Part shown: one piece after another, positions 1 to 64,000 of the stretch
How positions within the stretch are numbered: the stretch's first letter is position 1
How the letters are laid out: every line of letters begins with the position of its first letter
From: Pseudomonas sp. GOM6
GTDB taxonomy: Bacteria; Pseudomonadota; Gammaproteobacteria; Pseudomonadales; Pseudomonadaceae
Direction of reading: 5' to 3'
Assembly (NCBI RefSeq): GCF_029537485.1
Contig: NZ_JARPUS010000002.1
Location: 186,001-250,000, forward strand
DNA length: 64,000 bases
Made by a program: the position numbers and the translations under genes
Notes under the pieces: model-generated
What the model saw: the letters and a program-made list of their open reading frames with translations, nothing else
The model's database searches: none
What the model was told of the DNA's origin: nothing

Positions 1-462
1 GCCCTGGCGGCTAGCCCGGCCTGGGCCGAGACCCCGGCGGTGGCGCAGCGCGCCGATGTCAGCCTGGCCCTGGCCAACCAGTTGCTCGACGCCACCCTGG
101 CCGCCTGCCATGCCGAAGGCCGCACTGCCGTGGCCGCCATCGTCGACCGTGGCGGCAACCTGGTTGCCGTGCAGCGCGACGACAACGTCGGCCCGCACAA
201 CACCCTGGCCGCCCAGCGCAAGGCCTTTACCGCGCTGTCGACCAAGACCGCCACCGGCCTGCTGGCCGAGCGTGCGCGCAGCACCCCCGACGCGGCAAAC
301 CTCAACACCCTCGATGAACTGCTGCTGCTCGGCGGCGGCGTGCCGCTGAAGGTGGCCGACCAGGTGATCGGTGCCATCGGCGTGGCCGGTGCCGGCGGCG
401 CGCAATTCGACGAAGGCTGTGCGCTGCAGGCCATCGCCCAGGTTCTACCCACCCAACCCTGA
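1..462 (+). CDS. Secreted GlcG/HbpS-family haem-binding-like protein (5' end outside window)
   Basis: The reading frame is open from base 1, so the true start lies to the left. The first visible residues (ALAASPAWAET) look like the end of a signal peptide with an AxA cleavage site, so the mature protein should be periplasmic or secreted. The rest matches the small GlcG/HbpS fold, with an N-terminal helix (LALANQLLDATLAACHA), the DRGGNLVAVQRDD strand pair and a Gly-rich LLLGGGVPLKV...IGAIGVAGA core. Family members bind haem or cobalamin-like ligands, but the ligand here is unknown. It ends 14 bases before the secreted HIU hydrolase gene and probably shares its transcript. Confidence 0.75.
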   Translation, partial: ALAASPAWAETPAVAQRADVSLALANQLLDATLAACHAEGRTAVAAIVDRGGNLVAVQRDDNVGPHNTLAAQRKAFTALSTKTATGLLAERARSTPDAANLNTLDELLLLGGGVPLKVADQVIGAIGVAGAGGAQFDEGCALQAIAQVLPTQP

Positions 463-476
463 ACTGGAGGTCCACC

Positions 477-887
477 ATGAAGATGCTGAAAAACCTGCTG
501 CTCGGCAGCGCCCTGAGCGGCCTGTCCACCCTCGTCCTGGCCGCCGGCAACCCGCTCAGCGTGCACGTCCTCAACCTGCAGGACGGCCTGCCGTCGCCAG
601 GCGTCGAGGTCAGCCTGGAGAAGCTCGACGGCGAGCGCTGGAACAAGCTGAACGAGGGCACCACCAACGAGCAGGGCCGCATCACCGCGCTCTATCCGGA
701 GGGCAAGAAGCTGGAAAGCGGCACCTACCGCGTCACCTTCGAAACCGGCGAATGGTTCAAGCAGCACGCGACGGCCAGTTTCTTCCCGGAAGTGCCGGTG
801 ATCTTCGAGGTCGACGGCAGTGTGGCGCACTACCACATCCCGCTGCTGCTCAGCCCGTACGGCTTCTCCACCTACCGCGGCAACTGA
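477..887 (+). CDS. Periplasmic 5-hydroxyisourate hydrolase (transthyretin-like)
   Basis: A protein of 136 residues that hydrolyses 5-hydroxyisourate to OHCU in urate breakdown. Residues 1-23 form a signal peptide (hydrophobic LLLGSALSGLSTLVLAA), so this is the exported form of the family. The diagnostic N-terminal LSVHVLNLQDGLPSPGV stretch, the central YRVTFETGEWF region and the C-terminal HYHIPLLLSPYGFSTYRG tetrapeptide region are all present. The usual terminal YRGS is YRGN here. The start has a GGAGG site (466-470) 6 bases upstream. No other urate-pathway gene is visible nearby, so the partner enzymes must be elsewhere. Confidence 0.9.
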   Translation: MKMLKNLLLGSALSGLSTLVLAAGNPLSVHVLNLQDGLPSPGVEVSLEKLDGERWNKLNEGTTNEQGRITALYPEGKKLESGTYRVTFETGEWFKQHATASFFPEVPVIFEVDGSVAHYHIPLLLSPYGFSTYRGN

Positions 888-902
888 TTTTCCGCGCAAA
901 CG

Positions 903-928
903 AAAACGCAGGCCCGAGCCTGCGTTTT
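903..928. terminator. Bidirectional intrinsic terminator between HIU hydrolase and bifA
   Basis: Perfect 11-bp stem AAAACGCAGGC / GCCTGCGTTTT with a CCGA loop, followed by two more T on the plus strand. It sits between two convergent genes and can end transcription from either side. Confidence 0.85.
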
Positions 929-950
929 TTGTGTCAGTCGATGGGGGCGG

Positions 951-3014
951 CTACAGCGTAGCCGGGTTGCCGGCGTTGCTCAGACGGCGAGCCTGCTTGA
1001 GGTAGAGCGTCAGTTCGCGGGCCGGCAGCGGTTTGCTGTACAGGTAGCCCTGACCCTCGTTGCAGCCCTGGGCAATGATGTAGGCCTCCTGCTCGGCGGT
1101 CTCCACACCCTCGGCGATGACCTGCATGCCCAGGCTCTTGCCCAGCTGGATGATGGCGCGAACGATGGTGGCATCGTCCTCGTCTTCCAGCAGGTCCTGG
1201 ACGAAGCTCTTGTCGATCTTGATCTTGTCCAGCGGCAGGCTCTTCAGGTAGCTCAGCGAAGAGTAGCCGGTACCGAAGTCGTCGATGGCGATCAGCGCGC
1301 CGGCACGGCGGAGGCTGAGCAGGTTCTGCGCGGCGGTGCTGATGTCTTCCATCAGGCCTGTTTCGGTGACTTCCAGTTCCAGGCTGCGCAGCGGCAGGCG
1401 GTAGACCTGCAACAGGTTGCTGACCATGCGCGGCAGCTCGTTGTGGTGCAGCTGCACGGTGGACAGGTTGACCGCCATGCGCAGCTCGCTGAAGCCCTGG
1501 TCATGCCATTCGCGCAGCTGACGGCAGGCCTGATCCAGCACCCATTCGCCGATGGCGATGATGGTGCCGTTTTGTTCGGCCAGCGGGATGAACAGGTCTG
1601 GCGGGACGAAGCCGTGTTGCGGGTGCTGCCAGCGGATCAGCGCCTCGACGCCGACCACGCGGTGGTCGCGGTAGTCGACCTGGGGTTGGTAGACCAGGTG
1701 CATCTCGTTGCGGCTGAGTGCCTCGCGCAGCTCCTTCTCCAGTTCGCGGCGGCGCCGCATCTCGCTGTCGACGCTGGCGATATAGAACTGGTAACGGTTG
1801 CGCGAGCGGCTCTTGGCCAGGGTCATGGTCTGTTCGGCTTTTTGCAGCAGCTTTTCGGTGCTGTCGCCGTCTTCCGGGAACAGGGTGATGCCGATCGTGG
1901 CACGCAGGCGGACTTCCTGCTGCTCCAGGGTGAAGGGCGTTTCCAGGCTGTCGAGGATGCTCTGCGCCAACTCGGCGGCTTCGTAGGGTTGCTCGATATC
2001 GGCCTGCACCAGGGCGAACTGGTCACCGCCCAGGCGTGCCAGCGCACCGAGGCGGCCGCTGTGGCTACGCAGACGGTCGGAGAGCGCCAGCAGCAGCTGG
2101 TCACCGGTCTGGTAGCTGAACTGTTCGTTGACCCCCTTGAAGTCATCCAGGCCGACGCACAGCACGGCTACGCGGCGCTGCAGACGACCGGCATCCTCAA
2201 GGATCTGGTCGAGCTGCTGCTGCAGTTGCTGGCGGTTGGGCAGGCCGGTGAGGAAATCGTACTGCGAGATGCGCAGCAGGCTGTTTTCCGCTTCGCGGCG
2301 CAGGTGGGTGTTGCGCTCGATGGATTCCAGCAGCTGGTTGGCGGTGTTGATCCACAGCCCCAGTTCATTGTTCTCGTTGCCCTTGAGCATGGGCAGCTTG
2401 TGCTCACTGGGGCGGTCCGGGTTGATGTTGGTGAGGTACTCGATGATCTTCGACAGCGGCTTGGTCAGCAGCCAGTGATAGACCATGTACAGCACCAGGC
2501 CCATGGCCAGGGCACGCAGTACGCCGGAGATAAAGATGATCACCGAGGTGGTGATGAAGTTCTCCCCGTAGCTGGCGGTATCCAGAGTGATGGTCAGGTC
2601 GCCGTAGTACTCGCTGTAGGGGCCCTTGCCGACCAGTTGGGTGGCGAAGGTCTGCTCCTTGCCGAGAATCGGGTCGGTGATCCAGCGACGGGTGGATTCG
2701 GTCAATGGCCGGGAGCGCTCGGCGAGCATGGGTTCGTTGGGGTGACCGATGGCCGCGTGACGCACGGCCTCATGCTGGAACAGACCTTCGACGACCTGCA
2801 TGCCCATCTCGCGGTCGAGGCTGTAGACGGCTTGGGTGGACGGGTCGCGGAACATGCCGAGGATGCGTTGCGCATCATTGGCCACCGCCTGGCGAGTCTT
2901 GTGGATGTCGAAGACGATCTGCCCGCAGCTCAACACGACACCGACCACCAGCGCCGACATCAAGACCACACGCAGTAGTTTCAGCGACAGGCTGTTTTTC
3001 AGTTCCAGCTTCAA
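951..3014 (-). CDS. bifA: BifA-type membrane c-di-GMP phosphodiesterase (degenerate GGDQF plus intact EAL)
   Basis: A protein of 687 residues when read from the TTG at 3014, which has an AAGGA ribosome site 6 bases upstream. An upstream ATG at 3086 would add 24 unlikely residues. It has one membrane segment near residues 14-38, a periplasmic sensor domain, a second membrane segment near 165-190, then GGDEF and EAL domains. The GGDEF signature reads LGGDQF, so cyclase activity is unlikely. The EAL part keeps VEALIRWQHP, DDFGTGYSSL, KIDKSF and VIAEGVET, so c-di-GMP hydrolysis is expected. GGDQF, the length and the place next to sodB are the known hallmarks of BifA, which lowers c-di-GMP and represses biofilm formation while allowing swarming. 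Confidence 0.9.
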   Translation of the reverse strand: MKLELKNSLSLKLLRVVLMSALVVGVVLSCGQIVFDIHKTRQAVANDAQRILGMFRDPSTQAVYSLDREMGMQVVEGLFQHEAVRHAAIGHPNEPMLAERSRPLTESTRRWITDPILGKEQTFATQLVGKGPYSEYYGDLTITLDTASYGENFITTSVIIFISGVLRALAMGLVLYMVYHWLLTKPLSKIIEYLTNINPDRPSEHKLPMLKGNENNELGLWINTANQLLESIERNTHLRREAENSLLRISQYDFLTGLPNRQQLQQQLDQILEDAGRLQRRVAVLCVGLDDFKGVNEQFSYQTGDQLLLALSDRLRSHSGRLGALARLGGDQFALVQADIEQPYEAAELAQSILDSLETPFTLEQQEVRLRATIGITLFPEDGDSTEKLLQKAEQTMTLAKSRSRNRYQFYIASVDSEMRRRRELEKELREALSRNEMHLVYQPQVDYRDHRVVGVEALIRWQHPQHGFVPPDLFIPLAEQNGTIIAIGEWVLDQACRQLREWHDQGFSELRMAVNLSTVQLHHNELPRMVSNLLQVYRLPLRSLELEVTETGLMEDISTAAQNLLSLRRAGALIAIDDFGTGYSSLSYLKSLPLDKIKIDKSFVQDLLEDEDDATIVRAIIQLGKSLGMQVIAEGVETAEQEAYIIAQGCNEGQGYLYSKPLPARELTLYLKQARRLSNAGNPATL

Positions 3015-3163
3015 ATGGGGATTCCTTGTTCGCCGCCGGAGGCATGTAACCGTGGAGAGTATTGGCAAATGCGCCATTACCGTCAAAGGGCCATTACGCC
3101 ATTACTGATTATTTTTGCGTGCGTACTGACTTGGCGCATGTTTCAGGTGGCGGCGAGCCGGTA

Positions 3164-3180
3164 TGCGTTGCGTTGGTGCA
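3164..3180 (+). promoter_or_regulatory. Candidate NtrC-binding site upstream of amt
   Basis: TGCGTT-GCGTT-GGTGCA fits the 6-5-6 layout of the NtrC consensus TGCACC-N5-GGTGCA, with one perfect and one degenerate half. Its centre lies about 48 bases upstream of the -24 element of the sigma-54 promoter. Confidence 0.45.
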
Positions 3181-3218
3181 GGCGGGTGAGGAGAGGGCCT
3201 GCTGACTGCTGAATAGTC

Positions 3219-3233
3219 TGGCACAAGAGTTGC
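3219..3233 (+). promoter_or_regulatory. Sigma-54 (RpoN) promoter for amt
   Basis: TGGCACAAGAGTTGC matches the -24/-12 consensus TGGCAC-N5-TTGC, with GG and GC exactly 12 bases apart. The start codon of the ammonium transporter is 34 bases downstream, so transcription would begin around 3245. This predicts induction under nitrogen limitation through NtrC. Confidence 0.85.
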
Positions 3234-3267
3234 GTTGCCCCGGCATCACCGTGCTGGGAGATTCGCC

Positions 3268-4572
3268 ATGAAGCTCTACCTGTTGTCGCTGTGTGCCCTG
3301 TTGTTCTCACCCTCTACCCACGCTGCCGATGGCAGTACCGAACTGGCCATGAATACCGGCTGGGTCGTCTTGGCCAGTGCGCTGGTGTTCTTCATGCAGG
3401 CCGGCTTCGCCCTGTTGGAAAGTGGCATGTCACGGGCCAAAAATGCCGTCAACGTGATGATGAAGAACTACATGGACGGCTGTGTCGGCGGCATCGTCTA
3501 TTGGCTGGTGGGCTTCGGCCTGATGTTCGGCGCCAACGCCACCGGCTGGTACGGCATGAGCCATTTCGCACCGAGCGAGGGCCAGCCCTGGGACTTTACC
3601 TTTCTGCTGTTCCAGATGATGTTCGCCGCCACGGCCGCGACCATTGCCAGCGGGGCCATGGCCGAGCGAACCCGTTACAGTGCTTACCTGGTCGGAGCCG
3701 TTGTCATCAGTGGCTTCATCTATCCGGTGTTCGGCAGCTGGGTGTGGAGTGGTGCCTACGGCGGCCAGGGCTGGTTGGCCAAGATGGGGTTCATCGATTT
3801 TGCCGGCTCCAGCGTGGTTCACAGTGTCGGCGCCTGGTGCGCCCTGGCGGGCATCCTGGTGCTGGGCCCGCGCCTGGGGCGCTTCGCCGCCGACGGTACG
3901 CCCAGGGTGATTCCGGGCCACAACATGAGTCTGGTGGCGCTGGGGGGCTTCATCCTTTGGCTCGGTTGGTTCGGCTTCAATGCCGGCAGCACGCTGGCGA
4001 TGAACGAGAGCCTTGGCCTGATTGCCCTCAACACTCACCTGGCGGCGGCCGCCGGCGCGCTTGGAGCGGTGCTGGCGCTGCGCAGTACGGCCAGTCCGGT
4101 GCTGCTCAGCACCACGGTCAATGGTTCGCTCGGTGGTCTGGTCGGCATCACCGCCGGCTGCGCCACCATGCAGCCTGGCTATGCCCTGGTGACCGGGCTG
4201 ATTGCCGGTTTCGTGGTGGTGTTCGGCATGCGCCTGATGGATCGTCTGCGCCTCGACGATGTCGTCGGTGCGGTACCGGTACATGGTCTGGCCGGTGTCT
4301 GGGGCACGGTCGCGGCGGGGCTGTTCTACAGCGGGGATCTGTTCAGTTGGGCACGCGTGAGTGTGCAGTTGATCGGCGCCGGCGCGGCGTTCCTCTGGGC
4401 CTTTCCGCTGGCGCTGGCGATGTACCTGATCTTGGCCAAGACCGTGGGCTTGCGTACTTCCACCCAGCACGAGCAACGTGGCCTGGACTACTCGGAGCAT
4501 GCCGAAGCCGGTTATCCGGAGTTCAATCAGGCACTGACCTACGACGGCAGCGACTTGGCGCGGAGGACCTGA
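3268..4572 (+). CDS. amt: Amt-family ammonium transporter
   Basis: A membrane protein of 434 residues that takes up ammonium. Residues 1-19 form a signal peptide ending in STHA|A, as in AmtB, followed by about eleven membrane helices. Family marks include QAGFALLESG, the DFAGSSVVHSVGA segment with the conserved Asp and first pore His, and VPVHGLAGVWGT with the second pore His. The ATG has GGGAG 7 bases upstream. A sigma-54 promoter precedes it. The usual glnK partner is missing; instead an unknown 214-residue gene follows after one base. Confidence 0.93.
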   Translation: MKLYLLSLCALLFSPSTHAADGSTELAMNTGWVVLASALVFFMQAGFALLESGMSRAKNAVNVMMKNYMDGCVGGIVYWLVGFGLMFGANATGWYGMSHFAPSEGQPWDFTFLLFQMMFAATAATIASGAMAERTRYSAYLVGAVVISGFIYPVFGSWVWSGAYGGQGWLAKMGFIDFAGSSVVHSVGAWCALAGILVLGPRLGRFAADGTPRVIPGHNMSLVALGGFILWLGWFGFNAGSTLAMNESLGLIALNTHLAAAAGALGAVLALRSTASPVLLSTTVNGSLGGLVGITAGCATMQPGYALVTGLIAGFVVVFGMRLMDRLRLDDVVGAVPVHGLAGVWGTVAAGLFYSGDLFSWARVSVQLIGAGAAFLWAFPLALAMYLILAKTVGLRTSTQHEQRGLDYSEHAEAGYPEFNQALTYDGSDLARRT

Positions 4573-4573
4573 G

Positions 4574-5218
4574 ATGAGCCTGACTACTCGCCGTCGCGCC
4601 ATCTATACCGGGTTGGCCGGCCACTTTTCCGAAGAGGAAGCGCTGCCCCTGCTGTCGCTGTGGGAGGCCAAGTACGCGGACAAACCGCCGTTTGCCCTCA
4701 ATGAGTTTCTGGCCGAGGTGGTGCAGCGCACCGAGCGCAAGTTCGAGCGCGCCCGCTTGTATCGTGAGCTGGTGGGGGCGCTGACCGGACCGACCGCCAA
4801 TCTGCTGCCGGACCCGGCACCACGTCTACAGGCTTGGCGCCAGGGCGCCGGTGTCGCCGCCGAAGAGGTGTCCGGGCCAGACGCCTTGGCGCGGCAGACC
4901 TTTGAAGTGCTCAGCCGTGAGCTGTTCGGCCTGCTGGATGCCGACATGGTGCCGCGCCTGCGCCGCTTCGCCGCGGGCAACCTGAGTGGCATGCAGGTTG
5001 AAACCGAGCTGCGTCTGCGTTTGCGCGGCTGGCTGGAACAGGGCGGTTCGTTGGGGCTGACGGCGCTCAATCTGGAGCAGCTGCGCATGCTGCTCAACCT
5101 GCTTTATATCGGCCTGTGCGAGTTCCTTGGGCCGGTCACTGCGGATCAGGTACTGACCCGCGCGGTGCAGAAAGCCGAGCGCTACAACCTGCAAATGCCG
5201 CCGCAGAAACTGCTGTAA
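4574..5218 (+). CDS. Conserved hypothetical protein coupled to amt
   Basis: A soluble protein of 214 residues with no signal peptide or membrane segment, rich in Leu, Arg and Glu and probably all helical. I recognise no motif. It starts one base after the amt stop codon with GGAGG just upstream, so the two are co-transcribed and probably translationally coupled under the sigma-54 promoter. This context suggests a role in nitrogen limitation or in control of the transporter, which is inference only. It ends before a strong bidirectional terminator. Confidence 0.8.
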   Translation: MSLTTRRRAIYTGLAGHFSEEEALPLLSLWEAKYADKPPFALNEFLAEVVQRTERKFERARLYRELVGALTGPTANLLPDPAPRLQAWRQGAGVAAEEVSGPDALARQTFEVLSRELFGLLDADMVPRLRRFAAGNLSGMQVETELRLRLRGWLEQGGSLGLTALNLEQLRMLLNLLYIGLCEFLGPVTADQVLTRAVQKAERYNLQMPPQKLL

Positions 5219-5257
5219 CTCGTTGCGGTTGGCACTCCTCGGCACCGCCATAAACGC

Positions 5258-5284
5258 AAACGCCCCGGCGATGCCGGGGCGTTT
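5258..5284. terminator. Bidirectional terminator between the amt operon and sodB
   Basis: Perfect 12-bp stem AAACGCCCCGGC / GCCGGGGCGTTT with a GAT loop, between convergent genes. The A-run and T-run flanks let it work in both directions. Confidence 0.9.
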
Positions 5285-5317
5285 GTTATGCAGTCGGCGA
5301 AGCGACTACAGCGAGAC

Positions 5318-5899
5318 TCAGGCCGCGAAGTTCTTCGCCACGAAGTCCCAGTTCACCAGGTTCCAGAACGCCTCGACATACTTCGGACGCAGGTTGCGGT
5401 AGTCGATGTAGTAGGCGTGTTCCCACACGTCGCAGGTCAGCAGCGGGGTGTCGCCGCTGGTCAGCGGGCAGCCGGCACCGATGGTGCTGGCCAGGGCCAG
5501 GGAACCGTCGGCCTTCTTCACCAGCCAGCCCCAACCGGAGCCGAAGGTGCCGATGGAGGTCTTGCTGAACTCTTCCTTGAACTTGTCGAAAGAGCCGAAG
5601 GCAGCGTTGATGGCGTCAGCCAGAGCGCCGGTCGGCTCGCCGCCGCCGTTCGGGCTCAGGCAGTTCCAGTAGAAGGTGTGGTTCCAGATCTGTGCGGCGT
5701 TGTTGAAGACGCCACCGGAGGAAGTCTTGATGATTTCTTCCAGGCTCTTGCCTTCGAACTCGGTGCCCGGCACCAGGTTGTTCAGGTTCACCACGTAGGC
5801 GTTGTGGTGCTTGCCGTGGTGAAACTCCAGGGTCTCGGCGGACAGGTGCGGCTCGAGGGCGTTTTTCTCGTACGGCAGCGGCGGCAATTCGAAAGCCAT
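5318..5899 (-). CDS. sodB: Iron superoxide dismutase
   Basis: A cytoplasmic enzyme of 193 residues that dismutates superoxide to peroxide and oxygen. The four metal ligands are visible at His27, His74, Asp157 and His161 (DVWEH). Gln70 in AAQIWNH is the residue typical of iron rather than manganese enzymes. The length is normal for the family. The start has an AAGGAGA site. It is transcribed alone, with the shared terminator on its 3' side and a 227-base gap on its 5' side. Iron-dependent control is usual for the family, but I did not find a convincing Fur box. Confidence 0.97.
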
Positions 5900-6126
5900 G
5901 GTCTATCTCCTTCATCAGGTCGGGATATGTGCGACTAGCGCGGGCCGTTCACGGGCGGCCGGAATGCGGGCGGCGAGAGCTAAAGCTCTTTTAGTGTGCC
6001 GCGAGCCCGGGATCATAGCACCCGAGCCTGGCCTTAACCACGCAGCAACTGTGTGGAAAAGCCGGTGCCAGGGGCTTTGTCCATCCTGGGGGTGGACAGA
6101 TACGGGCGGCAAAAGTGCAGTTTGCT

Positions 6127-6969
6127 TCAGGTCAGTTTCATTAATGCTACGCCCGCGGCGATGACCAGGCAGGCGAGCAGGCGCAGCGGCAGCATGGATT
6201 CCTTGAGAAACAGCCAGCCGATCAGCAGGGCGAACAGCACGCTGCTTTCGCGCAGTGCCGAAACCAGGGCGACCGGTGCCTGAGTTGTGGCCCAGATCAC
6301 CAGGCTGTAGGCCAGCATGGACATTGCGCCGCCGCCCAGGCCGCCGCGCCAGTGCGGGCCGAGTTGAAGGAAGATGCGCGGCCCGCGGCGCAGGGCAATG
6401 ACCAAGGCCGCAACTAGACCGTTGACCAGGAACAGCCACAGCGCGTAGCCGATGGCGTCGCCATTGCTTCGCGCGCCGAGGGCATCGGCCACCGTGTAGC
6501 CGGCGATGCAGACGGCGGTGGCCAGGGCGTTGAACAGCAACGGGCCATTGAGTGAGCTGCCTGGGTGGCCGCCGCGCCAAGCCATCAGCCAGATACCGCC
6601 GACCAGCATCAGCAGCCCCGCCCATTGTCCCGCCTGTAGTACATCGCCGGCCAGCAGGGCAAGCAGCGCCACCAGCAAGGGGGAGCTGCCGCGAGCGATC
6701 GGGTAGACCTGAGACAGGTCGCCATGCTGGTAGGCGCGGGTGAGGAAGAGGTTGTAGCCGATATGCAGCAGGGCGGAGAGGGCGATCCAGGGCCAGGCAC
6801 TGGCCACGGGAATCGCGAAGAAGGGCAGGGCCAGCAGGGCCACGCAGGCGGCGCCGATCTGGATCAGCGAAGCGGTCAGGTAGCGGTCCAGACCAATCTT
6901 GAGCAGGGCATTCCAGCCCGCATGCAGCGCGGCGGCGGCCAGCACCACGGCAAACACCGTCGTATCCAC
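6127..6969 (-). CDS. DMT-superfamily (EamA) transporter
   Basis: A membrane protein of 280 residues with ten predicted helices in two EamA halves. The first half includes AAALHAGWNALLK and LHIGYNLFLTRAYQHGDLSQVYPIARGSSP, and the second ends with VSALRESSVLFALLIGWLFLKE, a typical EamA helix pair. I chose the GTG at 6969 because GGGAG lies 5 bases upstream; an ATG at 7005 would add 12 residues. The substrate is unknown. Its place just downstream of argO suggests metabolite export, but it may be unrelated. Confidence 0.85.
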   Translation of the reverse strand: MDTTVFAVVLAAAALHAGWNALLKIGLDRYLTASLIQIGAACVALLALPFFAIPVASAWPWIALSALLHIGYNLFLTRAYQHGDLSQVYPIARGSSPLLVALLALLAGDVLQAGQWAGLLMLVGGIWLMAWRGGHPGSSLNGPLLFNALATAVCIAGYTVADALGARSNGDAIGYALWLFLVNGLVAALVIALRRGPRIFLQLGPHWRGGLGGGAMSMLAYSLVIWATTQAPVALVSALRESSVLFALLIGWLFLKESMLPLRLLACLVIAAGVALMKLT

Positions 6970-7026
6970 GTGCGCTCCCAGACAGGCTTGCAAGCGCCGT
7001 AGCATACCGCCACGGCGCGGCTGTGG

Positions 7027-7635
7027 TCATGCTCCCGGCGCGTGCAGGATCAGTTGTGCGGCAATGGCGAACATCATGGCGGCCACTGTGAGGTCGAGCA
7101 GGCGCCAGGTGGCCGGTCGCGCCAGCCAGGGGGCGAGCCAGGCCGCGCCCAGGGCCAGGGTGAAGAACCACAGGGCCGAGGCGCTGGCGGCGCCCAGGGC
7201 ATAGGCGCCAGGCACCGGTTGCTGGGCACCGAGCGAGCCGATCAGCAGCACGGTATCCAGGTACACGTGGGGGTTGAGCAGGGTTACCGCCAGGGCTGCC
7301 AGCAGCACCGCACGGCGCGAGCGGGGGCCACTGTCCTGCTGCTGCAGTGCTTGTGGGTTGAGCGCCCGACGCAGGGCCTGTACGCCAAGCCAGAGCAGGA
7401 AGGCCGCGCCGCCCCAGCGGGCCACGGCCAGCAGGGTCGGATTCTGCGCCAGTACGGCGGCCAGGCCGAACACCCCGGCGCTGACCAGCAGGGCATCGCA
7501 CAGCACGCAGAGGGCAGCGGTCGGCAGGTGATGTTCGCGGCGCAGGCTCTGCGCCAGGACGAAGGCGTTCTGCGCGCCGATGGCGATGATCAGGCCGGCG
7601 GCGACCAGCAGGCCGTTGAGGTAGCTCTGCCACAT
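7027..7635 (-). CDS. argO: LysE/ArgO-family basic amino acid exporter
   Basis: A membrane protein of 202 residues with about six helices. The N-terminal GLLVAAGLIIAIGAQNAFVLAQSL segment is the LysE-family signature, and the LNPHVYLDTVLLIG motif in the middle is also typical. Family members export arginine and lysine. The ATG at 7635 has GGAGGG upstream, and the gene starts one base after the stop of the ACT-domain gene, so both are one unit. An ArgP-type regulator is encoded divergently 100 bases upstream of that unit, the classic regulator-exporter arrangement. Confidence 0.88.
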   Translation of the reverse strand: MWQSYLNGLLVAAGLIIAIGAQNAFVLAQSLRREHHLPTAALCVLCDALLVSAGVFGLAAVLAQNPTLLAVARWGGAAFLLWLGVQALRRALNPQALQQQDSGPRSRRAVLLAALAVTLLNPHVYLDTVLLIGSLGAQQPVPGAYALGAASASALWFFTLALGAAWLAPWLARPATWRLLDLTVAAMMFAIAAQLILHAPGA

Positions 7636-7636
7636 T

Positions 7637-8038
7637 TCAGCAACCCTCCACGGCCAGTTGGCGCAGCACGGACATGGCTTTTTCCGCATCGCCATGGGCG
7701 ACGAACAGGTGATCGTGGTGGTAGCCGGCGATCACGTTGCAACTGATATTGGCGCGGCCCAGGGCGGTGGCGAAGGCGGCGGTCAGGCCCACGGCGGCCA
7801 GCGCCGAGTGCACTTCCAGGGTGATCCAGGCGGCGACATAGTCGTAAGTCAGGCCCAGGCGCTCGGCTTCGGCGCGGGGGAGGATCAGCGTGGTGCCTTC
7901 ACTTTCCTGAAAACTACCCAACGCCTTGGCGCTGGCGAGCAGGGCCGCATCGCTGACACAGCAGAACACGAACTCGCCGGGGTTGAGGCGCGGCGAGAGG
8001 CTGGCCAGCAGTTTGTTCAGATCGGTTTCTCCGGCCAT
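7637..8038 (-). CDS. ACT-domain protein of the CASTOR/POLLUX-like type
   Basis: A cytoplasmic protein of 133 residues with two tandem ACT-like halves, the first around LNPGEFVFCCVSD and the second around LEVHSALAAVGLTAAFATALGRANISCNVIAGYHHDHLFV. The second half is a clear amino-acid-binding ACT fold. It precedes argO by one base and lies divergent from argP, so a role in sensing basic amino acids or modulating the exporter is plausible but inferred. The ATG at 8038 has GGAAAA upstream. Confidence 0.82.
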   Translation of the reverse strand: MAGETDLNKLLASLSPRLNPGEFVFCCVSDAALLASAKALGSFQESEGTTLILPRAEAERLGLTYDYVAAWITLEVHSALAAVGLTAAFATALGRANISCNVIAGYHHDHLFVAHGDAEKAMSVLRQLAVEGC

Positions 8039-8136
8039 GGTGTTTTCCTGAGTGGTGGCGGGTGGATGCTGGCCAGTCTGGGGATTGCCGCTGTATAAGA
8101 AAAACAAATCATGCTGATCTCTCATTAGGAGTTCTT

Positions 8137-9021
8137 ATGTTTGACTACAAGCTGCTTGCCGCCCTGGCGGCCGTGGTGGAGCAGGGCGGCTTCGAGCGTG
8201 CGGCGCAACTGCTCGGCTTGTCGCAGTCGGCAGTGTCGCAACGCATCAAGCTGCTGGAGGCGCGGGTCGGCCAGCCGGTGCTGCTGCGTGCCACGCCGCC
8301 AGCCCCGACCGAAGTCGGCCGGCGCCTGCTCAACCATGTGCAGCAGGTGCGTCTGCTGGAGCGCGATCTGCAGGGCCAGGTGCCGGCCCTGGCGGAAGAC
8401 CAGCCGGTAGAGCGCCTGCGTATCGCCCTCAACGCGGACAGCCTGGCGACCTGGTGGGCACCGCTGGTGGGCGACTTCTGTGCCGAGCACAAGCTGTTGC
8501 TGGCGCATGTGGTGGAGGACCAGGACGTCGGCCTCAAACGCATGCGTGCCGGCGAGGTGGCGGCCTGCGTATGTGCCGCCGAGCGGCCGGTGGCGGGCGC
8601 TCGGGCGCTGCCGCTGGGGGCCATGCGCTATCGCGCGCTGGCCAGCCCGGGCTTTATCGCTCGCCACTTCGCCGCCGGGGTGAATGCTGAAAGCATGGCG
8701 CGGGCACCGGCCATCGTCTTCGGTCCGGATGACCTGCTGCAGCATCGCTATATGGCCAGCCTGGGTCTCAATGGCGCCTTCAACTATCACCTGTGCCCGT
8801 CTTCGGAGGGCTTCATTCGCCTGGCCGGTGCGGGACTGGGTTGGGGCCTGGTGCCGGAGCTGCAGGTACAGCGCGAGCTGGCGAGTGGCGAGCTGGTCGA
8901 ACTGTTGCCCGAGCGGCCGCTGGATGTGCCGCTGTACTGGCACCACTGGCGTAATGGCGGGGAGTTGCTGAGCAGCCTGACCCGTCACCTGGAGAAGGGT
9001 GTGGGGGCCTGGCTGGTCTAG
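8137..9021 (+). CDS. argP: LysR-family regulator ArgP/IciA
   Basis: A protein of 294 residues. The N-terminal helix-turn-helix (residues 5-60, with FERAAQLLGLSQSAVSQRIKLLEARVGQPVLLR) is followed by a LysR substrate-binding domain. The ArgP subtype is indicated by WWAPLVGD, the VEDQD stretch and the divergent argO unit. ArgP activates argO in response to arginine and binds lysine as a corepressor-like ligand. The ATG has AGGAG 5 bases upstream. The 98-base spacer to the ACT-argO unit should hold its operator. Confidence 0.92.
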   Translation: MFDYKLLAALAAVVEQGGFERAAQLLGLSQSAVSQRIKLLEARVGQPVLLRATPPAPTEVGRRLLNHVQQVRLLERDLQGQVPALAEDQPVERLRIALNADSLATWWAPLVGDFCAEHKLLLAHVVEDQDVGLKRMRAGEVAACVCAAERPVAGARALPLGAMRYRALASPGFIARHFAAGVNAESMARAPAIVFGPDDLLQHRYMASLGLNGAFNYHLCPSSEGFIRLAGAGLGWGLVPELQVQRELASGELVELLPERPLDVPLYWHHWRNGGELLSSLTRHLEKGVGAWLV

Positions 9022-9037
9022 GTTGCTGCCTGGTTCG

Positions 9038-9065
9038 CTGGGTTAGGCCAAAGGCCGTAACCCAG
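9038..9065. repeat. REP-like palindrome between convergent argP and chemoreceptor genes
   Basis: An 8-bp stem CTGGGTTA / TAACCCAG encloses a GGCC-AAA-GGCC inner hairpin with one unpaired G. This is the shape of intergenic Pseudomonas REP elements with GGGTTA...TAACCC arms. There is no T-run, so termination is only a possible secondary role. Confidence 0.6.
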
Positions 9066-9129
9066 TTGCGGAGTCGGGAATGCGCCGGGGTTCGCTTCAC
9101 TCTACCCGGCCGATGGGAGTCGCGCGGAG

Positions 9130-11091
9130 TCAGAGCTGGAACTGCGCCACCAGTTGTTCCTGGCTGCCGGCCACCTTGCGCAAGTGTTCACCGCAGTCGC
9201 GGGTGTGCGCGGCGGTGCGGCGGTTCTCGCCGGTCATGTCATTGAGGCGGTGCATGTGCTGATTGACTTCCTGGGTGGTGGCCGCCTGCTGCTCGGCCGC
9301 CGCGGCGATCTGGAAGGCCAGCGCGTGCACGCTCTGCAGCGAGTCGTCGAGCTGGTCGAGCGAGCCGATCAGCGCCTGGGTCTGTACCTCCAGATCCCGT
9401 GCCTGCTGGCTGGAGGCGCCCATGCGCTGGCTGGCCTGGCTGGAGGAGTCGCCCAGTGCCGCGACTATGGTGACGATCTCCTCGGTGGCGCTGCGCGTGC
9501 GCAAGGCCAGGTTGCGCACTTCGTCGGCGACCACGGCAAAGCCTCGGCCCTGCTCGCCGGCGCGCGCCGCTTCGATGGCGGCGTTCAGGGCCAAGAGATT
9601 GGTTTGCTCGGCGATGGCGCGGATCACGTCGAGCACCGAGCCGATCTGCTGGCTGTCACTGGCCAGGGTCTGTACCACCTGGTCGGCCTCGCGCAGGTTG
9701 GCCAGCAGCTGATCCTGCTGGCCAACCATGCGCTGCAGGCTGCCCTGCACGGTAACGAAGGCATCACGCGCGGCGGCGCTGCCATCGGCGCTCTGGCTGG
9801 CGCTGCTGGCGATCTCTTGCACGGTGGCGGCCATCTGGTCGACGGCGCTGACCACCAGCTCCAGCGCTTCCTGTTGTGCGTCCAGGCTATTGCTGGTCTG
9901 CCCGGCGGCACCGAGGATATCGCCGCTGGCGCTGCCAACCGCCTGGCTGGCCTGGCGCAGACGCTCGACCACCTCGCGCCAGGCTCGGGCCATCTCGTGC
10001 AGCGCAAGCATCAGACCGTCCTGTTGGCCCTCGTCACCCTGCAGGCGTAATTCACCGGCGGCCAGGCGTCTGGCCAGTTCGGCCATTTTGCGCGGCTCGC
10101 CGCCCAGCGGGCGCATCACGCTACGGCTGACCAGCCAGGTGGCCAGCGCCACACCGATTATGGTCAGCAGGACCAGCACCACCACCTGCCACATCAGCGT
10201 GCGTACCGGAGCATAGGCCTGGGCCTGGTCCATCTCGGCGATCAGGGCCCAGCGCTGGTCATCCAGCTGCACGGGTACGAAGGCCTTGAGCACCGGTTGG
10301 CCGTTGAGTCCAGCCTCGGCCAGGCGGCCCTGTTCGCCGCTCAGGGCGCGGCCGATGGCGCTGCCCGGCAGCGCCGCAGACGGTTCGCTGTCCTGGCGTG
10401 CTACGCGGCGATCCTCGAAACGCACCGAATCCGAACGCAGCTGTGCGTCGGGGCCGACCAGGTAGGTCTCGCCGGATTCGCCCAGGCCCTGGCGGGTCTG
10501 CATGACCCGGTTCAGTTCGGACAGCGGCAGCTCCAGGACCAGCAGCAGTTGCAGCTCGCCTTCTTCACTAACGGGCGCGGCGAGGAATTGGCTGGGCTCG
10601 GCACCGGGCATGCTCACCGCCAGGTCACCTACCTGGGCCTTGCCGCTGTCCAGCGTGGCGCGCACCACCTGCCCCAGCGGCGTATTGCGCCAGGCAGCAT
10701 CACTCAGGTTCTGCTGGTAGTCGGCGCCGCGCTGCAGGCTGAACAGCACCTGGCCATCGCGCGAGACCAGCTTCAGCTCGCGGTAGCCGAAGGTCTTGGT
10801 GAAGTTCTCGAAGATCGGCCGGTCATAGTTGGCGGTGCTGAGCAGCGCGTTGTCATCCAGCCCGGCATAGCTGGTGCCGAGGTTGCTGGCCAGGGTGCTC
10901 AGCTGGTTGTTGCGCGCCTGCCAGTTGTCCTGCAGTTGCTGCTGTTTGATATTCGCTACGGCTTCCAGGCTGTTGAGGGCCTGCTCCCGTAACGAGTGGC
11001 TGGCTTGCAGATAGACGGTGATGGCCATGGCCATTACCGGGATAAGGCCCAGCAGCAGGAAGCTGAGGGCAAGCTTGAGACGCAACGGCAT
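9130..11091 (-). CDS. Methyl-accepting chemotaxis protein
   Basis: A protein of 653 residues: a membrane helix at 7-27, a periplasmic ligand-binding domain of roughly 290 residues with a Cache-like pattern, a second membrane helix near 322-342, a HAMP region ([25 protein letters not shown]), then the signalling domain. The invariant hairpin tip reads [20 protein letters not shown] and continues [17 protein letters not shown]. The protein feeds CheA-CheW. The ligand cannot be read from sequence. The ATG at 11091 has GGAG 7 bases upstream; an upstream ATG at 11121 is less likely. It is monocistronic. Confidence 0.93.
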
Positions 11092-11293
11092 GATACGGCT
11101 CCGCGGGTAGATAGGTGACAACGCGCTAGGGTGTCAAAGATTCTGCAAGAAGCGTGCAAATAGTTTTACGTCTGTAAATAAAATCGAGCGAGGCGTTGCA
11201 AAGCCGTCTTTTTGGCCGTCAGGGCAACAGGCAGAAGCCGCCGTGGCTGCTAGAGTCGCTGGCTATAACAAGATCGGAATTGGGGAACTGCAG

Positions 11294-12289
11294 ATGAAGA
11301 TTCTGGTAACCGGCGCGAGCGGTTTCATCGGTGGGCGCTTCGCCCGCTTTGCCCTGGAGCAGGGCCTGACGGTGCGGGTCAACGGGCGGCGCCCCGAAGC
11401 GGTGCAGCATCTGATCAAGCGTGGTGCCGAGTTCGTCCAGGGCGACCTCAACGATGCCGACCTGGTGCACAAGCTCTGCCGCGACGTGGAGATGGTCGTG
11501 CACTGCGCCGGCGCGGTCGGCACCTGGGGCACTTACCAGCATTTCCACCAGGCCAACGTCGTGGTGACCCAGAACGTCATCGAGGCCTGCCTGGGGCAGA
11601 AGGTGCGGCGCCTGGTGCATCTGTCCTCGCCTTCGGTGTATTTCGACGGCAAGTCGCACGTCGGCCTGCGCGAAGAGCAGGTGCCGAAAAAATTCGTCGA
11701 CCACTATGGCGCCACCAAGTACCTGGCCGAGCTGAAGGTCATGGAGGCCCAGGAGTTTGGCCTGGAAGTGATCGCCCTGCGCCCGCGCTTCGTCACCGGC
11801 GCCGGTGATACCAGCATCTTCCCGCGGCTGATCGAGATGCACCGCAAGGGCAAGCTGATGGTCATCGGCGACGGCCTGAACAAGGTCGACTTCACCAGCG
11901 TACAGAACCTCAACGATGCCCTGTTCAGCAGCCTGCTGGCTTCCGGAGAGGCGCTGGGCAAGGTGTACAACATCAGCAATGGCGCGCCGCTGCCATTGTG
12001 GGACGTGGTCAACTTTGTGCTGCGCCAGTTCAATCTGCCGCCGGTGAGCAAGCACATGCCCTATCCGCTGGCGTACACCGCGGCGGCGCTCAACGAGACT
12101 GTCTGCAAGCTGCTACCGGGGCGCCCGCAGCCGGCGTTGTTCCGCCTCGGCGTTGCAGTGATGGCGCGGGATTTCTCCCTGGACATTTCCCGCGCCCGCC
12201 AGTACCTGGACTACGAGCCGCAGGTGCCGATCTGGACGGCGCTGGAGGAGTTCTGCACCTGGTGGAAGGTGCAGGGCTATCGAGCCTGA
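11294..12289 (+). CDS. NAD-dependent epimerase/dehydratase (3-beta-HSD-like extended SDR)
   Basis: A protein of 331 residues. The N-terminal TGASGFIGG is the NAD(P)-binding glycine motif and YGATKYLAE supplies the catalytic Tyr-Lys pair; the upstream serine is in HLSSPSVYF. The substrate-binding half resembles 3-beta-hydroxysteroid dehydrogenase/isomerase and sterol-type extended SDRs. The true substrate is unknown. The ATG has GGGGAA 6 bases upstream; further upstream in-frame starts have no ribosome site. It stands alone, with a REP pair 70 bases downstream. Confidence 0.85.
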   Translation: MKILVTGASGFIGGRFARFALEQGLTVRVNGRRPEAVQHLIKRGAEFVQGDLNDADLVHKLCRDVEMVVHCAGAVGTWGTYQHFHQANVVVTQNVIEACLGQKVRRLVHLSSPSVYFDGKSHVGLREEQVPKKFVDHYGATKYLAELKVMEAQEFGLEVIALRPRFVTGAGDTSIFPRLIEMHRKGKLMVIGDGLNKVDFTSVQNLNDALFSSLLASGEALGKVYNISNGAPLPLWDVVNFVLRQFNLPPVSKHMPYPLAYTAAALNETVCKLLPGRPQPALFRLGVAVMARDFSLDISRARQYLDYEPQVPIWTALEEFCTWWKVQGYRA

Positions 12290-12596
12290 GTGGGATTCGC
12301 GGGTTATGCGAAGGCGCGAGTGGACATGCGGAGCGTGAAGACCCGCAAGCAATCTACGTGGGAGCGGCTTTAGCCGCGATGCGTTTCACCGGTTTTATCG
12401 CGACTAAAGTCGCTCCCACAAAAGCTTCCCTTGCCTCTTCTGCAACACGCTAGCTAAAGCACATTTACCCGTCCGCAATCCATGTTTTCCCTGACGCTGC
12501 GAAGAACCATATAAATCCCACCTGCTTATAACTGGCCGATCCAGGCGAATACCGCAGGCGACCTATACTGGCCGTAAAGCCAGAGAGGTCGTCCGC
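12290..12596. other. 307-base spacer between epimerase and leucine dehydrogenase genes
   Basis: The first third has a loose palindrome with GCGGGT / ACCCGC ends (12309-12348 area), the middle carries a clear inverted REP pair (listed separately), and the last 150 bases must hold the promoter of the leucine dehydrogenase operon, though no consensus promoter stands out. No coding signal is seen. Confidence 0.6.
12358..12419. repeat. Inverted pair of REP sequences (BIME-like)
   Basis: Two 22-base arms, 12358-12379 and 12398-12419, run in opposite directions. Each has the Pseudomonas REP core GTGGGAGCG and GGCTttAGCCGCGA-type inner palindrome; the second reads TCGCGAC...GTCGCTCCCAC. An 18-base spacer separates them. 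Such pairs are spread by RAYT transposases and lie between genes. Possible roles are transcript end formation or gyrase/IHF binding. Confidence 0.9.
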
Positions 12597-13619
12597 ATGT
12601 TCGCCATGATGGAAAACGCCCGGCTCGAAGCCCTGCATCTTGCCCAAGACTCTGCCACCGGCCTGCGAGCCATCATCGCCATTCACAGCAGCAAACTCGG
12701 CCCTGCTCTGGGAGGCTGCCGCTACCTGGCCTACCCCGACGACGACAGCGCCATCCGCGACGCCATCCGCCTGGCCCAAGGCATGAGCTACAAGGCTGCC
12801 CTGGCCGGCCTGGCGCAGGGCGGCGGCAAGGCGGTGATCATCCGTCCGCCGCACCTGGACAACCGCGGCGCGCTGTTCGAGGCCTTCGGGCGCATGATCG
12901 AATCGCTGGGCGGTCGCTATATCACCGCCGTGGACAGCGGCACCTCCAGCGCCGATATGGACTGCATCGCCCAGCAGACCCGCCACGTCACCAGCACCAC
13001 GGCGGCTGGCGATCCGTCACCGCACACCGCCATGGGCGTGTTCGCCGGCATCCGTGCCACGGCCATGGCGCGCCTCGGCGGCGATGACCTGCAGGGCCTG
13101 CGGGTGGCCATTCAGGGCCTGGGCAATGTTGGCTACGCCCTGGCCCAGCAACTGGCGGCGGCTGGGGTCGAGCTGTATGTCAGTGACCTCGATTCTGGCC
13201 GGCTGCAACTGGCGGTGGAGGAACTCGACGCCCACCCGGTGAGCAACGAGGCGCTACTCAGTACGCCCTGCGACATCTTGGTGCCCTGCGGCCTGGGTGG
13301 CGTGCTCAACCCGCAGACCGTCGGAACACTGCACTGCGCGGCGGTGGCCGGCGCGGCCAACAACCAGCTGGCCAGCGCCGAGGTGGCCGACGAACTGGAG
13401 GCGCGCGGCATTCTCTATGCGCCCGACTACGTGATCAATTCCGGCGGGCTGATCTACGTGGCGCTCAAGCATCGCGGCGAGGCGCTGCCGGTGATCACCG
13501 CGCATCTGACCAAGATCGCCGAGCGCCTGACCGAGATCTACGCCCACGCCCAGGCCGACAAGCGCTCGCCGGCGCGGGTTGCCGACGCCCTGGCCGAGCG
13601 CCTGCTCTACGGCAGCTAG
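12597..13619 (+). CDS. ldh: Leucine dehydrogenase (Glu/Leu/Phe/Val dehydrogenase family)
   Basis: A protein of 340 residues that converts branched-chain amino acids to 2-oxo acids with NAD. Conserved lysines are Lys66 (MSYKAALAG) and Lys78 (QGGGKAV), matching the two active-site lysines of Bacillus leucine dehydrogenase. The NAD-binding motif is IQGLGNVGYALAQQL near residue 165. The ATG has GAGAGG about 8 bases upstream. A 2-oxoacid dehydrogenase cluster follows 94 bases later, so the product 2-oxo acids are likely passed to that complex. Confidence 0.9.
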   Translation: MFAMMENARLEALHLAQDSATGLRAIIAIHSSKLGPALGGCRYLAYPDDDSAIRDAIRLAQGMSYKAALAGLAQGGGKAVIIRPPHLDNRGALFEAFGRMIESLGGRYITAVDSGTSSADMDCIAQQTRHVTSTTAAGDPSPHTAMGVFAGIRATAMARLGGDDLQGLRVAIQGLGNVGYALAQQLAAAGVELYVSDLDSGRLQLAVEELDAHPVSNEALLSTPCDILVPCGLGGVLNPQTVGTLHCAAVAGAANNQLASAEVADELEARGILYAPDYVINSGGLIYVALKHRGEALPVITAHLTKIAERLTEIYAHAQADKRSPARVADALAERLLYGS

Positions 13620-13713
13620 CCTCCCCACCCGGGGCCTACTGCCCCCCATGCCTGGCGCCACAAGCGCGAGGCCACAGCGCATGCCTACCCGGCGTGCCGC
13701 GAGGAGGAGTGTG

Positions 13714-14811
13714 ATGACTCAGTGTTCGCTTGACCTGCCCCTGACCCGTTATCTGGCGCCCGATGGCCGTCTGCTCGGCGAGTTGCCGGCCTGGGCCGAT
13801 GATTTCAACCTGCTGGCGCGCCTGTACCGGCAGATGCAGCTGACCCGCCTGTTCGACCAGAAGGCCGTGGCCCTGCAGCGCACCGGTCGCATCGGCACTT
13901 ATGCGCCCACCCTCGGTCAGGAGGCCATTGGCGTGGCCATTGGCTGCCGCATGCACGGCGAAGATGTGCTGGTGCCCTATTACCGTGACACCGCCGTGCA
14001 GCTGATGCGCGGCGTGAAGATGGAAGAAATCCTGCTCTATTGGGGCGGCGACGAGCGTGGCAGCGCCTATGCCGACCCGGCGGTGGCCGAGGACTTCCCA
14101 CTGTGCGTGCCGATCGCCACCCAGGCCCTGCATGCCTGCGGCGTGGCCAGTGCGTTCAAGATTCGTGGTCAGCACCGGGTGGCCGTAACCACCTGCGGCG
14201 ACGGCGCGACCAGCAAGGGCGACTTCCTCGAAGCGCTCAATGTGGCTGGCGCCTGGCAGCTGCCGGTGGTGTTCGTAGTCAACAACAACCAGTGGGCCAT
14301 CTCCACGCCACGGCGCATCCAGAGTGGCGCGCCGACTCTGGCGCAGAAGGCGGTCGGTGCCGGCTTTCATGGTGAGCAGGTCGATGGCAACGATGTGCTG
14401 GCGGTGTATGACCGGATTGGCCACGCCCTCGACCGGGCACGGCAAGGCAAGGGACCGACCCTGCTGGAGTGCCTCAGCTATCGCCTGGGCGACCACACCA
14501 CCGCTGACGATGCCACCCGCTACCGCAGCGCCGAAGAGGTGAAGCAGGCCTGGGACGAGGAACCGATCAAGCGCCTGCAGCGCTTCATGCTCCAGCAGGG
14601 CGTGTGGGACGAGGGTCGCGAGCAGGCCTTGATCGGCGAATGCCAGGCGCTGGTGCAACAGGCGGTGGACGCATTCGAGGCCGTCGAAATGCCCGCGCCT
14701 GAAGCCGCCATCGAGCATGTCTATGCCCACTGGCCGGCGGCATTGGCCGAACAGCGCGAGTGGCTGGCCGAGCGTGCGGCGCGCCGCTCAGGAGGGCAGG
14801 GCCATGAATGA
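13714..14811 (+). CDS. 2-oxoacid dehydrogenase E1 component, alpha subunit
   Basis: A protein of 365 residues. The thiamine diphosphate motif GDGATSKGDFLEALN...NNNQW starts near residue 162, and YYRDTAVQLMRG and GDHTTADDATRYR are typical of E1-alpha. Often annotated as pyruvate dehydrogenase, but the upstream leucine dehydrogenase and the split alpha/beta form favour branched-chain 2-oxo acids. The ATG at 13714 has GAGGAGG upstream (a GTG at 13711 is also possible). Its end overlaps the beta subunit start by 8 bases. Confidence 0.9.
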   Translation: MTQCSLDLPLTRYLAPDGRLLGELPAWADDFNLLARLYRQMQLTRLFDQKAVALQRTGRIGTYAPTLGQEAIGVAIGCRMHGEDVLVPYYRDTAVQLMRGVKMEEILLYWGGDERGSAYADPAVAEDFPLCVPIATQALHACGVASAFKIRGQHRVAVTTCGDGATSKGDFLEALNVAGAWQLPVVFVVNNNQWAISTPRRIQSGAPTLAQKAVGAGFHGEQVDGNDVLAVYDRIGHALDRARQGKGPTLLECLSYRLGDHTTADDATRYRSAEEVKQAWDEEPIKRLQRFMLQQGVWDEGREQALIGECQALVQQAVDAFEAVEMPAPEAAIEHVYAHWPAALAEQREWLAERAARRSGGQGHE

Positions 14812-15793
14812 AGTGAAGAAATACGCCCTGCTGGAGGCGGTCAACCTAGCCCTGCACCGCGCCATGCAGGAAGACCAGAACGTGGTGGTGCTGGGCGAGG
14901 ACATCGGTATCAATGGCGGCGTGTTTCGCGCCACCCAGGGCCTGCGCGATCGCTTCGGCTTCAAGCGCGTGCTCGACACGCCGCTGGCGGAAACCATGAT
15001 CGCTGGGCTGACCGTGGGCATGGCCGCGCAGGGCTTGAAGCCGGTGATGGAGATCCAGTTCCTCGGTTTCGTCTTCGCCGCCATGGAGCACGTGCTGGCC
15101 CATGCCGCGCGGATGCGCAATCGCACCCGTGGCCGGCTGACCTGCCCGATGGTGCTGCGCAGCCCGATGGGCGCGGGCATCCGTGCGCCGGAGCATCACA
15201 GCGAGAGCACCGAGGCGCTGTTCGCCCATATCCCGGGGTTGCGCGTGGTCATCCCCTCGTCACCGGCGCGGGCCTACGGCCTGCTGCTGGCGGCCATCGA
15301 CGATCCCGACCCGGTGGTGTTTCTCGAACCCACGCGGCTGTACCGGATGAACCCGCAGCCGCTGGTCGACGATGGCAAACGCCTGCCGTTGGACAGCTGC
15401 TTCACCCTGCGCGAGGGCGGTGACCTCACCCTGGTCAGCTGGGGCGCGAGCGTACACGAAACGCTACAGGCCGCCGAGCGCCTGGCCGAGCAAGGCGTCA
15501 GCTGCGAAGTGATCGACGTGGCCTGCCTCAAGCCGCTGGACCTCGACACCCTGGAAGCCTCGGTGCGCAAGACCGGGCGCTGCGTGATCGTGCACGAGGC
15601 ACCCAGGTCCTGCGCGGTGGGCGCGGAGATTGCGGCCAGCCTCTACGAGCGCGCGCTGCTCGATCTGCAGGCGCCGATCCAGCGGGTCACCGCACCGGAT
15701 ATACCGCCGCCGCTGTATCGCCTGGAGCAACTGTACATGCCTGGCGTCGAGGACATTCTCGCCGCCTGCGACACCACCCTGAACTACGCCTGA
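14804..15793 (+). CDS. 2-oxoacid dehydrogenase E1 component, beta subunit
   Basis: A protein of 329 residues with the beta-subunit transketolase fold. Typical stretches are VVVLGEDIGINGGVFRATQGL, DTPLAETMIAGLTVGMA, MEIQFLGFVFAAMEH, RSPMGAGIRAPEHHSES and the C-terminal CLKPLDLDTLEASVRKTGR. It forms a heterotetramer with the alpha subunit. The ATG lies inside the 3' end of the alpha gene behind a GGAGGG site, so translation is coupled. Confidence 0.92.
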   Translation: MNEVKKYALLEAVNLALHRAMQEDQNVVVLGEDIGINGGVFRATQGLRDRFGFKRVLDTPLAETMIAGLTVGMAAQGLKPVMEIQFLGFVFAAMEHVLAHAARMRNRTRGRLTCPMVLRSPMGAGIRAPEHHSESTEALFAHIPGLRVVIPSSPARAYGLLLAAIDDPDPVVFLEPTRLYRMNPQPLVDDGKRLPLDSCFTLREGGDLTLVSWGASVHETLQAAERLAEQGVSCEVIDVACLKPLDLDTLEASVRKTGRCVIVHEAPRSCAVGAEIAASLYERALLDLQAPIQRVTAPDIPPPLYRLEQLYMPGVEDILAACDTTLNYA

Positions 15794-15818
15794 CGCCCCG
15801 AGAACAAGGAGGCCCGCG

Positions 15819-16922
15819 ATGAAATACTTCAAGCTGCCCGACCTGGGCGAAGGCCTGCAGGAGGCCGAGATTGTCGAGTGGCACGTCAAGGCTGGTGACA
15901 CGGTGAAGGCCGACCAGCTGCTGGTGTCGGTGGAAACGGCCAAGGCCATCGTCGATATCCCGGCGCCCTATGACGGCGTGGTGGCCAAGACCTTCGGCAG
16001 CGAGGGCGACTTGCTGCATGTGGGAGAACCGCTGCTGGCTTACGAGGGCGAGGCGGATGCCGGCACCGTGGTCGGCCGCCTGGAGGGTGGTCATTCGGCC
16101 CAGGAGGACAGTTTCTTCGTCGGCGCCGCGCCTTCGACCCGCGAGCACCTGGCGCCACGTGCCACGCCAGCGGTACGCCAGCTGGCGCGCAAGCTGGGGG
16201 TCGATCTGGCGGGCCTGTCTGGTAGCGGTGCCGACGGCCTGATCACGGCTGCCGACGTGGAAGGTGCCGCGCAGGTGGCCTCGTCGCGCATCGGCGGCGA
16301 GCGTCTACGTGGCGTCAGGCGCAGCATGGCGATCAACATGGCCAGATCGCATGCCGAAGTGGTGCCGGTGACCATCTACGGCGATGCCGACCTGCACCGC
16401 TGGGGCCAGGCGCGCGATCCGTTGATCCGCCTGGCCAAGGCCATCGCCCATGCCTGCACGGTGGAGCCGGTACTCAACAGCTGGTTCGACGGGCGCGGCC
16501 CCTCGATCCGCCAGCATGACAAGCTCGACCTGGGCATTGCCGTGGACACCCCGGATGGCCTGTTCGTGCCGGTGCTGCGCAATGTCGGCGAACGCAGCGC
16601 GGAGGACCTGAAAGAGGGCATGGCACGCCTGCGCGCCGACGTGCAGGCGCGTTCCATCCCGCCGCAGGAGATGATGGGCGCGACTATCACTCTGTCCAAC
16701 TTCGGCAACCTGTTCGGTCGCTACGCCAACCCCATCGTCGTGCCGCCGCAGGTGGCGATCATCGGCGCCGGTGGCATCCGCGATGAAGTGGTGGCCTGGC
16801 AAGGGCAGCCGGCGGTGCATCCGGTACTGCCATTGTCGCTGACCTTCGATCACCGTGCGGCCACCGGTGGCGAGGCGGCGCGCTTTCTCAAGGCGCTGGT
16901 CGAAGCCTTGGAAGAGGCCTGA
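15819..16922 (+). CDS. 2-oxoacid dehydrogenase E2 component (lipoyl acyltransferase)
   Basis: A protein of 367 residues. Domains in order: lipoyl domain (1-75) with Lys42 in VETAKA as the lipoylation site; E3-binding domain near 107-142 (ATPAVRQLARKLGVDL...GLITAADV); catalytic acyltransferase domain to the end. The catalytic motif usually reads HRxxDG; here it is His345-RAA-Thr349-Gly, so the conserved Asp is Thr. The same feature is found in some relatives as I recall, so the gene need not be inactive. The ATG has AAGGAGG upstream. No E3 gene is in the window, so a shared lipoamide dehydrogenase is needed. Confidence 0.9.
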   Translation: MKYFKLPDLGEGLQEAEIVEWHVKAGDTVKADQLLVSVETAKAIVDIPAPYDGVVAKTFGSEGDLLHVGEPLLAYEGEADAGTVVGRLEGGHSAQEDSFFVGAAPSTREHLAPRATPAVRQLARKLGVDLAGLSGSGADGLITAADVEGAAQVASSRIGGERLRGVRRSMAINMARSHAEVVPVTIYGDADLHRWGQARDPLIRLAKAIAHACTVEPVLNSWFDGRGPSIRQHDKLDLGIAVDTPDGLFVPVLRNVGERSAEDLKEGMARLRADVQARSIPPQEMMGATITLSNFGNLFGRYANPIVVPPQVAIIGAGGIRDEVVAWQGQPAVHPVLPLSLTFDHRAATGGEAARFLKALVEALEEA

Positions 16923-17067
16923 GCCCGCTTCACGAGGCCAACACCCTCTGCGTGCCGCGAAGCCCGACCGCCAGTCTTTGGCCTGACAGGGCATTACCTG
17001 AAGCATCGTGAAGGGAGGGGCGCCGGGACCCACGCAGCAGGCCGCGCTTACGCAGCCCGCATCGACC

Positions 17068-17331
17068 TTAGGCGTCGACGGAATCCGCCTGCAGCTCGGC
17101 CAGGGCATCCGGCTGGTTCTTGAAGGCCTTGGCGAAGGTATCGCGGTTCTTGGCCATGAAGATGCCCAGCTCTTCGACCTGCTCCTCGTTCAGCGAGGGC
17201 ACGGCCTTGTGCAGCGCCGAGGACAACGCCTCGGCCAGTTCCAGCATTTTGTCGTAACGATCGGCTTCGGCCTTATCCATGAACAGACGCTCCGGATCTC
17301 GACTGCTGCGATACACCACTTCGACGGCCAT
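17068..17331 (-). CDS. yebG: YebG-family SOS-induced protein
   Basis: A small protein of 87 residues with the YebG hallmark MAVEVVYRSSRDPERLFMDKAEADRYDKMLELAE (family-wide opening stretch spread over residues 1-34) and a LNEEQVEELGIFMAKNR helix. YebG is DNA-damage induced and its biochemical role is unclear. A LexA box lies 34 bases upstream of the start, which fits SOS control. It converges with the E2 gene. Confidence 0.93.
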   Translation of the reverse strand: MAVEVVYRSSRDPERLFMDKAEADRYDKMLELAEALSSALHKAVPSLNEEQVEELGIFMAKNRDTFAKAFKNQPDALAELQADSVDA

Positions 17332-17364
17332 TCATCACCTCATTCCTGTCGCTAGTTGCTTGAT

Positions 17365-17380
17365 ATGTATGGATATACAG
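17365..17380 (-). promoter_or_regulatory. LexA (SOS) box upstream of yebG
   Basis: On the minus strand it reads CTGTATATCCATACAT, matching CTGT-N8-ACAG except the last base. It lies between yebG and the divergent psiE gene, so psiE could be affected too, although the placement suits yebG best. Confidence 0.85.
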
Positions 17381-17481
17381 TATTTGATTGTGTCGGGTTC
17401 ACGCAACCCCTGGCCCTCATCCTGCATAGCCGTTGTCATGAAATGTGGCCAGTCTGAGTCGTCACCCCAAGGAGTGTGCTG

Positions 17482-17949
17482 ATGAATCTGAACAGAGTCG
17501 ATGAGCTGCGTGGCGGCATGCATGAATTGGCCCAGTCGCTGGGTAATCTGCTGGTGGAGTCGTTCCACTACCTGGCGCTTTTCGCCATCGGCGGGATCAC
17601 GGCCTGGGCCTCGGTAGTGGCCTTTCTCGGCATGCTGGAGAAGGGCCATATCACGGTGGATGACATCCTGTTGCTGTTCATCTACCTGGAGCTGGGGGCC
17701 ATGGTCGGTATCTACTTCAAGACCAACCACATGCCGGTACGCTTCCTGATCTATGTAGCGATCACTGCGCTGACCCGCCTGCTGATTTCCGATGTATCCC
17801 ACCACCACCGTCCGGACATGGGGGTGGTTTATGTGTCGGGGGCGATTCTGCTGTTGGCGGTGGCGATTCTGGTGGTGCGTTTTGCCTCCTCACGCTTTCC
17901 TTCGGTGCAGGCGCCGGTCCGTCTGGGGCGCAGTGCCGAAGAAAGCTGA
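17482..17949 (+). CDS. psiE: PsiE-family phosphate-starvation-inducible membrane protein
   Basis: A membrane protein of 155 residues with four predicted helices (around 30-52, 65-82, 90-110, 118-138). The LLVESFHYLALFAIGGITAWASV, YLELGAMVGIYFKTNHMPVRFLIYVAITALTRLLI and conserved His cluster SDVSHHHRPD are PsiE features. Function is unknown even in E. coli, where it is induced by phosphate starvation. The ATG at 17482 has GGAG 7 bases upstream; a GTG at 17476 sits too close to that site. Confidence 0.88.
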   Translation: MNLNRVDELRGGMHELAQSLGNLLVESFHYLALFAIGGITAWASVVAFLGMLEKGHITVDDILLLFIYLELGAMVGIYFKTNHMPVRFLIYVAITALTRLLISDVSHHHRPDMGVVYVSGAILLLAVAILVVRFASSRFPSVQAPVRLGRSAEES

Positions 17950-17975
17950 CGGCGCCCCATCGCCTGGCGGCAGGC

Positions 17976-18614
17976 TCAGCTACTGCGTAACACCAGCTGC
18001 CGCTCAATCCTGAGCGGCCCCTGTGGTATTGCCGCCTCGTAGCTGAGCAACTGCACTACACGCACGGGCAGGTGCAGGCGCTGAAGGTCCTGCATGGGCT
18101 GGGTGCGTCTGTGCCAGTCACTGGCGCTGGCGGCACAGCGATACAGGCCGAGTGTGAGGTGCGGGACATAGGGCGCCTGGCGTACCTCTGGGGTGATGCC
18201 TGCCAGTGCCAGGCGTAGCTGCTGCAGTGGGGACTCGGCATCTACACGCAGAAATGCCGCGCTGGCGAAGCTGTCGAGCCCGCCTATGAGCAACTCGAAC
18301 GGCGCCAGTTGCAGGCGGGCGAGCGCTTCGTATTGGGCGTCCAGCTGAGCCAGGGTTATGTCGTCGTCATGTCGGGCGTTGGCGCAGGGGAAGCCGCAAA
18401 CGAACAGAGTGATGTGAGCCTGGCGCTCGCCAGCGGGCTGTAGCCAGTCGCCGAGCAGCTCGCGGGCAGCTTGCGTGCGCGATAGCACTGCCGGGCATTC
18501 CACGGGGATCGACCATAACGCATAGCGCTGCCGACCGCGGCGCCACTGTGGATGGTCGAGCAGTTCACAAGGCAGCAATTGATCGGGTGCATGGATCGGG
18601 TCGGAGAGCAACAT
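17976..18614 (-). CDS. 2H phosphoesterase-superfamily protein (LigT/2'-5' RNA ligase-like)
   Basis: A protein of 212 residues with two HxT motifs: His67-I-Thr69 (HITLF) and His152-L-Thr154 (HLTLGLY), the defining catalytic pair of the 2H superfamily. Such proteins cleave cyclic phosphodiesters in RNA or nucleotides; the substrate is unknown. It converges with psiE and is divergent from the PA2779-like gene, 62 bases away. Confidence 0.85.
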   Translation of the reverse strand: MLLSDPIHAPDQLLPCELLDHPQWRRGRQRYALWSIPVECPAVLSRTQAARELLGDWLQPAGERQAHITLFVCGFPCANARHDDDITLAQLDAQYEALARLQLAPFELLIGGLDSFASAAFLRVDAESPLQQLRLALAGITPEVRQAPYVPHLTLGLYRCAASASDWHRRTQPMQDLQRLHLPVRVVQLLSYEAAIPQGPLRIERQLVLRSS

Positions 18615-18676
18615 GTTGGAACCGCATTGAGTGCCTGGAGGTCAAGACGATAACAACACCAAGAGGTAATACCATC

Positions 18677-19075
18677 ATGCGTGCACATCCCTTCATGCGT
18701 TTTCTTGCTGCCACCCTGGCAGCTCTGCATCTCGTTCTGTTTGCCCACCTGCCGATGGCCAGCGCCGCCATGCTCGGCACGCCTCAGGTGCTGCAGGAAC
18801 ACCAGCAGCAAGTCGACCGACAACAGCTGCGTGCCATGCTCGATGATCAGCAGGTGCAGGAGAAATTGGCCGATCTGGGAGTGGATCGCGCCCAGGTGGA
18901 GACACGCATCGATAGCCTGACGCCCGCTGAACTGGCCCAGTTCAATCAGCAGCTGTCCGAAGAGCCTGCTGGCGCTGGCGTGGTGGGCATCATCGTGCTG
19001 TTCCTGGTGATCTTCATCATCACCGACATGCTCTGCGCGACGGACATCTTCTCCTTTGTGAAGTGTGTGCGTTGA
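18677..19075 (+). CDS. PA2779-family protein (leader plus C-terminal membrane helix)
   Basis: A protein of 132 residues. Residues 1-31 look like a signal peptide (FLAATLAALHLVLFAHLPMASA). A charged helical part follows, with LTPAELAQFNQQL, then EEPAGAGVVG and a strong membrane helix IIVLFLVIFIITDML near 103-118, ending in a short tail with two Cys. I recall it as the uncharacterised PA2779 family, always next to a C39-like peptidase gene. Here its TGA stop overlaps or abuts the peptidase start, so the two are coupled. The pairing suggests that the peptidase acts on this protein, but this is untested. Confidence 0.82.
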   Translation: MRAHPFMRFLAATLAALHLVLFAHLPMASAAMLGTPQVLQEHQQQVDRQQLRAMLDDQQVQEKLADLGVDRAQVETRIDSLTPAELAQFNQQLSEEPAGAGVVGIIVLFLVIFIITDMLCATDIFSFVKCVR

Positions 19076-20028
19076 TCGGGCGGGTTATTGGCCTCGCCTT
19101 GGTAATCCTGCTGGCCGGCTGTGCCGGTCGGCAGGTACAGCTGCCAGCCAGCAGCGAGTTGTTGCCGCCGCGTGCGGAACTGGTCGAAACGCCATTCTTT
19201 CCCCAGGAGGACTATCAGTGCGGCCCGGCGGCGCTGGCGACCATGCTGGTGCAGCGCGGCGTGCGCACCTCGCCCGAGGCGCTGTTGCCGGGCGTTTACC
19301 TGCCGGGGCGCAAGGGCAGTCTGAAGGTCGAGTTGGTGGCAGCGGCGCGTCAGCAGGGGCAACTGGTCTATCCATTGCGCCCGCAGCTGAAGGCCGTGCT
19401 GGAACAGATCGCGGCGGGCAATCCGGTGCTGGTAATGCAGAACCTGGGGCTCGACTGGTATCCGCAATGGCACTTCGCCGTGGTGGTCGGCTACGACCGC
19501 TCACGCCAGGAACTGGTACTGCGCTCGGCGACCCACAAGCGCTGGACTACCGATTTCACGGCGTTCGACCGCACCTGGGCACGCGCCGAGCGTTGGGCGG
19601 TGCTGACCTTGCCGCCGGATCGCCTGCCGGCCGAGCCGCAGCTGGGTGCCTGGCTGCAGGCGGCCAGCGATCTGGAGCAGACCGCCCAGCATGCGGCCGC
19701 CGCAACGGCTTATCGCACCGCCATCGCACATTGGCCAGACGAGGCGTTGCCCGGCTTTGCTCTGGCCAACCTGCACTATGCCCAGGGTGACCGGGCGGCG
19801 GCCGAGCTGGCGTTACGCAGCAGTTTGGACCGGCGCGGCGATTTCGCGGTGGGTTGGTTCAACCTGTCCGAGTTGCTCAACGAGCGTGGCTGCGTGGCTC
19901 AGGCGCAGGCGGCGCGTAGCTGCGCGCAGCGCCTCGCGCCGCAGGACAAACGCCTGATCGCGCCGCTGTCCACGGCCGGCTCGTCATCAGGAGCCTGTCA
20001 GTCATTGCCGCGCTGCCCGGCGCCCTGA
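19063..20028 (+). CDS. PA2778-family C39-like cysteine peptidase lipoprotein with TPR repeats
   Basis: About 321 residues. A lipoprotein signal ends in LLAGC (Cys20), so it is anchored to the membrane. The peptidase part (40-180) has PFFPQEDYQCGPAALATML with the oxyanion Gln and nucleophile Cys, and WHFAVVVGYD with the catalytic His. The C-terminal part (195-300) has TPR-like helices (AAATAYRTAIAHWPDEALPGF...). The start is uncertain: GTG at 19063 overlaps the upstream gene by 13 bases, while TTG at 19072 would form a TTGA stop-start overlap. Substrate unknown. Confidence 0.82.
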   Translation: MCALIGRVIGLALVILLAGCAGRQVQLPASSELLPPRAELVETPFFPQEDYQCGPAALATMLVQRGVRTSPEALLPGVYLPGRKGSLKVELVAAARQQGQLVYPLRPQLKAVLEQIAAGNPVLVMQNLGLDWYPQWHFAVVVGYDRSRQELVLRSATHKRWTTDFTAFDRTWARAERWAVLTLPPDRLPAEPQLGAWLQAASDLEQTAQHAAAATAYRTAIAHWPDEALPGFALANLHYAQGDRAAAELALRSSLDRRGDFAVGWFNLSELLNERGCVAQAQAARSCAQRLAPQDKRLIAPLSTAGSSSGACQSLPRCPAP

Positions 20029-20029
20029 A

Positions 20030-20392
20030 CTAACGGCGTGTATGCAGGCAGAGCGCCAGGGCGGCCGGGTAGGTCAGGTAGTGCAGGAGGAAAATCAGCT
20101 GGCCCATATAACCCGGTTCGTCCTTCAGCCACATCAGCCCCCAGAGGCCGAGATAGAGCAGGCCGAGCACGCCGGCATAGAGCAGGTTGAGGCCCCAGGC
20201 CTCGGCATGGCCGGGTAGGTGGCCTTCGAGGCGACGAAACAGCCAGCGCAGGCCGAGAGCGACCAGCACCGCCACCAGCAGGGTAGCCGGGTAGCCGCCG
20301 AGCTTGAGCAGCACGCGCGCCAGCAGGTTGAGCGCGAAAACCGCCGCGGCGCCGCCGAGGGCATACTGGTAGAGCGGGAAACGGCGAGTCAT
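20030..20392 (-). CDS. Small polytopic membrane protein of unknown function
   Basis: A protein of 120 residues with about four membrane helices (YALGGAAAVFALNLLARVLL, ATLLVAVLVALGLRWLF, LLYAGVLGLLYLGLWGLMW, LIFLLHYLTYPAALAL). I recognise no family. It starts 5 bases after the stop of the upstream SDR gene on the same strand, so both are one operon. It converges with the peptidase gene with almost no gap. Confidence 0.75.
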   Translation of the reverse strand: MTRRFPLYQYALGGAAAVFALNLLARVLLKLGGYPATLLVAVLVALGLRWLFRRLEGHLPGHAEAWGLNLLYAGVLGLLYLGLWGLMWLKDEPGYMGQLIFLLHYLTYPAALALCLHTRR

Positions 20393-20397
20393 GGCGC

Positions 20398-21231
20398 TCA
20401 GCTCAGTCGCTGGTCGAGGCCGAAGCGCTTGCTCAGCACCTTGTCCAGCAGGCTGCGCGGCACCCAGCGTGCGAGCAGGGGCAGGGCGCGGCTGCCGTTG
20501 CCGATGCGCAGCAGCGCCGGGCGCTTGGACTTGCGCACGGCGGCGAGCAGCGTGGCGGCCAAGTCCTCGGCCGGGGTGGGTTTGTCCTGCGAGGCCCTGG
20601 CGCGGGCACGGATGCCTTCACGCAGCGGCCACCAGGGCGAACTCTCGCGGATCAGCTGTTCGGCCTGGGCACTGGCGCTGGCGCCGAAACTGGAGGCGAT
20701 GGCGCCCGGTTGCACTTCCATGACATCGATGGCGAAGGGCGCCAGCTCCAGGCGCAGGGCGTCGCTCAGGGCATGTACTGCCGCCTTGGAGGCGCAATAG
20801 GCGCCGGCGAACGGAGTGACCATCACGCCCGACACGCTGCCGATGTTCACCACCAGGCCGCGGCTGGCGCGCAGCAGCGGGAAGCAGGCGCGGGTCAGTT
20901 CCACCAGGCTGAACACGTTGGTTTCGAACTGCTGGCGCATGGCCTCGGCGCCGCCATCGAGCAACGGGCCCATGGCGCCGTAACCGGCGTTGTTGACCAG
21001 CACATCGAGGCGTCCGGCTTCGGCGTTCAGGCGCTCGTAGGCGCGGGCGATATCGGCCGCGTCATTGACGTCCAGTTTGATCGCGGTGAAACCGGCGCTG
21101 CTCAGTGCTTCCAGGTCCGCGCCCTTGCGCGCGGCGGCGAACACCCGATAGCCGCCGGCCTGGAAGGCATTGGCCAGGGCACGGCCGATGCCGCTGGAAC
21201 AACCGGTGATCAGGGCGACGGGTTGGCTCAT
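20398..21231 (-). CDS. Short-chain dehydrogenase/reductase
   Basis: A protein of 277 residues. Classical SDR marks: TGCSSGIGRALA (cofactor binding), NNAGYGAMG, the catalytic Ser in NIGSVSG, and YCASKAAV with Tyr and Lys. The long C-terminal tail (after residue 220) is typical of the retinol dehydrogenase-like group. The substrate is unknown. The ATG at 21231 has AAGGA upstream and is preferred over the ATG at 21246. It leads a two-gene unit with the small membrane protein. Confidence 0.88.
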   Translation of the reverse strand: MSQPVALITGCSSGIGRALANAFQAGGYRVFAAARKGADLEALSSAGFTAIKLDVNDAADIARAYERLNAEAGRLDVLVNNAGYGAMGPLLDGGAEAMRQQFETNVFSLVELTRACFPLLRASRGLVVNIGSVSGVMVTPFAGAYCASKAAVHALSDALRLELAPFAIDVMEVQPGAIASSFGASASAQAEQLIRESSPWWPLREGIRARARASQDKPTPAEDLAATLLAAVRKSKRPALLRIGNGSRALPLLARWVPRSLLDKVLSKRFGLDQRLS

Positions 21232-21299
21232 GGCGAGTCCTTGCAATCAGAGGTGGGGCGGGTGGAAAAGGCGGTGCCGTTGCCACCCGGCATCGGCGA

Positions 21300-22079
21300 T
21301 CAATCTTCGGGGTGATCGCGCAGGAACACCAGACTGTCCGGCTTGGACTGCTCGGCGCTGTAGCGATAACCCTGGTAGTTGAAGTCCTTGAGTCCGGCCG
21401 GGTCGCGCAGCCGCTCCTTGATCACGTAGCGCGCCATCAGGCCGCGGGCTTTCTTGGCGTAGAAGCTGATGATCTTGTACTGGCCGTTCTTCAGGTCCTT
21501 GAACTCGGTGTCGATCACCCGCGCCTTGAGGGCCTTGCGCTTGACCGCACCGAAGTACTCGTTGGAAGCCAGGTTGAGCAGCACCTCGTCACCCTGTTCG
21601 GCCAGGGCTGCGTTGAGCCAGCCGCTGATGTCGTCGCCCCAGAACTCGTAGAGGTTCTTGCCGCGGGCGTTGGCCAGCTTGGTGCCCATCTCCAGGCGAT
21701 AGGGCTGCATCAGGTCGAGCGGGCGCAGCACGCCATACAGACCGGAAAGCATGCGCAGGTGGCGCTGGGCGAAGTCGAAGTCGGCCTCGGAAAAGTCCTC
21801 GGCGGCCAGCCCGGTATACACGTCGCCCTTGAAGGCGAGCAGCGCCTGCTTGGCGTTGGACGGGTTGAATGGCCGCTCCCAGCTGCCGTAGCGCGCCACG
21901 TTGAGGGCGGCCAGCTTGTCCGACAGGTGCATCAGCTCGCCGATCTGCTGCGGGCTCATCTGCCGCAGCTGGGCGATCAGCTCCTGGGCGTGGTCCAGGT
22001 GCTGGGGCTGAGTGAACAGCGGGGTGGTGGGCGGGGTCTCGTAGTCGAGCGTCTTGGCAGGCGAAATCACCATCAACAT
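21300..22079 (-). CDS. yaaA: Peroxide stress protein YaaA
   Basis: A protein of 259 residues with the full DUF328/YaaA pattern: [13 protein letters not shown] at the start, the middle [23 protein letters not shown], the LNLASNEYF segment and the [18 protein letters not shown]-terminal block. In E. coli YaaA lowers free iron during peroxide stress and binds DNA. The gene is monocistronic, 68 bases upstream of the SDR gene. Confidence 0.95.
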
Positions 22080-22554
22080 CGGATCGTCTCCAGAAAGCGT
22101 GACGCGATTCTAGGCCGGATGCCGCACGTAGCTCTACCTATCAGGTTGATTGGCGCACAGGCCGGGCGCGGCGAGTCGGGTGCACGAGGATGATGGTATT
22201 TCTCCTGAAAGCTCGAGGCAGAGGGCTTTTGCAGGCGATTTCAGGATATGGGGAGTGGTTTTTTCGCGGGGGGGTGCAGCAGCAGGACTTCCGACTTTAA
22301 CGGTGCATGCCCAGGCCGCCAAGGGTTATTCGTCGCACCGATAAAAAAGCCTGGCGATGACGAAAAAAGTCTTTTTTCCGTCATCAAGATTGGGGTATTA
22401 ACGAAGTCAGACCGCCGAACCCTGCAGCACAGGTGGCGGGCCTCGGCCATCACCTTGCAGGCACCCTGTCGACAGCCCCGGCAGGCCGGCGGTTCTCCCG
22501 CGACGGAGCGCTGTCGCCCCGTCGCCGTCTGGCCTCTCGATAAGGTGACCGAGT
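22080..22554. other. 475-base spacer between divergent yaaA and PIN-PhoH genes
   Basis: It should carry both promoters. The stretch 22340-22400 is much more AT-rich than its surroundings and holds a long palindrome at 22356-22385. Short open frames here have no convincing start or codon pattern. A small RNA or long leader is possible but not shown. Confidence 0.5.
22356..22385. repeat. Long A/T-cored palindrome
   Basis: Arms GATGACG / CGTCATC (7 bp) enclose AAAAAAG and CTTTTTT, which also pair; one C is unpaired on the right side. The 30-base element could extrude as a cruciform or fold in RNA. It is not followed by a T-run beyond the stem, so a plain terminator is less likely than a regulatory element. 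Confidence 0.55.
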
Positions 22555-23946
22555 ATGGATGATCACGGACGCACCCGCTCTACCCAGCCCACCCTGTATG
22601 TCCTCGACACCAACGTCCTGATCCACGATCCCAACGCGCTGCTGAATTTCCAGGAACACCACGTCGCTATCCCCATGACCGTGCTGGAGGAGCTGGACAA
22701 GCTCAAGACCGGCAAGCACACGGTCGCCGCCGAATGCCGCCAGGCCATCCGCCTGATCGACCAGATGCTGGGTGAGGCCACGCCCGAGGAGGTGGAACAG
22801 GGCGTACCGATTCAACGCGGCAAGAACGAGCCCAAGGGCACCTTGTCGATCCTCATGAGCAAGCGCGCGGAGCCCATCACCTGGCTGCCCGAGCACCTCA
22901 ACGACAACAAGATCATCAACCAGCTGGTGGAGTTGCAGAGCCGGCGTAGCGGCTCTCCCGTGGTGCTGGTGACCAAGGACATCAACATGCGCCTGAAGGC
23001 GCGTGCCTGTGGTATCGCTTCCGAGGACTATCACACCGACCAGCTGGTGGACGACGTGTCCCTGCTGTCGCGCGGCTACCACAACATGGACGGCTCCTTC
23101 TGGGACCGGGTGAGCAAGGTCGAGACCCGCCAGGGCCATGGCCGCACCTGGCATCAGGTACAGCTCACCGACAACCTGCCGGCCGTGCACGTCAACGAGT
23201 TCATCATCGACGAGCAGGGTTTTGTCGGCTGGGTAAAAGGCATCGAAGGCAGCACCCTGACCATCCTCGACCTGCACCAGGAGCCATTGCTGCATCAGGA
23301 AGCCTGGGGCCTGCGTCCGCGTGACGTTTATCAGTCGCTGGCGCTGTATGCGCTGCTCGATCCGGACATTCACCTGGTCAACCTGTCCGGCGCCGCGGGC
23401 TCGGGCAAGACCATCCTGGCGCTGGCGGCGGCCATCGAGCAGACCATGGTCAGCAAGCGTTACCGGAGGATCATCGCCACCCGCAGCGTGCAGGGGCTGG
23501 ACGAGGACATCGGCTTTTTGCCCGGAACCGAAGCGGAAAAGATGGAGCCCTGGCTCGGCGCCATCACCGACAACCTGGAGGCGCTGCACTCGGACGACGA
23601 GAGCACCCACGGCAGCGTCGACTACATCCTGCAAAAGGTGCCGCTGCAGTTTAAGTCGCTGAACTACATCCGCGGGCGCAGCTTCCAGCACAGCCTGATC
23701 CTGATCGATGAGTGCCAGAACCTCACGCCGCACCAGATGAAGACCATCATCACCCGTGCCGGTACGGGGTCGAAGGTGATCTGCCTGGGCAACCTGGCGC
23801 AGATCGACACGCCCTACCTGTCCGCTACCAGCTCGGGCCTCACCTACCTCACCGAACGCTTCAAGGACTTCGAGCACGGCGTGCACATCACCCTGCAGGG
23901 TGTGCCGCGCTCGGTGCTGGCCGAGTACGCGGAAAGCCATATGTAG
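22555..23946 (+). CDS. PIN-domain and PhoH-type ATPase fusion (PhoH2 family)
   Basis: A protein of 463 residues. The N-terminal PIN domain (about 12-150) opens with LYVLDTNVLIHDP and has the acidic TKDINMRLKA end. The C-terminal PhoH ATPase has Walker A GAAGSGKTIL near 279-288 and Walker B LILIDECQN near 382-390. PhoH2 proteins of this architecture have RNA helicase and ribonuclease activity in mycobacteria. It may act in RNA turnover or with a toxin-antitoxin-like role. Followed by a GC hairpin (23956-23977) and the moa genes, which have their own promoter. Confidence 0.92.
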   Translation: MDDHGRTRSTQPTLYVLDTNVLIHDPNALLNFQEHHVAIPMTVLEELDKLKTGKHTVAAECRQAIRLIDQMLGEATPEEVEQGVPIQRGKNEPKGTLSILMSKRAEPITWLPEHLNDNKIINQLVELQSRRSGSPVVLVTKDINMRLKARACGIASEDYHTDQLVDDVSLLSRGYHNMDGSFWDRVSKVETRQGHGRTWHQVQLTDNLPAVHVNEFIIDEQGFVGWVKGIEGSTLTILDLHQEPLLHQEAWGLRPRDVYQSLALYALLDPDIHLVNLSGAAGSGKTILALAAAIEQTMVSKRYRRIIATRSVQGLDEDIGFLPGTEAEKMEPWLGAITDNLEALHSDDESTHGSVDYILQKVPLQFKSLNYIRGRSFQHSLILIDECQNLTPHQMKTIITRAGTGSKVICLGNLAQIDTPYLSATSSGLTYLTERFKDFEHGVHITLQGVPRSVLAEYAESHM

Positions 23947-23976
23947 CGCCGCCGGGCGGGCGGCTGCGGCCGCCCG

Positions 23977-24005
23977 CTGACCTATCGCCGGATAACTTGT
24001 ATACA
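23977..24005 (+). promoter_or_regulatory. Sigma-70 promoter candidate for moaCDE
   Basis: CTGACC (23977-23982) and TATACA (24000-24005) are 17 bases apart, a good -35/-10 pair. The -10 region sits in the palindrome TTGTATACAA. The moaC start is about 50 bases downstream. Confidence 0.6.
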
Positions 24006-24055
24006 ATCGCTCGGGCAGGCGCCGCGCTCGCGGTGCCGACGAGGAGAGTTTCGTT

Positions 24056-24532
24056 GTGTTGACCCATCTCGATTCCCAGGGCCGCGCCAACATGGTCGAC
24101 GTCACCGACAAAGCGGTGACCTCGCGCGAGGCCAGCGCCGAAGCCCGCGTGCGCATGCTGCCCGAGACCTTGCGCATGATCGTCGACGGCGATCATCCCA
24201 AGGGCGACGTGTTCGCCGTGGCGCGCATCGCCGGTATCCAGGCGGCCAAAAAGACCCATGAGCTGATCCCTCTGTGCCATCCGCTGCTGCTGACTGGGGT
24301 CAAGGTCGAGCTGGCCGCCGAGGGTGACGACTGCGTGCGTATCGTCGCGCGCTGCAAGCTGGCCGGGCAGACCGGTGTGGAGATGGAGGCGCTGACCGCC
24401 GCCAGTGTCGCCGCGCTGACTATTTACGACATGTGCAAGGCGGTGGATCGCGGCATGACCATCGAGAACGTCCGTCTGCTGCACAAGTCCGGTGGCAAGA
24501 GTGGCGAGTACCGCCTGGAGGAGGCCGAATGA
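24056..24532 (+). CDS. moaC: Cyclic pyranopterin monophosphate synthase MoaC
   Basis: A protein of 158 residues that works with MoaA to make cyclic pyranopterin monophosphate in molybdenum cofactor synthesis. Conserved parts: [38 protein letters not shown], and [24 protein letters not shown], with the catalytic KSGGKSG near the end. The GTG start has GAGGAG 9 bases upstream. Its stop overlaps the moaD ATG (ATGA). No moaA or moaB is nearby. Confidence 0.96.
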
Positions 24533-24774
24533 TCCGCGTGCAGTATTTCGCCCGTTACCGTGAGGTGCTGGGCATCGACGGCGAGCAGTTGCAGGGTGGC
24601 GAGCTGACCAGCCTGGAGGCGCTGCGCCAGCACCTGCTGGAGCGCGGCGGCGTGTGGCAGGTACTGGCCGAGCAGAACCTGATGTGTGCGCGCAACCAGG
24701 AGCTGTGCAGCCTGGAAACCGAGTTGGCCGATGGCGATGAAGTGGCTTTCTTCCCCACGGTGACCGGAGGCTGA
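24529..24774 (+). CDS. moaD: Molybdopterin synthase sulfur-carrier subunit MoaD
   Basis: A ubiquitin-like protein of 81 residues ending in the required Gly-Gly (TVTGG), which is thiocarboxylated and donates sulfur to cyclic pyranopterin. [12 protein letters not shown] and DGDEVAFFP are typical. It overlaps moaC by 4 bases and lies one base before moaE, so the three are coupled. Confidence 0.95.
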
Positions 24775-24775
24775 G

Positions 24776-25228
24776 ATGAGTGTTCGGGTTCAGGCCGAGC
24801 CGTTCGATCCGGGGGCGGAGGTCAATGCGCTACACGCCGCCAATCTGGGCATTGGCGCGGTGGCCAGCTTCATTGGCTATGTGCGCGACTACAACGACGG
24901 CCAGGACGTGCGCGGCATGTTCCTCGAACACTACCCGGGCATGACCGAGAAGGCCCTGGAGAAGATCGCTGCCGAGGCCGGTGAGCGCTGGCCGCTGCTG
25001 CGGGTCGAGGTGCTGCACCGGGTCGGTCGCCTGCAGCCGGGTGAGCCGATCGTTTTCGTTGGCACCGCCAGTGCTCACCGGCAGGCGGCGTTCGACGCCT
25101 GCAACTTCATCATGGATTACCTGAAAACCCGTGCGCCGTTCTGGAAGAAGGAAGACACCCCGGAAGGCGAGCGCTGGGTCGAAGGGCGCGCCAGCGACCA
25201 GGCTGCCCTGCAACGCTGGCACGACTGA
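24776..25228 (+). CDS. moaE: Molybdopterin synthase catalytic subunit MoaE
   Basis: A protein of 150 residues, the large subunit of molybdopterin synthase. Recognisable parts are AVASFIGYVRDYNDG, LEHYPGMTEKALE, LHRVGRLQPGE, ASAHRQAAFDACNFIMDYLKTRAPFWKKE, with the catalytic lysines near APFWKKE. It starts one base after the moaD stop. It ends 9 bases before the end of a convergent small membrane gene. Confidence 0.96.
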   Translation: MSVRVQAEPFDPGAEVNALHAANLGIGAVASFIGYVRDYNDGQDVRGMFLEHYPGMTEKALEKIAAEAGERWPLLRVEVLHRVGRLQPGEPIVFVGTASAHRQAAFDACNFIMDYLKTRAPFWKKEDTPEGERWVEGRASDQAALQRWHD

Positions 25229-25237
25229 GGCGCCCGT

Positions 25238-25411
25238 TCAACTGGGTACTTGCAGAGCCAGATACATGCGAAAGGCGATGGGCATGAGGGTGACCAGCAC
25301 GCCCACGCCGATCAGGCGCACGCCCCATTCGTGCTCGCGATAGTTGAAGCCGAAGCCCAGCAGCAGGAAACCGCCGACCAGCAGTGCCAGCATGATGTTG
25401 AAGCTGTCCAT
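25238..25411 (-). CDS. 57-residue two-helix membrane protein, unknown
   Basis: A short reading frame with two predicted membrane helices: IMLALLVGGFLLLGFGF and GVRLIGVGVLVTLMPIAF, joined by the charged loop NYREHEW. A strong GGGGGAG site stands 4 bases before the ATG, and the codon use fits Pseudomonas third-position GC preference. No known family is recognised. It is convergent with moaE and 200 bases from the monooxygenase gene. Confidence 0.72.
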   Translation of the reverse strand: MDSFNIMLALLVGGFLLLGFGFNYREHEWGVRLIGVGVLVTLMPIAFRMYLALQVPS

Positions 25412-25617
25412 GGTGCTCCCCCTTGTTTTCCTCAGGGTAGACGGCGCGCCGCTGCGTTGAACTGATCCGGGGCAATTCAGGGGCGCTTATCGCTCGCCGT
25501 TATGCCGCATCATTTGCCCGGACCAGCTGAGCAATTAAGTCTTTGGATGGCTAGGCGCACGAGCCTGTTCGCGTCCATGCTTGCTGCTCGAATCGTGCCG
25601 CAGGAGAGATCGTGCTC

Positions 25618-27120
25618 ATGGAGTCGCAACACTTCGACGTTCTGATCATCGGTGCCGGGCTGTCTGGTATTGGCATGGCCTGCCACCTCAGTCAGAACTG
25701 CCCACAGCGGCGTTTCGCCATTCTGGAGCGGCGCCAGGCATTGGGTGGGACCTGGGATCTGTTTCGCTATCCCGGTGTGCGCTCCGATTCGGACATGTTC
25801 AGTTTCGGCTTCGCCTTGCGCCCGTGGAATGGCCTGAAAGTGCTGGCCGATGGTGCCTCGATCCGTCAGTACCTGGGCGACACCGCCCGTGAGTTTGGCG
25901 TGGACCGGCACATTCACTACGGCGTCGATCTGCTCTCGGCCAACTGGTCCAGCGCGCAGCGGCGCTGGTTGCTGGTCGGGCGCGATATGCAGAGTGGCGA
26001 AGAACGTCACTACAGCTGCGATTTCCTGATCTCCTGCACCGGCTATTACGACTACGCCGAGGGCTATCAACCCGACTTCCCCGGTCTGCAGGACTACCGC
26101 GGGCGCTTCATTCATCCGCAACAGTGGCCAGAAGATCTCGACTACCAGGGCAAGCGCGTGGTGGTGATCGGTAGCGGCGCCACGGCGGTGACCCTGGTGC
26201 CGGCGATGGCCGAGCAGGCTGCGCAGGTCACCATGTTGCAGCGCTCGCCCACCTACATCTTCTCGGTGCCGTCGCGCGACAAGCTGTCGGGCCTGTTGAT
26301 CAAGATTCTGCCGGAGCGCTGGGTCTATCGTCTGGCGCGCCAGCGCAACATTGCCATGCAGCGGCAGATGTTCAAGGCCGCCAAACGTTGGCCACGCTTC
26401 GTGCGCTGGATATTGCTGCGCGGGGTGCGCAAGCAACTCGGTGCGCAGGCCGATTTGAGTGATTTCACCCCCCGTTATCAGCCTTGGGATGAACGCCTGT
26501 GCGCCGTGCCGGACGGCGATCTGTTTCGCGCCCTGCGGGACGGCAAAGCGCAGGTGGTGACCGATAGCATCGACACCTTCACCGCAGACGGTATCCGCTT
26601 GAAGTCCGGCCGCGAGCTGGCGGCGGACATCGTCGTCAGCGCCACCGGCCTCAAGCTGCAACTGCTTGGTGGCATGCGTCTGAGCATCGATGGCGAGCCT
26701 GCCGAGCCTTCCAGCAAGCTGGTGTACAAGGGCGTGCTGGTTCAGGACGTGCCGAACGCGGCGTGGATCTTCGGCTACACCAATGCGTCATGGACACTCA
26801 AGGCCGATATCGCCGCCGAGTACATCTGTCGCCTGCTCAATCATATGCAGGATCGCGGACAGCAAGTGGTTGTTGCGCGGGACGAACAGGGCTGCGCGCT
26901 GGACGCCAGCGTGATGAGCTCGCTCAACTCCGGTTATGTAAAGCGCGGCGCCGATCTGCTGCCGCGCCAGGGCGATCGCGCGCCCTGGCAGGTGCTCAAT
27001 GACTATCGGACGGATGCACGGCTGCTGCGCAACGGGGCCATCGAGGATGGCGTCTTGCATTTCGAGTATGGCGCGCAAAGCGCAGCGGCCTGTGCGGACG
27101 AGCTCAAGACGGCGCACTGA
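25618..27120 (+). CDS. AlmA-like flavin-containing monooxygenase
   Basis: A protein of 500 residues. FAD-binding GAGLSGIG at residues 12-19, NADPH-binding GSGATAVT near 184, and between them a Baeyer-Villiger/FMO-type fingerprint YRGRFIHPQQWP near 160-172 (usual F is Y at the start). The ALGGTWDLFRYPGVRSDSDM segment resembles AlmA, which oxidises long-chain alkanes in Acinetobacter, but ketone oxidation is equally possible. ATG at 25618 is used; GTG at 25612 is an alternative behind the same AGGAGA site. Its last 17 bases overlap the convergent LysR gene. Confidence 0.85.
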   Translation: MESQHFDVLIIGAGLSGIGMACHLSQNCPQRRFAILERRQALGGTWDLFRYPGVRSDSDMFSFGFALRPWNGLKVLADGASIRQYLGDTAREFGVDRHIHYGVDLLSANWSSAQRRWLLVGRDMQSGEERHYSCDFLISCTGYYDYAEGYQPDFPGLQDYRGRFIHPQQWPEDLDYQGKRVVVIGSGATAVTLVPAMAEQAAQVTMLQRSPTYIFSVPSRDKLSGLLIKILPERWVYRLARQRNIAMQRQMFKAAKRWPRFVRWILLRGVRKQLGAQADLSDFTPRYQPWDERLCAVPDGDLFRALRDGKAQVVTDSIDTFTADGIRLKSGRELAADIVVSATGLKLQLLGGMRLSIDGEPAEPSSKLVYKGVLVQDVPNAAWIFGYTNASWTLKADIAAEYICRLLNHMQDRGQQVVVARDEQGCALDASVMSSLNSGYVKRGADLLPRQGDRAPWQVLNDYRTDARLLRNGAIEDGVLHFEYGAQSAAACADELKTAH

Positions 27121-28093
27121 TGGAGGCCGCCGACAGCACTGAAAGCCTGGGGGCGGGCTCAGCACGATAGCGTTCGGCAACCGCCTGAATCAGTCTCAGG
27201 GCCTTCTGTGCGGCCGGTGACAGGCTGCGCCCTGCCAGATGAACCAGGCTGCAGTCCAGCACCAGATGTTGCGCCGCTAGCGCAGGGGTCAGGCGTGGTG
27301 CCAGGTCTACCAGGGTGCCCTGGCTCAGGGCGTCTTGTAGCCAGGTGCTCCAGGTGAAAAGCAGGCTGTCGCTGTGCTGGGTGGTCTCGCGCAGAAGGTG
27401 GAGGTTGTTGCAGCTCATCAGGGCCGGCAGCGGCTGGCGCGCGGGAATGCCTAGCAGGTGGCGAAGATGGAGGCCCAGGGCATCGTCGAAGAGGGCGGCG
27501 CACCAGGGGTATTCGGCCAGTTGCTGGGGCAGGATGTGCGGTTGCCTGAGCAGCGGGTGTCCGGCGCGGCAATAGATGCTGGCCGGCTGTTGCGGCAAGA
27601 CCGTGATGCTGAGATGCGGCTCGCTGTGTAACTGGCTGGCGTCGCCGATGAAGAACTCGATGCGTTCCTGTTCCAGATGGCGCAGCAGGTTCTGCCAGTG
27701 ATCAACCTCGATATGCAGCTGCAAGCCTGGGTGGTCGTTGCGCAGCATGGGCAACAGTTCCTGCATATAACTGTGCACCGCCAGCAAGCCTGCGCCGAAG
27801 TTGAGTTCGCCGCCCTCTGCCTGGGCCAGGCACTGCGCCTCGGTCGTCAGGTTGTGGGCGTGGCGCAGCAGTTCGCGGGCGCTTTCCAGCAACTGTCGGC
27901 CCACGGCGGTCAATTGCACGCTGCGGGTGCCGCGGTCGAACAGGCGCAACTGCAGGTCGTTTTCCAGTGACTGAATGCTGCGGCTGAAGGCGGTCTGCGA
28001 CAGGTGGGCGCGTGCGGCGGCGCGAGAGAAATGCAGCTCCTCGCTGAGCAGCACCAGGTGGTTGAGGCGCTTGAGATCGATTGAGCTGTTCAT
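27104..28093 (-). CDS. LysR-family transcriptional regulator
   Basis: A protein of 329 residues with a LysR helix-turn-helix at 8-65 (LNHLVLLSEELHFSRAAARAHLSQTAFSRSIQSLE) and an effector-binding domain from about 90 to 300. It lies tail to tail with the monooxygenase (17-base overlap) and head to head with the serine hydrolase gene, so the 121-base spacer upstream likely carries its operator. The probable target is the hydrolase; the effector is unknown. Confidence 0.9.
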   Translation of the reverse strand: MNSSIDLKRLNHLVLLSEELHFSRAAARAHLSQTAFSRSIQSLENDLQLRLFDRGTRSVQLTAVGRQLLESARELLRHAHNLTTEAQCLAQAEGGELNFGAGLLAVHSYMQELLPMLRNDHPGLQLHIEVDHWQNLLRHLEQERIEFFIGDASQLHSEPHLSITVLPQQPASIYCRAGHPLLRQPHILPQQLAEYPWCAALFDDALGLHLRHLLGIPARQPLPALMSCNNLHLLRETTQHSDSLLFTWSTWLQDALSQGTLVDLAPRLTPALAAQHLVLDCSLVHLAGRSLSPAAQKALRLIQAVAERYRAEPAPRLSVLSAASISAPS

Positions 28094-28214
28094 TGCATTA
28101 ATAAGTGCTTATAGATGCATTGGATGCTCTGTATAGCATTGTTCAATACTGCCCCCAAGTGTTGTGGCGCCCGTCAGCGTGCCCGCCAATTGGAATCACG
28201 GGGGAGTGAAATCA

Positions 28215-29525
28215 ATGAAATCATCCAAGCCATTGTGTCGGGCCAGCCTGGGGCTGCTGCTGGGGAGCCTGCTGGCGACCCAGGGCGTGTCGGCGGCACA
28301 ACCGCTCGACGCCAGGGCGAGTGACCCTGCTGCGCTCGGCTTGATGCAGGGCTTTCCGCCCGCCGCCGAGCAGCAGGTTAACTTCCGCAATTACCTGCAG
28401 TTTCCCCGTACCCGCTGGTCGTTCTCGCATATCCGTGAACTGGTGCCCACGGTTGCGGTCGCGCGTGGCTCCGTGCAGGTCAGCGCTTTGCCGCGCGAAC
28501 TGCGTACGGATATCGATGGCCTGAGCATCCAGGTCGCGGATGGTTCGAGCATGACCTGGGAGCAGTCGCTGGCGGCCAACTACACCGACGGCATCGTGGT
28601 TCTGCATCGCGGTCGCATCGTCTACGAGCGCTACTTCGGTGCGCTGCAGGCGGAGCGCCCGCACACGGCATTCTCGATCACCAAGTCGTTCGTCGGCACC
28701 CTGGCCGCCATGCTGGTCGAGGAGGGGGTGCTGGACGACAGGGCTCAGGTTTCACACTACGTGCCTGAACTGAAGACCAGTGCCTTCGGCAATGCGACGG
28801 TGCGCCAGGTCATGGACATGACCACCGGTATTCGCTATTCGGAGAACTATGCCGACCCCAAGGCCGAGGTCTGGGAGTACGGCATGGCCGGGCATCTGAT
28901 GCCGCGCCCCGCCGGCTACCAGGGTGCGACCTCGTTCTACGGCTTTTTGCAGAAGGTTCGCCCCGAGGGTGAGCATGGACAGGCCTTCGCCTACAAAACG
29001 GTCAACTCGGATGTGCTGGGCTGGGTGGTGCAGCGAGCCAGCGGCCAGTCCTTTACCGCCCTGCTGCAGGAGCGCATCTGGGGCAAGTTGGGCGCTGAAC
29101 AGGATGCCTACCTGATGGTGGACGAGGTGGGCACGGCGTTCGCGGGGGGTGGCCTGAACAGCAGCCTGCGCGATATGGCGCGTTTCGGCGAGATGATGCG
29201 CAACGATGGCCGCTTCAATGGCCAGCAGATTGTCTCCTCGGCGGTGATCGCGGATATTCGCCGCGGCGCCGACCCGGCGCTGTTTGCCAAGGCCGGCTAC
29301 AAGACCCTGCCGGGCTGGAGCTATCGCAACATGTGGTGGGTGGCCCATGACGATCATGGCGTCTTTGCTGCACGCGGCATCTACGGCCAGGCGTTGTATA
29401 TCGATCCCAAGGCAGAGATGGTGATAGCCCGTTTCGCCTCCAACCCGATTGCCGCCAACGGTGCCAATGACCCGGTGTCGCTGCCGGCCTACGCGGCGCT
29501 GGCCCGCCACCTGATGGGACAGTAG
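28215..29525 (+). CDS. Secreted serine hydrolase of the beta-lactamase/6-aminohexanoate-dimer hydrolase type
   Basis: A protein of 436 residues. Residues 1-27 form a signal peptide (GLLLGSLLATQGVSA|A). The SxxK motif is Ser154-ITK (FSITKSFV), and YKTVNSD supplies the Tyr-Asn second motif; a third motif with HGVFAARG follows. This resembles esterases and NylB-like amidases rather than true beta-lactamases. Start chosen at 28215 with GGGGAG upstream. The divergent LysR gene may control it. Confidence 0.88.
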   Translation: MKSSKPLCRASLGLLLGSLLATQGVSAAQPLDARASDPAALGLMQGFPPAAEQQVNFRNYLQFPRTRWSFSHIRELVPTVAVARGSVQVSALPRELRTDIDGLSIQVADGSSMTWEQSLAANYTDGIVVLHRGRIVYERYFGALQAERPHTAFSITKSFVGTLAAMLVEEGVLDDRAQVSHYVPELKTSAFGNATVRQVMDMTTGIRYSENYADPKAEVWEYGMAGHLMPRPAGYQGATSFYGFLQKVRPEGEHGQAFAYKTVNSDVLGWVVQRASGQSFTALLQERIWGKLGAEQDAYLMVDEVGTAFAGGGLNSSLRDMARFGEMMRNDGRFNGQQIVSSAVIADIRRGADPALFAKAGYKTLPGWSYRNMWWVAHDDHGVFAARGIYGQALYIDPKAEMVIARFASNPIAANGANDPVSLPAYAALARHLMGQ

Positions 29526-29532
29526 CGCGCTG

Positions 29533-30729
29533 TTACAGCGCGCCGGCTTCGCGCAGTCTGGCGATCTGCTCGCTGCTGTAGCCCAGTTGGGCGAGTACTT
29601 CGTCGTTGTGCTCGCCCAGCGCGGGACCGGTCCACTCCACACTGCCGGGTGTCTCGGACAGCTTGGGCACGATGCCGGGCATTCTGAACGGCTTGCCGTC
29701 CGGCAACTTGGCCGAGAGGAACATCTCGCGGGCGAGGAATTGCGGGTCGGCGAACATGTCTTCGGCCGAGTAGATGCGGCTGGCTGGCACTTCGGCGCGC
29801 ACCAGCACGGCCTCCACCTCGGCCAGGGGCAGCGAGGCGGCCCAGCGGTCGATCACGCCATAGAGTTCGTCGCGGCGGGTATCGCGGCCGGCGTTGTCGG
29901 CCAGCATCGGATCGCTGGCCAGGTCTTCTCTATCGATGGCGCGCATAAAGCGCTGGAAGATGGCATCGCCGTTGGCGCCGATCTGGATGTGCTTGCCATC
30001 GGCGCAGGTGTGGATAGAGGAGGGCGTGATGCCGGGCATGATGTTGCCGCTGCGTTCGCGGATGAAGCCGAACACGTCGAACTCCGGCACCATCGACTCC
30101 ATCATGGCGAACACCGCCTCGTACAGCGCTACGTCCACCACCTGGCCACTGCCGCCGTTGACCTCGCGCTGGCGCAGCGCCATCAGCGCGCCGATCACGC
30201 CCCACAACGCGGCGATGGAGTCGCCGATGCTGATGCCGGTGCGCACCGGCGGGCGGTCCTCGAAGCCGGTGATGTAGCGCAGCCCGCCCATGGATTCACC
30301 TACTGCGCCGAAGCCCGGCTGGTCCTTCATCGGCCCGCTCTGGCCGAAGCCCGACAGGCGCACCATCACCAGCCTGGGGTTGAGCGCATGCAGCACGTCC
30401 CAGCCCAGGCCGAGTTTTTCCAGCACGCCAGGGCGGAAGTTCTCGATCAGGATGTCGGCCTCGGCCAGCAGCTTCTTCAATACTTCGCGGCCGTCCTCGT
30501 GCTTGAGGTTGAGGGTGATCGAGCGTTTGTTGCGCGCCTGCACGAACCACCACAGCGAGGTGCCCTCGTACAGTTTGCGCCACTTGCGCAGCGGATCGCC
30601 GCCATCCGGCGATTCCACCTTGATCACCTCGGCGCCGAACTCGGCGCAGATGCGCGAAGCGAAAGGACCGGCGATCAGGGTGCCGAGCTCGATCACTTTA
30701 AGGCCGGCGAGGGGTTTGCTGGGGATCAT
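29533..30729 (-). CDS. CaiB/BaiF-type class III CoA transferase
   Basis: A protein of 398 residues that moves CoA between carboxylic acids. Family features: LAGLKVIELGTLIAGPFASRICAEFGAEVIKVE, NLKHEDGREVLKKLLAEADILIENFRPG, and GISIGDSIAAL carrying the catalytic Asp. The partner acids cannot be read from sequence. It converges with the serine hydrolase (7-base gap) and is 265 bases from the divergent envelope-module operon. Confidence 0.9.
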   Translation of the reverse strand: MIPSKPLAGLKVIELGTLIAGPFASRICAEFGAEVIKVESPDGGDPLRKWRKLYEGTSLWWFVQARNKRSITLNLKHEDGREVLKKLLAEADILIENFRPGVLEKLGLGWDVLHALNPRLVMVRLSGFGQSGPMKDQPGFGAVGESMGGLRYITGFEDRPPVRTGISIGDSIAALWGVIGALMALRQREVNGGSGQVVDVALYEAVFAMMESMVPEFDVFGFIRERSGNIMPGITPSSIHTCADGKHIQIGANGDAIFQRFMRAIDREDLASDPMLADNAGRDTRRDELYGVIDRWAASLPLAEVEAVLVRAEVPASRIYSAEDMFADPQFLAREMFLSAKLPDGKPFRMPGIVPKLSETPGSVEWTGPALGEHNDEVLAQLGYSSEQIARLREAGAL

Positions 30730-30943
30730 GCGTTCTCCTGTAACTGCGACCTGGTTGGCGCACCATGAACTTTCGTCGGTGGAGTATCTGCGGTTAAATC
30801 GCCGGGCGAAAGGATGCGCGCTCTCTCTGCCCCGGAAGGCTTCTCCCTCCCGCTTCCCTTTCCCTCTCGCAGTTGTGTTCCCGTGCCGATTTTCAGGTCT
30901 GCGCTGGGTACGTGTATGTGGTCGTCATACGGGCGTTTGAAAA

Positions 30944-30977
30944 TATTACATGTGATCAATTGCGTTATTACATGTGA
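30944..30977 (+). promoter_or_regulatory. Tandem direct repeat upstream of the DUF2170-PspA operon
   Basis: TATTACATGTGA occurs twice, at 30944-30955 and (as TATTACATGTGA) at 30966-30977, start-to-start 22 bases apart, about two helical turns. The second copy ends 17 bases before the first ATG of the operon. This is the layout of a tandem binding site for a regulator on one face of DNA. The factor is unknown; CTG/TGTGA resembles half of a Vfr/CRP site but no full palindrome is seen. Confidence 0.55.
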
Positions 30978-30994
30978 GCTCCTAGTCTCGCTTC

Positions 30995-31609
30995 ATGGAA
31001 AGCAAATCATCAGCCCATTACCAGCGCCTTTTTCGGCAGCGCCTGCGCGAGCAGGGGCTGGTCAAGAAAGAGGTGTGGATACTGCCCGAGCATGCTCAGA
31101 CGCTCGCGGCGTTCGAGCGGAAACTGCGCCAGCCTCAGCCGAAGCTGGCCTCTACGGAGAAGGAGGGAGGTGCCATGCCTCAGGTTTGGACTGCACAAGG
31201 TATGTTCGATGCGCTGTCTGCGGCGGAGCTGTTCAAGGACGGGCGCGCCGCCATCGAACTGATTCAGGGTGCTGACGCCGGCTTGCACGTCACTATGCGT
31301 GAATACGGTGACCTGCCGCTGTTCATGGCAGTGGTAGGCGAGCAGATCATCGTCGAAGCGCTGCTCTGGCCGGTCAGTGAGGTGCGTGATGCCGCCGCCT
31401 TCAACGAGGAGGTGCTGCGCAGCCACAAGCTGTTCCCGCTGTCGTCTATCGGTCTTGAAACTCTGCCGAATGGCCAGGCCTGCTACACCATGTTTGGCGC
31501 ACTGAGCGCTTCTTCGAGTCTGTCCGACGTGGTGCTGGAAATCGAGCTGCTGGCGGACAACGTGATCAAAGCGACCGAGGCCTACGAAGGCTTCCTCAAG
31601 ACTGCCTAA
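30995..31609 (+). CDS. DUF2170-family protein (YjfI-like) opening the PspA-flotillin operon
   Basis: A protein of 204 residues. Residues 1-50 form a small basic domain (HYQRLFRQRLREQGLVKKEVWILPEHA), then a linker, then the DUF2170 fold (61-204) with YGDLPLFMAVVGEQIIVEALLWP. An in-frame ATG at 31175 has a very strong AAGGAGGGAGG site just upstream and would give the DUF2170 domain alone, so two products are possible. It is followed by a PspA gene after 10 bases. Function unknown; families of this type sit next to pspA-like genes. Confidence 0.75.
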   Translation: MESKSSAHYQRLFRQRLREQGLVKKEVWILPEHAQTLAAFERKLRQPQPKLASTEKEGGAMPQVWTAQGMFDALSAAELFKDGRAAIELIQGADAGLHVTMREYGDLPLFMAVVGEQIIVEALLWPVSEVRDAAAFNEEVLRSHKLFPLSSIGLETLPNGQACYTMFGALSASSSLSDVVLEIELLADNVIKATEAYEGFLKTA

Positions 31610-31619
31610 GGAGAGTGCC

Positions 31620-32315
31620 ATGAACGTGTGGAGCAAATTGCTGACCGCCCTGCGTGGCGGTGCCAATGAAGTGGGCGAGGCCATGGTGGATAGCCAGGCG
31701 CTGCGCATCCTCGACCAGGAAATCCGCGACGCCGACCTGGAGCTGCGCAAGTCCAAGGAGGCGCTGGCCGAGATCATGGCCAAGCAGAAGTTGGCCGCTG
31801 ATCGTGCCGAAAAGAGCGCGGCCAAGGTCGCCGAGTACGAACAGTATGCGCTTAAGGCCCTGGAGGCCGGCAACGAGGTACTCGCACAGGAAGTGGCGGT
31901 GAAGATCGCCAATCTGGAAGTCGAAGTCGCGGGTGAGCGCGAGCAGGCTGAGGGCTATGCCGCGAGCGTGGCGCAACTGCGCAAGGCGGTGAGCCAGGCC
32001 GAGGCCAACATCAAGCGCCTCAAGCAGCAGGTGGATACGGTTAAGGCCACCGAGAGCGTGCAGAAGGCGCAGATGGCCGTGGCTCAGCGCTACGGCGGCT
32101 CCCAGGCCAAGCTGCACACTGCGGTTGAGTCGCTGGAGCGGATCAAGCAGCAGCAAGCCGAGCGTGCGGCGAAGATGGAAGCCGCGGCGGAACTGGCCGA
32201 AGCCGCCAACATCGACGATTCGCTGGAGACCAAGCTGCGCGCGGCGGGTATCAAGGCCGACAACGCCAGCGCCGAAAGCGTGCTGGCGCGCCTCAAGGAG
32301 AAGGCCAAGTCCTGA
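31620..32315 (+). CDS. PspA/IM30-family membrane-stress protein
   Basis: A protein of 231 residues, almost entirely coiled coil (about 25-190), with the amphipathic N-terminal helix MNVWSKLLTALRGGANEVGE that binds stressed membranes. QALRILDQEIRDADLELRKSKEALA is typical. PspA-type proteins form ESCRT-III-like rods and protect membranes from leakage. GGAGAG lies just before the ATG. No pspF or pspBC is visible, so control differs from E. coli psp. Confidence 0.9.
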   Translation: MNVWSKLLTALRGGANEVGEAMVDSQALRILDQEIRDADLELRKSKEALAEIMAKQKLAADRAEKSAAKVAEYEQYALKALEAGNEVLAQEVAVKIANLEVEVAGEREQAEGYAASVAQLRKAVSQAEANIKRLKQQVDTVKATESVQKAQMAVAQRYGGSQAKLHTAVESLERIKQQQAERAAKMEAAAELAEAANIDDSLETKLRAAGIKADNASAESVLARLKEKAKS

Positions 32316-32371
32316 TCGTTGTGCTTTAGGGCGCAGTTCGCTGCGCCGCTTGATTCAGGGATAGGAACTCG

Positions 32372-33010
32372 ATGGAAAATTTCCTGCACAGCGCTTTTGC
32401 GTTTCCCACCGTCATCTTCAGCTTCCTGCTGTGCGTGGCGGTGCTCTACTGGTGCGTTGCCGCATTGGGCATTCTCGATGTCGACGTGCTCGATATCGAA
32501 GCCGATTCCACCCTCGACTCGGTACAGCCCGAAGGCCTCGCAGGCCTGCTGCTCAAGCTGGGCCTCAATGGCGTGCCGGTGACTCTGGTGCTGACCCTGC
32601 TGTTCTTTTTCGCCTGGGTCGCCTGCTACTTCGTCGAACTCCTGCTGCTACGCCATTTGCCGCTGGGCCTGCTGCGTTATCCGCTGGGCCTGGTGCTGAT
32701 GTTCGCTGCGCTGTGCTGTGCCGTGCCGATCACCGCCACGCTATGCCGTCCGCTGCGGCCGCTGTTCCGCAAGCTGGAGGCGACAACCAGCAAGTCGGTG
32801 CTGGGACAGACCGCCGTGGTGCGCAGCGGGCGTGTGACGCTCAGCCATGGTGAAGCGATTCTGGAAGACGGTGGCGCGGGCCTGATCCTGCGCGTGCGTG
32901 CCGACGAGACACGTGGTTTCAAACGCGGCGATCGCGTCGTGTTGCTGGAGTATCTGGAGGGCGAACACGCCTACCGGGTCATTACCGAGGACGAGTTCCA
33001 AGGCCTTTGA
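32372..33010 (+). CDS. YqiJ/NfeD-like membrane protein with C-terminal OB fold
   Basis: A protein of 212 residues with three or four membrane helices (10-33, 66-88, 98-122) and a C-terminal soluble OB-fold domain (about 135-212, SVLGQTAVVRSGRVTLSHGEAILED...GDRVVLLEYLEGEHAYRVIT). This architecture is found next to flotillin genes (NfeD, YqiJ) and is thought to assist flotillin membrane assemblies. It lies 40 bases before the flotillin gene. Confidence 0.85.
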   Translation: MENFLHSAFAFPTVIFSFLLCVAVLYWCVAALGILDVDVLDIEADSTLDSVQPEGLAGLLLKLGLNGVPVTLVLTLLFFFAWVACYFVELLLLRHLPLGLLRYPLGLVLMFAALCCAVPITATLCRPLRPLFRKLEATTSKSVLGQTAVVRSGRVTLSHGEAILEDGGAGLILRVRADETRGFKRGDRVVLLEYLEGEHAYRVITEDEFQGL

Positions 33011-33050
33011 GCCGCTGGGTCGTTTTTAGAATCAAAGGAGATTGATTGCA

Positions 33051-35111
33051 ATGAGCCTCGAAATGGTGATGCCTTTCCTGATGGGCGTCGGTTTGTTCTT
33101 CCTGGTGATCTTCGGCTTCTTCGTGCTGTTCAAGGCCTTCTATATCAAGGTCCCGCAGGGCACGGCGCTGATCGTCAACGACATGTCCTCAACGCCCAAG
33201 GTGCACTTCACCGGCGCCCTGGTGTACCCGGTGATCTACCTCAAGGAGTTCATGAAGATCTCTCTGATCACCCTGGAAGTCGATCGCCGTGGCAAGGACG
33301 GCCTGATCTGCAAGGACAACATGCGCGCCGACATCACCGTGGCCTTCTACCTGCGCGTCAACGAGACCCAGGAAGACGTGCTCAAGGTGGCCAAGGCCAT
33401 TGGTGTCGATCGCGCCTCCGATCGTGGCGCGGTCAATGACCTGTTCAACGCCAAGTTCTCCGAGGCGCTGAAGACCGTCGGCAAGCAGTTCGACTTCGTC
33501 CAGCTGTTCGAGAACCGTCAGGACTTCCGCGACCGCATCGTCGAGACCATCGGCAACGACCTCAATGGTTATGTGCTGGAAGACGTCGCCATCGACTACC
33601 TCGAACAGACCGCGAAGAACTCCCTGGACCCGAGCAACATTCTCGACGCCGAGGGCATTCGCAAGATCACTCAGCTGACCGCCGCGCAGAACGTCATCAC
33701 CAACGAGCTGGAGCGTAACGAAGAGCTGGCGATCAAGAAGAAGAACGTCGAGACCCGTGAGGCCACCCTGGCCCTGGAACGCCAGCAGGCCGATGCCGAG
33801 GCGCGGCAGAAGCGCGAGATCGAGACCATCCGTGCCCGTGAGGAAGCCGAGACCATCAAGGTCAAGGAAGAGGAGCGCCTCAAGGCCGAGCAGGCGCGCA
33901 TTCAGTCGCAGCAGGAAATCGATGTGCGCGCCGAGAACCATCAGCGCGAAGTGGAAGTGGCCCAGCAGAATCGCCAGCGTGCCGTGGTCATCGAGGTGGA
34001 AAAAGTCACCCGTGCCAAGGACCTGGAAGTGGTGGCCCGCGAGCGCGAAGTCGAGCTGCAGCGCATCGAGGCCGAGAAGGCCCTGGAAGAGCAGCGCAAG
34101 AACATCGCCAACGTGATCCGCGAGCGTGTGGCCGTGGAGAAGACCGTGGCCCAGGAAGAAGAGCGCATCAAGGAAGTGCGCGAAGTCTCCGAAGCCGAGC
34201 GCGCCAAGCAGGTCATCGTCCTGCAGGCGCAGGCCGAGGCCGAGCAGGAGCTGGTGCGCCAGGTCAAGCAGGCGGAAGCCGACGAGACCCGCTCCAAGCA
34301 CAAGGCCGTGGAAATCAACAACCTGGCCCAGGCCGAGCTGGAAGCCGCGGCCAAGCAGGCCGAGGCCAAGAAGCGCATGGCCGAAGGTATCGAAGCCGAG
34401 CGCGCAGCCCCGGGTCTGGCTGACGCCCGCGTGCTGGAAGTCACCGCCGCGGCGAAAGAGAAGGACGGTCTGGCCGCGGCACGGGTCAAGGCCGAGCAGC
34501 TGATCGCCGAAGCCAAGGGCGAGCAGGAGAAGGGCCTGGCCGAAGCTCGCGTGTTGGAAGCGCAAGCCGCCGCCAAGGAAAAAGACGGCCTGGCCGAAGC
34601 CAAGGTGCTGGAAGAGAAACTCGGCGCCCAGGCGCGCGGCGAGCAGCAGCTCGGCAGTGCCAAGGCTCAGGCGACCAAGGACCAGGGTACTGCCGAGGCG
34701 GATATCCTGCTGCAGCGCCTGAACGCCGAAGCGGAAGGTCTGGGCAAGAAGTTCGGTGCCCTCGACGCCCTCAGCGACAGCGCTCGCCAGCACGAAGAGT
34801 TCCGCATGCAGCTGGAGAAGAGCTTCGAGGAGGCCATGGCCGCCATCGCCGCCAACAAGGACATCGCCAAGGACCAGGCCGAGGTGCTGGCCACCGCGCT
34901 GGGCAAGGCGAAGATCGAGATCGTCGGCGGCGAAGGCGACTTCTTCAATTCCTTCGCCAAGTCGTTGTCGGTGGGCAAGGCCATCGAAGGCGTGGTTGGC
35001 AAGAGTCCGGTGGTGCAGGACGTGCTGTCCCGCCTGCTGGCGGGCAAGGCTCCGGCGGCTTCGGTGCTGGCCGACAAGCTGGACGGTGAGGCGCCGGCCG
35101 CCGGCGCTTGA
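33051..35111 (+). CDS. Flotillin/YqiK-like SPFH protein
   Basis: A protein of 686 residues. An N-terminal hairpin or membrane segment (8-33), an SPFH/band-7 domain (about 35-210), then a very long Glu/Ala/Lys/Arg-rich coiled coil. Residues about 455-535 contain two near-copies of a roughly 40-residue unit beginning GLA-D/E-ARVLE and continuing AAAKEKDGLA. The C-terminal part (600-686) is less charged. Flotillins organise membrane microdomains. The ATG at 33051 has AAGGAG 10 bases upstream. Confidence 0.92.
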   Translation: MSLEMVMPFLMGVGLFFLVIFGFFVLFKAFYIKVPQGTALIVNDMSSTPKVHFTGALVYPVIYLKEFMKISLITLEVDRRGKDGLICKDNMRADITVAFYLRVNETQEDVLKVAKAIGVDRASDRGAVNDLFNAKFSEALKTVGKQFDFVQLFENRQDFRDRIVETIGNDLNGYVLEDVAIDYLEQTAKNSLDPSNILDAEGIRKITQLTAAQNVITNELERNEELAIKKKNVETREATLALERQQADAEARQKREIETIRAREEAETIKVKEEERLKAEQARIQSQQEIDVRAENHQREVEVAQQNRQRAVVIEVEKVTRAKDLEVVAREREVELQRIEAEKALEEQRKNIANVIRERVAVEKTVAQEEERIKEVREVSEAERAKQVIVLQAQAEAEQELVRQVKQAEADETRSKHKAVEINNLAQAELEAAAKQAEAKKRMAEGIEAERAAPGLADARVLEVTAAAKEKDGLAAARVKAEQLIAEAKGEQEKGLAEARVLEAQAAAKEKDGLAEAKVLEEKLGAQARGEQQLGSAKAQATKDQGTAEADILLQRLNAEAEGLGKKFGALDALSDSARQHEEFRMQLEKSFEEAMAAIAANKDIAKDQAEVLATALGKAKIEIVGGEGDFFNSFAKSLSVGKAIEGVVGKSPVVQDVLSRLLAGKAPAASVLADKLDGEAPAAGA

Positions 35112-35181
35112 TGCACCTGTGCAGCGGACGTGGCGTCCGCTGCTTACTTCTTCATTCAATGTCAGTCGACAAGGAACGCTC

Positions 35182-35421
35182 ATGTCCGAACCAAGAGACT
35201 ATCTGGAACTGTCCTTCCGCTCGATCCAGTGCTTCGCCAACGACGGCCGCCTGGATGTGCACGAGCTGGGCTCGCTGCTGGACATCGCCGAGCGCGATGG
35301 GGTGATCGACGACAACGAGATTCGCGTACTGAAGAACATCGTCGCGCGGATCAAGCCCGAGGAAATCGATCAGGCCATGCAGGACAAGATGGCTCAGGTC
35401 ATGCAGAAGATCGGCGCCTGA
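35182..35421 (+). CDS. TerB-like small acidic protein
   Basis: A protein of 79 residues. The repeated DGRLDVHELGSLLDIAERDGVIDDNEI pattern resembles the metal-binding helical TerB/DjlA fold, here reduced to one short copy. TerB proteins take part in tellurite and membrane-linked stress systems. It sits between the flotillin and the giant ATPase genes on the same strand. AAGGAA precedes the ATG by 8 bases. Family assignment is from pattern only. Confidence 0.7.
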   Translation: MSEPRDYLELSFRSIQCFANDGRLDVHELGSLLDIAERDGVIDDNEIRVLKNIVARIKPEEIDQAMQDKMAQVMQKIGA

Positions 35422-35460
35422 GTGCCGCCTGGGCCGTCGGCTTTTCTCCGGCGGCCCACA

Positions 35461-35478
35461 GGAGCTTGTTCAAGCTCC
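35461..35478. other. Perfect hairpin between TerB-like and giant ATPase genes
   Basis: GGAGCTTGTTCAAGCTCC has 8-bp perfect arms around TT, in the 132-base gap, 76 bases upstream of the ATPase start. There is no T-run. It could slow or process the operon transcript. Confidence 0.5.
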
Positions 35479-35553
35479 ACCTCCACTCGCTAGTTCAGTC
35501 TCGCTCGGTTGGGCGCAGTTGCCTGCCCGCCGGGCCGATCCAGGAAGATCACG

Positions 35554-38500
35554 ATGTCGGACGCACACACCCAGGACGTATTGGACAAGGCCGTTGCCGA
35601 GGGTGGCGCCTACGAGGTGCTGCACAAGCGCCTGCAGGACCAGGGCCAGCGCCTGCGCCAGACCGCCGAGCAGCTCAACCAGCAGCGCCTGGCAGAGTTT
35701 GGCAGCAGCCAGATGGAAGTGGTCGGGCGGGTGCGCATCCGCACCGAGAACAACTGCATCGCCCGCGACATCGTGCAGGTCGGCGACTGCCTGCTGTTCG
35801 GCTACAACGTGTTCCTCGGCCTGAAGAAGGAAACCCGCGTCGAGGATGTGTTCTCCCTCTATCGCCTGGTCGAGCAGACCGAAGGCTACGAGGCCGAGCC
35901 GGTGCCACTGGCAGGCAGCTTCCTGGCCCAGGCCAGCTTCGTGGCCGACTTCAACGAGCTCTACAGCTACTACAAGAACACCCGCCTGCTGCAGCTGATG
36001 GTGCGCGACGGCAAGCTGTTGGCCAGCTTCCAGATCGGCGAGCGCATCAGCGATATCCGCGTGTTCCGCTGGTCGATCTCGGTCGACGGCAAGGATGTGC
36101 GCTACATCGACAACCGCGGCGAGCGCGATATCGCACTGCCGGCACCCTTCGATTTCGGGTGGAGCAAGGCCACTCGCGAGATGGTGGTCGAAGGCCGCCA
36201 TCCGCACGTCAACATCCTTGACACCCTGTTCGTCGAGACCATCAACGGAGACCTCACCATCAAGGTCGAGAACAACACCGAGGATGGTCTGGGCATCTAC
36301 CGCGAGGAGGTGCTGGACAAGACCCAGTCCCTCGATGACAGCCAGATCGAGTTCGCCCGGGTCGGCAGCCTGCTGTTGCTGAAGATCCTGCCGTACCGCG
36401 AGGAGCAGTGGCGCTACCTGGTGTACAACGGCCTGACCGGCAAGGTGGAGCGCATCGACGCCATCGGCCTGGCCTGCGTCCAGCTGCCGGAAGACCACGG
36501 CATCATCTTCCCTGGCGGCTACTACCTGCAGAGCGGCGAGCACAAGACGTTCGAGCAGTCCATGGACGGCATGCGCTTCAAGCGCGCCGTGCGTTCGCCC
36601 AATGGCGAGGACGTGCAGTACATCTTCTATCACCCGGAGCAGGGCCGGGCGGTGCTGCTCACCTACAACTTGATCAACCGCCAGCTTCAGAACCCGCTGT
36701 TCGGCCATGGCTACGCGCGCCTGGAAGACGGGCGCACGGTGATCTTCGCCGCCGAAGGCGAGGAGCCGACCCGTATCCACCCGATGCAGATTTGGCAGAC
36801 GCCGTTCTGCAGCGAGGAGTTCGCTGCCCGCCAGCCGGCGCGCAGCGGCTTCCTTGGCAAGATCGGCAACGCCGAGCTGGTGCGCGGCGTGTCCGACCTC
36901 TACGACCTGTGCCGCGAAATCGACACGCCGTCGGTGTCGGTGCAGCGCTACGGCATGCTGTGCCAGAACACCCGCCGCCTGTTCGATGCCTACCACTGGC
37001 TGGGCAGCGAGCAGCTGGCCGGCCTGGCACCGCTGCTGCGCGAGATCGCCGCCACCGCCGAGCTGGTGCTGGACGAGTACGAGAAGGTCGAGAGCATCCG
37101 CAAGCAGTCGGCGCAAGCCATGAGCGATGCCGAGAATCGCCACAAGGCGCAGCTCGACGGCCTGCTGCCGGACAGCTGGGACCAGGTGCAGAGTTTCGTC
37201 GACGGCCTCAACGGCATCACCGCCCAGCGCGGCCTGCTGCTGACCATCCGCGAGTACCGCTACATCGACATCGCGCGCCTGGATGCGATGGAGGCCGAGC
37301 TGCTGGCCGCCCAGGAGCGCACCGCCGCGGCCACCGCCAGCTTCCTCGCCAGCGAGGCTGCGCTGCAGCCCTTCATCACTCGCCTGCAGGCCCTCGACGA
37401 GCAGGCGCAGAAGGCCGAGACCGTGGCTCAGCTCAACGAGCCGCTGGGCGAGCTGCAGACCATGGCCGCCGACCTGGACATGCTGTCCAGCCTGATGGCT
37501 TCGCTGAAGATCGACGACGCCACCCAGCGCACCCGTACCGTCGAGTCGATCTCCGAGATCTATGCGCGCCTCAACCAGGCCAAGGCGCGTGCCGAGCAGC
37601 GGCGCAAGGGCCTGGGCTCGGCCGAGACCGTGGCGCAGTTCGGTGCGCAGTTCAAACTGTTCAGTCAGGGCATCACCAATGCTCTCGGCCAGGCCCAGGA
37701 CCCGGAGCGCTGCGACGAGCAGCTGGCGCGCCTGCTGGTGCAGCTGGAGGAACTGGAGAGCCAGTTCGGCGATCAGGAACAATTCCTCGGCGACATCCTG
37801 GCCAAGCGCGAGGAGTTGCTGGAAACCTTCGAGGCGCACAAGCAGGCATTGCTCGATGAGCGCCAGCGCAAGGCGCAGAGCGTGCTGGATGCGGCCAAGC
37901 GCATCCTCGACAGCCTCGGCCGGCGCACCGCCAAGTTCACCCAGGCCGAGGAGCTGAATGCTTTCTTCGCCGCCGACCCGCTGATCCTCAAGCTGCGCGA
38001 AATGACCGAGCGCCTGCGTGCGCTGAAAGACAGCGTCAAGGCCGACGATATCGAAGCACGCCTCAAGGGTGCCCGCGACCAGGCGGTACGTGCCCTGCGC
38101 GACAAGAGCGAGCTGTTCGAAGAGGGCGGCAACGTCATCAAGCTCGGTCCGCGTCACCGCTTCAGCGTTAATACCCAGGAGCTGGACCTGACGCTGCTGC
38201 CGCGCGGCGAGCAGCTCTACCTGCACCTGACCGGCACCGATTTTCTCGAACCGCTGGCCAATGCCGAGCTGGAGGCGCTCAAACCGTTCTGGCAGGTGGC
38301 CCTGGAGTCCGAATCCGAACACCTGTACCGCGCCGAATACCTGGCCGGTGAAGTGCTGACCGCCGCCGATGCCGGGCGCGAGGGGCTCAGCATCGAGCGC
38401 ATCAAGCCACTTCTGGCGCAGCCGGCCGAGCTGGCCAAGCTGATCCGCGACTTCGCCGCGCCGCGCTACAAGGAGGGCTACGAGAAAGGCATCCACGACC

Positions 38501-40800
38501 ACGACGCCGCCGCCATCCTCGCGGCCCTGCTGCCGCTGCGCGACAGTGCCGGGTTGCTGCGTTACGGCGCCGAGGCGCGGGCACTGGCCTGCCTGTTCTG
38601 GGACCTGCAACGCGAGAGCGAAAGTGCCGCGCAATGGCCGCAGCGGGCACGCACCAGCCGGCATATCCAGCAGCTGTTCGGTCAGGACTCTGGTCTGCGC
38701 CAGCTGCAGAGCGAGATCGCCGACGCGCTGCAGACCTTCCTCGGCGAGCAGCCGCTGGGACTGGACACGGCGGTGGTAGGCGAGGCGGCCGAGTACCTGG
38801 TGCAGGAGCTTTCTGCCGAGCGTATCGAATTCGTCTTCAGCAAGTACGCCAAGCAACTACTTGAAGGCCTCAAGCTGCGCCTGCAGGGTGCGCGCATGTG
38901 GGACGACTATCAGCAGGCCCTGGCCAAGCTAGAAGGCCGTCCGGCGGCGCAGTGGGCTCTGGCGGGCAACTGGTTGCAGGGCCTGTGTGCCCAGGACGAG
39001 TTCGCCGCGCTGCGCGGCTACGTGGCCGAAGCCACGGCCCTGGCGCTGCTCGGTGAAGGTTTCCCCGGCCGCTTCAGCGAAGTGGATTTGCGCTTCACCG
39101 TCAGCGGCCTGATGGGCGAGCACCCGCGTGTTCAGGAGCAGCAGCTGGTGCTGGCAGTGGACGATTTCTTCGCCCGTCTGCGCCGCCACCGTGGGCAGTT
39201 CCTGCCGGGCCTGCAGCGCTACCAGGCGCTGCGCCAGGAGGTGATCAATCGCGAGCGCGCTGCGCTGCGCCTGAGCGAGTTCAAGCCCAAGCCGCTGAGT
39301 TCCTTCGTGCGCAACAAGCTGATCAACGACGTCTACCTGGGCGTGATCGGCGACAACCTGGCCAAGCAGATGGGCACCGCCGGCGAGAACAAGCGCACCG
39401 ACCTGATGGGCCTGCTGATGCTCATCTCGCCGCCCGGCTACGGCAAGACCACGCTGATGGAGTACGTGGCGCACCGTCTGGGCCTGATCTTCATGAAGAT
39501 CAACGGCCCGGCCCTCGGCCACGAGGTGCGCTCCATCGACCCGGCGCAGGCGCCGGACGCCACTTCGCGCCAGGAGCTGGAGAAGCTCAACCTGGCGCTG
39601 GAGATGGGCAACAACGTGATGCTGTATGTCGACGACATCCAGCACACCCACCCCGAGTTCCTGCAGAAGTTCATCTCGCTGTGCGACGGCACCCGGCGCA
39701 TCGAGGGCGTGTGGAAGGGCAAGACCAAGACCTACGACATGCGCGGCAAGAAGTTCTGCGTGGTGATGGCGGGCAACCCCTACACCGAGTCTGGCGAGGT
39801 CTTCAAGATTCCGGACATGCTGGCCAACCGCGCCGATATCTACAACCTGGGCGACACCCTGGGCGGCATGCAGGAGGCCTTCGCGCTGTCCTACATCGAG
39901 AACGGCCTGACCTCCAACCCGGTGCTGGCGCCGCTGGCCACCCGCGACATGGCCGACGTCTACCGCTTCGTCGCCAAGGCCGAGGGCAAGCCGTTCTCCG
40001 CCAACGAGCTGAGCCACGGCTACAGCGGCGCAGAGATCAACGAGATCGTCAGCACCCTGCAGCGCCTGATGCAGGTGCGCGACGTGGTGCTCAAGGTCAA
40101 CCAGCAGTACATCGCCAGCGCCGCACAGGCCGACCACTACCGTAGCGAGCCGCCGTTCAAGCTGCAGGGTAGCTACCGCAACATGAACAAGATGGCGGAG
40201 AAGATCAGTTCGGTGATGAACGACGCCGAGCTGCTGCAGCTGATCGCCGACCACTATCAGGGCGAGTCGCAACTGCTCACCACCGGCGCCGAGGAGAACC
40301 TGCTCAAGCTGGCCGAACTGCGCGGCAATATGACCGCCGAGCAAAGCGAGCGCTGGGCGCAGATCAAGCGCGACTTCCTGCGCAACAAGGCCATGGGTGG
40401 CAGCGATACGGATGTTGGCGCCCGTGTGGTGGCCCAGCTGAATGATCTGGTCGAAGGCATTCGCGCCCTCGGCGGTAATCTGCAGCGCGAGCCGCAGAAG
40501 CAGCAGGATATTCCCTGGGGCGAGCTGCTGGCTGGCCTGGACAAGCTGGGCCAACTGCGTCCACAGGTCGAAGTGGCCGTGCAGGCGCCGCCGCAGCCAG
40601 GGGTACAGGTGCTGCTGGAGCGCCTGGCCGAGACCCTGCAGAACAGCTTCCTGCCGTTGATGAATGCGATGGACAAGAAGATCGAGATCGACCTGCGTAC
40701 CCATAACCGCATGGGCGAGATGGCCAACCGGCTGCGCGACCTCGGGCAGTTCCTCGGCGCGCCACAGACGCCAGTAGAGCCGGGGCCTGAGCAGAAGTGA
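35554..40800 (+). CDS. Giant AAA+ ATPase of unknown function (1748 residues)
   Basis: The largest gene in the window. Residues 1-480 are mixed alpha/beta and beta-rich without a family I can name; residues 500-830 are mainly coiled coil; 830-1280 are helical. The ATPase core follows: Walker A SPPGYGKTT near 1291-1300, Walker B VMLYVDDIQ near 1355-1362, sensor-1 Asn in VVMAGNPY near 1408, and an Arg-finger-like ANRADIYNLGD. A MoxR-like or Rubisco-activase-like remodeller is one reading. Database labels such as DNA repair ATPase are not supported by anything seen here. GTGA overlap couples it to the rhomboid gene. Confidence 0.85.
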   Translation: MSDAHTQDVLDKAVAEGGAYEVLHKRLQDQGQRLRQTAEQLNQQRLAEFGSSQMEVVGRVRIRTENNCIARDIVQVGDCLLFGYNVFLGLKKETRVEDVFSLYRLVEQTEGYEAEPVPLAGSFLAQASFVADFNELYSYYKNTRLLQLMVRDGKLLASFQIGERISDIRVFRWSISVDGKDVRYIDNRGERDIALPAPFDFGWSKATREMVVEGRHPHVNILDTLFVETINGDLTIKVENNTEDGLGIYREEVLDKTQSLDDSQIEFARVGSLLLLKILPYREEQWRYLVYNGLTGKVERIDAIGLACVQLPEDHGIIFPGGYYLQSGEHKTFEQSMDGMRFKRAVRSPNGEDVQYIFYHPEQGRAVLLTYNLINRQLQNPLFGHGYARLEDGRTVIFAAEGEEPTRIHPMQIWQTPFCSEEFAARQPARSGFLGKIGNAELVRGVSDLYDLCREIDTPSVSVQRYGMLCQNTRRLFDAYHWLGSEQLAGLAPLLREIAATAELVLDEYEKVESIRKQSAQAMSDAENRHKAQLDGLLPDSWDQVQSFVDGLNGITAQRGLLLTIREYRYIDIARLDAMEAELLAAQERTAAATASFLASEAALQPFITRLQALDEQAQKAETVAQLNEPLGELQTMAADLDMLSSLMASLKIDDATQRTRTVESISEIYARLNQAKARAEQRRKGLGSAETVAQFGAQFKLFSQGITNALGQAQDPERCDEQLARLLVQLEELESQFGDQEQFLGDILAKREELLETFEAHKQALLDERQRKAQSVLDAAKRILDSLGRRTAKFTQAEELNAFFAADPLILKLREMTERLRALKDSVKADDIEARLKGARDQAVRALRDKSELFEEGGNVIKLGPRHRFSVNTQELDLTLLPRGEQLYLHLTGTDFLEPLANAELEALKPFWQVALESESEHLYRAEYLAGEVLTAADAGREGLSIERIKPLLAQPAELAKLIRDFAAPRYKEGYEKGIHDHDAAAILAALLPLRDSAGLLRYGAEARALACLFWDLQRESESAAQWPQRARTSRHIQQLFGQDSGLRQLQSEIADALQTFLGEQPLGLDTAVVGEAAEYLVQELSAERIEFVFSKYAKQLLEGLKLRLQGARMWDDYQQALAKLEGRPAAQWALAGNWLQGLCAQDEFAALRGYVAEATALALLGEGFPGRFSEVDLRFTVSGLMGEHPRVQEQQLVLAVDDFFARLRRHRGQFLPGLQRYQALRQEVINRERAALRLSEFKPKPLSSFVRNKLINDVYLGVIGDNLAKQMGTAGENKRTDLMGLLMLISPPGYGKTTLMEYVAHRLGLIFMKINGPALGHEVRSIDPAQAPDATSRQELEKLNLALEMGNNVMLYVDDIQHTHPEFLQKFISLCDGTRRIEGVWKGKTKTYDMRGKKFCVVMAGNPYTESGEVFKIPDMLANRADIYNLGDTLGGMQEAFALSYIENGLTSNPVLAPLATRDMADVYRFVAKAEGKPFSANELSHGYSGAEINEIVSTLQRLMQVRDVVLKVNQQYIASAAQADHYRSEPPFKLQGSYRNMNKMAEKISSVMNDAELLQLIADHYQGESQLLTTGAEENLLKLAELRGNMTAEQSERWAQIKRDFLRNKAMGGSDTDVGARVVAQLNDLVEGIRALGGNLQREPQKQQDIPWGELLAGLDKLGQLRPQVEVAVQAPPQPGVQVLLERLAETLQNSFLPLMNAMDKKIEIDLRTHNRMGEMANRLRDLGQFLGAPQTPVEPGPEQK

Positions 40801-41348
40801 CGGCCTGGCTGGCGCCGCGCCTGCGGCTGCTGCTGGGCATCGCCGGGCTGATGCTGGTGCTGCAGGTGCTCAATAGTCTGAGCGGCAACGCCCTGAATGC
40901 CTGGGGCGTGCTGCCCCGGCATGTTGGCAGCCTGCCGGGCATTCTGTTTGCGCCCTGGCTGCACGCCGGTTGGTGGCATCTGCTCGGCAACCTGTCCGTC
41001 CTGTTGTTGCTGGCCTGGCTGGCCATGCTCGATTCGCCCCGGCGCTTTCTCGCCGCCAGCGCTTTCATCATCCTCGGCAGCGGGTTGCTGGTGTGGCTGT
41101 TGGCCCGGCCGGGCATGCACCTGGGCGCCAGCGGCTGGCTGTTCGGCCTGTGGGGGTTATTGCTCGGCCGTGCCTGGTTTGAGCGCAGCCTGGGCAGCCT
41201 GCTGATCGCCGTATTGGTGTTGCTGCTATATGGCGGCTGGTGGTGGGGGTTGCTGCCGCAGCGCGGCGTGTCCTTCGAATACCACCTGGCCGGCGCTTTC
41301 TGTGGCGCGCTGTACGCCGCACTGACCCGTACCCCAAGGAGAACCTGA
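40797..41348 (+). CDS. Rhomboid-family intramembrane serine protease
   Basis: A membrane protein of 183 residues with six predicted helices. The rhomboid hallmarks are HAGWWHLLGN, the catalytic GASG with Ser112 and the catalytic His163 in YHLAGAF. Length fits the minimal rhomboid core. It begins with a GTG inside the stop of the ATPase gene (GTGA), so translation is coupled. It cleaves membrane-spanning substrates; candidates in the same operon include the flotillin and the NfeD-like protein, as inference. Confidence 0.88.
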   Translation: MTAWLAPRLRLLLGIAGLMLVLQVLNSLSGNALNAWGVLPRHVGSLPGILFAPWLHAGWWHLLGNLSVLLLLAWLAMLDSPRRFLAASAFIILGSGLLVWLLARPGMHLGASGWLFGLWGLLLGRAWFERSLGSLLIAVLVLLLYGGWWWGLLPQRGVSFEYHLAGAFCGALYAALTRTPRRT

Positions 41349-42041
41349 ATGGATTTCGCCCACCTGGACCAGCAGCTGCGCGACAGCCTGGCCGACCTCA
41401 AACTGAGCAACGAGGAGCGCGACGAACTGCGCCAGCTTGGTAGCGACCTCGGTCCCGATCAGGTGCGTTACCTGCGCAACCGGGCCTTCGCCCTGGTGCG
41501 CGAGCTGGTGCTGGACCCGGTCAACGCCCTGGGCGCGTTGAAATGGCTGGAACAGGTGGTCAAGACCCTCGACCTGGCCAGCGCTCCTGCGCGCCCGGCG
41601 GTGGCCAGCGCCCACTTCAGCCCCGGCGAGGAGTGCCTGCGCAAGATCCGCGAACTGTGTCGCCAGGCCAGACAGACGGTGGATATCTGCGTCTACACCA
41701 TCTCCGACGATCGTCTCAGTGAGGAAATCATCGCCTGCCATCGCCGCGGCGTGGCGGTGCGGGTGATCAGCGACAACGACAAGCAGTTCGACGAAGGCAG
41801 TGACATCCAGCACCTGATCGCCCAGGGTGTGCCGCTGCGCATTGACGACAGCCCCTTCCACATGCACCACAAGTTCGCCCTGTTCGACGGCCGACTGCTG
41901 CTCAACGGCAGCTTCAACTGGACCCGCAGCGCCAGCACCAGCAATGAAGAGAATCTGCTGGTGATCGACCATCCGCAGTTGCTGAGTGCCTACTCCCAGC
42001 AGTTCGACAGCCTGTGGGAGCGCTTCGCCAGCAAGGTGTGA
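41349..42041 (+). CDS. Single-HKD phospholipase D-like protein
   Basis: A protein of 230 residues. The N-terminal 85 residues are helical and charged; a PLD fold follows with one HKD motif, His173-x-Lys175-x4-Asp180, then GSFNWT. Single-motif members (Nuc, mitochondrial PLD6) act as dimers and cleave DNA, RNA or cardiolipin. No signal peptide is seen. It starts directly after the rhomboid stop (AAGGAG upstream). Confidence 0.88.
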   Translation: MDFAHLDQQLRDSLADLKLSNEERDELRQLGSDLGPDQVRYLRNRAFALVRELVLDPVNALGALKWLEQVVKTLDLASAPARPAVASAHFSPGEECLRKIRELCRQARQTVDICVYTISDDRLSEEIIACHRRGVAVRVISDNDKQFDEGSDIQHLIAQGVPLRIDDSPFHMHHKFALFDGRLLLNGSFNWTRSASTSNEENLLVIDHPQLLSAYSQQFDSLWERFASKV

Positions 42042-42137
42042 GGCGCGGCTTTCGGTCTGCCCTGGCTTGACGTCTGGGCTCAGCCTGCTTTAACGGTCGG
42101 TAGGTTTTTCCGGCTGGCAAAGGGGAGAAGAGAGCCC

Positions 42138-43580
42138 ATGGCGTTGCGCAATGCGGTGCAGTTGATCACCTATCCGGACCGTTTCGGCGGCAACCTGGCG
42201 GGCCTCTACCAGTTGCTCGACCGTTACCTGGCCGATGCTCTTGGCGGCGTGCATATCCTGCCGCTGTATCCGTCCAATGCCGACGGTGGCTTCTCGCCGC
42301 TTACCCATCTGGAGGTCGACCCGCGCTATGGCGACTGGGCCGATGTCGAGCGCATCTCCGCGCGCTTCGATCTGTGCGTCGACCTAGTGATCAGCCATAT
42401 CTCCGACGCGTCGCCGGAGTTTCTCGATTTCGTCGCCAAGGGCCGCGCTTCGCCCCATGCCGAGCTGTTCGTGCAGGTGGACGAGCTGGGCGAGATCACC
42501 CTGGAAGACCTGGCCAAGATCCATATCCGCAAGGAGAAGGAGCCGTTTCGCGAGGTGCAACTGGCCACCGGCGAGCGCTGCCGGGTGTGGTGCACCTTCA
42601 CCGAGCGGCAGATCGACCTCAACTACCAGTCACCACAAACCTACCAGCTGATGGAGCGCTACCTGGCCTTTCTCGCCGCGCGCGGGGTCAAGCTGTTCCG
42701 CCTGGATGCCTTCGGCTACACCACCAAGAAGATCGGCAGCAGCTGCTTCCTGGTCGAGCCGGACGTCTACCGCATCCTCGACTGGTTCCGCGAAACCGGC
42801 GAGAAGTACGGCGCCGAGATGCTGCCGGAAGTACATGACCATATCAGCTACCAGTACGCCATCTCGCGCCGGCACATGCGGCCCTATGCCTTCGCCCTGC
42901 CGCCATTGGTGCTGCACGCCTTTCTCAGCGGCAACAGCCGCTACCTCAAGCATTGGCTGCGCATGTGCCCGCGCAACCAGATCACCGTGCTGGATACCCA
43001 CGACGGCATCTGCATTCCCGATGTGGAAAGCATGCTGCCGGAGACGGAAATCCGCTTCCTGATCGACGAGGTCTCGGCCCGCAGCGCAGACCCGATCATG
43101 CGCCGTTCGGCGGTCAACGTGCACAGCGTCGGCGCTATCTATCAGCTGACCTGTACCTTCTTCGAGGCGCTGATGCGCAACGAGAATGCCTACATCGCGG
43201 CCCGCGCCCTCCAGTTCTTCACCCCGGGCATTCCGCAGGTCTACTACGTCGGTCTGCTGGCTGGCTGCAACGATTTCGAGCTGTGCGAGGCCAGCGGCGA
43301 GGCACGCGATGTCAACCGTCACCACTACAGTCTGGAAGAGGCGGAGGAAGCCTTGCAGCAGCCACTGGTGCAGCGCCTGTTGGCGCTAATGCGCCTGCGC
43401 AACAGCCATCCGGCTTTCGATGGGCGCTTCGAGCTCAACCAGTCGAGCGACGCTAGCGTGATCATGGCCTGGCGTCACGGTGAGCATTACTGCCGCTTGT
43501 GTGTCGATCTGGGCACGGCGCAGGCCATCATCGACTACAGCGACCCGGTGGATCGGCAGATCAGACAGCTGTATTGCTGA
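42138..43580 (+). CDS. GH13_18 sucrose-phosphorylase-type glycoside phosphorylase
   Basis: A protein of 480 residues. QLITYPDRFGGNLAGL, GGVHILPLYPS and FRLDAFGYTTKKIGSSCF match sucrose phosphorylase. Predicted catalytic residues are nucleophile Asp190, acid-base Glu231 (LPEVHDH) and Asp286 (LDTHDG). The family includes sucrose, sucrose-6'-phosphate and glucosylglycerate phosphorylases, so the acceptor is not certain. It lies 96 bases after the PLD gene on the same strand with GGGGAG upstream. Whether it belongs to the envelope operon is open. Confidence 0.88.
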   Translation: MALRNAVQLITYPDRFGGNLAGLYQLLDRYLADALGGVHILPLYPSNADGGFSPLTHLEVDPRYGDWADVERISARFDLCVDLVISHISDASPEFLDFVAKGRASPHAELFVQVDELGEITLEDLAKIHIRKEKEPFREVQLATGERCRVWCTFTERQIDLNYQSPQTYQLMERYLAFLAARGVKLFRLDAFGYTTKKIGSSCFLVEPDVYRILDWFRETGEKYGAEMLPEVHDHISYQYAISRRHMRPYAFALPPLVLHAFLSGNSRYLKHWLRMCPRNQITVLDTHDGICIPDVESMLPETEIRFLIDEVSARSADPIMRRSAVNVHSVGAIYQLTCTFFEALMRNENAYIAARALQFFTPGIPQVYYVGLLAGCNDFELCEASGEARDVNRHHYSLEEAEEALQQPLVQRLLALMRLRNSHPAFDGRFELNQSSDASVIMAWRHGEHYCRLCVDLGTAQAIIDYSDPVDRQIRQLYC

Positions 43581-43668
43581 TCGCCGCTAATCCGGTCGGC
43601 AGGGCCGCACCTGAGCAGGCTTTCGCGCTAGACTTGCGCCCCTTCGCTTCCCTGCCGGTACCGCTCCT

Positions 43669-44208
43669 ATGGCTCTGCAAGCCACGCCTTACAAAATCGA
43701 ACTGAACCTCACCGACATCGACCGCAGCGTCTACGAGAACCTGCGCTTCACCGTGGCCAAGCATCCTTCGGAGACTGAAGAGCGCTTGTGCGTGCGGTTG
43801 ATCGCCTATGCACTGTGGTACCACGAGCAGCTGGCCTTCGGTCGCGGCCTGTCGGATGTCGACGAGCCGGCACTGTGGGAGAAGAGCCTGGACGACCGCG
43901 TGCTGCACTGGATCGAGGTCGGCCAGCCGGATGCCGAACGCATCACCTGGTGCTCGCGGCGTACCGAGAAGTTCAGCCTGGTCGCCTACGGCAACCTGCG
44001 CGTGTGGCAGACGAAGGTGCTCGACACGGTGCGCAGCTTGAAGAACATCAATGTCGTGGCGGTGGGGCAGGAGGCGCTGGAAGCGCTGGCCCGTGACCTG
44101 CCGCGCGCGGTGAACTGGAGCGTGATGATCAGCGATGGCGAGCTGTTCGTGACCGATGAGCGCGGTCAGCACGAGATTCCCTTGGAGTGGCTGCACGGCG
44201 AGCGTTGA
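43669..44208 (+). CDS. yaeQ: YaeQ-family protein
   Basis: A protein of 179 residues with the YaeQ pattern: KIELNLTDIDRSVYENLRFTVAKHPSET, EERLCVRLIAYALWYHEQLAFGRGLSD, and VNWSVMISDGELFVTDERGQ. The fold is nuclease-like (PD-(D/E)XK), and a role as partner of RfaH-like activity was proposed and later doubted. The real function is unknown. It precedes recJ by 37 bases, as in P. aeruginosa. Confidence 0.93.
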   Translation: MALQATPYKIELNLTDIDRSVYENLRFTVAKHPSETEERLCVRLIAYALWYHEQLAFGRGLSDVDEPALWEKSLDDRVLHWIEVGQPDAERITWCSRRTEKFSLVAYGNLRVWQTKVLDTVRSLKNINVVAVGQEALEALARDLPRAVNWSVMISDGELFVTDERGQHEIPLEWLHGER

Positions 44209-44245
44209 TCGCCGCCCTTCATCGCAACTGAGTACCTGTATTTCC

Positions 44246-45976
44246 ATGCGCATCGACCTTCGCCCTCTACCCGAAACCCTGCCTGACCTCGGCGAGCTGC
44301 CACCGCTGCTGACCCGTTTGTATGCCGCCCGTGGCGTGCAGTCCGCCGTCGAGCTGGATAAGGGGCTGGCGCGGTTGCTGCCCTATCAGCAGCTCAAGGG
44401 CATCGACGCGGCGGTGCAGCTGCTGGTCGAGGCCCTGCAGCAGCGCCAGCGCATTCTGATCGTCGGTGACTTCGATGCCGACGGCGCCACCGCCAGCTCG
44501 GTCGGCGTACTGGGCCTGCGCATGCTCGGCGCGGCGCATGTCGATTACCTGGTGCCGAATCGTTTCGAGTACGGCTACGGCCTGACCCCGGAGATCGTCG
44601 CCGTGGCGCTGGAACGCCAGCCCGACCTGCTGCTGACCGTGGACAACGGCATCTCCAGCGTCGACGGCGTGGCGGCCGCCAAGGCGGCGGGCCTGCGCGT
44701 ACTGGTCACCGATCACCACTTGCCCGGCCCCGAACTGCCGGCGGCCGACGCCATCGTCAATCCCAACCAGCCGGCCTGCGAGTTCCCGAGCAAGGCCATG
44801 GCAGGGGTCGGGGTGATGTTCTATGTGCTGCTGGCGCTGCGCGCCAGGCTGCGTGAGCTGGGCTGGTTCGCCAGCGCCGGCATCGCCGAGCCGCGTCCGG
44901 CCGAACCGAATCTGGGCGAGCTGCTCGACCTGGTGGCGCTGGGTAGCGTGGCCGACGTGGTACCGCTGGACGCCAACAACCGCATCCTGGTGCACCAGGG
45001 CCTGGCGCGCATTCGCGCCGGACGTGCACGGCCCGGTCTCAAGGCCATTCTCGAGGTGGCTGGCAAGCGCCACGAGCGCATCAGCTCCACCGACCTCGGT
45101 TTCATTCTCGGCCCGCGCCTCAATGCAGCGGGTCGCCTGGACGACATGAGCCTGGGCATCGAGTGTCTGCTCTGCGAGGACGAGGCCCTCGCCCGCGACA
45201 TGGCCCAGCAGCTCGACGACCTGAACAAGGACCGCAAGGCCATCGAGCAGGGCATGCAGCGCGAGGCCCTGGCCCAGCTCAAGGACCTGCCGCTGGACAG
45301 CCTGCCATTCGGTCTGTGCCTGTTCGAGGCGGACTGGCACCAGGGCGTGATCGGCATCCTTGCCTCACGCCTCAAGGAGCGCTATCACCGCCCGGCCATC
45401 GCCTTCGCCGATGCCGGTGACGGCCTGCTCAAGGGCTCCGCGCGTTCGGTGCCGGGCCTGCACATCCGTGATGCGCTGGACGCGGTAGCGGCCAAGCATC
45501 CGGGGCTGATCAGCAAATTCGGCGGCCACGCCATGGCCGCCGGGCTGTCGCTGCCACAGGAAAACTATGGCGCTTTCGCCGCCGCCTTCGATGCCGAGGT
45601 GCGCCGTCAGCTGAGCGAAGATGACCTCACTGGCCGCCTGCTCTCCGACGGTCAGCTCGGCGTTGAGGAATTTCACCTGGAACTGGCCAAGGCCCTGCGT
45701 CATGCCGGCCCCTGGGGACAGCACTTTCCCGAGCCGCTGTTCCATGGCGTGTTCCAGATCGTCAATCAGCGCGTGGTAGGCGAGAAGCACCTCAAACTGG
45801 TGCTGAAGACCGAGTGCGGTGGGCAGACGCTGGACGGCATCGCCTTCAACGTCGACCGCGAGCTGTGGCCCAACCCCAACGTGCGCTGGGTCGAGCTGGC
45901 CTACAAGCTGGACGTCAACGAGTACCAGGGACGCGAAAGCGTACAGCTGCTGGTGGCGCACCTGGCGCCGCGTTGA
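44246..45976 (+). CDS. recJ: Single-strand-specific 5'-3' exonuclease RecJ
   Basis: A protein of 576 residues. The DHH-family motifs are VGDFDADGATAS (residue 73 area), DNGISSVDG, TDHHLPG and the C-terminal GGHAMAAGLSL DHHA1 motif. RecJ degrades single-stranded DNA 5'-3' in RecF recombination, base excision and mismatch repair. The ATG has only a weak ribosome site, so coupling with yaeQ is not clear. Confidence 0.96.
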   Translation: MRIDLRPLPETLPDLGELPPLLTRLYAARGVQSAVELDKGLARLLPYQQLKGIDAAVQLLVEALQQRQRILIVGDFDADGATASSVGVLGLRMLGAAHVDYLVPNRFEYGYGLTPEIVAVALERQPDLLLTVDNGISSVDGVAAAKAAGLRVLVTDHHLPGPELPAADAIVNPNQPACEFPSKAMAGVGVMFYVLLALRARLRELGWFASAGIAEPRPAEPNLGELLDLVALGSVADVVPLDANNRILVHQGLARIRAGRARPGLKAILEVAGKRHERISSTDLGFILGPRLNAAGRLDDMSLGIECLLCEDEALARDMAQQLDDLNKDRKAIEQGMQREALAQLKDLPLDSLPFGLCLFEADWHQGVIGILASRLKERYHRPAIAFADAGDGLLKGSARSVPGLHIRDALDAVAAKHPGLISKFGGHAMAAGLSLPQENYGAFAAAFDAEVRRQLSEDDLTGRLLSDGQLGVEEFHLELAKALRHAGPWGQHFPEPLFHGVFQIVNQRVVGEKHLKLVLKTECGGQTLDGIAFNVDRELWPNPNVRWVELAYKLDVNEYQGRESVQLLVAHLAPR

Positions 45977-46148
45977 GCGGCGCTGACGCTCATTCATAAC
46001 CTGGCGCCATCACCCATTCCTTGCGCCATTTCCTCGCCGACGGTCGTCGCTGCGGGTGTTTTGGCCTGCCTGCGGGTGCGTTTCGGCAGTGGCTTCTGTC
46101 TCAAGTGTGGCAAGACATACGCAAAGTGCTTGCACTGGTCTCCCAATT

Positions 46149-46177
46149 AGTTGTACAAAAAATCATATTGTACAACT
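46149..46177. promoter_or_regulatory. Paired palindromic operator before the acyl-CoA dehydrogenase gene
   Basis: AGTTGTACAA (46149-46158) and TTGTACAACT (46168-46177) are exact inverted copies 9 bases apart, and each contains the self-palindrome TTGTACAA. TTGCAC at 46130 could serve as -35 with the first copy covering the -10. Repressor binding here would block the promoter. The ATG is 18 bases after the right arm. Confidence 0.7.
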
Positions 46178-46194
46178 TTGATGGAGTTGCACCG

Positions 46195-47973
46195 ATGTCG
46201 AACTACCGCGCCCCCCTTCGTGACATGCGCTTCGTTTTCGAGGAAGTCCTCGACGGCTACACCGCTTTGCAAGGGCTGCCGAGCCAGAGCGAATTCAGCG
46301 CCGACCTGGGCAGTGCGGTGCTCGAAGAGGCCGCCAAGCTGGCCGAGCAGGTGTTGGCACCGGTCAACAGCAGTGGCGACAAACAGGGCTGCCAGTACGA
46401 TCCGGCCACCCATTCGGTCACCACGCCGCAAGGTTTCAAGGAGGCTTATCAGCACTTCGCCGAAGGTGGCTGGACGGCACTGGCCTGCCCCACCGAGTTT
46501 GGTGGCCAGGGCCTGGCGCATGTGATGAATATGATGGTCGAGGAGATGGTGTGCTCCTCCAACCTGTCACTGGGTATGTATCCCGGCCTAACCCATGGTG
46601 CGATCAATGCCTTGTCGGCGCATGGCAGCCGCGATCTGCAGGAGGCCTATCTTCCGCGCCTGATCAGCGGTGACTGGACCGGCACCATGTGCCTGACCGA
46701 GCCGCAGTGCGGCACCGATCTCGGCCTCATCCGTACTCGCGCCACCCCTCAGGCTGACGGCAGCTATGCCCTCAGTGGCACCAAGATCTGGATCACCGGC
46801 GGCGAGCATGATCTGGTCGAGAATATTGTGCATCTGGTACTGGCCAAGCTGCCGGACGCGCCCGACAGCGTGAAGGGTATTTCCCTGTTCCTGGTGCCCA
46901 AGTGGCTGCCGGACGGTACGCGTAACCCGGCCTTCTGCGGCGGCCTGGAGCACAAGATGGGGATCAAGGGCTCCGCCACCTGCGTCATGAACTTCGAGGG
47001 TGCCAAGGGCTGGTTGATCGGCGAGCCGAACAAGGGCCTCAGCTGCATGTTCACCATGATGAACTCCGCCCGCCTGATGGTGGGGCTGCAGGGGCTGGGC
47101 ATTGCCGAGCACGCTTATCAGATCAGCCTCGGCTTCGCTCGCGAGCGCTTGCAGAGCCGCTCGCTGTCCGGCCCCAAGGCGGCCGACAAGCCGGCAGACC
47201 CGATCCTGGTGCATCCGGATGTGCGGCGTATGTTGTTGCGGCAGAAGGTGATGGTCGAAGGTTGCCGCGCGCTGGCGTACTTCACCGGCTTGCAGCTGGA
47301 CATCGCCCACGACCACCCGCAGGCCGACGTGCGTCAGCAGGCGGACGATCTGGTGCAGCTGCTCACCCCGGTGGTCAAGGCGTTCCTCACCGATGAAGGT
47401 TTCGCCTGTGCCAACGAGGGTCTGCAGGTGTTGGGCGGTTCCGGTTTCACCGAGGACTGGGGTATCGAGCAGCTGGTGCGTGATTGCCGCATTACCCGCA
47501 TCTATGAAGGCACCAACGGCATTCAGGCGCTCGACCTGGTGGGCCGCAAGCTGGCGCTGGGTGGTGGGCGGGCGGTTCGCAGCTTCTTCACCCTGGTGCA
47601 GCAATGGCTGGCCGCGCACCCCGACGCGCCTCACGCTGCCGCCGTGGAGAAAGCGCTCAAGCAGTTGCAGGACGCCACCCTGTGGCTCGCCCGCGAGGGC
47701 ATGCAGGATCCCGAGCAGGCCGGCGCTGCATCGGTGCCGTACCTGCGCCAGTTTGCCCTGACCAGCCTGGCCTGGCTTTGGTCGCGCATGGCCCAGGTGG
47801 CCGCTGCCAGACTGGCGTCTGGCGCCGGCGATAGCGCGTTCTACAGCGCCAAGCTGAAGTCGGCCGACTTCTTCATGGCGCGGGTACTGACCGAGACGGA
47901 TGGTCTGCTCGCCGAAGTGCGCGCAGGCAAGGCAACTTTGATGGCATTCAGCGAGGACGAATTCGCTGCCTGA
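46195..47973 (+). CDS. Acyl-CoA dehydrogenase (FadE-like, long form)
   Basis: A protein of 592 residues. Features: GMYPGLTHGAINAL, MCLTEPQCGTDLGLIRTRA, WITGGEHDL, then MMNSARLMVGLQGLG and the C-terminal GTNGIQALDLVGRKLALGGG, near residue 440, with an added C-terminal domain, as in the larger FAD-dependent acyl-CoA dehydrogenases. It removes two hydrogens from acyl-CoA in beta-oxidation and passes electrons to ETF. The ATG at 46195 has ATGGAG upstream; upstream in-frame starts would run through the operator. Terminator follows. Confidence 0.93.
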   Translation: MSNYRAPLRDMRFVFEEVLDGYTALQGLPSQSEFSADLGSAVLEEAAKLAEQVLAPVNSSGDKQGCQYDPATHSVTTPQGFKEAYQHFAEGGWTALACPTEFGGQGLAHVMNMMVEEMVCSSNLSLGMYPGLTHGAINALSAHGSRDLQEAYLPRLISGDWTGTMCLTEPQCGTDLGLIRTRATPQADGSYALSGTKIWITGGEHDLVENIVHLVLAKLPDAPDSVKGISLFLVPKWLPDGTRNPAFCGGLEHKMGIKGSATCVMNFEGAKGWLIGEPNKGLSCMFTMMNSARLMVGLQGLGIAEHAYQISLGFARERLQSRSLSGPKAADKPADPILVHPDVRRMLLRQKVMVEGCRALAYFTGLQLDIAHDHPQADVRQQADDLVQLLTPVVKAFLTDEGFACANEGLQVLGGSGFTEDWGIEQLVRDCRITRIYEGTNGIQALDLVGRKLALGGGRAVRSFFTLVQQWLAAHPDAPHAAAVEKALKQLQDATLWLAREGMQDPEQAGAASVPYLRQFALTSLAWLWSRMAQVAAARLASGAGDSAFYSAKLKSADFFMARVLTETDGLLAEVRAGKATLMAFSEDEFAA

Positions 47974-47998
47974 TGGCACCTCGACTGTCGTGCTGCGC

Positions 47999-48048
47999 AA
48001 TCCGGCAACCTCCCTCCCCATGCCCTTTCTGGGTTGCCGGATTTTTTT
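47999..48048 (+). terminator. Intrinsic terminator after the acyl-CoA dehydrogenase gene
   Basis: 12-bp stem AATCCGGCAACC / GGTTGCCGGATT with a 21-base loop and a seven-T run ending at 48048. It isolates the next operon. Confidence 0.88.
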
Positions 48049-48104
48049 ATTCAACACCCGGGTGCCATGGGGCCCCGGCTTAACAGGGTATGGGAGGTGC
48101 GCTG

Positions 48105-48659
48105 ATGACAGGCTACATCCATTGGCTGCGCCGGGCGGCCTTCCTTGCCGCACTGGTGCTGTCGTTGAACGTCCCGGCCCTGCCTGCGCAGGGCCAATGG
48201 CGCAGTCAGCTTCCCGATGCACGGCTGGTTGGCGCCGGTGAGTTCACCTGGTTCGGTTTCACGGTCTACACCGCACGGCTGTGGAGCCCGGCCCCCCGGG
48301 TCGATTTCAACCAGCCTTTCGTGCTGGAGCTGACCTACCGTCGTGACATCAGCCGGGACACGCTGGTGAAGGCCAGCCTGGACGAGATGCGCCGGGTCGC
48401 GGATGTAGATCCGGCGACACTGGCCGGCTGGGAAGACGACCTGCGCCTGGCCTTCCCCGATGTGAAAGCCGGCCAACGCATCGCCGGCGAGTACCGGCCG
48501 GGGCAGGGCGGGCGGTTTTACCTGGATGGCCAGTTGCGCCAGGAAATTGCCGACCCCGAGTTTGCCAAGGCTTTCTTCGCCATCTGGCTGGATACCGACA
48601 CCCGCAGTCCCGAGCTGCGCCGGGCGCTGCTCGGCCTCAATACGGAGCGTTCGCGATGA
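48105..48659 (+). CDS. Chalcone-isomerase-like periplasmic protein
   Basis: A protein of 184 residues. Residues 1-32 form a signal peptide. The fold matches the chalcone isomerase-like (CHI-like) group: LPDARLVGAGEFTWFGFTVYTARLWSP, YRRDISRDTLVKASLDEM, and C-terminal FFAIWLDTDTRSPELRRALLG. Bacterial members do not make flavonoids and may bind fatty acids. GGGAGG is 7 bases upstream of the ATG. The stop overlaps the next start (ATGA). Confidence 0.85.
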   Translation: MTGYIHWLRRAAFLAALVLSLNVPALPAQGQWRSQLPDARLVGAGEFTWFGFTVYTARLWSPAPRVDFNQPFVLELTYRRDISRDTLVKASLDEMRRVADVDPATLAGWEDDLRLAFPDVKAGQRIAGEYRPGQGGRFYLDGQLRQEIADPEFAKAFFAIWLDTDTRSPELRRALLGLNTERSR

Positions 48660-49201
48660 AACGCAGGTTTTTGGCGCTGTTGCTTGCAGGTGCGCTGCTC
48701 GGCGGCTGCAGCGGGGTTGAGGTCGAGCACTATTCCGATCAACAACCGCGCCTGGATCTGCCGACCTTCTTCGACGGCCCGGTCGAGGCCTGGGGCATTT
48801 TCGAGGACCGTTCCGGCGAGGTGATCAAGCGCTTTCATGTGGATATCACCAGCCGCCGCGAGGGTGAGCAGCTGATTCTCGACGAGCGTTTCCTCTACAG
48901 CGACGGTACGCGCCAGCGCCGGGTCTGGACCCTGACGCCGGACGGCGAGGGCCGCTGGCGCGGGCGTGCCGATGACGTGCTGGGCGAAGCCCAGGGCGAG
49001 ATCGCCGGCAATGCACTGCGCTGGCGTTATCAGCTGAACCTGCCGGTCGACGACACAACCTATGTGGTGGAGTTCGACGACTGGATGTACCTGATGGACG
49101 AGGACACCCTGATCAACCGTTCGAGCATGCGCAAGTTCGGTGTCGAGCTGGGCCAGGTCACCCTGTTCTTCCGCCGCGCTCCCGCCGAACGCAGGCCCTG
49201 A
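48656..49201 (+). CDS. DUF3833 lipoprotein
   Basis: A protein of 181 residues with lipobox LLGGC (Cys18) after a short signal, then a beta-rich domain with FEDRSGEVIKRFHVDITSRREG and DWMYLMDEDTLINRSSM, typical of DUF3833. Lipocalin-like folding is often suggested. It overlaps the chalcone isomerase-like gene by 4 bases and shares one base with the SDR gene, so it is tightly coupled. Confidence 0.85.
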   Translation: MKRRFLALLLAGALLGGCSGVEVEHYSDQQPRLDLPTFFDGPVEAWGIFEDRSGEVIKRFHVDITSRREGEQLILDERFLYSDGTRQRRVWTLTPDGEGRWRGRADDVLGEAQGEIAGNALRWRYQLNLPVDDTTYVVEFDDWMYLMDEDTLINRSSMRKFGVELGQVTLFFRRAPAERRP

Positions 49202-49893
49202 TGGACTCCCTGAGTGATGGCTATCGGGCGCTGGTGATCGGCGCCGGTGGCGCCCTGGGCGCTGCCTTTTGCCAGCTGCTGCGCGAGGACCCGCGTTGCG
49301 CCGAGGTGCTCACCCTCGGGCGTTCGACCACGCCGGCGCTGGATCTTGAAAACCCGCAGAGCATCGCCAGCGCCGCTGCCGAGATCGGCCAGCAGGGGCC
49401 GCTGCAGTTGATCCTGCTGGCGACCGGGGTGCTGCACCGTCCTGGGGTGAGTCCGGAAAAGAGCCTGGCGGCGCTGCAGGCCGAAGCGTTGCAGGCGGTA
49501 TTCCAGATCAACGCGCTGGGGCCGGCGCTGGTGCTGCAGCAGTTCCTGCCGCTGCTGGCGCCCCGTGGAATCATGGCCGTGCTGTCGGCGAAGGTCGGCA
49601 GCATTGGCGACAACCGCCTCGGCGGCTGGTACGCCTACCGTGCCTCCAAGGCGGCGCTGAACATGCTGGTCAAGACCGCTGCCATCGAGCTGGCGCGCAG
49701 CCGGCCGCAGGCGCGGCTGTTCAGTCTGCATCCGGGCACCGTGCTCTCGCCCCTGTCTCAACCCTTTCACGGCGCTGCCGCAGGCCGCCCGCCCCGTGAG
49801 GCGGCCGCGCAGCTGCTTAACCTGATCGATCGACTGGACCCCGCCGACAGTGGCGGTTTCTTCGCCTATGACGGCGAGCCTTTACCCTGGTAG
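49201..49893 (+). CDS. Short-chain dehydrogenase (CsgA-like) in the photo-oxidative operon
   Basis: A protein of 230 residues with VIGAGGALGAAF (cofactor binding), the Ser in MAVLSAKVGSIGD and YRASKAALNM with catalytic Tyr-Lys. The N-terminal glycine motif is slightly shortened (GAGGALG). The substrate is unknown. The stop of the DUF3833 gene is shared with its ATG. DUF6482 gene starts 10 bases later. Confidence 0.88.
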   Translation: MDSLSDGYRALVIGAGGALGAAFCQLLREDPRCAEVLTLGRSTTPALDLENPQSIASAAAEIGQQGPLQLILLATGVLHRPGVSPEKSLAALQAEALQAVFQINALGPALVLQQFLPLLAPRGIMAVLSAKVGSIGDNRLGGWYAYRASKAALNMLVKTAAIELARSRPQARLFSLHPGTVLSPLSQPFHGAAAGRPPREAAAQLLNLIDRLDPADSGGFFAYDGEPLPW

Positions 49894-49903
49894 GAGATGC
49901 GCC

Positions 49904-50209
49904 ATGACCCTCGAAGAACTCAACCAGATGGCCGCCCAAGGGGCCATCAACGAGTTGGAGCTGTGCTCGCTGGAAGGTGGTTTCTATGTGTTGCTCGCCC
50001 GTACCGACGAGGGCACCAAGCCGTTGCTCGACGCCTCGGGTGATACCGTGCAGGTACGCTCGATCACCCACCTGCGTGAGCTGCTGCGCTTCACCCCGCC
50101 GGTGTCGTGCACCATGGTGCAGCAGGTGGTGCACGACGAGATGTGCGGCATGCGCGATGGTCCGGTGGAGCCGCTGCGGGTGCCGGTCGGCCTGAGCGAG
50201 CCCTGGTAG
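49904..50209 (+). CDS. DUF6482-family small protein
   Basis: A soluble protein of 101 residues with mixed alpha/beta prediction: ELELCSLEGGFYVLLARTDEG and VRSITHLRELLRFTPP. I recall it as a family seen in pseudomonads next to photolyase genes. TAGGAG lies 8 bases upstream. Its TAG stop shares its last G with the GTG start of the photolyase gene, so the pair is coupled. Confidence 0.72.
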   Translation: MTLEELNQMAAQGAINELELCSLEGGFYVLLARTDEGTKPLLDASGDTVQVRSITHLRELLRFTPPVSCTMVQQVVHDEMCGMRDGPVEPLRVPVGLSEPW

Positions 50210-51747
50210 TGACGCCAGCGCGCAGACTCGGTGTACTGCTGGGCGACCAGCTGTCGTTCGACCTCAGCCTGTTCGACGCGCTCGATCCCACTCAGGATGC
50301 GCTGCTGCTGGCCGAGGTGATGGACGAGGCTACCTACGTCGCCCATCACCCGCAGAAGATCGCGCTGATCTTCAGCGCCATGCGCCACTTCGCCCAGGCC
50401 CTGGGCGAGCGCGGCTGGCGGGTGATCTACGTGCGCCTGGACGATGCCGACAACAGCGGCAGTCTGCCGGGCGAGCTGCTGCGTTGGGCCGAGCGCCTGG
50501 GCGTCGAGCAGGTGCACCTGACCGAGTGCGGCGAATGGCGTCTGCAGGAGGCGTTGAACCAGTGCGGTCGGCCGCTGGTGTGGCACGAAGACCGACGGTT
50601 TTTCTGCTCGCGGCAGCGCTTCGCGGCCTGGGCGAGCGGGCGCCGACAGCTGCGCATGGAGAACTTCTACCGCGACATGCGCAAGCGCACCGGCCTGCTG
50701 ATGGAGTTCGACGGCAGCCCGGTCGGCGGCACCTGGAACCTCGATCAGGACAATCGCAAGGCGCTGCCCAAAGGCCTGCGCGGCCCCTTCGCGGCCAGTT
50801 TCGCGGCCGACGACCTCACCCGCGAGGTGCTGCAACTGGTCGAGCAGCGCTTTGCCGGGCACTACGGCAGCCTCGAAGGCTTCGACTACCCGGTGACCCA
50901 TGCCGAGGCCCAGGCGCTGTGGCAGCATTTTCTCGATTTCGGCCTGGCCGCGTTCGGCGATTACCAGGACGCCATGGCCCAGGGCGAGCCCTATCTGTTC
51001 CACGCCCGCATCAGCGCCGCGTTGAACATCGGCCTGCTCGATGTGCGCCAGCTGTGCGCCGATGTCGAACAGGCCTACCGCGAGGGCAGGGCGCCGCTGA
51101 ATGCGGCCGAGGGCTTCATCCGCCAGCTGATCGGCTGGCGCGAATACGTGCGCGGCATCTACTGGCTGCGCATGCCGGAGTACGCCGAGCTCAACGCCTT
51201 CGGCAATCGTCGCGCGTTGCCCGAGTTCTACTGGACTGGCGACACCTCGATGCGCTGCATGGCCCAGGCCATCGGCCAGAGCCTCGAGCTGGGCTATGCC
51301 CACCATATCCAGCGGCTGATGGTGACCGGCAACTTCGCCCTGCTCGCCGGCATCGCGCCCAAGGCGATCTGCGAGTGGTACCTGGCGATCTACCTGGACG
51401 CCTTCGACTGGGTGGAACTGCCCAACACCCTGGGCATGGTCATGCATGCCGACGGCGGCTACCTGGGTTCCAAGCCCTACTGCGCCAGCGGTCGCTATAT
51501 CCAGCGCATGTCCGATTACTGTGGCGACTGCGCCTACCGGGTCGATCAGGCCGTGGGCGAGCAGGCCTGCCCGTTCAATGCCCTGTACTGGCATTTTCTA
51601 CGCCGCCATCGCGACCGCCTGGGCACCAATCCGCGCCTGGCCATGGTCTACCGCAACCTCGATCGCATGGACGAAGAGCGGCGTGAGGCGCTGTGGCAGC
51701 GTGGCGAGGATCTGTTGGCGCGCCTGGATGCGGGGCAGGCACTGTGA
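50209..51747 (+). CDS. phrB: FeS-cluster (6-4) photolyase PhrB-type
   Basis: A protein of 512 residues. It has an alpha/beta antenna domain (1-130), a linker and an all-helical FAD domain. The four Cys that bind the 4Fe-4S cluster are Cys350 (SMRCMAQ), Cys438 (DYCG), Cys441 (GDCAY) and Cys454 (QACPF), with the same numbering as in Agrobacterium PhrB. That family repairs (6-4) photoproducts by blue light. The GTG start overlaps the DUF6482 stop by one base. It is coupled to the DUF2256 gene downstream. Confidence 0.93.
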   Translation: MTPARRLGVLLGDQLSFDLSLFDALDPTQDALLLAEVMDEATYVAHHPQKIALIFSAMRHFAQALGERGWRVIYVRLDDADNSGSLPGELLRWAERLGVEQVHLTECGEWRLQEALNQCGRPLVWHEDRRFFCSRQRFAAWASGRRQLRMENFYRDMRKRTGLLMEFDGSPVGGTWNLDQDNRKALPKGLRGPFAASFAADDLTREVLQLVEQRFAGHYGSLEGFDYPVTHAEAQALWQHFLDFGLAAFGDYQDAMAQGEPYLFHARISAALNIGLLDVRQLCADVEQAYREGRAPLNAAEGFIRQLIGWREYVRGIYWLRMPEYAELNAFGNRRALPEFYWTGDTSMRCMAQAIGQSLELGYAHHIQRLMVTGNFALLAGIAPKAICEWYLAIYLDAFDWVELPNTLGMVMHADGGYLGSKPYCASGRYIQRMSDYCGDCAYRVDQAVGEQACPFNALYWHFLRRHRDRLGTNPRLAMVYRNLDRMDEERREALWQRGEDLLARLDAGQAL

Positions 51748-51893
51748 AAAAGGCCGACCTGCCGAGCAAACTCTGCGTGCACTGCGGTTTGCCCTTCAGT
51801 TGGCGGCGGCGCTGGGCGCGCTGCTGGGAGGAGGTGCGCTATTGCTCCGAGCGCTGCCGGCGGACGTCACGCGGCAGACGTTCGGAGCACTAG
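51744..51893 (+). CDS. DUF2256 zinc-ribbon protein
   Basis: A protein of 49 residues starting with a GTG that overlaps the photolyase stop (GTGA). It has a CxxC near the front (LCVHC), then WRRRWARCW and a second CxxxC (YCSERC), a metal-binding cysteine set with many Arg and Lys. It often accompanies photolyase genes. Its role is unknown. Confidence 0.85.
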   Translation: MKKADLPSKLCVHCGLPFSWRRRWARCWEEVRYCSERCRRTSRGRRSEH

Positions 51894-51894
51894 T

Positions 51895-54381
51895 TCAGGT
51901 GGCCTCTTCGGGGTATTCGCTTCGCTCCAGCGCGACCTGACGAATCGACAGACGGATTTCCGCCGGCAATACGCGCTTGGCCACGCCCTCGACCAGTTCA
52001 GCCAGTTGCGGGTGGTGGCTAAGCTTGCCTTCGCCGTTCTGCCGCAGCACGCCCTGGTCGAGCAGGGTCTGGATGAAGTGGCGGAACAGACTCTTGTCGA
52101 AGAACTCCGGGGCGTTGAGGCCGTGCAGGATCGACAGGCGTTGGGCCATGGTCACGCAAAGGTTTTCCAGCTCCTCGGCGCTCAGGGCGTACTGGCCGGC
52201 GTTGAGCAGCAGCGCGGTGGCCATGTAGAAGCGCTGCAGGGTCTGCACGATGGCGCGGGCCAGCAGGCTGAGCAGCACGTACTGGCGCGAGCTGGGTGCC
52301 GGGCGGATGAACATGTCGTCATCGCGGCGCAGCAGACCCTGCTCGACGAAGGCGTTCAGCCACTGGTCGACGGCACCTTCCAGCTCCTCGGCCGAGTAGC
52401 GGATGAACAGCTCGGACTGCAGGTAGGGATACAGCGCACTGACGTAGCGCAGGATCTGCTCGCGGCTCATGCGCGAGCTGCTGAGGAAGAAGCTGGCCAG
52501 CAACGCCGGCAGGGCGAACACGTGCAGCACGTTGTTGCGGTAGTAGGTCATCAGGACGGCATTCTGCTCGTCCAGGTAGAGGATCTTGCCCAGCGCGTCC
52601 TTCTGCTCGGCCAGCAGGTCCATGCTCTGCACGTAGCGGATCAGGTCCTGGCCGTTGCCTTCGGGCAGGGTGGCGTGCGGCGAGTAGGGCACCTGGCGCA
52701 GCAATGCCAGGTACAGGTCGAGCACACGGGCCAGGGCCTTTTCGTCCAGCGCCAGCTTGGCGGTGGAGAGCAGGGCCAGGGCCACCAGATTGACCGGGTT
52801 GATGGCTGCTGCCTCGTTCAGGTGCTGGGCCACCTTCTCGCCGAGGCGGTTGGTGGTGGTGTTGAGCCAGGCCGGGCGGAACTGCTCGCCGTGGTCCTGG
52901 GTGCGCCAGCCGGGCTGCTCGTGGTCGAGGAAGTCGGCCAGCTTGATCGCCTCGCCGAAGTTGACGTGCACGCTGCCGAAGCGCTGCTTACGGATGGCGC
53001 CGATGACCTTGAAGATGTCGAAGATCGACTCCTTCTTCTTCGCCGCGCCGCGCAGCTCGCCCAGGTAGGTGCGGCCTTCCAGTACCCGCTCGTAGCCGAT
53101 GTACACCGGTACGAAGGCAATCGGCAGGCGGTTGGAACGCAGGAAGCTGCGCAGGGTGATGGCCAGCATGCCGGTCTTCGGCTGCAGGGTACGGCCGGTT
53201 CGCGAGCGTCCGCCTTCGACGAAGTACTCGACCGGGAAGCCCTTGCTGAACAGGGTGTGCAGGTATTCGTTGAACACCGCGGTGTACAGCGGGTTGCCCT
53301 TGAAGGTGCGGCGCATGAAGAAGGCGCCGCCACGGCGCAGCAGGCCGCCGACCACCGGCATGTTGAGGTTAATGCCGGCGGCGATGTGCGGCGGGGTCAG
53401 GCCGTTGCGGAACAGCAGGTAGGACAGCAGCAGGTAGTCGATGTGGCTGCGGTGGCACGGCACGTAGATGATCTCGTGGTCGTGGGCCAGGTCGCGCACG
53501 GCTTCCAGATGGTTGACCTGGATGCCTTCGTACAGCTTGTTCCAGAACCAGCTGAGCACCACTTCGAGGAAGCGGATGGCGGTGTAGGTGTAGTCCGAGG
53601 CAATCTCGTTGCCGTAGTGCAGCGCCTTGGCTTCGGCCTTCTGCAGGCTGATGCCTTCACGCTCGGCGTCTTCGGCGATGGCCTGGCGCACCAGCGGGTC
53701 GTGCACCAGGCCCTTGACCAGGTTGCGCCGGTGCGACACGTCCGGGCCGATCACCGCGGCCTTCTGGTTGCGGAAGTGCACCCGCAGGATGCGCTGCACC
53801 ATGCGCAGGGTGCGTTCGCGGCCCTTGCCCTGGTCGAGCAGTTCGCGCAGGTGGATGGGCGCGGCGAATTGCACGCGGGTCTTGCGTCCAAGAATCAGGA
53901 TGCTGACCAGCTTGCGCAGGCGCCCGGTCACGGCCCAGGTGTCGGCGAACAGCAGTTTCCACGGACTGGTCTCGCGGTCCGGCGACTGGCCCCAGAACAC
54001 GCTGACCGGAATGATCTGTGCATCGTCCACTGCCTGACTGTCGAGGCTGGCGAGGATACGTTGCAGGGCGGGCGGTGCGCCGCGCTTGTCATGCCCGCCG
54101 AACCAGCTGGGTTCACGGGTCAGGTAGAAGAAGCCGGCCGGTTCCAGCTGCTCGCCGATGGCCACCGGCAGTACCGGACGCGGCAGACCGGCCTTGCTGC
54201 ATTCGCGGTCGACCACGGCCAGGTCGGCGGCCGAGGGCTGCTGCAGCACATAGAACACCGGCTTGGAGCGATCCAGGCGCAGGTTGAAGGAAGACTGATT
54301 GATGGTTTCCGAGCGCACCCAGAGAAACAACAGGCGGCGCAGGGCGCCAAACGCAAGGCGGCGGAACGGGGAGCGGGTCAT
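51895..54381 (-). CDS. plsB: Glycerol-3-phosphate 1-O-acyltransferase PlsB
   Basis: A protein of 828 residues, the first enzyme of phospholipid synthesis, using acyl-CoA or acyl-ACP on the inner membrane face. The acyltransferase blocks are His310-RSHI-Asp315 ([14 protein letters not shown]), the [10 protein letters not shown] block, and [13 protein letters not shown]. The ATG at 54381 has AAGAG 6 bases upstream; an apparent longer frame upstream is not part of the gene. Its stop lies 1 base from the end of the convergent DUF2256 gene. Confidence 0.96.
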
Positions 54382-54507
54382 ACGGGCTCTTGACGGCATT
54401 TCAAGCGAGCACTTGCTCGGGGGCGCTAGTGTGCCGCAAGCGCGGGTCTGCGGCAAAAGCCAAACGATGGACGAGACATATGGAAACTTTCCCTTGCCCA
54501 TGCGGTC

Positions 54508-54537
54508 TTGCATAGCCGCCGACCCACTCCTTATAGT
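54508..54537 (+). promoter_or_regulatory. Promoter candidate for the Gld-type ABC operon
   Basis: TTGCAT (54508-54513) and TATAGT (54532-54537) are 18 bases apart, about 70 bases before the ATP-binding gene start. Confidence 0.5.
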
Positions 54538-54606
54538 CCGGCCGGCATTTGTCGGGCCCGCAGTGGTATCGCAGGCTGCGGGCTTCCATCGCGATGGTGA
54601 GAGGCC

Positions 54607-55530
54607 ATGATAGAGATAAGAAACCTGACCAAGCGTTTTGCGGGGCATGCGGCCGTTGATGGCCTCAGCTTCAAAGTCCAGCAAGGGGAAGTGCTGGGCT
54701 TCCTCGGCCCGAACGGGGCCGGTAAATCCACCACCATGAAGATGCTCACGGGCTTCCTGGCGCCAACCTCGGGTACGGCGAGCATTCTTGGTCATGACGT
54801 GCAGAGCGATACCCTCGCCGCACAGCGTCTGATTGGCTATTTGCCGGAAGGTGCGCCGAGCTATGGCGACATGACCGTGCGCGGCTTCCTTCAATTTATC
54901 GCTGAGGTGCGCGGCTTCCGCGGCGCCGAGAAAAAGCAGCGGGTGCTGCGCGCGGTTCAGCAGGTCGAGTTGGACAAGGTGCTGGAACAGAGCATCGAGA
55001 CCCTGTCCAAGGGCTTCAAGCGCCGCGTCGGCCTGGCCCAGGCGATCCTGCATGATCCGCAGGTGCTGATCCTCGACGAGCCCACCGACGGCCTCGATCC
55101 CAACCAGAAGCACCAGGTGCGCCAGCTGATCCAGAGCCTGGCCAAGGACAAGATCGTCATCATCTCCACCCATATCCTCGAAGAAGTGTCCGCCGTATGC
55201 ACCCGCGCCGTGGTGATCGCCGGCGGCAAGCTGGTCGCCGATGCCACGCCGCTGGAGCTGGAGGGGCGTTCGCGTTACCACCAGGCGGTGACCCTGGTCG
55301 CCACCAGCGAACTGGACGTCGAAGCCCTGTCCGCCCTGCCGGGGGTGGCCGGCGTCGAGCGCAACGAGCGCGAGCACAGCCTGACCGTGCTGGCCAATGC
55401 CGGCGAGGTGATCTTCCCGCAGGTCAACGAGCTGATCCGCCAGCGCGGCTGGCAGATCAAGGAACTGGACGTGGAGCGCGGCCGCCTCGATGAGGTCTTC
55501 CGCACCCTGACCCGAGGAGAAGCGGCATGA
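54607..55530 (+). CDS. ABC transporter ATP-binding protein (GldA/NosF-like)
   Basis: A protein of 307 residues. Walker [11 protein letters not shown] near residues 35-44, ABC signature ([13 protein letters not shown]) near 134, Walker [15 protein letters not shown] near 154, switch His in [12 protein letters not shown]. The C-terminal part (220-307) is a regulatory domain as in the GldA-type exporters. It precedes the permease by a 4-base overlap. Confidence 0.94.
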
Positions 55531-56258
55531 CGCAGTTGCCGGTCGTCTTCAAGCGCGAGCTGCGCAGCTACTTCGCCACCCCGTTGGCGTACGTGTTCAT
55601 CCTGATCTTCCTGGTGCTGTCCGGAGTCTTCACCTTCTACCTCGGCGGCTTCTACGAGAGCGGCCAGGCGGACCTGGCGCCGTTCTTCAACTTCCACCCC
55701 TGGCTGTACCTGTTCCTGGTGCCGGCCATCGCCATGCGCCTGTGGGCGGAGGAGCGCAAATCCGGTTCCATCGAGCTGCTGATGACTCTGCCGATCACCC
55801 GTTTTGACGCGGTGCTGGGCAAGTTCCTCGCCGCCTGGGTGTTCGCCGGCATCGCTCTGTTGCTGACCTTCCCGATGATCATCACGGTCAACTACCTGGG
55901 CCAGCCGGACAACGGCGCGATCTTCACCGGCTACTTCGGCAGCTGGCTGCTGGCGGGCTCCTACCTGGCCATCGGCTCGTGCATGTCGGCCCTGGCCAAG
56001 AACCAGGTGATTGCCTTCATCCTCGCCGTCAGCGCCTGCTTCCTATTTATCGTCAGCGGCTTCCCCATGGTGCTCGACGCACTGGCCTGGGCGCCGCAGT
56101 GGGCCATTGATGCGGTGTCGTCGCTGTCCTTCCTGACCCGTTTCAACGCGATCAGCAAGGGTGTGATCGACCTGCGCGACCTGCTCTATTTCATCTCCCT
56201 GATGGCCGCCTGGCTTGCTGCCACCGCCATCGTGGTCGATCTGAAGAAGGCTGACTGA
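55527..56258 (+). CDS. ABC-2 permease (GldF-like)
   Basis: A membrane protein of 243 residues with six helices (about 20-40, 60-80, 100-125, 137-160, 165-187, 215-235). [38 protein letters not shown] and [17 protein letters not shown] are common in the GldF/DUF family of ABC-2 permeases. It overlaps the ATPase gene by 4 bases and lies 2 bases before the GldG-like gene. Confidence 0.92.
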
Positions 56259-56260
56259 CG

Positions 56261-58093
56261 ATGAAAAAACTGATGTATTCCGGCGCCGGCCTGCTGCTGA
56301 TCGCCGTGGCCTTTTTGGCCTTCAACATGCTCACCAGCCTGGGCCTGGGCAATGCCCGCCTGGACCTGACCGAGCAGAAGCTCTACACCATCTCCGAGGG
56401 CACCGAGCGCATCCTTGGCGAGCTGGAAGAACCGATCAACCTGTACTTCTTCTACTCCGACAAGAGTGCCCGCGACCTGGCCGTGCTGCGCAACTACGCC
56501 ACCCGCGTGGAAGAAATGCTCAAGGCCTACGAGCGTGCCGCCGACGGCAAGATCAAGCTGCATATCGTCGACCCCGAGCCGTTCTCCGAGGACGAGGACA
56601 AGGCTGCTGCCTTTGGCCTGCAGGCGGTACCGGCGAGCCAGAACGGCGACTCGATCTACTTCGGCCTGGCCGGCACCAACGCGGTGGACGACAAGCAGGT
56701 GATCCCGTTCTTCCCGCTGGATCAGGAAGAGTTCCTCGAGTACCAGATCAGCCAGCTGGTGCAGGGCCTGGCCAAGCCGCAGAAGCCGGTGATCGGCCTA
56801 CTCAGTGGCCTGCAGATCAACGGCGGCTTCGACATGGCCGCGCGCCAGCCGACCGCGCCGTGGATGGTGATGGAGGAGATTCGCCAGCTGTTCAAGATCG
56901 ACAGCCTCAAGGCCGGCGTCGACAAGATTCCGGACGAGGTTTCGGTACTGCTGCTGGTGCACCCGAAGAACCTGCCGCAGGCCAGCCTGTACGCCATCGA
57001 CCAGTTCGTCCTGCGCGGCGGCAAGCTGCTGGTATTCGTCGACCCCTACGCCGAGGCCGACAACGCCGCGCCGATGCTGCCGGGCGACGAGATGGACAAG
57101 GCCAGCGACCTGGAGCCGCTGTTCAAGGCCTGGGGCGTGCGCATGCTGCCGAACAAGGTGCTCGGCGACGGCTCCTACGCACTCTCCGTGGGCATGGGCC
57201 AGGGCCAGCGTCCGGTCCGCCACGCCGCCTGGCTGGCGCTGCCGCAGCGGGCCATGGATCAGGACGATGTGGTGACCTCGGGTCTGGAGAGCATCAACGT
57301 CGCCACCAGTGGCATTCTTGAACCGGTTGAGGGGGCCAAGACCCAGTTCACCCCGCTGCTGCAAAGCTCCGAGTACGCCATGCCACTGGACGCCGCGCGT
57401 TTCGCCATGCTGGCCAACCCGGAAGAGCTGATGGCCGACCTCAACCCGACCGGCGAGCGTTATGCGATTGCTGCGCGCATCAGCGGCCCGGCACAGACGG
57501 CGTTTCCTGACGGTATCGAGGGGCAGAAGGACGGCCTGAAGTCGGCGGAGAACATCAACGTGATCGCCGTGGCCGACACCGACCTGCTGGGCGACCGCAT
57601 GTGGGTGCAGGTGCAGGACTTCTTCGGCCAGCGCGTGCCGCAGCCGTTCGCCGACAATGCCGGCTTTGCCATCAACGCCCTGGACAACCTGTCCGGTAGC
57701 GACGCGCTGATCAGCGTGCGCTCGCGCGGTCGTTTCAGTCGCCCGTTCGAGGTGGTCGAGGCGCTGCAGCGTGAGGCCGAGGCGCAGTTCCGGGTCAAGG
57801 AAGAAGACCTGCAGAAGCGCCTGGCCGAGACCGAGCAGAAACTCGCCGCCCTGCAACAGCAGGACCCGAGCAAGCCGCTGGAGCTGACCGCCGAGCAGCA
57901 GACCGCGCTGCAGCAGTTTGTCGACGAGAAGCTGCGCATCCGCAAGGAGCTGCGCGAGGTGCGTTACCAGCTCAATGCCAATATCGAGGATCTGGGCCGT
58001 ACCCTGAAACTGGCCAATATCCTGCTGGTGCCGCTGCTGCTGACCCTGGGTGTACTGGCCCTGTGGCTGTGGCGTCGCCGCAAGTCGGCCTGA
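56261..58093 (+). CDS. GldG-like ABC-associated membrane protein
   Basis: A protein of 610 residues with an N-terminal membrane helix (8-29), a large periplasmic domain with LDLTEQKLYTISEGTERILGELEEPINLYFFYS and VLLLVHPKNL, a coiled coil near 510-570 (QREAEAQFRVKEEDLQKRLAETEQKLAAL), and a C-terminal membrane helix (585-605). Same set as GldG in gliding Bacteroidetes and common in non-gliding Proteobacteria. Substrate unknown. Confidence 0.9.
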   Translation: MKKLMYSGAGLLLIAVAFLAFNMLTSLGLGNARLDLTEQKLYTISEGTERILGELEEPINLYFFYSDKSARDLAVLRNYATRVEEMLKAYERAADGKIKLHIVDPEPFSEDEDKAAAFGLQAVPASQNGDSIYFGLAGTNAVDDKQVIPFFPLDQEEFLEYQISQLVQGLAKPQKPVIGLLSGLQINGGFDMAARQPTAPWMVMEEIRQLFKIDSLKAGVDKIPDEVSVLLLVHPKNLPQASLYAIDQFVLRGGKLLVFVDPYAEADNAAPMLPGDEMDKASDLEPLFKAWGVRMLPNKVLGDGSYALSVGMGQGQRPVRHAAWLALPQRAMDQDDVVTSGLESINVATSGILEPVEGAKTQFTPLLQSSEYAMPLDAARFAMLANPEELMADLNPTGERYAIAARISGPAQTAFPDGIEGQKDGLKSAENINVIAVADTDLLGDRMWVQVQDFFGQRVPQPFADNAGFAINALDNLSGSDALISVRSRGRFSRPFEVVEALQREAEAQFRVKEEDLQKRLAETEQKLAALQQQDPSKPLELTAEQQTALQQFVDEKLRIRKELREVRYQLNANIEDLGRTLKLANILLVPLLLTLGVLALWLWRRRKSA

Positions 58094-58178
58094 TATCGGC
58101 AAGGGGAAGGGGCGTTGCCCTTTCCCCATGCTGTTCCCTTCCGTATACAACGACTCCTTGATCGAGGAGAACACCGCT

Positions 58179-59144
58179 ATGAATCGCAAGACCCTGATCA
58201 TCCTGGCAGTGCTGGTGGTGGCGCTCCTGGCTGCCTGGCATTTCACCCGCAAGGCCGAGCAGCCGCAGGCGCTGCCGGAAGCGCAACGCTGGTTGCCAGA
58301 GCTGCAGCCGTCCCAGGTCGAGGCCATTGAAGTGCAGCGTGCCGGCCAGCCATTGGTCCGGCTGCAGCGTCAGGAGCAGGGCTGGGTGCTGCCGGCCAAG
58401 GCGAATTACCCGGCCAACCAGGCGCAGGTGTCTGGTTTGCTCAAGGTGCTGAACGAGGCGCGCAAGGTCGAGCCGCGTACCCGTAACCCCGAACTCTACG
58501 CGCGTCTTGGTCTGGTGGAGCCGCAAGCGCTCAAGGTCACGCTGCTGCGTGGAGAGTTGCCGTCACTGCCGCTACTGATCGGTAATCCAGGACAACAGAA
58601 CGGTCAGCTGGTGCGTGGCGCCAGCGAGGCGCAGAGCTGGTTGATCGATCGACGCATCGAACTGCCGGCTACCGAGTTGGACTGGCTGGATCGCCGGGTG
58701 ACCGCCGTGCCATTTGCCGAGGTCAAGGCGCTGCAGGTGGAGCACGCCGATGGCCAGCAAGTGCAACTGTTCCGCGACAAGGCCGAGGAGCCTAATCTGC
58801 AGGTGCGCAATCTGCCCAAGAACGGCAATCTGGCGTTCGACGGCGCCGCCGATGGCATGGCCCGAGTGTTTGCCGACCTGCAGTTCGCCGACGCGGCGCC
58901 GCTCGATCAGCTGACGTTCGAGGGCAAACCCAGTCTGATCTTCAGCCTGGAGACCTTTGCCGGCAAGAAGCTGGAGGGCCGTTTCTATCTCAAGGCCGAC
59001 CAGCACTGGCTGCTGCTTGGTAAGGACAGCGATCTGGCCGCCGAGAACGTTCCGGGGCGCACTGACTGGGCTTATCGCATCGAGCCGTACCAGTATCAGA
59101 GCCTGGCGAAAAAGCTGACCGATTTGCTTTCGGCAAAACCCTGA
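58179..59144 (+). CDS. DUF4340 protein
   Basis: A protein of 321 residues with an N-terminal membrane anchor (6-22, [16 protein letters not shown]) and a periplasmic body. The repeated [23 protein letters not shown] and [20 protein letters not shown] units are the DUF4340 pattern. It follows the GldG-like gene by 85 bases with its own GAGGAG site. Always found with GldAFG-like exporters; its role is unknown. Confidence 0.88.
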
Positions 59145-59349
59145 AATCCGGCTGCAGGCCTTGTGTGACGGCCTTTACGGCTGGCCTAAAATATCCCTTG
59201 GCAGAGCGAACACTTGTTTTATACTCGACCGGCCGTCGCCCCGGACGCCTTCCTGGCCTGGCCAGGAAAGGATGCACAGAGCGATGACTGCGCCGAACGT
59301 CGAAGCCCCCAAGGGGCAAAAACAAAATCGAGAATCGAGGGAAGTGGTA

Positions 59350-59559
59350 ATGGCTGATCGTGAGGTCGGAACCGTGAAGTGGTTCAATGATTCCAAGGGG
59401 TATGGCTTCATTCAACGCGAAAGCGGTCCGGATGTGTTCGTCCACTACCGCGCCATCCGTGGCGAAGGTCATCGCTCGCTGATCGAAGGTCAGCAGGTGG
59501 AGTTTTCCGTGATCCAGGGCCAGAAAGGCCTGCAGGCGGAAGACGTGGCCAAGGTCTGA
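59350..59559 (+). CDS. CspA-family cold-shock protein
   Basis: A small RNA/DNA-binding protein of 69 residues with one cold-shock domain. RNP1 KGYGFIQ and RNP2 VFVHY are present. The family acts as an RNA chaperone, with growth-phase or cold control. The ATG at 59350 is preferred since family members start this way; GAGGGAAG lies 5-12 bases upstream. The 205 bases after the DUF4340 gene may hold a long regulated leader. Terminator follows. Confidence 0.95.
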
Positions 59560-59578
59560 AGACCCGCGCGGTTACAAC

Positions 59579-59605
59579 AAAAGGCCCGTCATCGACGGGC
59601 CTTTT
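59579..59605. terminator. Intrinsic terminator after the cold-shock gene
   Basis: 12-bp stem AAAAGGCCCGTC / GACGGGCCTTTT with an ATC loop, followed by GTTTTT. It lies between convergent genes and can serve both. Confidence 0.9.
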
Positions 59606-59645
59606 GTTTTTGGGCTTTTTAGGAGGGGCTTTGGCCGCGACTGCC

Positions 59646-60017
59646 TCAGTCGGTACGCCAGATAAATTCCTGGGTGCCCTCGGCATTGACCTTGATCCAC
59701 AGGTCGGCGTTTTCCTCGCCCTGTTCCTCGCTCCAGCCACCCGGCGCGCAGCGCACTTCCACGCCCAGCGCGGCGAAGGCGGCTTCGGCGCAGGCGACAT
59801 CGTCGGCCCAGGGCGTGGCGTCGCTTTCCAGCAGAATGCTGTGCCATTTGCCTACCGCCTTGGGCAGGAAGGTGACCGGGATGTCGCCAGCGTGGCACTT
59901 GAAGGTCTGGCCGCGTTGCTGCCAGGCGCTGCATGGGCCCAGTGCCTTGCTCAGCCAGTCGGCTACGGCTTGCTGGCTGGCGTCCTTGAGGTAGATCTCG
60001 ATATCGGGTTGGCGCAT
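59646..60017 (-). CDS. Conserved hypothetical protein downstream of rlmA
   Basis: A soluble protein of 123 residues with mixed alpha/beta prediction (IEIYLKDASQQAVADWLSKAL...TFKCHAGDIPVTFLPKAVGKWHSILLESD). I recognise no family. It starts 10 bases after the rlmA stop on the same strand and closes the dapE-rlmA operon. No catalytic pattern is seen. Confidence 0.75.
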   Translation of the reverse strand: MRQPDIEIYLKDASQQAVADWLSKALGPCSAWQQRGQTFKCHAGDIPVTFLPKAVGKWHSILLESDATPWADDVACAEAAFAALGVEVRCAPGGWSEEQGEENADLWIKVNAEGTQEFIWRTD

Positions 60018-60027
60018 GGCGGGCTCT

Positions 60028-60834
60028 CTAGACCTTTTCGATCCAATCGTAGCGGATGGAGACAGTGACTTCGAAGTCTTCGGCGATCACCGCGGCGCGG
60101 CGCTCGGCGCTGGCGCGCCAGCCGTGCGGGGTCATGGCTAGCAGGTCGGCGCGGACCTGGGCATCGCTCAGCATTAACGGGAAGCTGAGTGTTTCGCTGT
60201 GCGCCAGGCGCATGCCGGCAGGAATCAGCTCCAGATGCTTCTGGTCATCGTAGTCGCGGACTTCGTCGTACAGCTTCTGGCGTAGCTGCATCAGGTGCTC
60301 GCGGGTCGGGCCCATGCGCAGCAGACCGCCGCCTGGTTTGAGCAGGCGCAGGGCTTCATGCCAGTCCAGCGGGCTGAACACGCTGGCCAGCAGGTCACAG
60401 CTGGCGTCGGCCAGGGGCACACGGGCCATGCTGGCGACCATCCAGGTCAGCTCTGGGGCCAGGCGCGCGGCGCGTTTGACCGCCTCGCGGGAGATGTCCA
60501 GGGCATAGCCCTGGGCGTCCGGCAGGGCCTTGGCCAGCTGGGCGGTGTAATTGCCTTCGCCACAGCCGATGTCCAGCCAGTTGGCCGGTTGGCGCTCGGC
60601 GGCCAGTTCGGCCAGGCGCCTGGCCAGTGGGGCGTAGTGACCGGCACCGAGGAAGCGCCGGCGCGCTTCGACCATGGCGGCATTGTCGCCTGGGTCGCGG
60701 CTGTTCTTGTGCTGCACCGGCAACAGGTTGTAGTAGCCCTGGCGGGCACGGTCGAAGCTGTGCCGGTTGCTGCAGGCCAGGCCGCTGTCGCTGACGTCCA
60801 GCGGCTCATGGCAGATGGGGCAGGTCAGACTCAT
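60028..60834 (-). CDS. rlmA: 23S rRNA (guanine-745-N1)-methyltransferase RlmA
   Basis: A protein of 268 residues. An N-terminal zinc finger (CPIC near residue 5 and [11 protein letters not shown] near 21) and the SAM motif [14 protein letters not shown] near 88 are the RlmA pattern, as are [15 protein letters not shown] and the C-terminal block with TPHGWRAS. It methylates G745 of 23S rRNA. It overlaps the end of dapE by 4 bases (ATGA). Confidence 0.94.
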
Positions 60835-61970
60835 GCCAGCAGCTTGACCATGGTCTGGTAATAGACCTCAGTGAGCAGGTCCAGATCGCTGGCCAGTACG
60901 CGCTCGTTGATCTGGTGAATGGTGGCGTTGACCGGGCCGAGTTCAACCACTTGCGTACCCAGGGTGGCGATAAAGCGCCCGTCCGAGGTGCCGCCGGAAG
61001 TGGATGGCGTGGTTTCGCGACCGGTGACGGCGCGGATGGCGGCAGCAACGCCGTCGAGCAGCTCTCCCGGCTGGGTGAGGAAGGGCAGGCCGGACAGCGC
61101 CCACTCCAGGTGATAGTCCAGGCCGTGCTTGTCGAGAATTTCACTGACGCGCTGCTGCAGGCCTTCGACCGTCGACTCGGTGGAGAAGCGGAAGTTGAAC
61201 ACGGCTTTCAGCTCGCCCGGAATGACGTTGGTCGCGCCGGTACCCGCGTTGAGGTTGGACACCTGAAAGCTGGTCGGCGGGAAGTAGGCATTGCCGTCGT
61301 CCCAGTGCTCGGCGGCCAGTTCGGCCAGAGCCGGGGCCGCCAGGTGGATGGGGTTCTTGGCCAGGTGCGGGTAGGCCACGTGGCCCTGTTTGCCGTACAC
61401 GGTCAGGGTGCAGCCGAGTGAGCCACGGCGGCCGTTCTTCACCACGTCGCCAAGCAGCGTGGTGCTGGAGGGCTCGCCAACGATGCACCAGTCCAGGCGC
61501 TCGTTGCGCTCGCGCAGGCGCTCGACCACGGCCTTGGTGCCGTGCTGGGCCGGGCCTTCCTCGTCGCTGGTGATCAGGAAGCTGATCGCGCCCTTGTGGT
61601 TCGGGTGGTCGGCAACGAAGCGTTCCACGGCGATGATCATCGACGCCAGGCTGCCCTTCATGTCCGCCGCGCCGCGGCCGCAGAGCATGCCTTCGTCGTC
61701 CACGCGCACGTCGAACGGCTGGTACTGCCAGGCGTCCAGCGGACCGGTCGGCACCACGTCGGTATGGCCGGCGAAGCACAGTACGGGGCCGTCGCCACCG
61801 CGTTTGGCCCAGAAGTTCTCCACTTCCTCGATGCGCATGCGCTCGACCTCGAAGCCGCAGGCGGCCAGGCGGCGCATCATCAGCTCCTGACAGCCTTCGT
61901 CGACCGGGGTGACGGAGGGGCGGCGGATCAGGTCGCAGGCGAGCTCGAGAGTCGGGGTGAGGGCAGTCAT
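60831..61970 (-). CDS. dapE: Succinyl-diaminopimelate desuccinylase DapE
   Basis: A protein of 379 residues of the M20 metallopeptidase family that makes LL-diaminopimelate for lysine and peptidoglycan. The metal-binding [11 protein letters not shown] and [11 protein letters not shown], the catalytic [13 protein letters not shown] and the C-terminal [12 protein letters not shown] and NATIHQINE segments are present. It is followed by rlmA with a 4-base overlap. Confidence 0.97.
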
Positions 61971-62017
61971 TGCGGCTCCGGTACGGCGTTAGGCGAAAAG
62001 GCGGCCATTCTAAAGCA

Positions 62018-62043
62018 AAACGGCGGCCTCAAGGCCGCCGTTT
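62018..62043 (-). terminator. Intrinsic terminator after ndvB
   Basis: 11-bp stem AAACGGCGGCC / GGCCGCCGTTT with a TCAA loop; on the minus strand it ends in TTTGCTTTA. It lies between ndvB and the next gene dapE on the same strand. Confidence 0.82.
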
Positions 62044-62061
62044 CGATGGGTTGTGCCCGGT

Positions 62062-64000
62062 TCAGGTGGCGCTGGCCGGCTCGTTAGCGGCCTGTTCCTG
62101 CGGCTTGGGCAGCGACGACAGCAGAGCCATCAGCAAGGCCGCCAGATAGGGCAACGACTGCACCAGCAGGGTGGCCACCCAGAACTTCACGTCGGCGTTG
62201 CCGATGTCCTGGGCGAAGCTGATGCCGATGGCCGCGCCCCACAGCAGGAGCATGACGAACACCTCCTCGCGGGCCTCGGCCAGGGCAACCAGGATGCCGT
62301 GGTTGCTGGCCATCTTCGGCGTGCGGAAGAACGGGATGGTCTTGGTGAACGCCCCGTACAGCACGGCCTTGGCAATGGTGTGCGACAGCGCGAGGCCGGC
62401 GATCGCCGCCTGGAACGCACGCTTGATATCGACCCCCACGGCCTTGTGGTAGAGGTACATGATCTTGCCGAACTTGAAGAAGAACAGCGCCAGCGGCGGG
62501 ATGGCGAAGATCATCAGCGGCGGATCGACCCGGTTGGGCACGATGATCATGGCCGCCGACCAGAGCAGGGCGCCGATGGTGAAGAAGATGTTCAGGCCAT
62601 CGGCGATCCACGGCAGCCAGCCGGCGATGAAGTGATAGCGCTGGCCGCGGGTCAGCTGCGAGCCTTCGCCACGGAACAACGAGCGGGCGTGGCCCTTCAT
62701 GATCTGGATGGCGCCGTAGGCCCAGCGGAAGCGCTGTTTCTTGTAGTCGATGAAGGTGTCCGGCATCAGCCCACGGCCGTAGCTCTGGTGCGCGTAGGCC
62801 GCCGAGTAACCGTGCTCGAACACCCGCAGGCCCAGCTCGGCGTCCTCGCAGATGGTCCAGTCGGCCCATTTCAGCTGGTCCATCACGCTGCGCCGAATCA
62901 TGGTCATGGTGCCGTGCTGGATGATCGCGTCGCGGTCGTTGCGGGTGACCATGCCGATGTGGAAGAAGCCCTTGTACTCGGCGTAGCAGAGCTTCTTGAA
63001 GCTGCTCTCGTCACCGTCGCGGTAGTCCTGCGGCGACTGCACCACGGCGATCTTCGGGTTGGCGAAGTGCGGCACCATGTGCTTGAGCCAGTTGGGGTCG
63101 ACGCAGTAGTCGGAGTCGATCACCGCCACCACTTCAGCATCGGGCGCGGTGTGCGGCAGGATGTAGTTCAGCGCGCCGCCCTTGAAGCCCTCGATGGGCG
63201 CGACATGGAAGAAGCGGAAGCGCTCGCCCAGTTGCTGGCAGTAAGCCTCGACCGGCTCCCAGACCTTCGGATCCTTGGTGTTGTTATCGATGACAATGAC
63301 TTCGAAGTCCGGATAGTCCAGGGCGGCCAGGGCATCCAGGGTCTGCTTCACCATCTCCGGCGGCTCGTTATAGCAGGGCACGTGGATCGACACCTTGGGC
63401 CGGTAGGCGCTGTCGCCGAGGACGGGCAGGAAGGCCCGGCGACGTTTTCTGACCCAGGCCGTTTCGGCCAGCTCATGGGCCTCGGTGAGCAGGACGATGA
63501 ACACGCCCAGCGCGCCGATGCCGAGCAGGCCGCCGACGGTCAGGCTGAACCAGGTGCTGTACTGCTGGCTGTAGTCGTAGGCAATCCACACCAGAGCCGA
63601 GCCGCCAACGAAGGCGACGAAGGTGAGGAAGGTGCGCCCGCGCTGACGCAACGAGCTGCCGTCGATGAGCATCAGGGCCAGGGCCAGCAGGCCCATGACC
63701 ACCGAAGCGACGGCCAGCATGCGCCATTGCGGAATGGCGATCACCGGGCCCTCGAAGGCGAACTTGGGCTGGCGATCGAGGTTGTACACGCCCCAGTAGG
63801 CGCCGACCGAACCTTCGTCGCTGGCCTTCCACGGCTGGTCGAAGGCTTCGATGACGAAATAGTTGTAGCCCTTGGCGTTCAATGCGTTGACCAGGGTGCG
63901 CAGGTACACCGCCTGTTCGGCCTGATCCGCCTCGGCGCCGCCACGGGTACGGCCGTTGCTTGGCCAACCCACTTCGGAGAGCAGCAGCGGCTTCTTCGGG
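62062..64000 (-). CDS. ndvB: NdvB-type glucan synthase, GH17-GT2 fusion (5' end outside window)
   Basis: At least 645 residues visible, open to the right edge. The first visible part, SEVGWPSNGR, holds the nucleophile Glu region of GH17 beta-1,3-glucanases, followed by VIEAFDQPWK. Membrane helices follow, then a GT2 domain with SIHVPCYNEPPEMV, the DxD-like IDSDYCVDP, TICEDAELGLRVFEHGYS and QxxRW as KKQRFRWAYG. At least five more helices follow. In Pseudomonas this fusion makes cyclic beta-1,3-glucan, linked to biofilm antibiotic tolerance. The next gene downstream is dapE, as in P. aeruginosa. Confidence 0.88.
   Translation of the reverse strand, partial: PKKPLLLSEVGWPSNGRTRGGAEADQAEQAVYLRTLVNALNAKGYNYFVIEAFDQPWKASDEGSVGAYWGVYNLDRQPKFAFEGPVIAIPQWRMLAVASVVMGLLALALMLIDGSSLRQRGRTFLTFVAFVGGSALVWIAYDYSQQYSTWFSLTVGGLLGIGALGVFIVLLTEAHELAETAWVRKRRRAFLPVLGDSAYRPKVSIHVPCYNEPPEMVKQTLDALAALDYPDFEVIVIDNNTKDPKVWEPVEAYCQQLGERFRFFHVAPIEGFKGGALNYILPHTAPDAEVVAVIDSDYCVDPNWLKHMVPHFANPKIAVVQSPQDYRDGDESSFKKLCYAEYKGFFHIGMVTRNDRDAIIQHGTMTMIRRSVMDQLKWADWTICEDAELGLRVFEHGYSAAYAHQSYGRGLMPDTFIDYKKQRFRWAYGAIQIMKGHARSLFRGEGSQLTRGQRYHFIAGWLPWIADGLNIFFTIGALLWSAAMIIVPNRVDPPLMIFAIPPLALFFFKFGKIMYLYHKAVGVDIKRAFQAAIAGLALSHTIAKAVLYGAFTKTIPFFRTPKMASNHGILVALAEAREEVFVMLLLWGAAIGISFAQDIGNADVKFWVATLLVQSLPYLAALLMALLSSLPKPQEQAANEPASAT

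What the first reader, a model, noticed from the sequence alone, without database searches (positions are those of the whole stretch)
18677..20028. C39-like peptidase coupled to a leader-and-helix partner protein
The peptidase gene begins at or inside the stop of the PA2779-like gene. C39 peptidases usually cut after a Gly-Gly or Gly-Ala leader. The partner has LTPAELAQFNQQL followed by EEPAGAG just before its membrane helix, which loosely recalls a double-glycine leader. The hypothesis is that the lipoprotein peptidase releases the C-terminal hydrophobic part from its helical leader. The residue at -4 (Pro or Ala) is not the usual Leu, so the case is weak but testable.
Basis: inference. Interest (0 to 1): 0.65.

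Follow-up and report, generated by a model that had tools for sequence, protein, structure and literature searches.

The report
Periplasmic C39 peptidase with dedicated partner
A pair of neighbouring bacterial genes that almost always occur together appears to encode a lipid-anchored protease and the small membrane protein it probably cuts at a conserved Pro-Ala-Gly site, a layout that resembles the maturation of peptide toxins and signals but outside the inner membrane.

Summary
In detail: at 18677-19075 lies a DUF6627/PA2779-family gene and, overlapping its stop, at 19063-20028 a PA2778-family C39-like lipoprotein with TPRs. Relatives strengthen the idea and correct its details. In 398 Pseudomonadota genomes the 40 with one gene are the 40 with the other in full length, adjacent in 42 of 42 places. 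Cys53 and His137 are invariant. The partner has a signal peptide, helices, a break at Pro-Ala-Gly, a membrane helix and a conserved tail. Pro97 is the most conserved column (47 of 48 representatives); the motif is P-A-G, not Gly-Gly. The helix before it has hydrophobics at -4, -7, -11, -14, close to a double-glycine leader. A short peptidase clade without TPRs has lost Cys and His (46 and 45 of 46 rows, one event). Best explanation: PA2778 cuts PA2779 after P-A-G at the periplasmic side of the membrane. Cleavage is inferred, not shown. Both families have curated names; I found no paper on their function. FapD, a comparable exported C39 peptidase, had no known substrate in the papers seen, so this pair makes that kind of question testable.

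The parts
18677..19075 (+). PA2779-family (DUF6627) gene, 132 aa, candidate substrate
   Evidence: NF033919 141.1 bits
18677..18766 (+). signal peptide, residues 1-30, AxA site (Ala28, Ala30)
   Evidence: Ala30 46 of 48 and Ala28 34 of 47 representatives; helix 5-23 in model; cleavage inferred
18767..18964 (+). helical domain, residues 31-96; last helix 83-95 is the leader-like recognition helix (hydrophobics at -14, -11, -7)
18965..18973 (+). Pro97-Ala98-Gly99, predicted cleavage site
   Evidence: helix break in model
18977..19030 (+). hydrophobic (transmembrane) helix, residues 101-118
19022..19072 (+). conserved C-terminal tail, residues 116-132 (family pattern T-D-x-x-G-x-T-D-V/I-F-P-F)
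19063..20028 (+). PA2778-family C39-like cysteine peptidase lipoprotein (start GTG 19063 or TTG 19072)
19111..19122 (+). lipobox L-A-G-C, lipidated Cys20
   Evidence: Cys20 in 54 of 56 representatives, other 2 gapped
19162..19623 (+). C39 domain, residues 34-187
19219..19221 (+). catalytic Cys53
   Evidence: 118 of 119 rows, 1 gap
19471..19473 (+). catalytic His137
   Evidence: 119 of 119 rows
19642..19935 (+). TPR-like helical repeats, residues 194-291

Best explanation
The two genes form a precursor-plus-peptidase operon. PA2779 is exported by Sec, its signal peptide is removed, and its C-terminal hydrophobic helix holds it at the membrane with the helical domain in the periplasm. PA2778, a lipid-anchored periplasmic C39-like cysteine peptidase, grips the amphipathic helix before Pro97-Ala98-Gly99 much as double-glycine peptidases grip a leader, and its Cys53/His137 cut after Gly99 (or one residue later), separating the soluble helical domain from a peptide of about 33 residues made of the hydrophobic helix and the conserved tail. 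Shown here: the architecture (by sequence and prediction), the invariant catalytic residues, the conserved site, the linkage. Inferred: that the cut happens, where exactly, the topology, and which fragment is the product.
For: Of 398 genomes, the 40 with DUF6627 over cut-off are the same 40 that have full-length PA2778 (profile matched to position 235 or beyond of 255); 42 of 42 places are adjacent on one strand, read from the coordinates; 19 and 19 of 149 within the genus, same set. 79 of 80 loci fetched by the peptidase alone carry a DUF6627 gene, and clustering of ORFs within 4 kb finds nothing else that recurs widely outside Pseudomonas. Of 119 aligned rows Cys53 118 (1 gap), Gln48 118 (1 gap), His137 119. 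The C39 domain model (pLDDT 95.2) matches 3erv Z 16.7 (2.2 A, 151 aligned), ComA 3k8u Z 15.9 (2.1 A, 133) and the leader-bound double-glycine protease 6mpz Z 15.9 (2.3 A, 135). P-A-G is the most conserved stretch and lies at a helix break; large hydrophobics at -4 0.69, -7 1.00, -11 1.00, -14 0.90 of representatives, against Val-4/Leu-7/Leu-12 in the LahT complex (PMC6363468, passages). 1 to 9 residues lie between Gly99 and the column of Val102. In 6 loci two DUF6627 genes lie beside one peptidase, P-A-G (once P-V-G) kept in both copies, as expected of duplicated substrates. Short clade without the partner: Cys to Ser/Gly 46 of 46 rows, His to Arg/Gln 45 of 46.
Against: No cleavage data. The motif is A-G, not the G-G/G-A/G-S of known C39 sites. 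The window's own -4 residue is Glu; in LahT150 Asp or Lys at -4 gave non-substrates. No Asp stands at the usual spacing after the His: residue 153 is Leu in 116 and 155 Ser in 115 of 119; Asp145 is conserved (116) but nearer. P-A-G could be only a structural break between helix and membrane; the partner's model is of low confidence (pLDDT 70.3, pTM 0.30). The lipoprotein's +2 residue is Ala in 42 of 54 and never Asp, which by the recalled +2 rule suggests the outer membrane, far from an inner-membrane substrate. Loss of catalysis in the short clade is one event (monophyletic, support 0.995), and two of its 45 genomes also have the intact pair elsewhere. One locus of 80 (L099) has the peptidase with no partner found beside it; genome G517 has an orphan partner but only dead C39 relatives. 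The co-occurrence P values treat related genomes as independent.
Confidence: 0.6

Rival explanations
1. PA2779 is a regulator or inhibitor of the peptidase, not its substrate: its helix and P-A-G loop sit in the active-site groove and keep PA2778 off until a signal arrives; the true substrate is elsewhere.
For: A matched, adjacent small partner fits an inhibitor as well as a substrate; P-A-G and the leader-like helix would be conserved either way.
Against: Two DUF6627 copies beside one peptidase in 6 loci and orphan DUF6627 genes elsewhere in genomes that have PA2778 (6 of 7 orphan genomes) fit substrates better; no third protein recurs widely beside the pair.
Confidence: 0.17
2. PA2778 acts as a scaffold: its C39 and TPR domains bind PA2779 without cutting it, as the C39-like domain of HlyB is thought to do for HlyA (PMC6363468, passages).
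For: TPRs are binding domains; no Asp at the usual spacing after the His.
Against: Cys53, His137 and Gln48 are invariant in the aligned peptidases, and a dead lineage exists to show what a non-catalytic version looks like.
Confidence: 0.1
3. The P-A-G plus membrane helix is a C-terminal sorting signal for a rhombosortase- or exosortase-like enzyme, and PA2778 does something else.
For: Motif, hydrophobic helix, basic end is a three-part layout, clearest in some short-tailed members (for example L088, L098, L106, L107).
Against: The genome has no exosortase match and no rhombosortase over its cut-off (best 60.7 of 84 bits); of five family sequences scanned at E up to 10 no sorting-signal model was listed; the matched partner is PA2778.
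Confidence: 0.05
4. Ordinary membrane-anchored pair: P-A-G is only a helix break, nothing is cut there, and PA2778 trims or repairs other envelope proteins.
For: Pro or Gly breaks before membrane helices are common (general knowledge); no biochemical data.
Against: Pro97 is the top column of the whole family and the hydrophobic positions before it keep their spacing while the length after Gly99 varies.
Confidence: 0.08

Closest known systems
Double-glycine (C39) peptidase domains of AMS/PCAT ABC transporters (LahT150, ComA, PCAT1)
   Same: Fold, Cys and His, conserved Gln, a helix with spaced hydrophobics before a small-residue site.
   Different: Lipoprotein with TPRs, not fused to an ABC transporter; no Asp at the usual spacing; A-G site instead of G-G; the partner has its own signal peptide and a membrane helix.
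FapD of the Pseudomonas Fap amyloid system (PMC5557850 and PMC6173800, passages)
   Same: Exported C39-like peptidase acting in the periplasm, catalytic Cys needed, encoded with its presumed clients.
   Different: FapD belongs to an amyloid export operon and its substrate is unknown in those papers; PA2778 is a TPR lipoprotein whose only widely recurring neighbour is DUF6627. The sequences were not compared.
NCBIfam PA2778_fam (NF033920) and PA2779_fam (NF033919, Pfam DUF6627)
   Same: The window's genes are members over the curated cut-offs.
   Different: Nothing; these are the families. No paper on their function was found; NCBI's own notes on the models were not seen.
GlyGly-CTERM/rhombosortase sorting signals (recalled)
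   Same: Small-residue motif before a membrane helix, cut on the outer side.
   Different: Different enzyme class; no over-cut-off rhombosortase in this genome.

Membership tests
PA2778 family cysteine peptidase (NF033920) | profile score over curated cut-off | tested here: met
   348.3 bits against 150
PA2779 family / DUF6627 | profile score over curated cut-off | tested here: met
   141.1 bits against 40; Pfam 125.6 against 27
C39-like peptidases | catalytic Cys and His, conserved Gln | tested here: met
   Cys53 118 and Gln48 118 of 119 (1 gap each), His137 119 of 119
C39-like peptidases | fold of the C39 domain | tested here: met
   3erv Z 16.7, 3k8u Z 15.9, 6mpz Z 15.9
C39-like peptidases | proteolytic activity | not testable with these tools
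   needs biochemistry
AMS/PCAT double-glycine peptidases | catalytic Asp after the His | tested here: inconclusive
   by spacing none: 153 is Leu in 116, 155 Ser in 115 of 119 (LahT His101/Asp117); no coordinates to check
AMS/PCAT double-glycine peptidases | fusion to an ABC transporter | tested here: not met
   321-aa lipoprotein; C39 and TPR matches only
AMS/PCAT double-glycine peptidases | partner with G-G, G-A or G-S site | tested here: not met
   P-A-G; in the register one later, position 99 is Gly in 113 and position 100 Ala, Gly or Ser in 99 of 116 rows, so not strict either
AMS/PCAT double-glycine peptidases | hydrophobic residues at -4, -7, -12 of the leader | tested here: inconclusive
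   -4 and -7 fit (0.69, 1.00); third is at -11, not -12 (0.12); the window itself has Glu at -4
Fap system (FapD) | fap operon beside the peptidase | tested here: inconclusive
   no widely recurring neighbour but DUF6627; no fap gene model was searched
GlyGly-CTERM / rhombosortase | rhombosortase over its cut-off in the genome | tested here: not met
   best 60.7 bits against 84

The most novel reading that the evidence does not exclude
A double-glycine-like maturation system moved outside the inner membrane: a Sec-exported precursor is cut by a lipid-anchored C39 peptidase at P-A-G, and the real product is the conserved hydrophobic C-terminal peptide of about 33 residues (helix plus T-D-x-x-G-x-T-D-V-F-P-F tail), made from a very highly transcribed gene and acting in the envelope or outside the cell.
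Probability: 0.22. Interest if true: 0.8.

Novelty: new variant of a known kind. Interest (0 to 1): 0.58.

Why it matters
Exported C39 peptidases lacked a known substrate in the papers seen: the 2017 FapD paper says its target is unclear and its class has yet to be characterised (PMC5557850, passages), and a 2018 review says the same of the substrate (PMC6173800, passages); later work was not seen. Here one such enzyme has one matched partner with one sharply conserved candidate site, which turns the question into a single experiment. A PA2779-family gene is also among those in the top 3% of expression by read count in all four samples of Pseudomonas stutzeri DSM4166 (PMC10155442, section 5 read), so the product of a very highly transcribed gene may be waiting for an explanation.

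Tried and rejected
My first guess that the short C39 matches in most Pseudomonas were FapD was wrong: they lie beside an FAD-oxidoreductase-like gene (label recalled from the sequence) and lack the catalytic residues.

Cleavage one residue later (Gly99 as -2): not excluded; it puts the near-invariant Pro at -4 and the hydrophobics at -5, -8, -12.

Neighbour genes as a clue to function: nothing but the pair recurs widely outside the genus. Promoter and terminator scan: nothing. PDB sequence search with the partner: only weak matches, best E 0.021; with the C39 part alone, none up to E 1; with the full peptidase, the 60 shown of 229 match in or around the TPR part. The partner's model was not used for a fold search because of its low confidence. 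No coordinates were available, so no docking and no structural check for a catalytic acid.

Literature: the searches gave no paper on the function of either family in the held library. Searches also listed papers that look unrelated by title and were not opened. One search, seen as a listing, gave none with the C39 term.

Full report
What is there. The partner gene runs from ATG 18677 to the TGA at 19073-19075; the peptidase frame opens with GTG 19063 or TTG 19072 and ends at 20028, so the genes overlap by 13 or 4 nt. The partner is a PA2779-family/DUF6627 protein, the peptidase a PA2778-family protein with a Peptidase_C39_2 match. The genome holds one DUF6627 match and one PA2778 match over cut-off; six weaker peptidase-profile matches (26 bits or less) cover only the C-terminal, TPR side of the profile.

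Anatomy of the partner. Residues 1-30 look like a signal peptide with an AxA site (Ala30 in 46 of 48 representatives under 70% identity, drawn from 116 aligned rows). The model, of modest confidence (pLDDT 70.3, pTM 0.30), has helices 36-55, 58-66, 71-80 and 83-95, a break at 96-100, a hydrophobic helix 101-118 and a tail without helix. The break is exactly Glu96-Pro97-Ala98-Gly99-Ala100. Pro97 is the most informative column of the family (47 of 48), Gly99 the ninth (45 of 48, the other 3 Ala), Ala98 the 28th (44 of 48). Mean relative entropy is 3.64 for P-A-G, 2.88 for the tail 116-129, 1.82 for the helical domain, 1.72 for linker and membrane helix, 1.35 for the signal peptide. The tail is therefore under strong constraint where present; 10 of 48 representatives did not pass my long-tail pattern, and several of these end shortly after the membrane helix, some in basic residues.

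The leader-like helix. Counting Gly99 as -1, large hydrophobics (V, I, L, M, F) are found at -4 in 0.69, at -7 in 1.00, at -11 in 1.00 and at -14 in 0.90 of the representatives, and 1 to 9 residues separate Gly99 from the column of Val102. [quoted passage not shown] The match is close but not exact (-11, not -12; A-G, not G-G). In the family it is Leu 27, Ala 10, Met 4 of 48; the window's Glu belongs to its nearest relatives (11 of 116 rows).

The peptidase. Lipobox Cys20 is present in 54 of 56 representatives (2 gaps). Of 119 aligned rows (the window, its copy L001 and one of two fragments of L011 included; the other fragment was too short and was dropped) Cys53 and Gln48 are kept in 118 (1 gap each) and His137 in 119. 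No Asp stands where the spacing of LahT would put it: residue 153 is Leu in 116, residue 155 Ser in 115 and Thr in 4. The model (pLDDT 95.2) has a C39 domain (34-187) and TPR-like helices (194-291). Best solved relatives of the C39 domain are 3erv (Z 16.7, 2.2 A, 151 aligned), ComA 3k8u (Z 15.9, 2.1 A, 133) and 6mpz, the leader-bound protease (Z 15.9, 2.3 A, 135); rows within 1 Z unit are tied.

Linkage. In 398 Pseudomonadota genomes 40 have DUF6627 over cut-off and one more a weak match. In the same 398, 47 match the peptidase profile at E 1e-20 and 41 over cut-off; of the 41 one (G261) is the short dead type, and the other 40 reach profile position 235 or beyond and are the same 40 genomes; of the remaining six, five are short Pseudomonas matches and one (G113) a different architecture. 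Reading the coordinates, all 42 DUF6627 places have the peptidase next to them on the same strand. In 149 genus genomes the 19 full-length sets are identical. Fisher P values (6e-56 and 2e-24) overstate the case because genomes are related. Of 80 loci fetched with the peptidase (best 80 of 100), 79 have a DUF6627 gene and one, L099, has none found; 30 of 30 loci L001-L030, fetched with DUF6627, have the peptidase, in L011 broken by a stop. Clustering the ORFs of the 80 loci (up to 4 kb each side) finds nothing but the pair recurring widely outside Pseudomonas, apart from shadow frames over the pair and synteny within a genus; the next protein-sized cluster with members outside the genus spans 13 loci, 3 of them not Pseudomonas (that output counts L076, a Pseudomonas, as outside). 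In six loci (L071, L075, L078, L084, L085, L091) two DUF6627 genes accompany one peptidase.

A natural control. Of the 130 genus genomes without the full pair, 124 have a short match to the peptidase profile (my reading of the best-E column). I fetched 46 rows of the short type (45 loci in 45 genomes; one locus twice), two of the genomes (G424, G488) being ones that have the intact pair as well. They are proteins of about 210-230 residues in which position 53 is Ser in 31 and Gly in 15, position 137 Arg in 41, Gln in 4 and His in 1, position 48 Gln in only 2. One further genome (G517) has an orphan DUF6627; the other 42 have no DUF6627 over cut-off, and none of the DUF6627 places lies beside a short copy. 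The short clade is monophyletic (support 0.995) and falls among the Pseudomonas peptidases, with a very weakly supported sister (0.015): a single event, suggestive but not a repeated test.

Orphan partners. Seven genus genomes have a DUF6627 protein with L-P-A-G-G (4 of 7) or close variants and no long tail, with no C39 gene in the stretches taken, which reach about 1.4 to 5 kb to either side; six of them also have PA2778 (P 1e-5, same caveat). They may be substrates in trans; the seventh, G517, has only dead C39 relatives.

How it most likely works. PA2779 is exported by Sec and anchored by its C-terminal helix; PA2778, lipidated and periplasmic, docks on the helix 83-95 and cuts after P-A-G. 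Shown: composition, conservation, linkage, intact Cys and His. Inferred: the cut, its exact bond, the topology and the product. A loose end is location: residue +2 after the lipid Cys is Ala in 42 of 54 and never Asp, which by the recalled +2 rule points to the outer membrane.

Comparison with the known. It works like a double-glycine leader peptidase but fails features that define the AMS/PCAT group (ABC fusion, G-G site), so I do not file it there. It resembles FapD in kind: exported C39, C38A abolishes secretion, target unclear (PMC5557850, passages; PMC6173800, passages); the two sequences were not compared. The pair has curated names, so it is known as a family pair, but I found no functional work. 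A PA2779-family gene of P. stutzeri DSM4166 is listed among 26 promoters chosen from 39 genes in the top 3% in all four samples (PMC10155442, section 5). In P. aeruginosa a transposon between PA2779 and the divergent PA2780 was studied for motility, and the authors ascribe the effect to PA2780 (PMC3985676, passages). A change in the PA2778 start codon is listed for P. aeruginosa clone CHA (PMC3697988, passage).

Verdict. Cleavage remains to be shown.

Noticed in passing
L119-L124, L132-L171, L180: A clade of about 210-230-aa C39-like lipoproteins in Pseudomonas that ends before the TPRs and has lost Cys and His (46 of 46 and 45 of 46 rows); L180 was seen only and looks the same. In the six loci with longer flanks (L119-L124) it lies beside an FAD-oxidoreductase-like gene (label recalled). 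Conserved dead enzymes, function unknown.
   Followed up: partly
L172-L178: Orphan DUF6627 paralogues with L-P-A-G-G or a close variant and no conserved tail, near a conserved block with a PHP-domain-like and a tryptophanyl-tRNA-synthetase-like gene (labels recalled), no C39 gene found in the stretches taken.
   Followed up: partly
L181 (G113:C319): A protein with TPRs before, not after, a C39 domain that keeps the Cys and His; no DUF6627 match in that genome.
   Followed up: no
L011: PA2778 gene interrupted by an in-frame stop next to an intact DUF6627 gene, in a genome with a second pair without such a stop.
   Followed up: no
window 40950-41318: Rhomboid-like match (32.9 bits to the rhombosortase model, below its cut-off).
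   Followed up: no
window 17476-17949 and 17976-18614: Upstream neighbours: a PsiE-family membrane protein (+) and a 2'-5' RNA ligase-like protein (-).
   Followed up: no
L179 (G517:C41): A second C39-like protein in G517 whose catalytic Cys position is also replaced.
   Followed up: no
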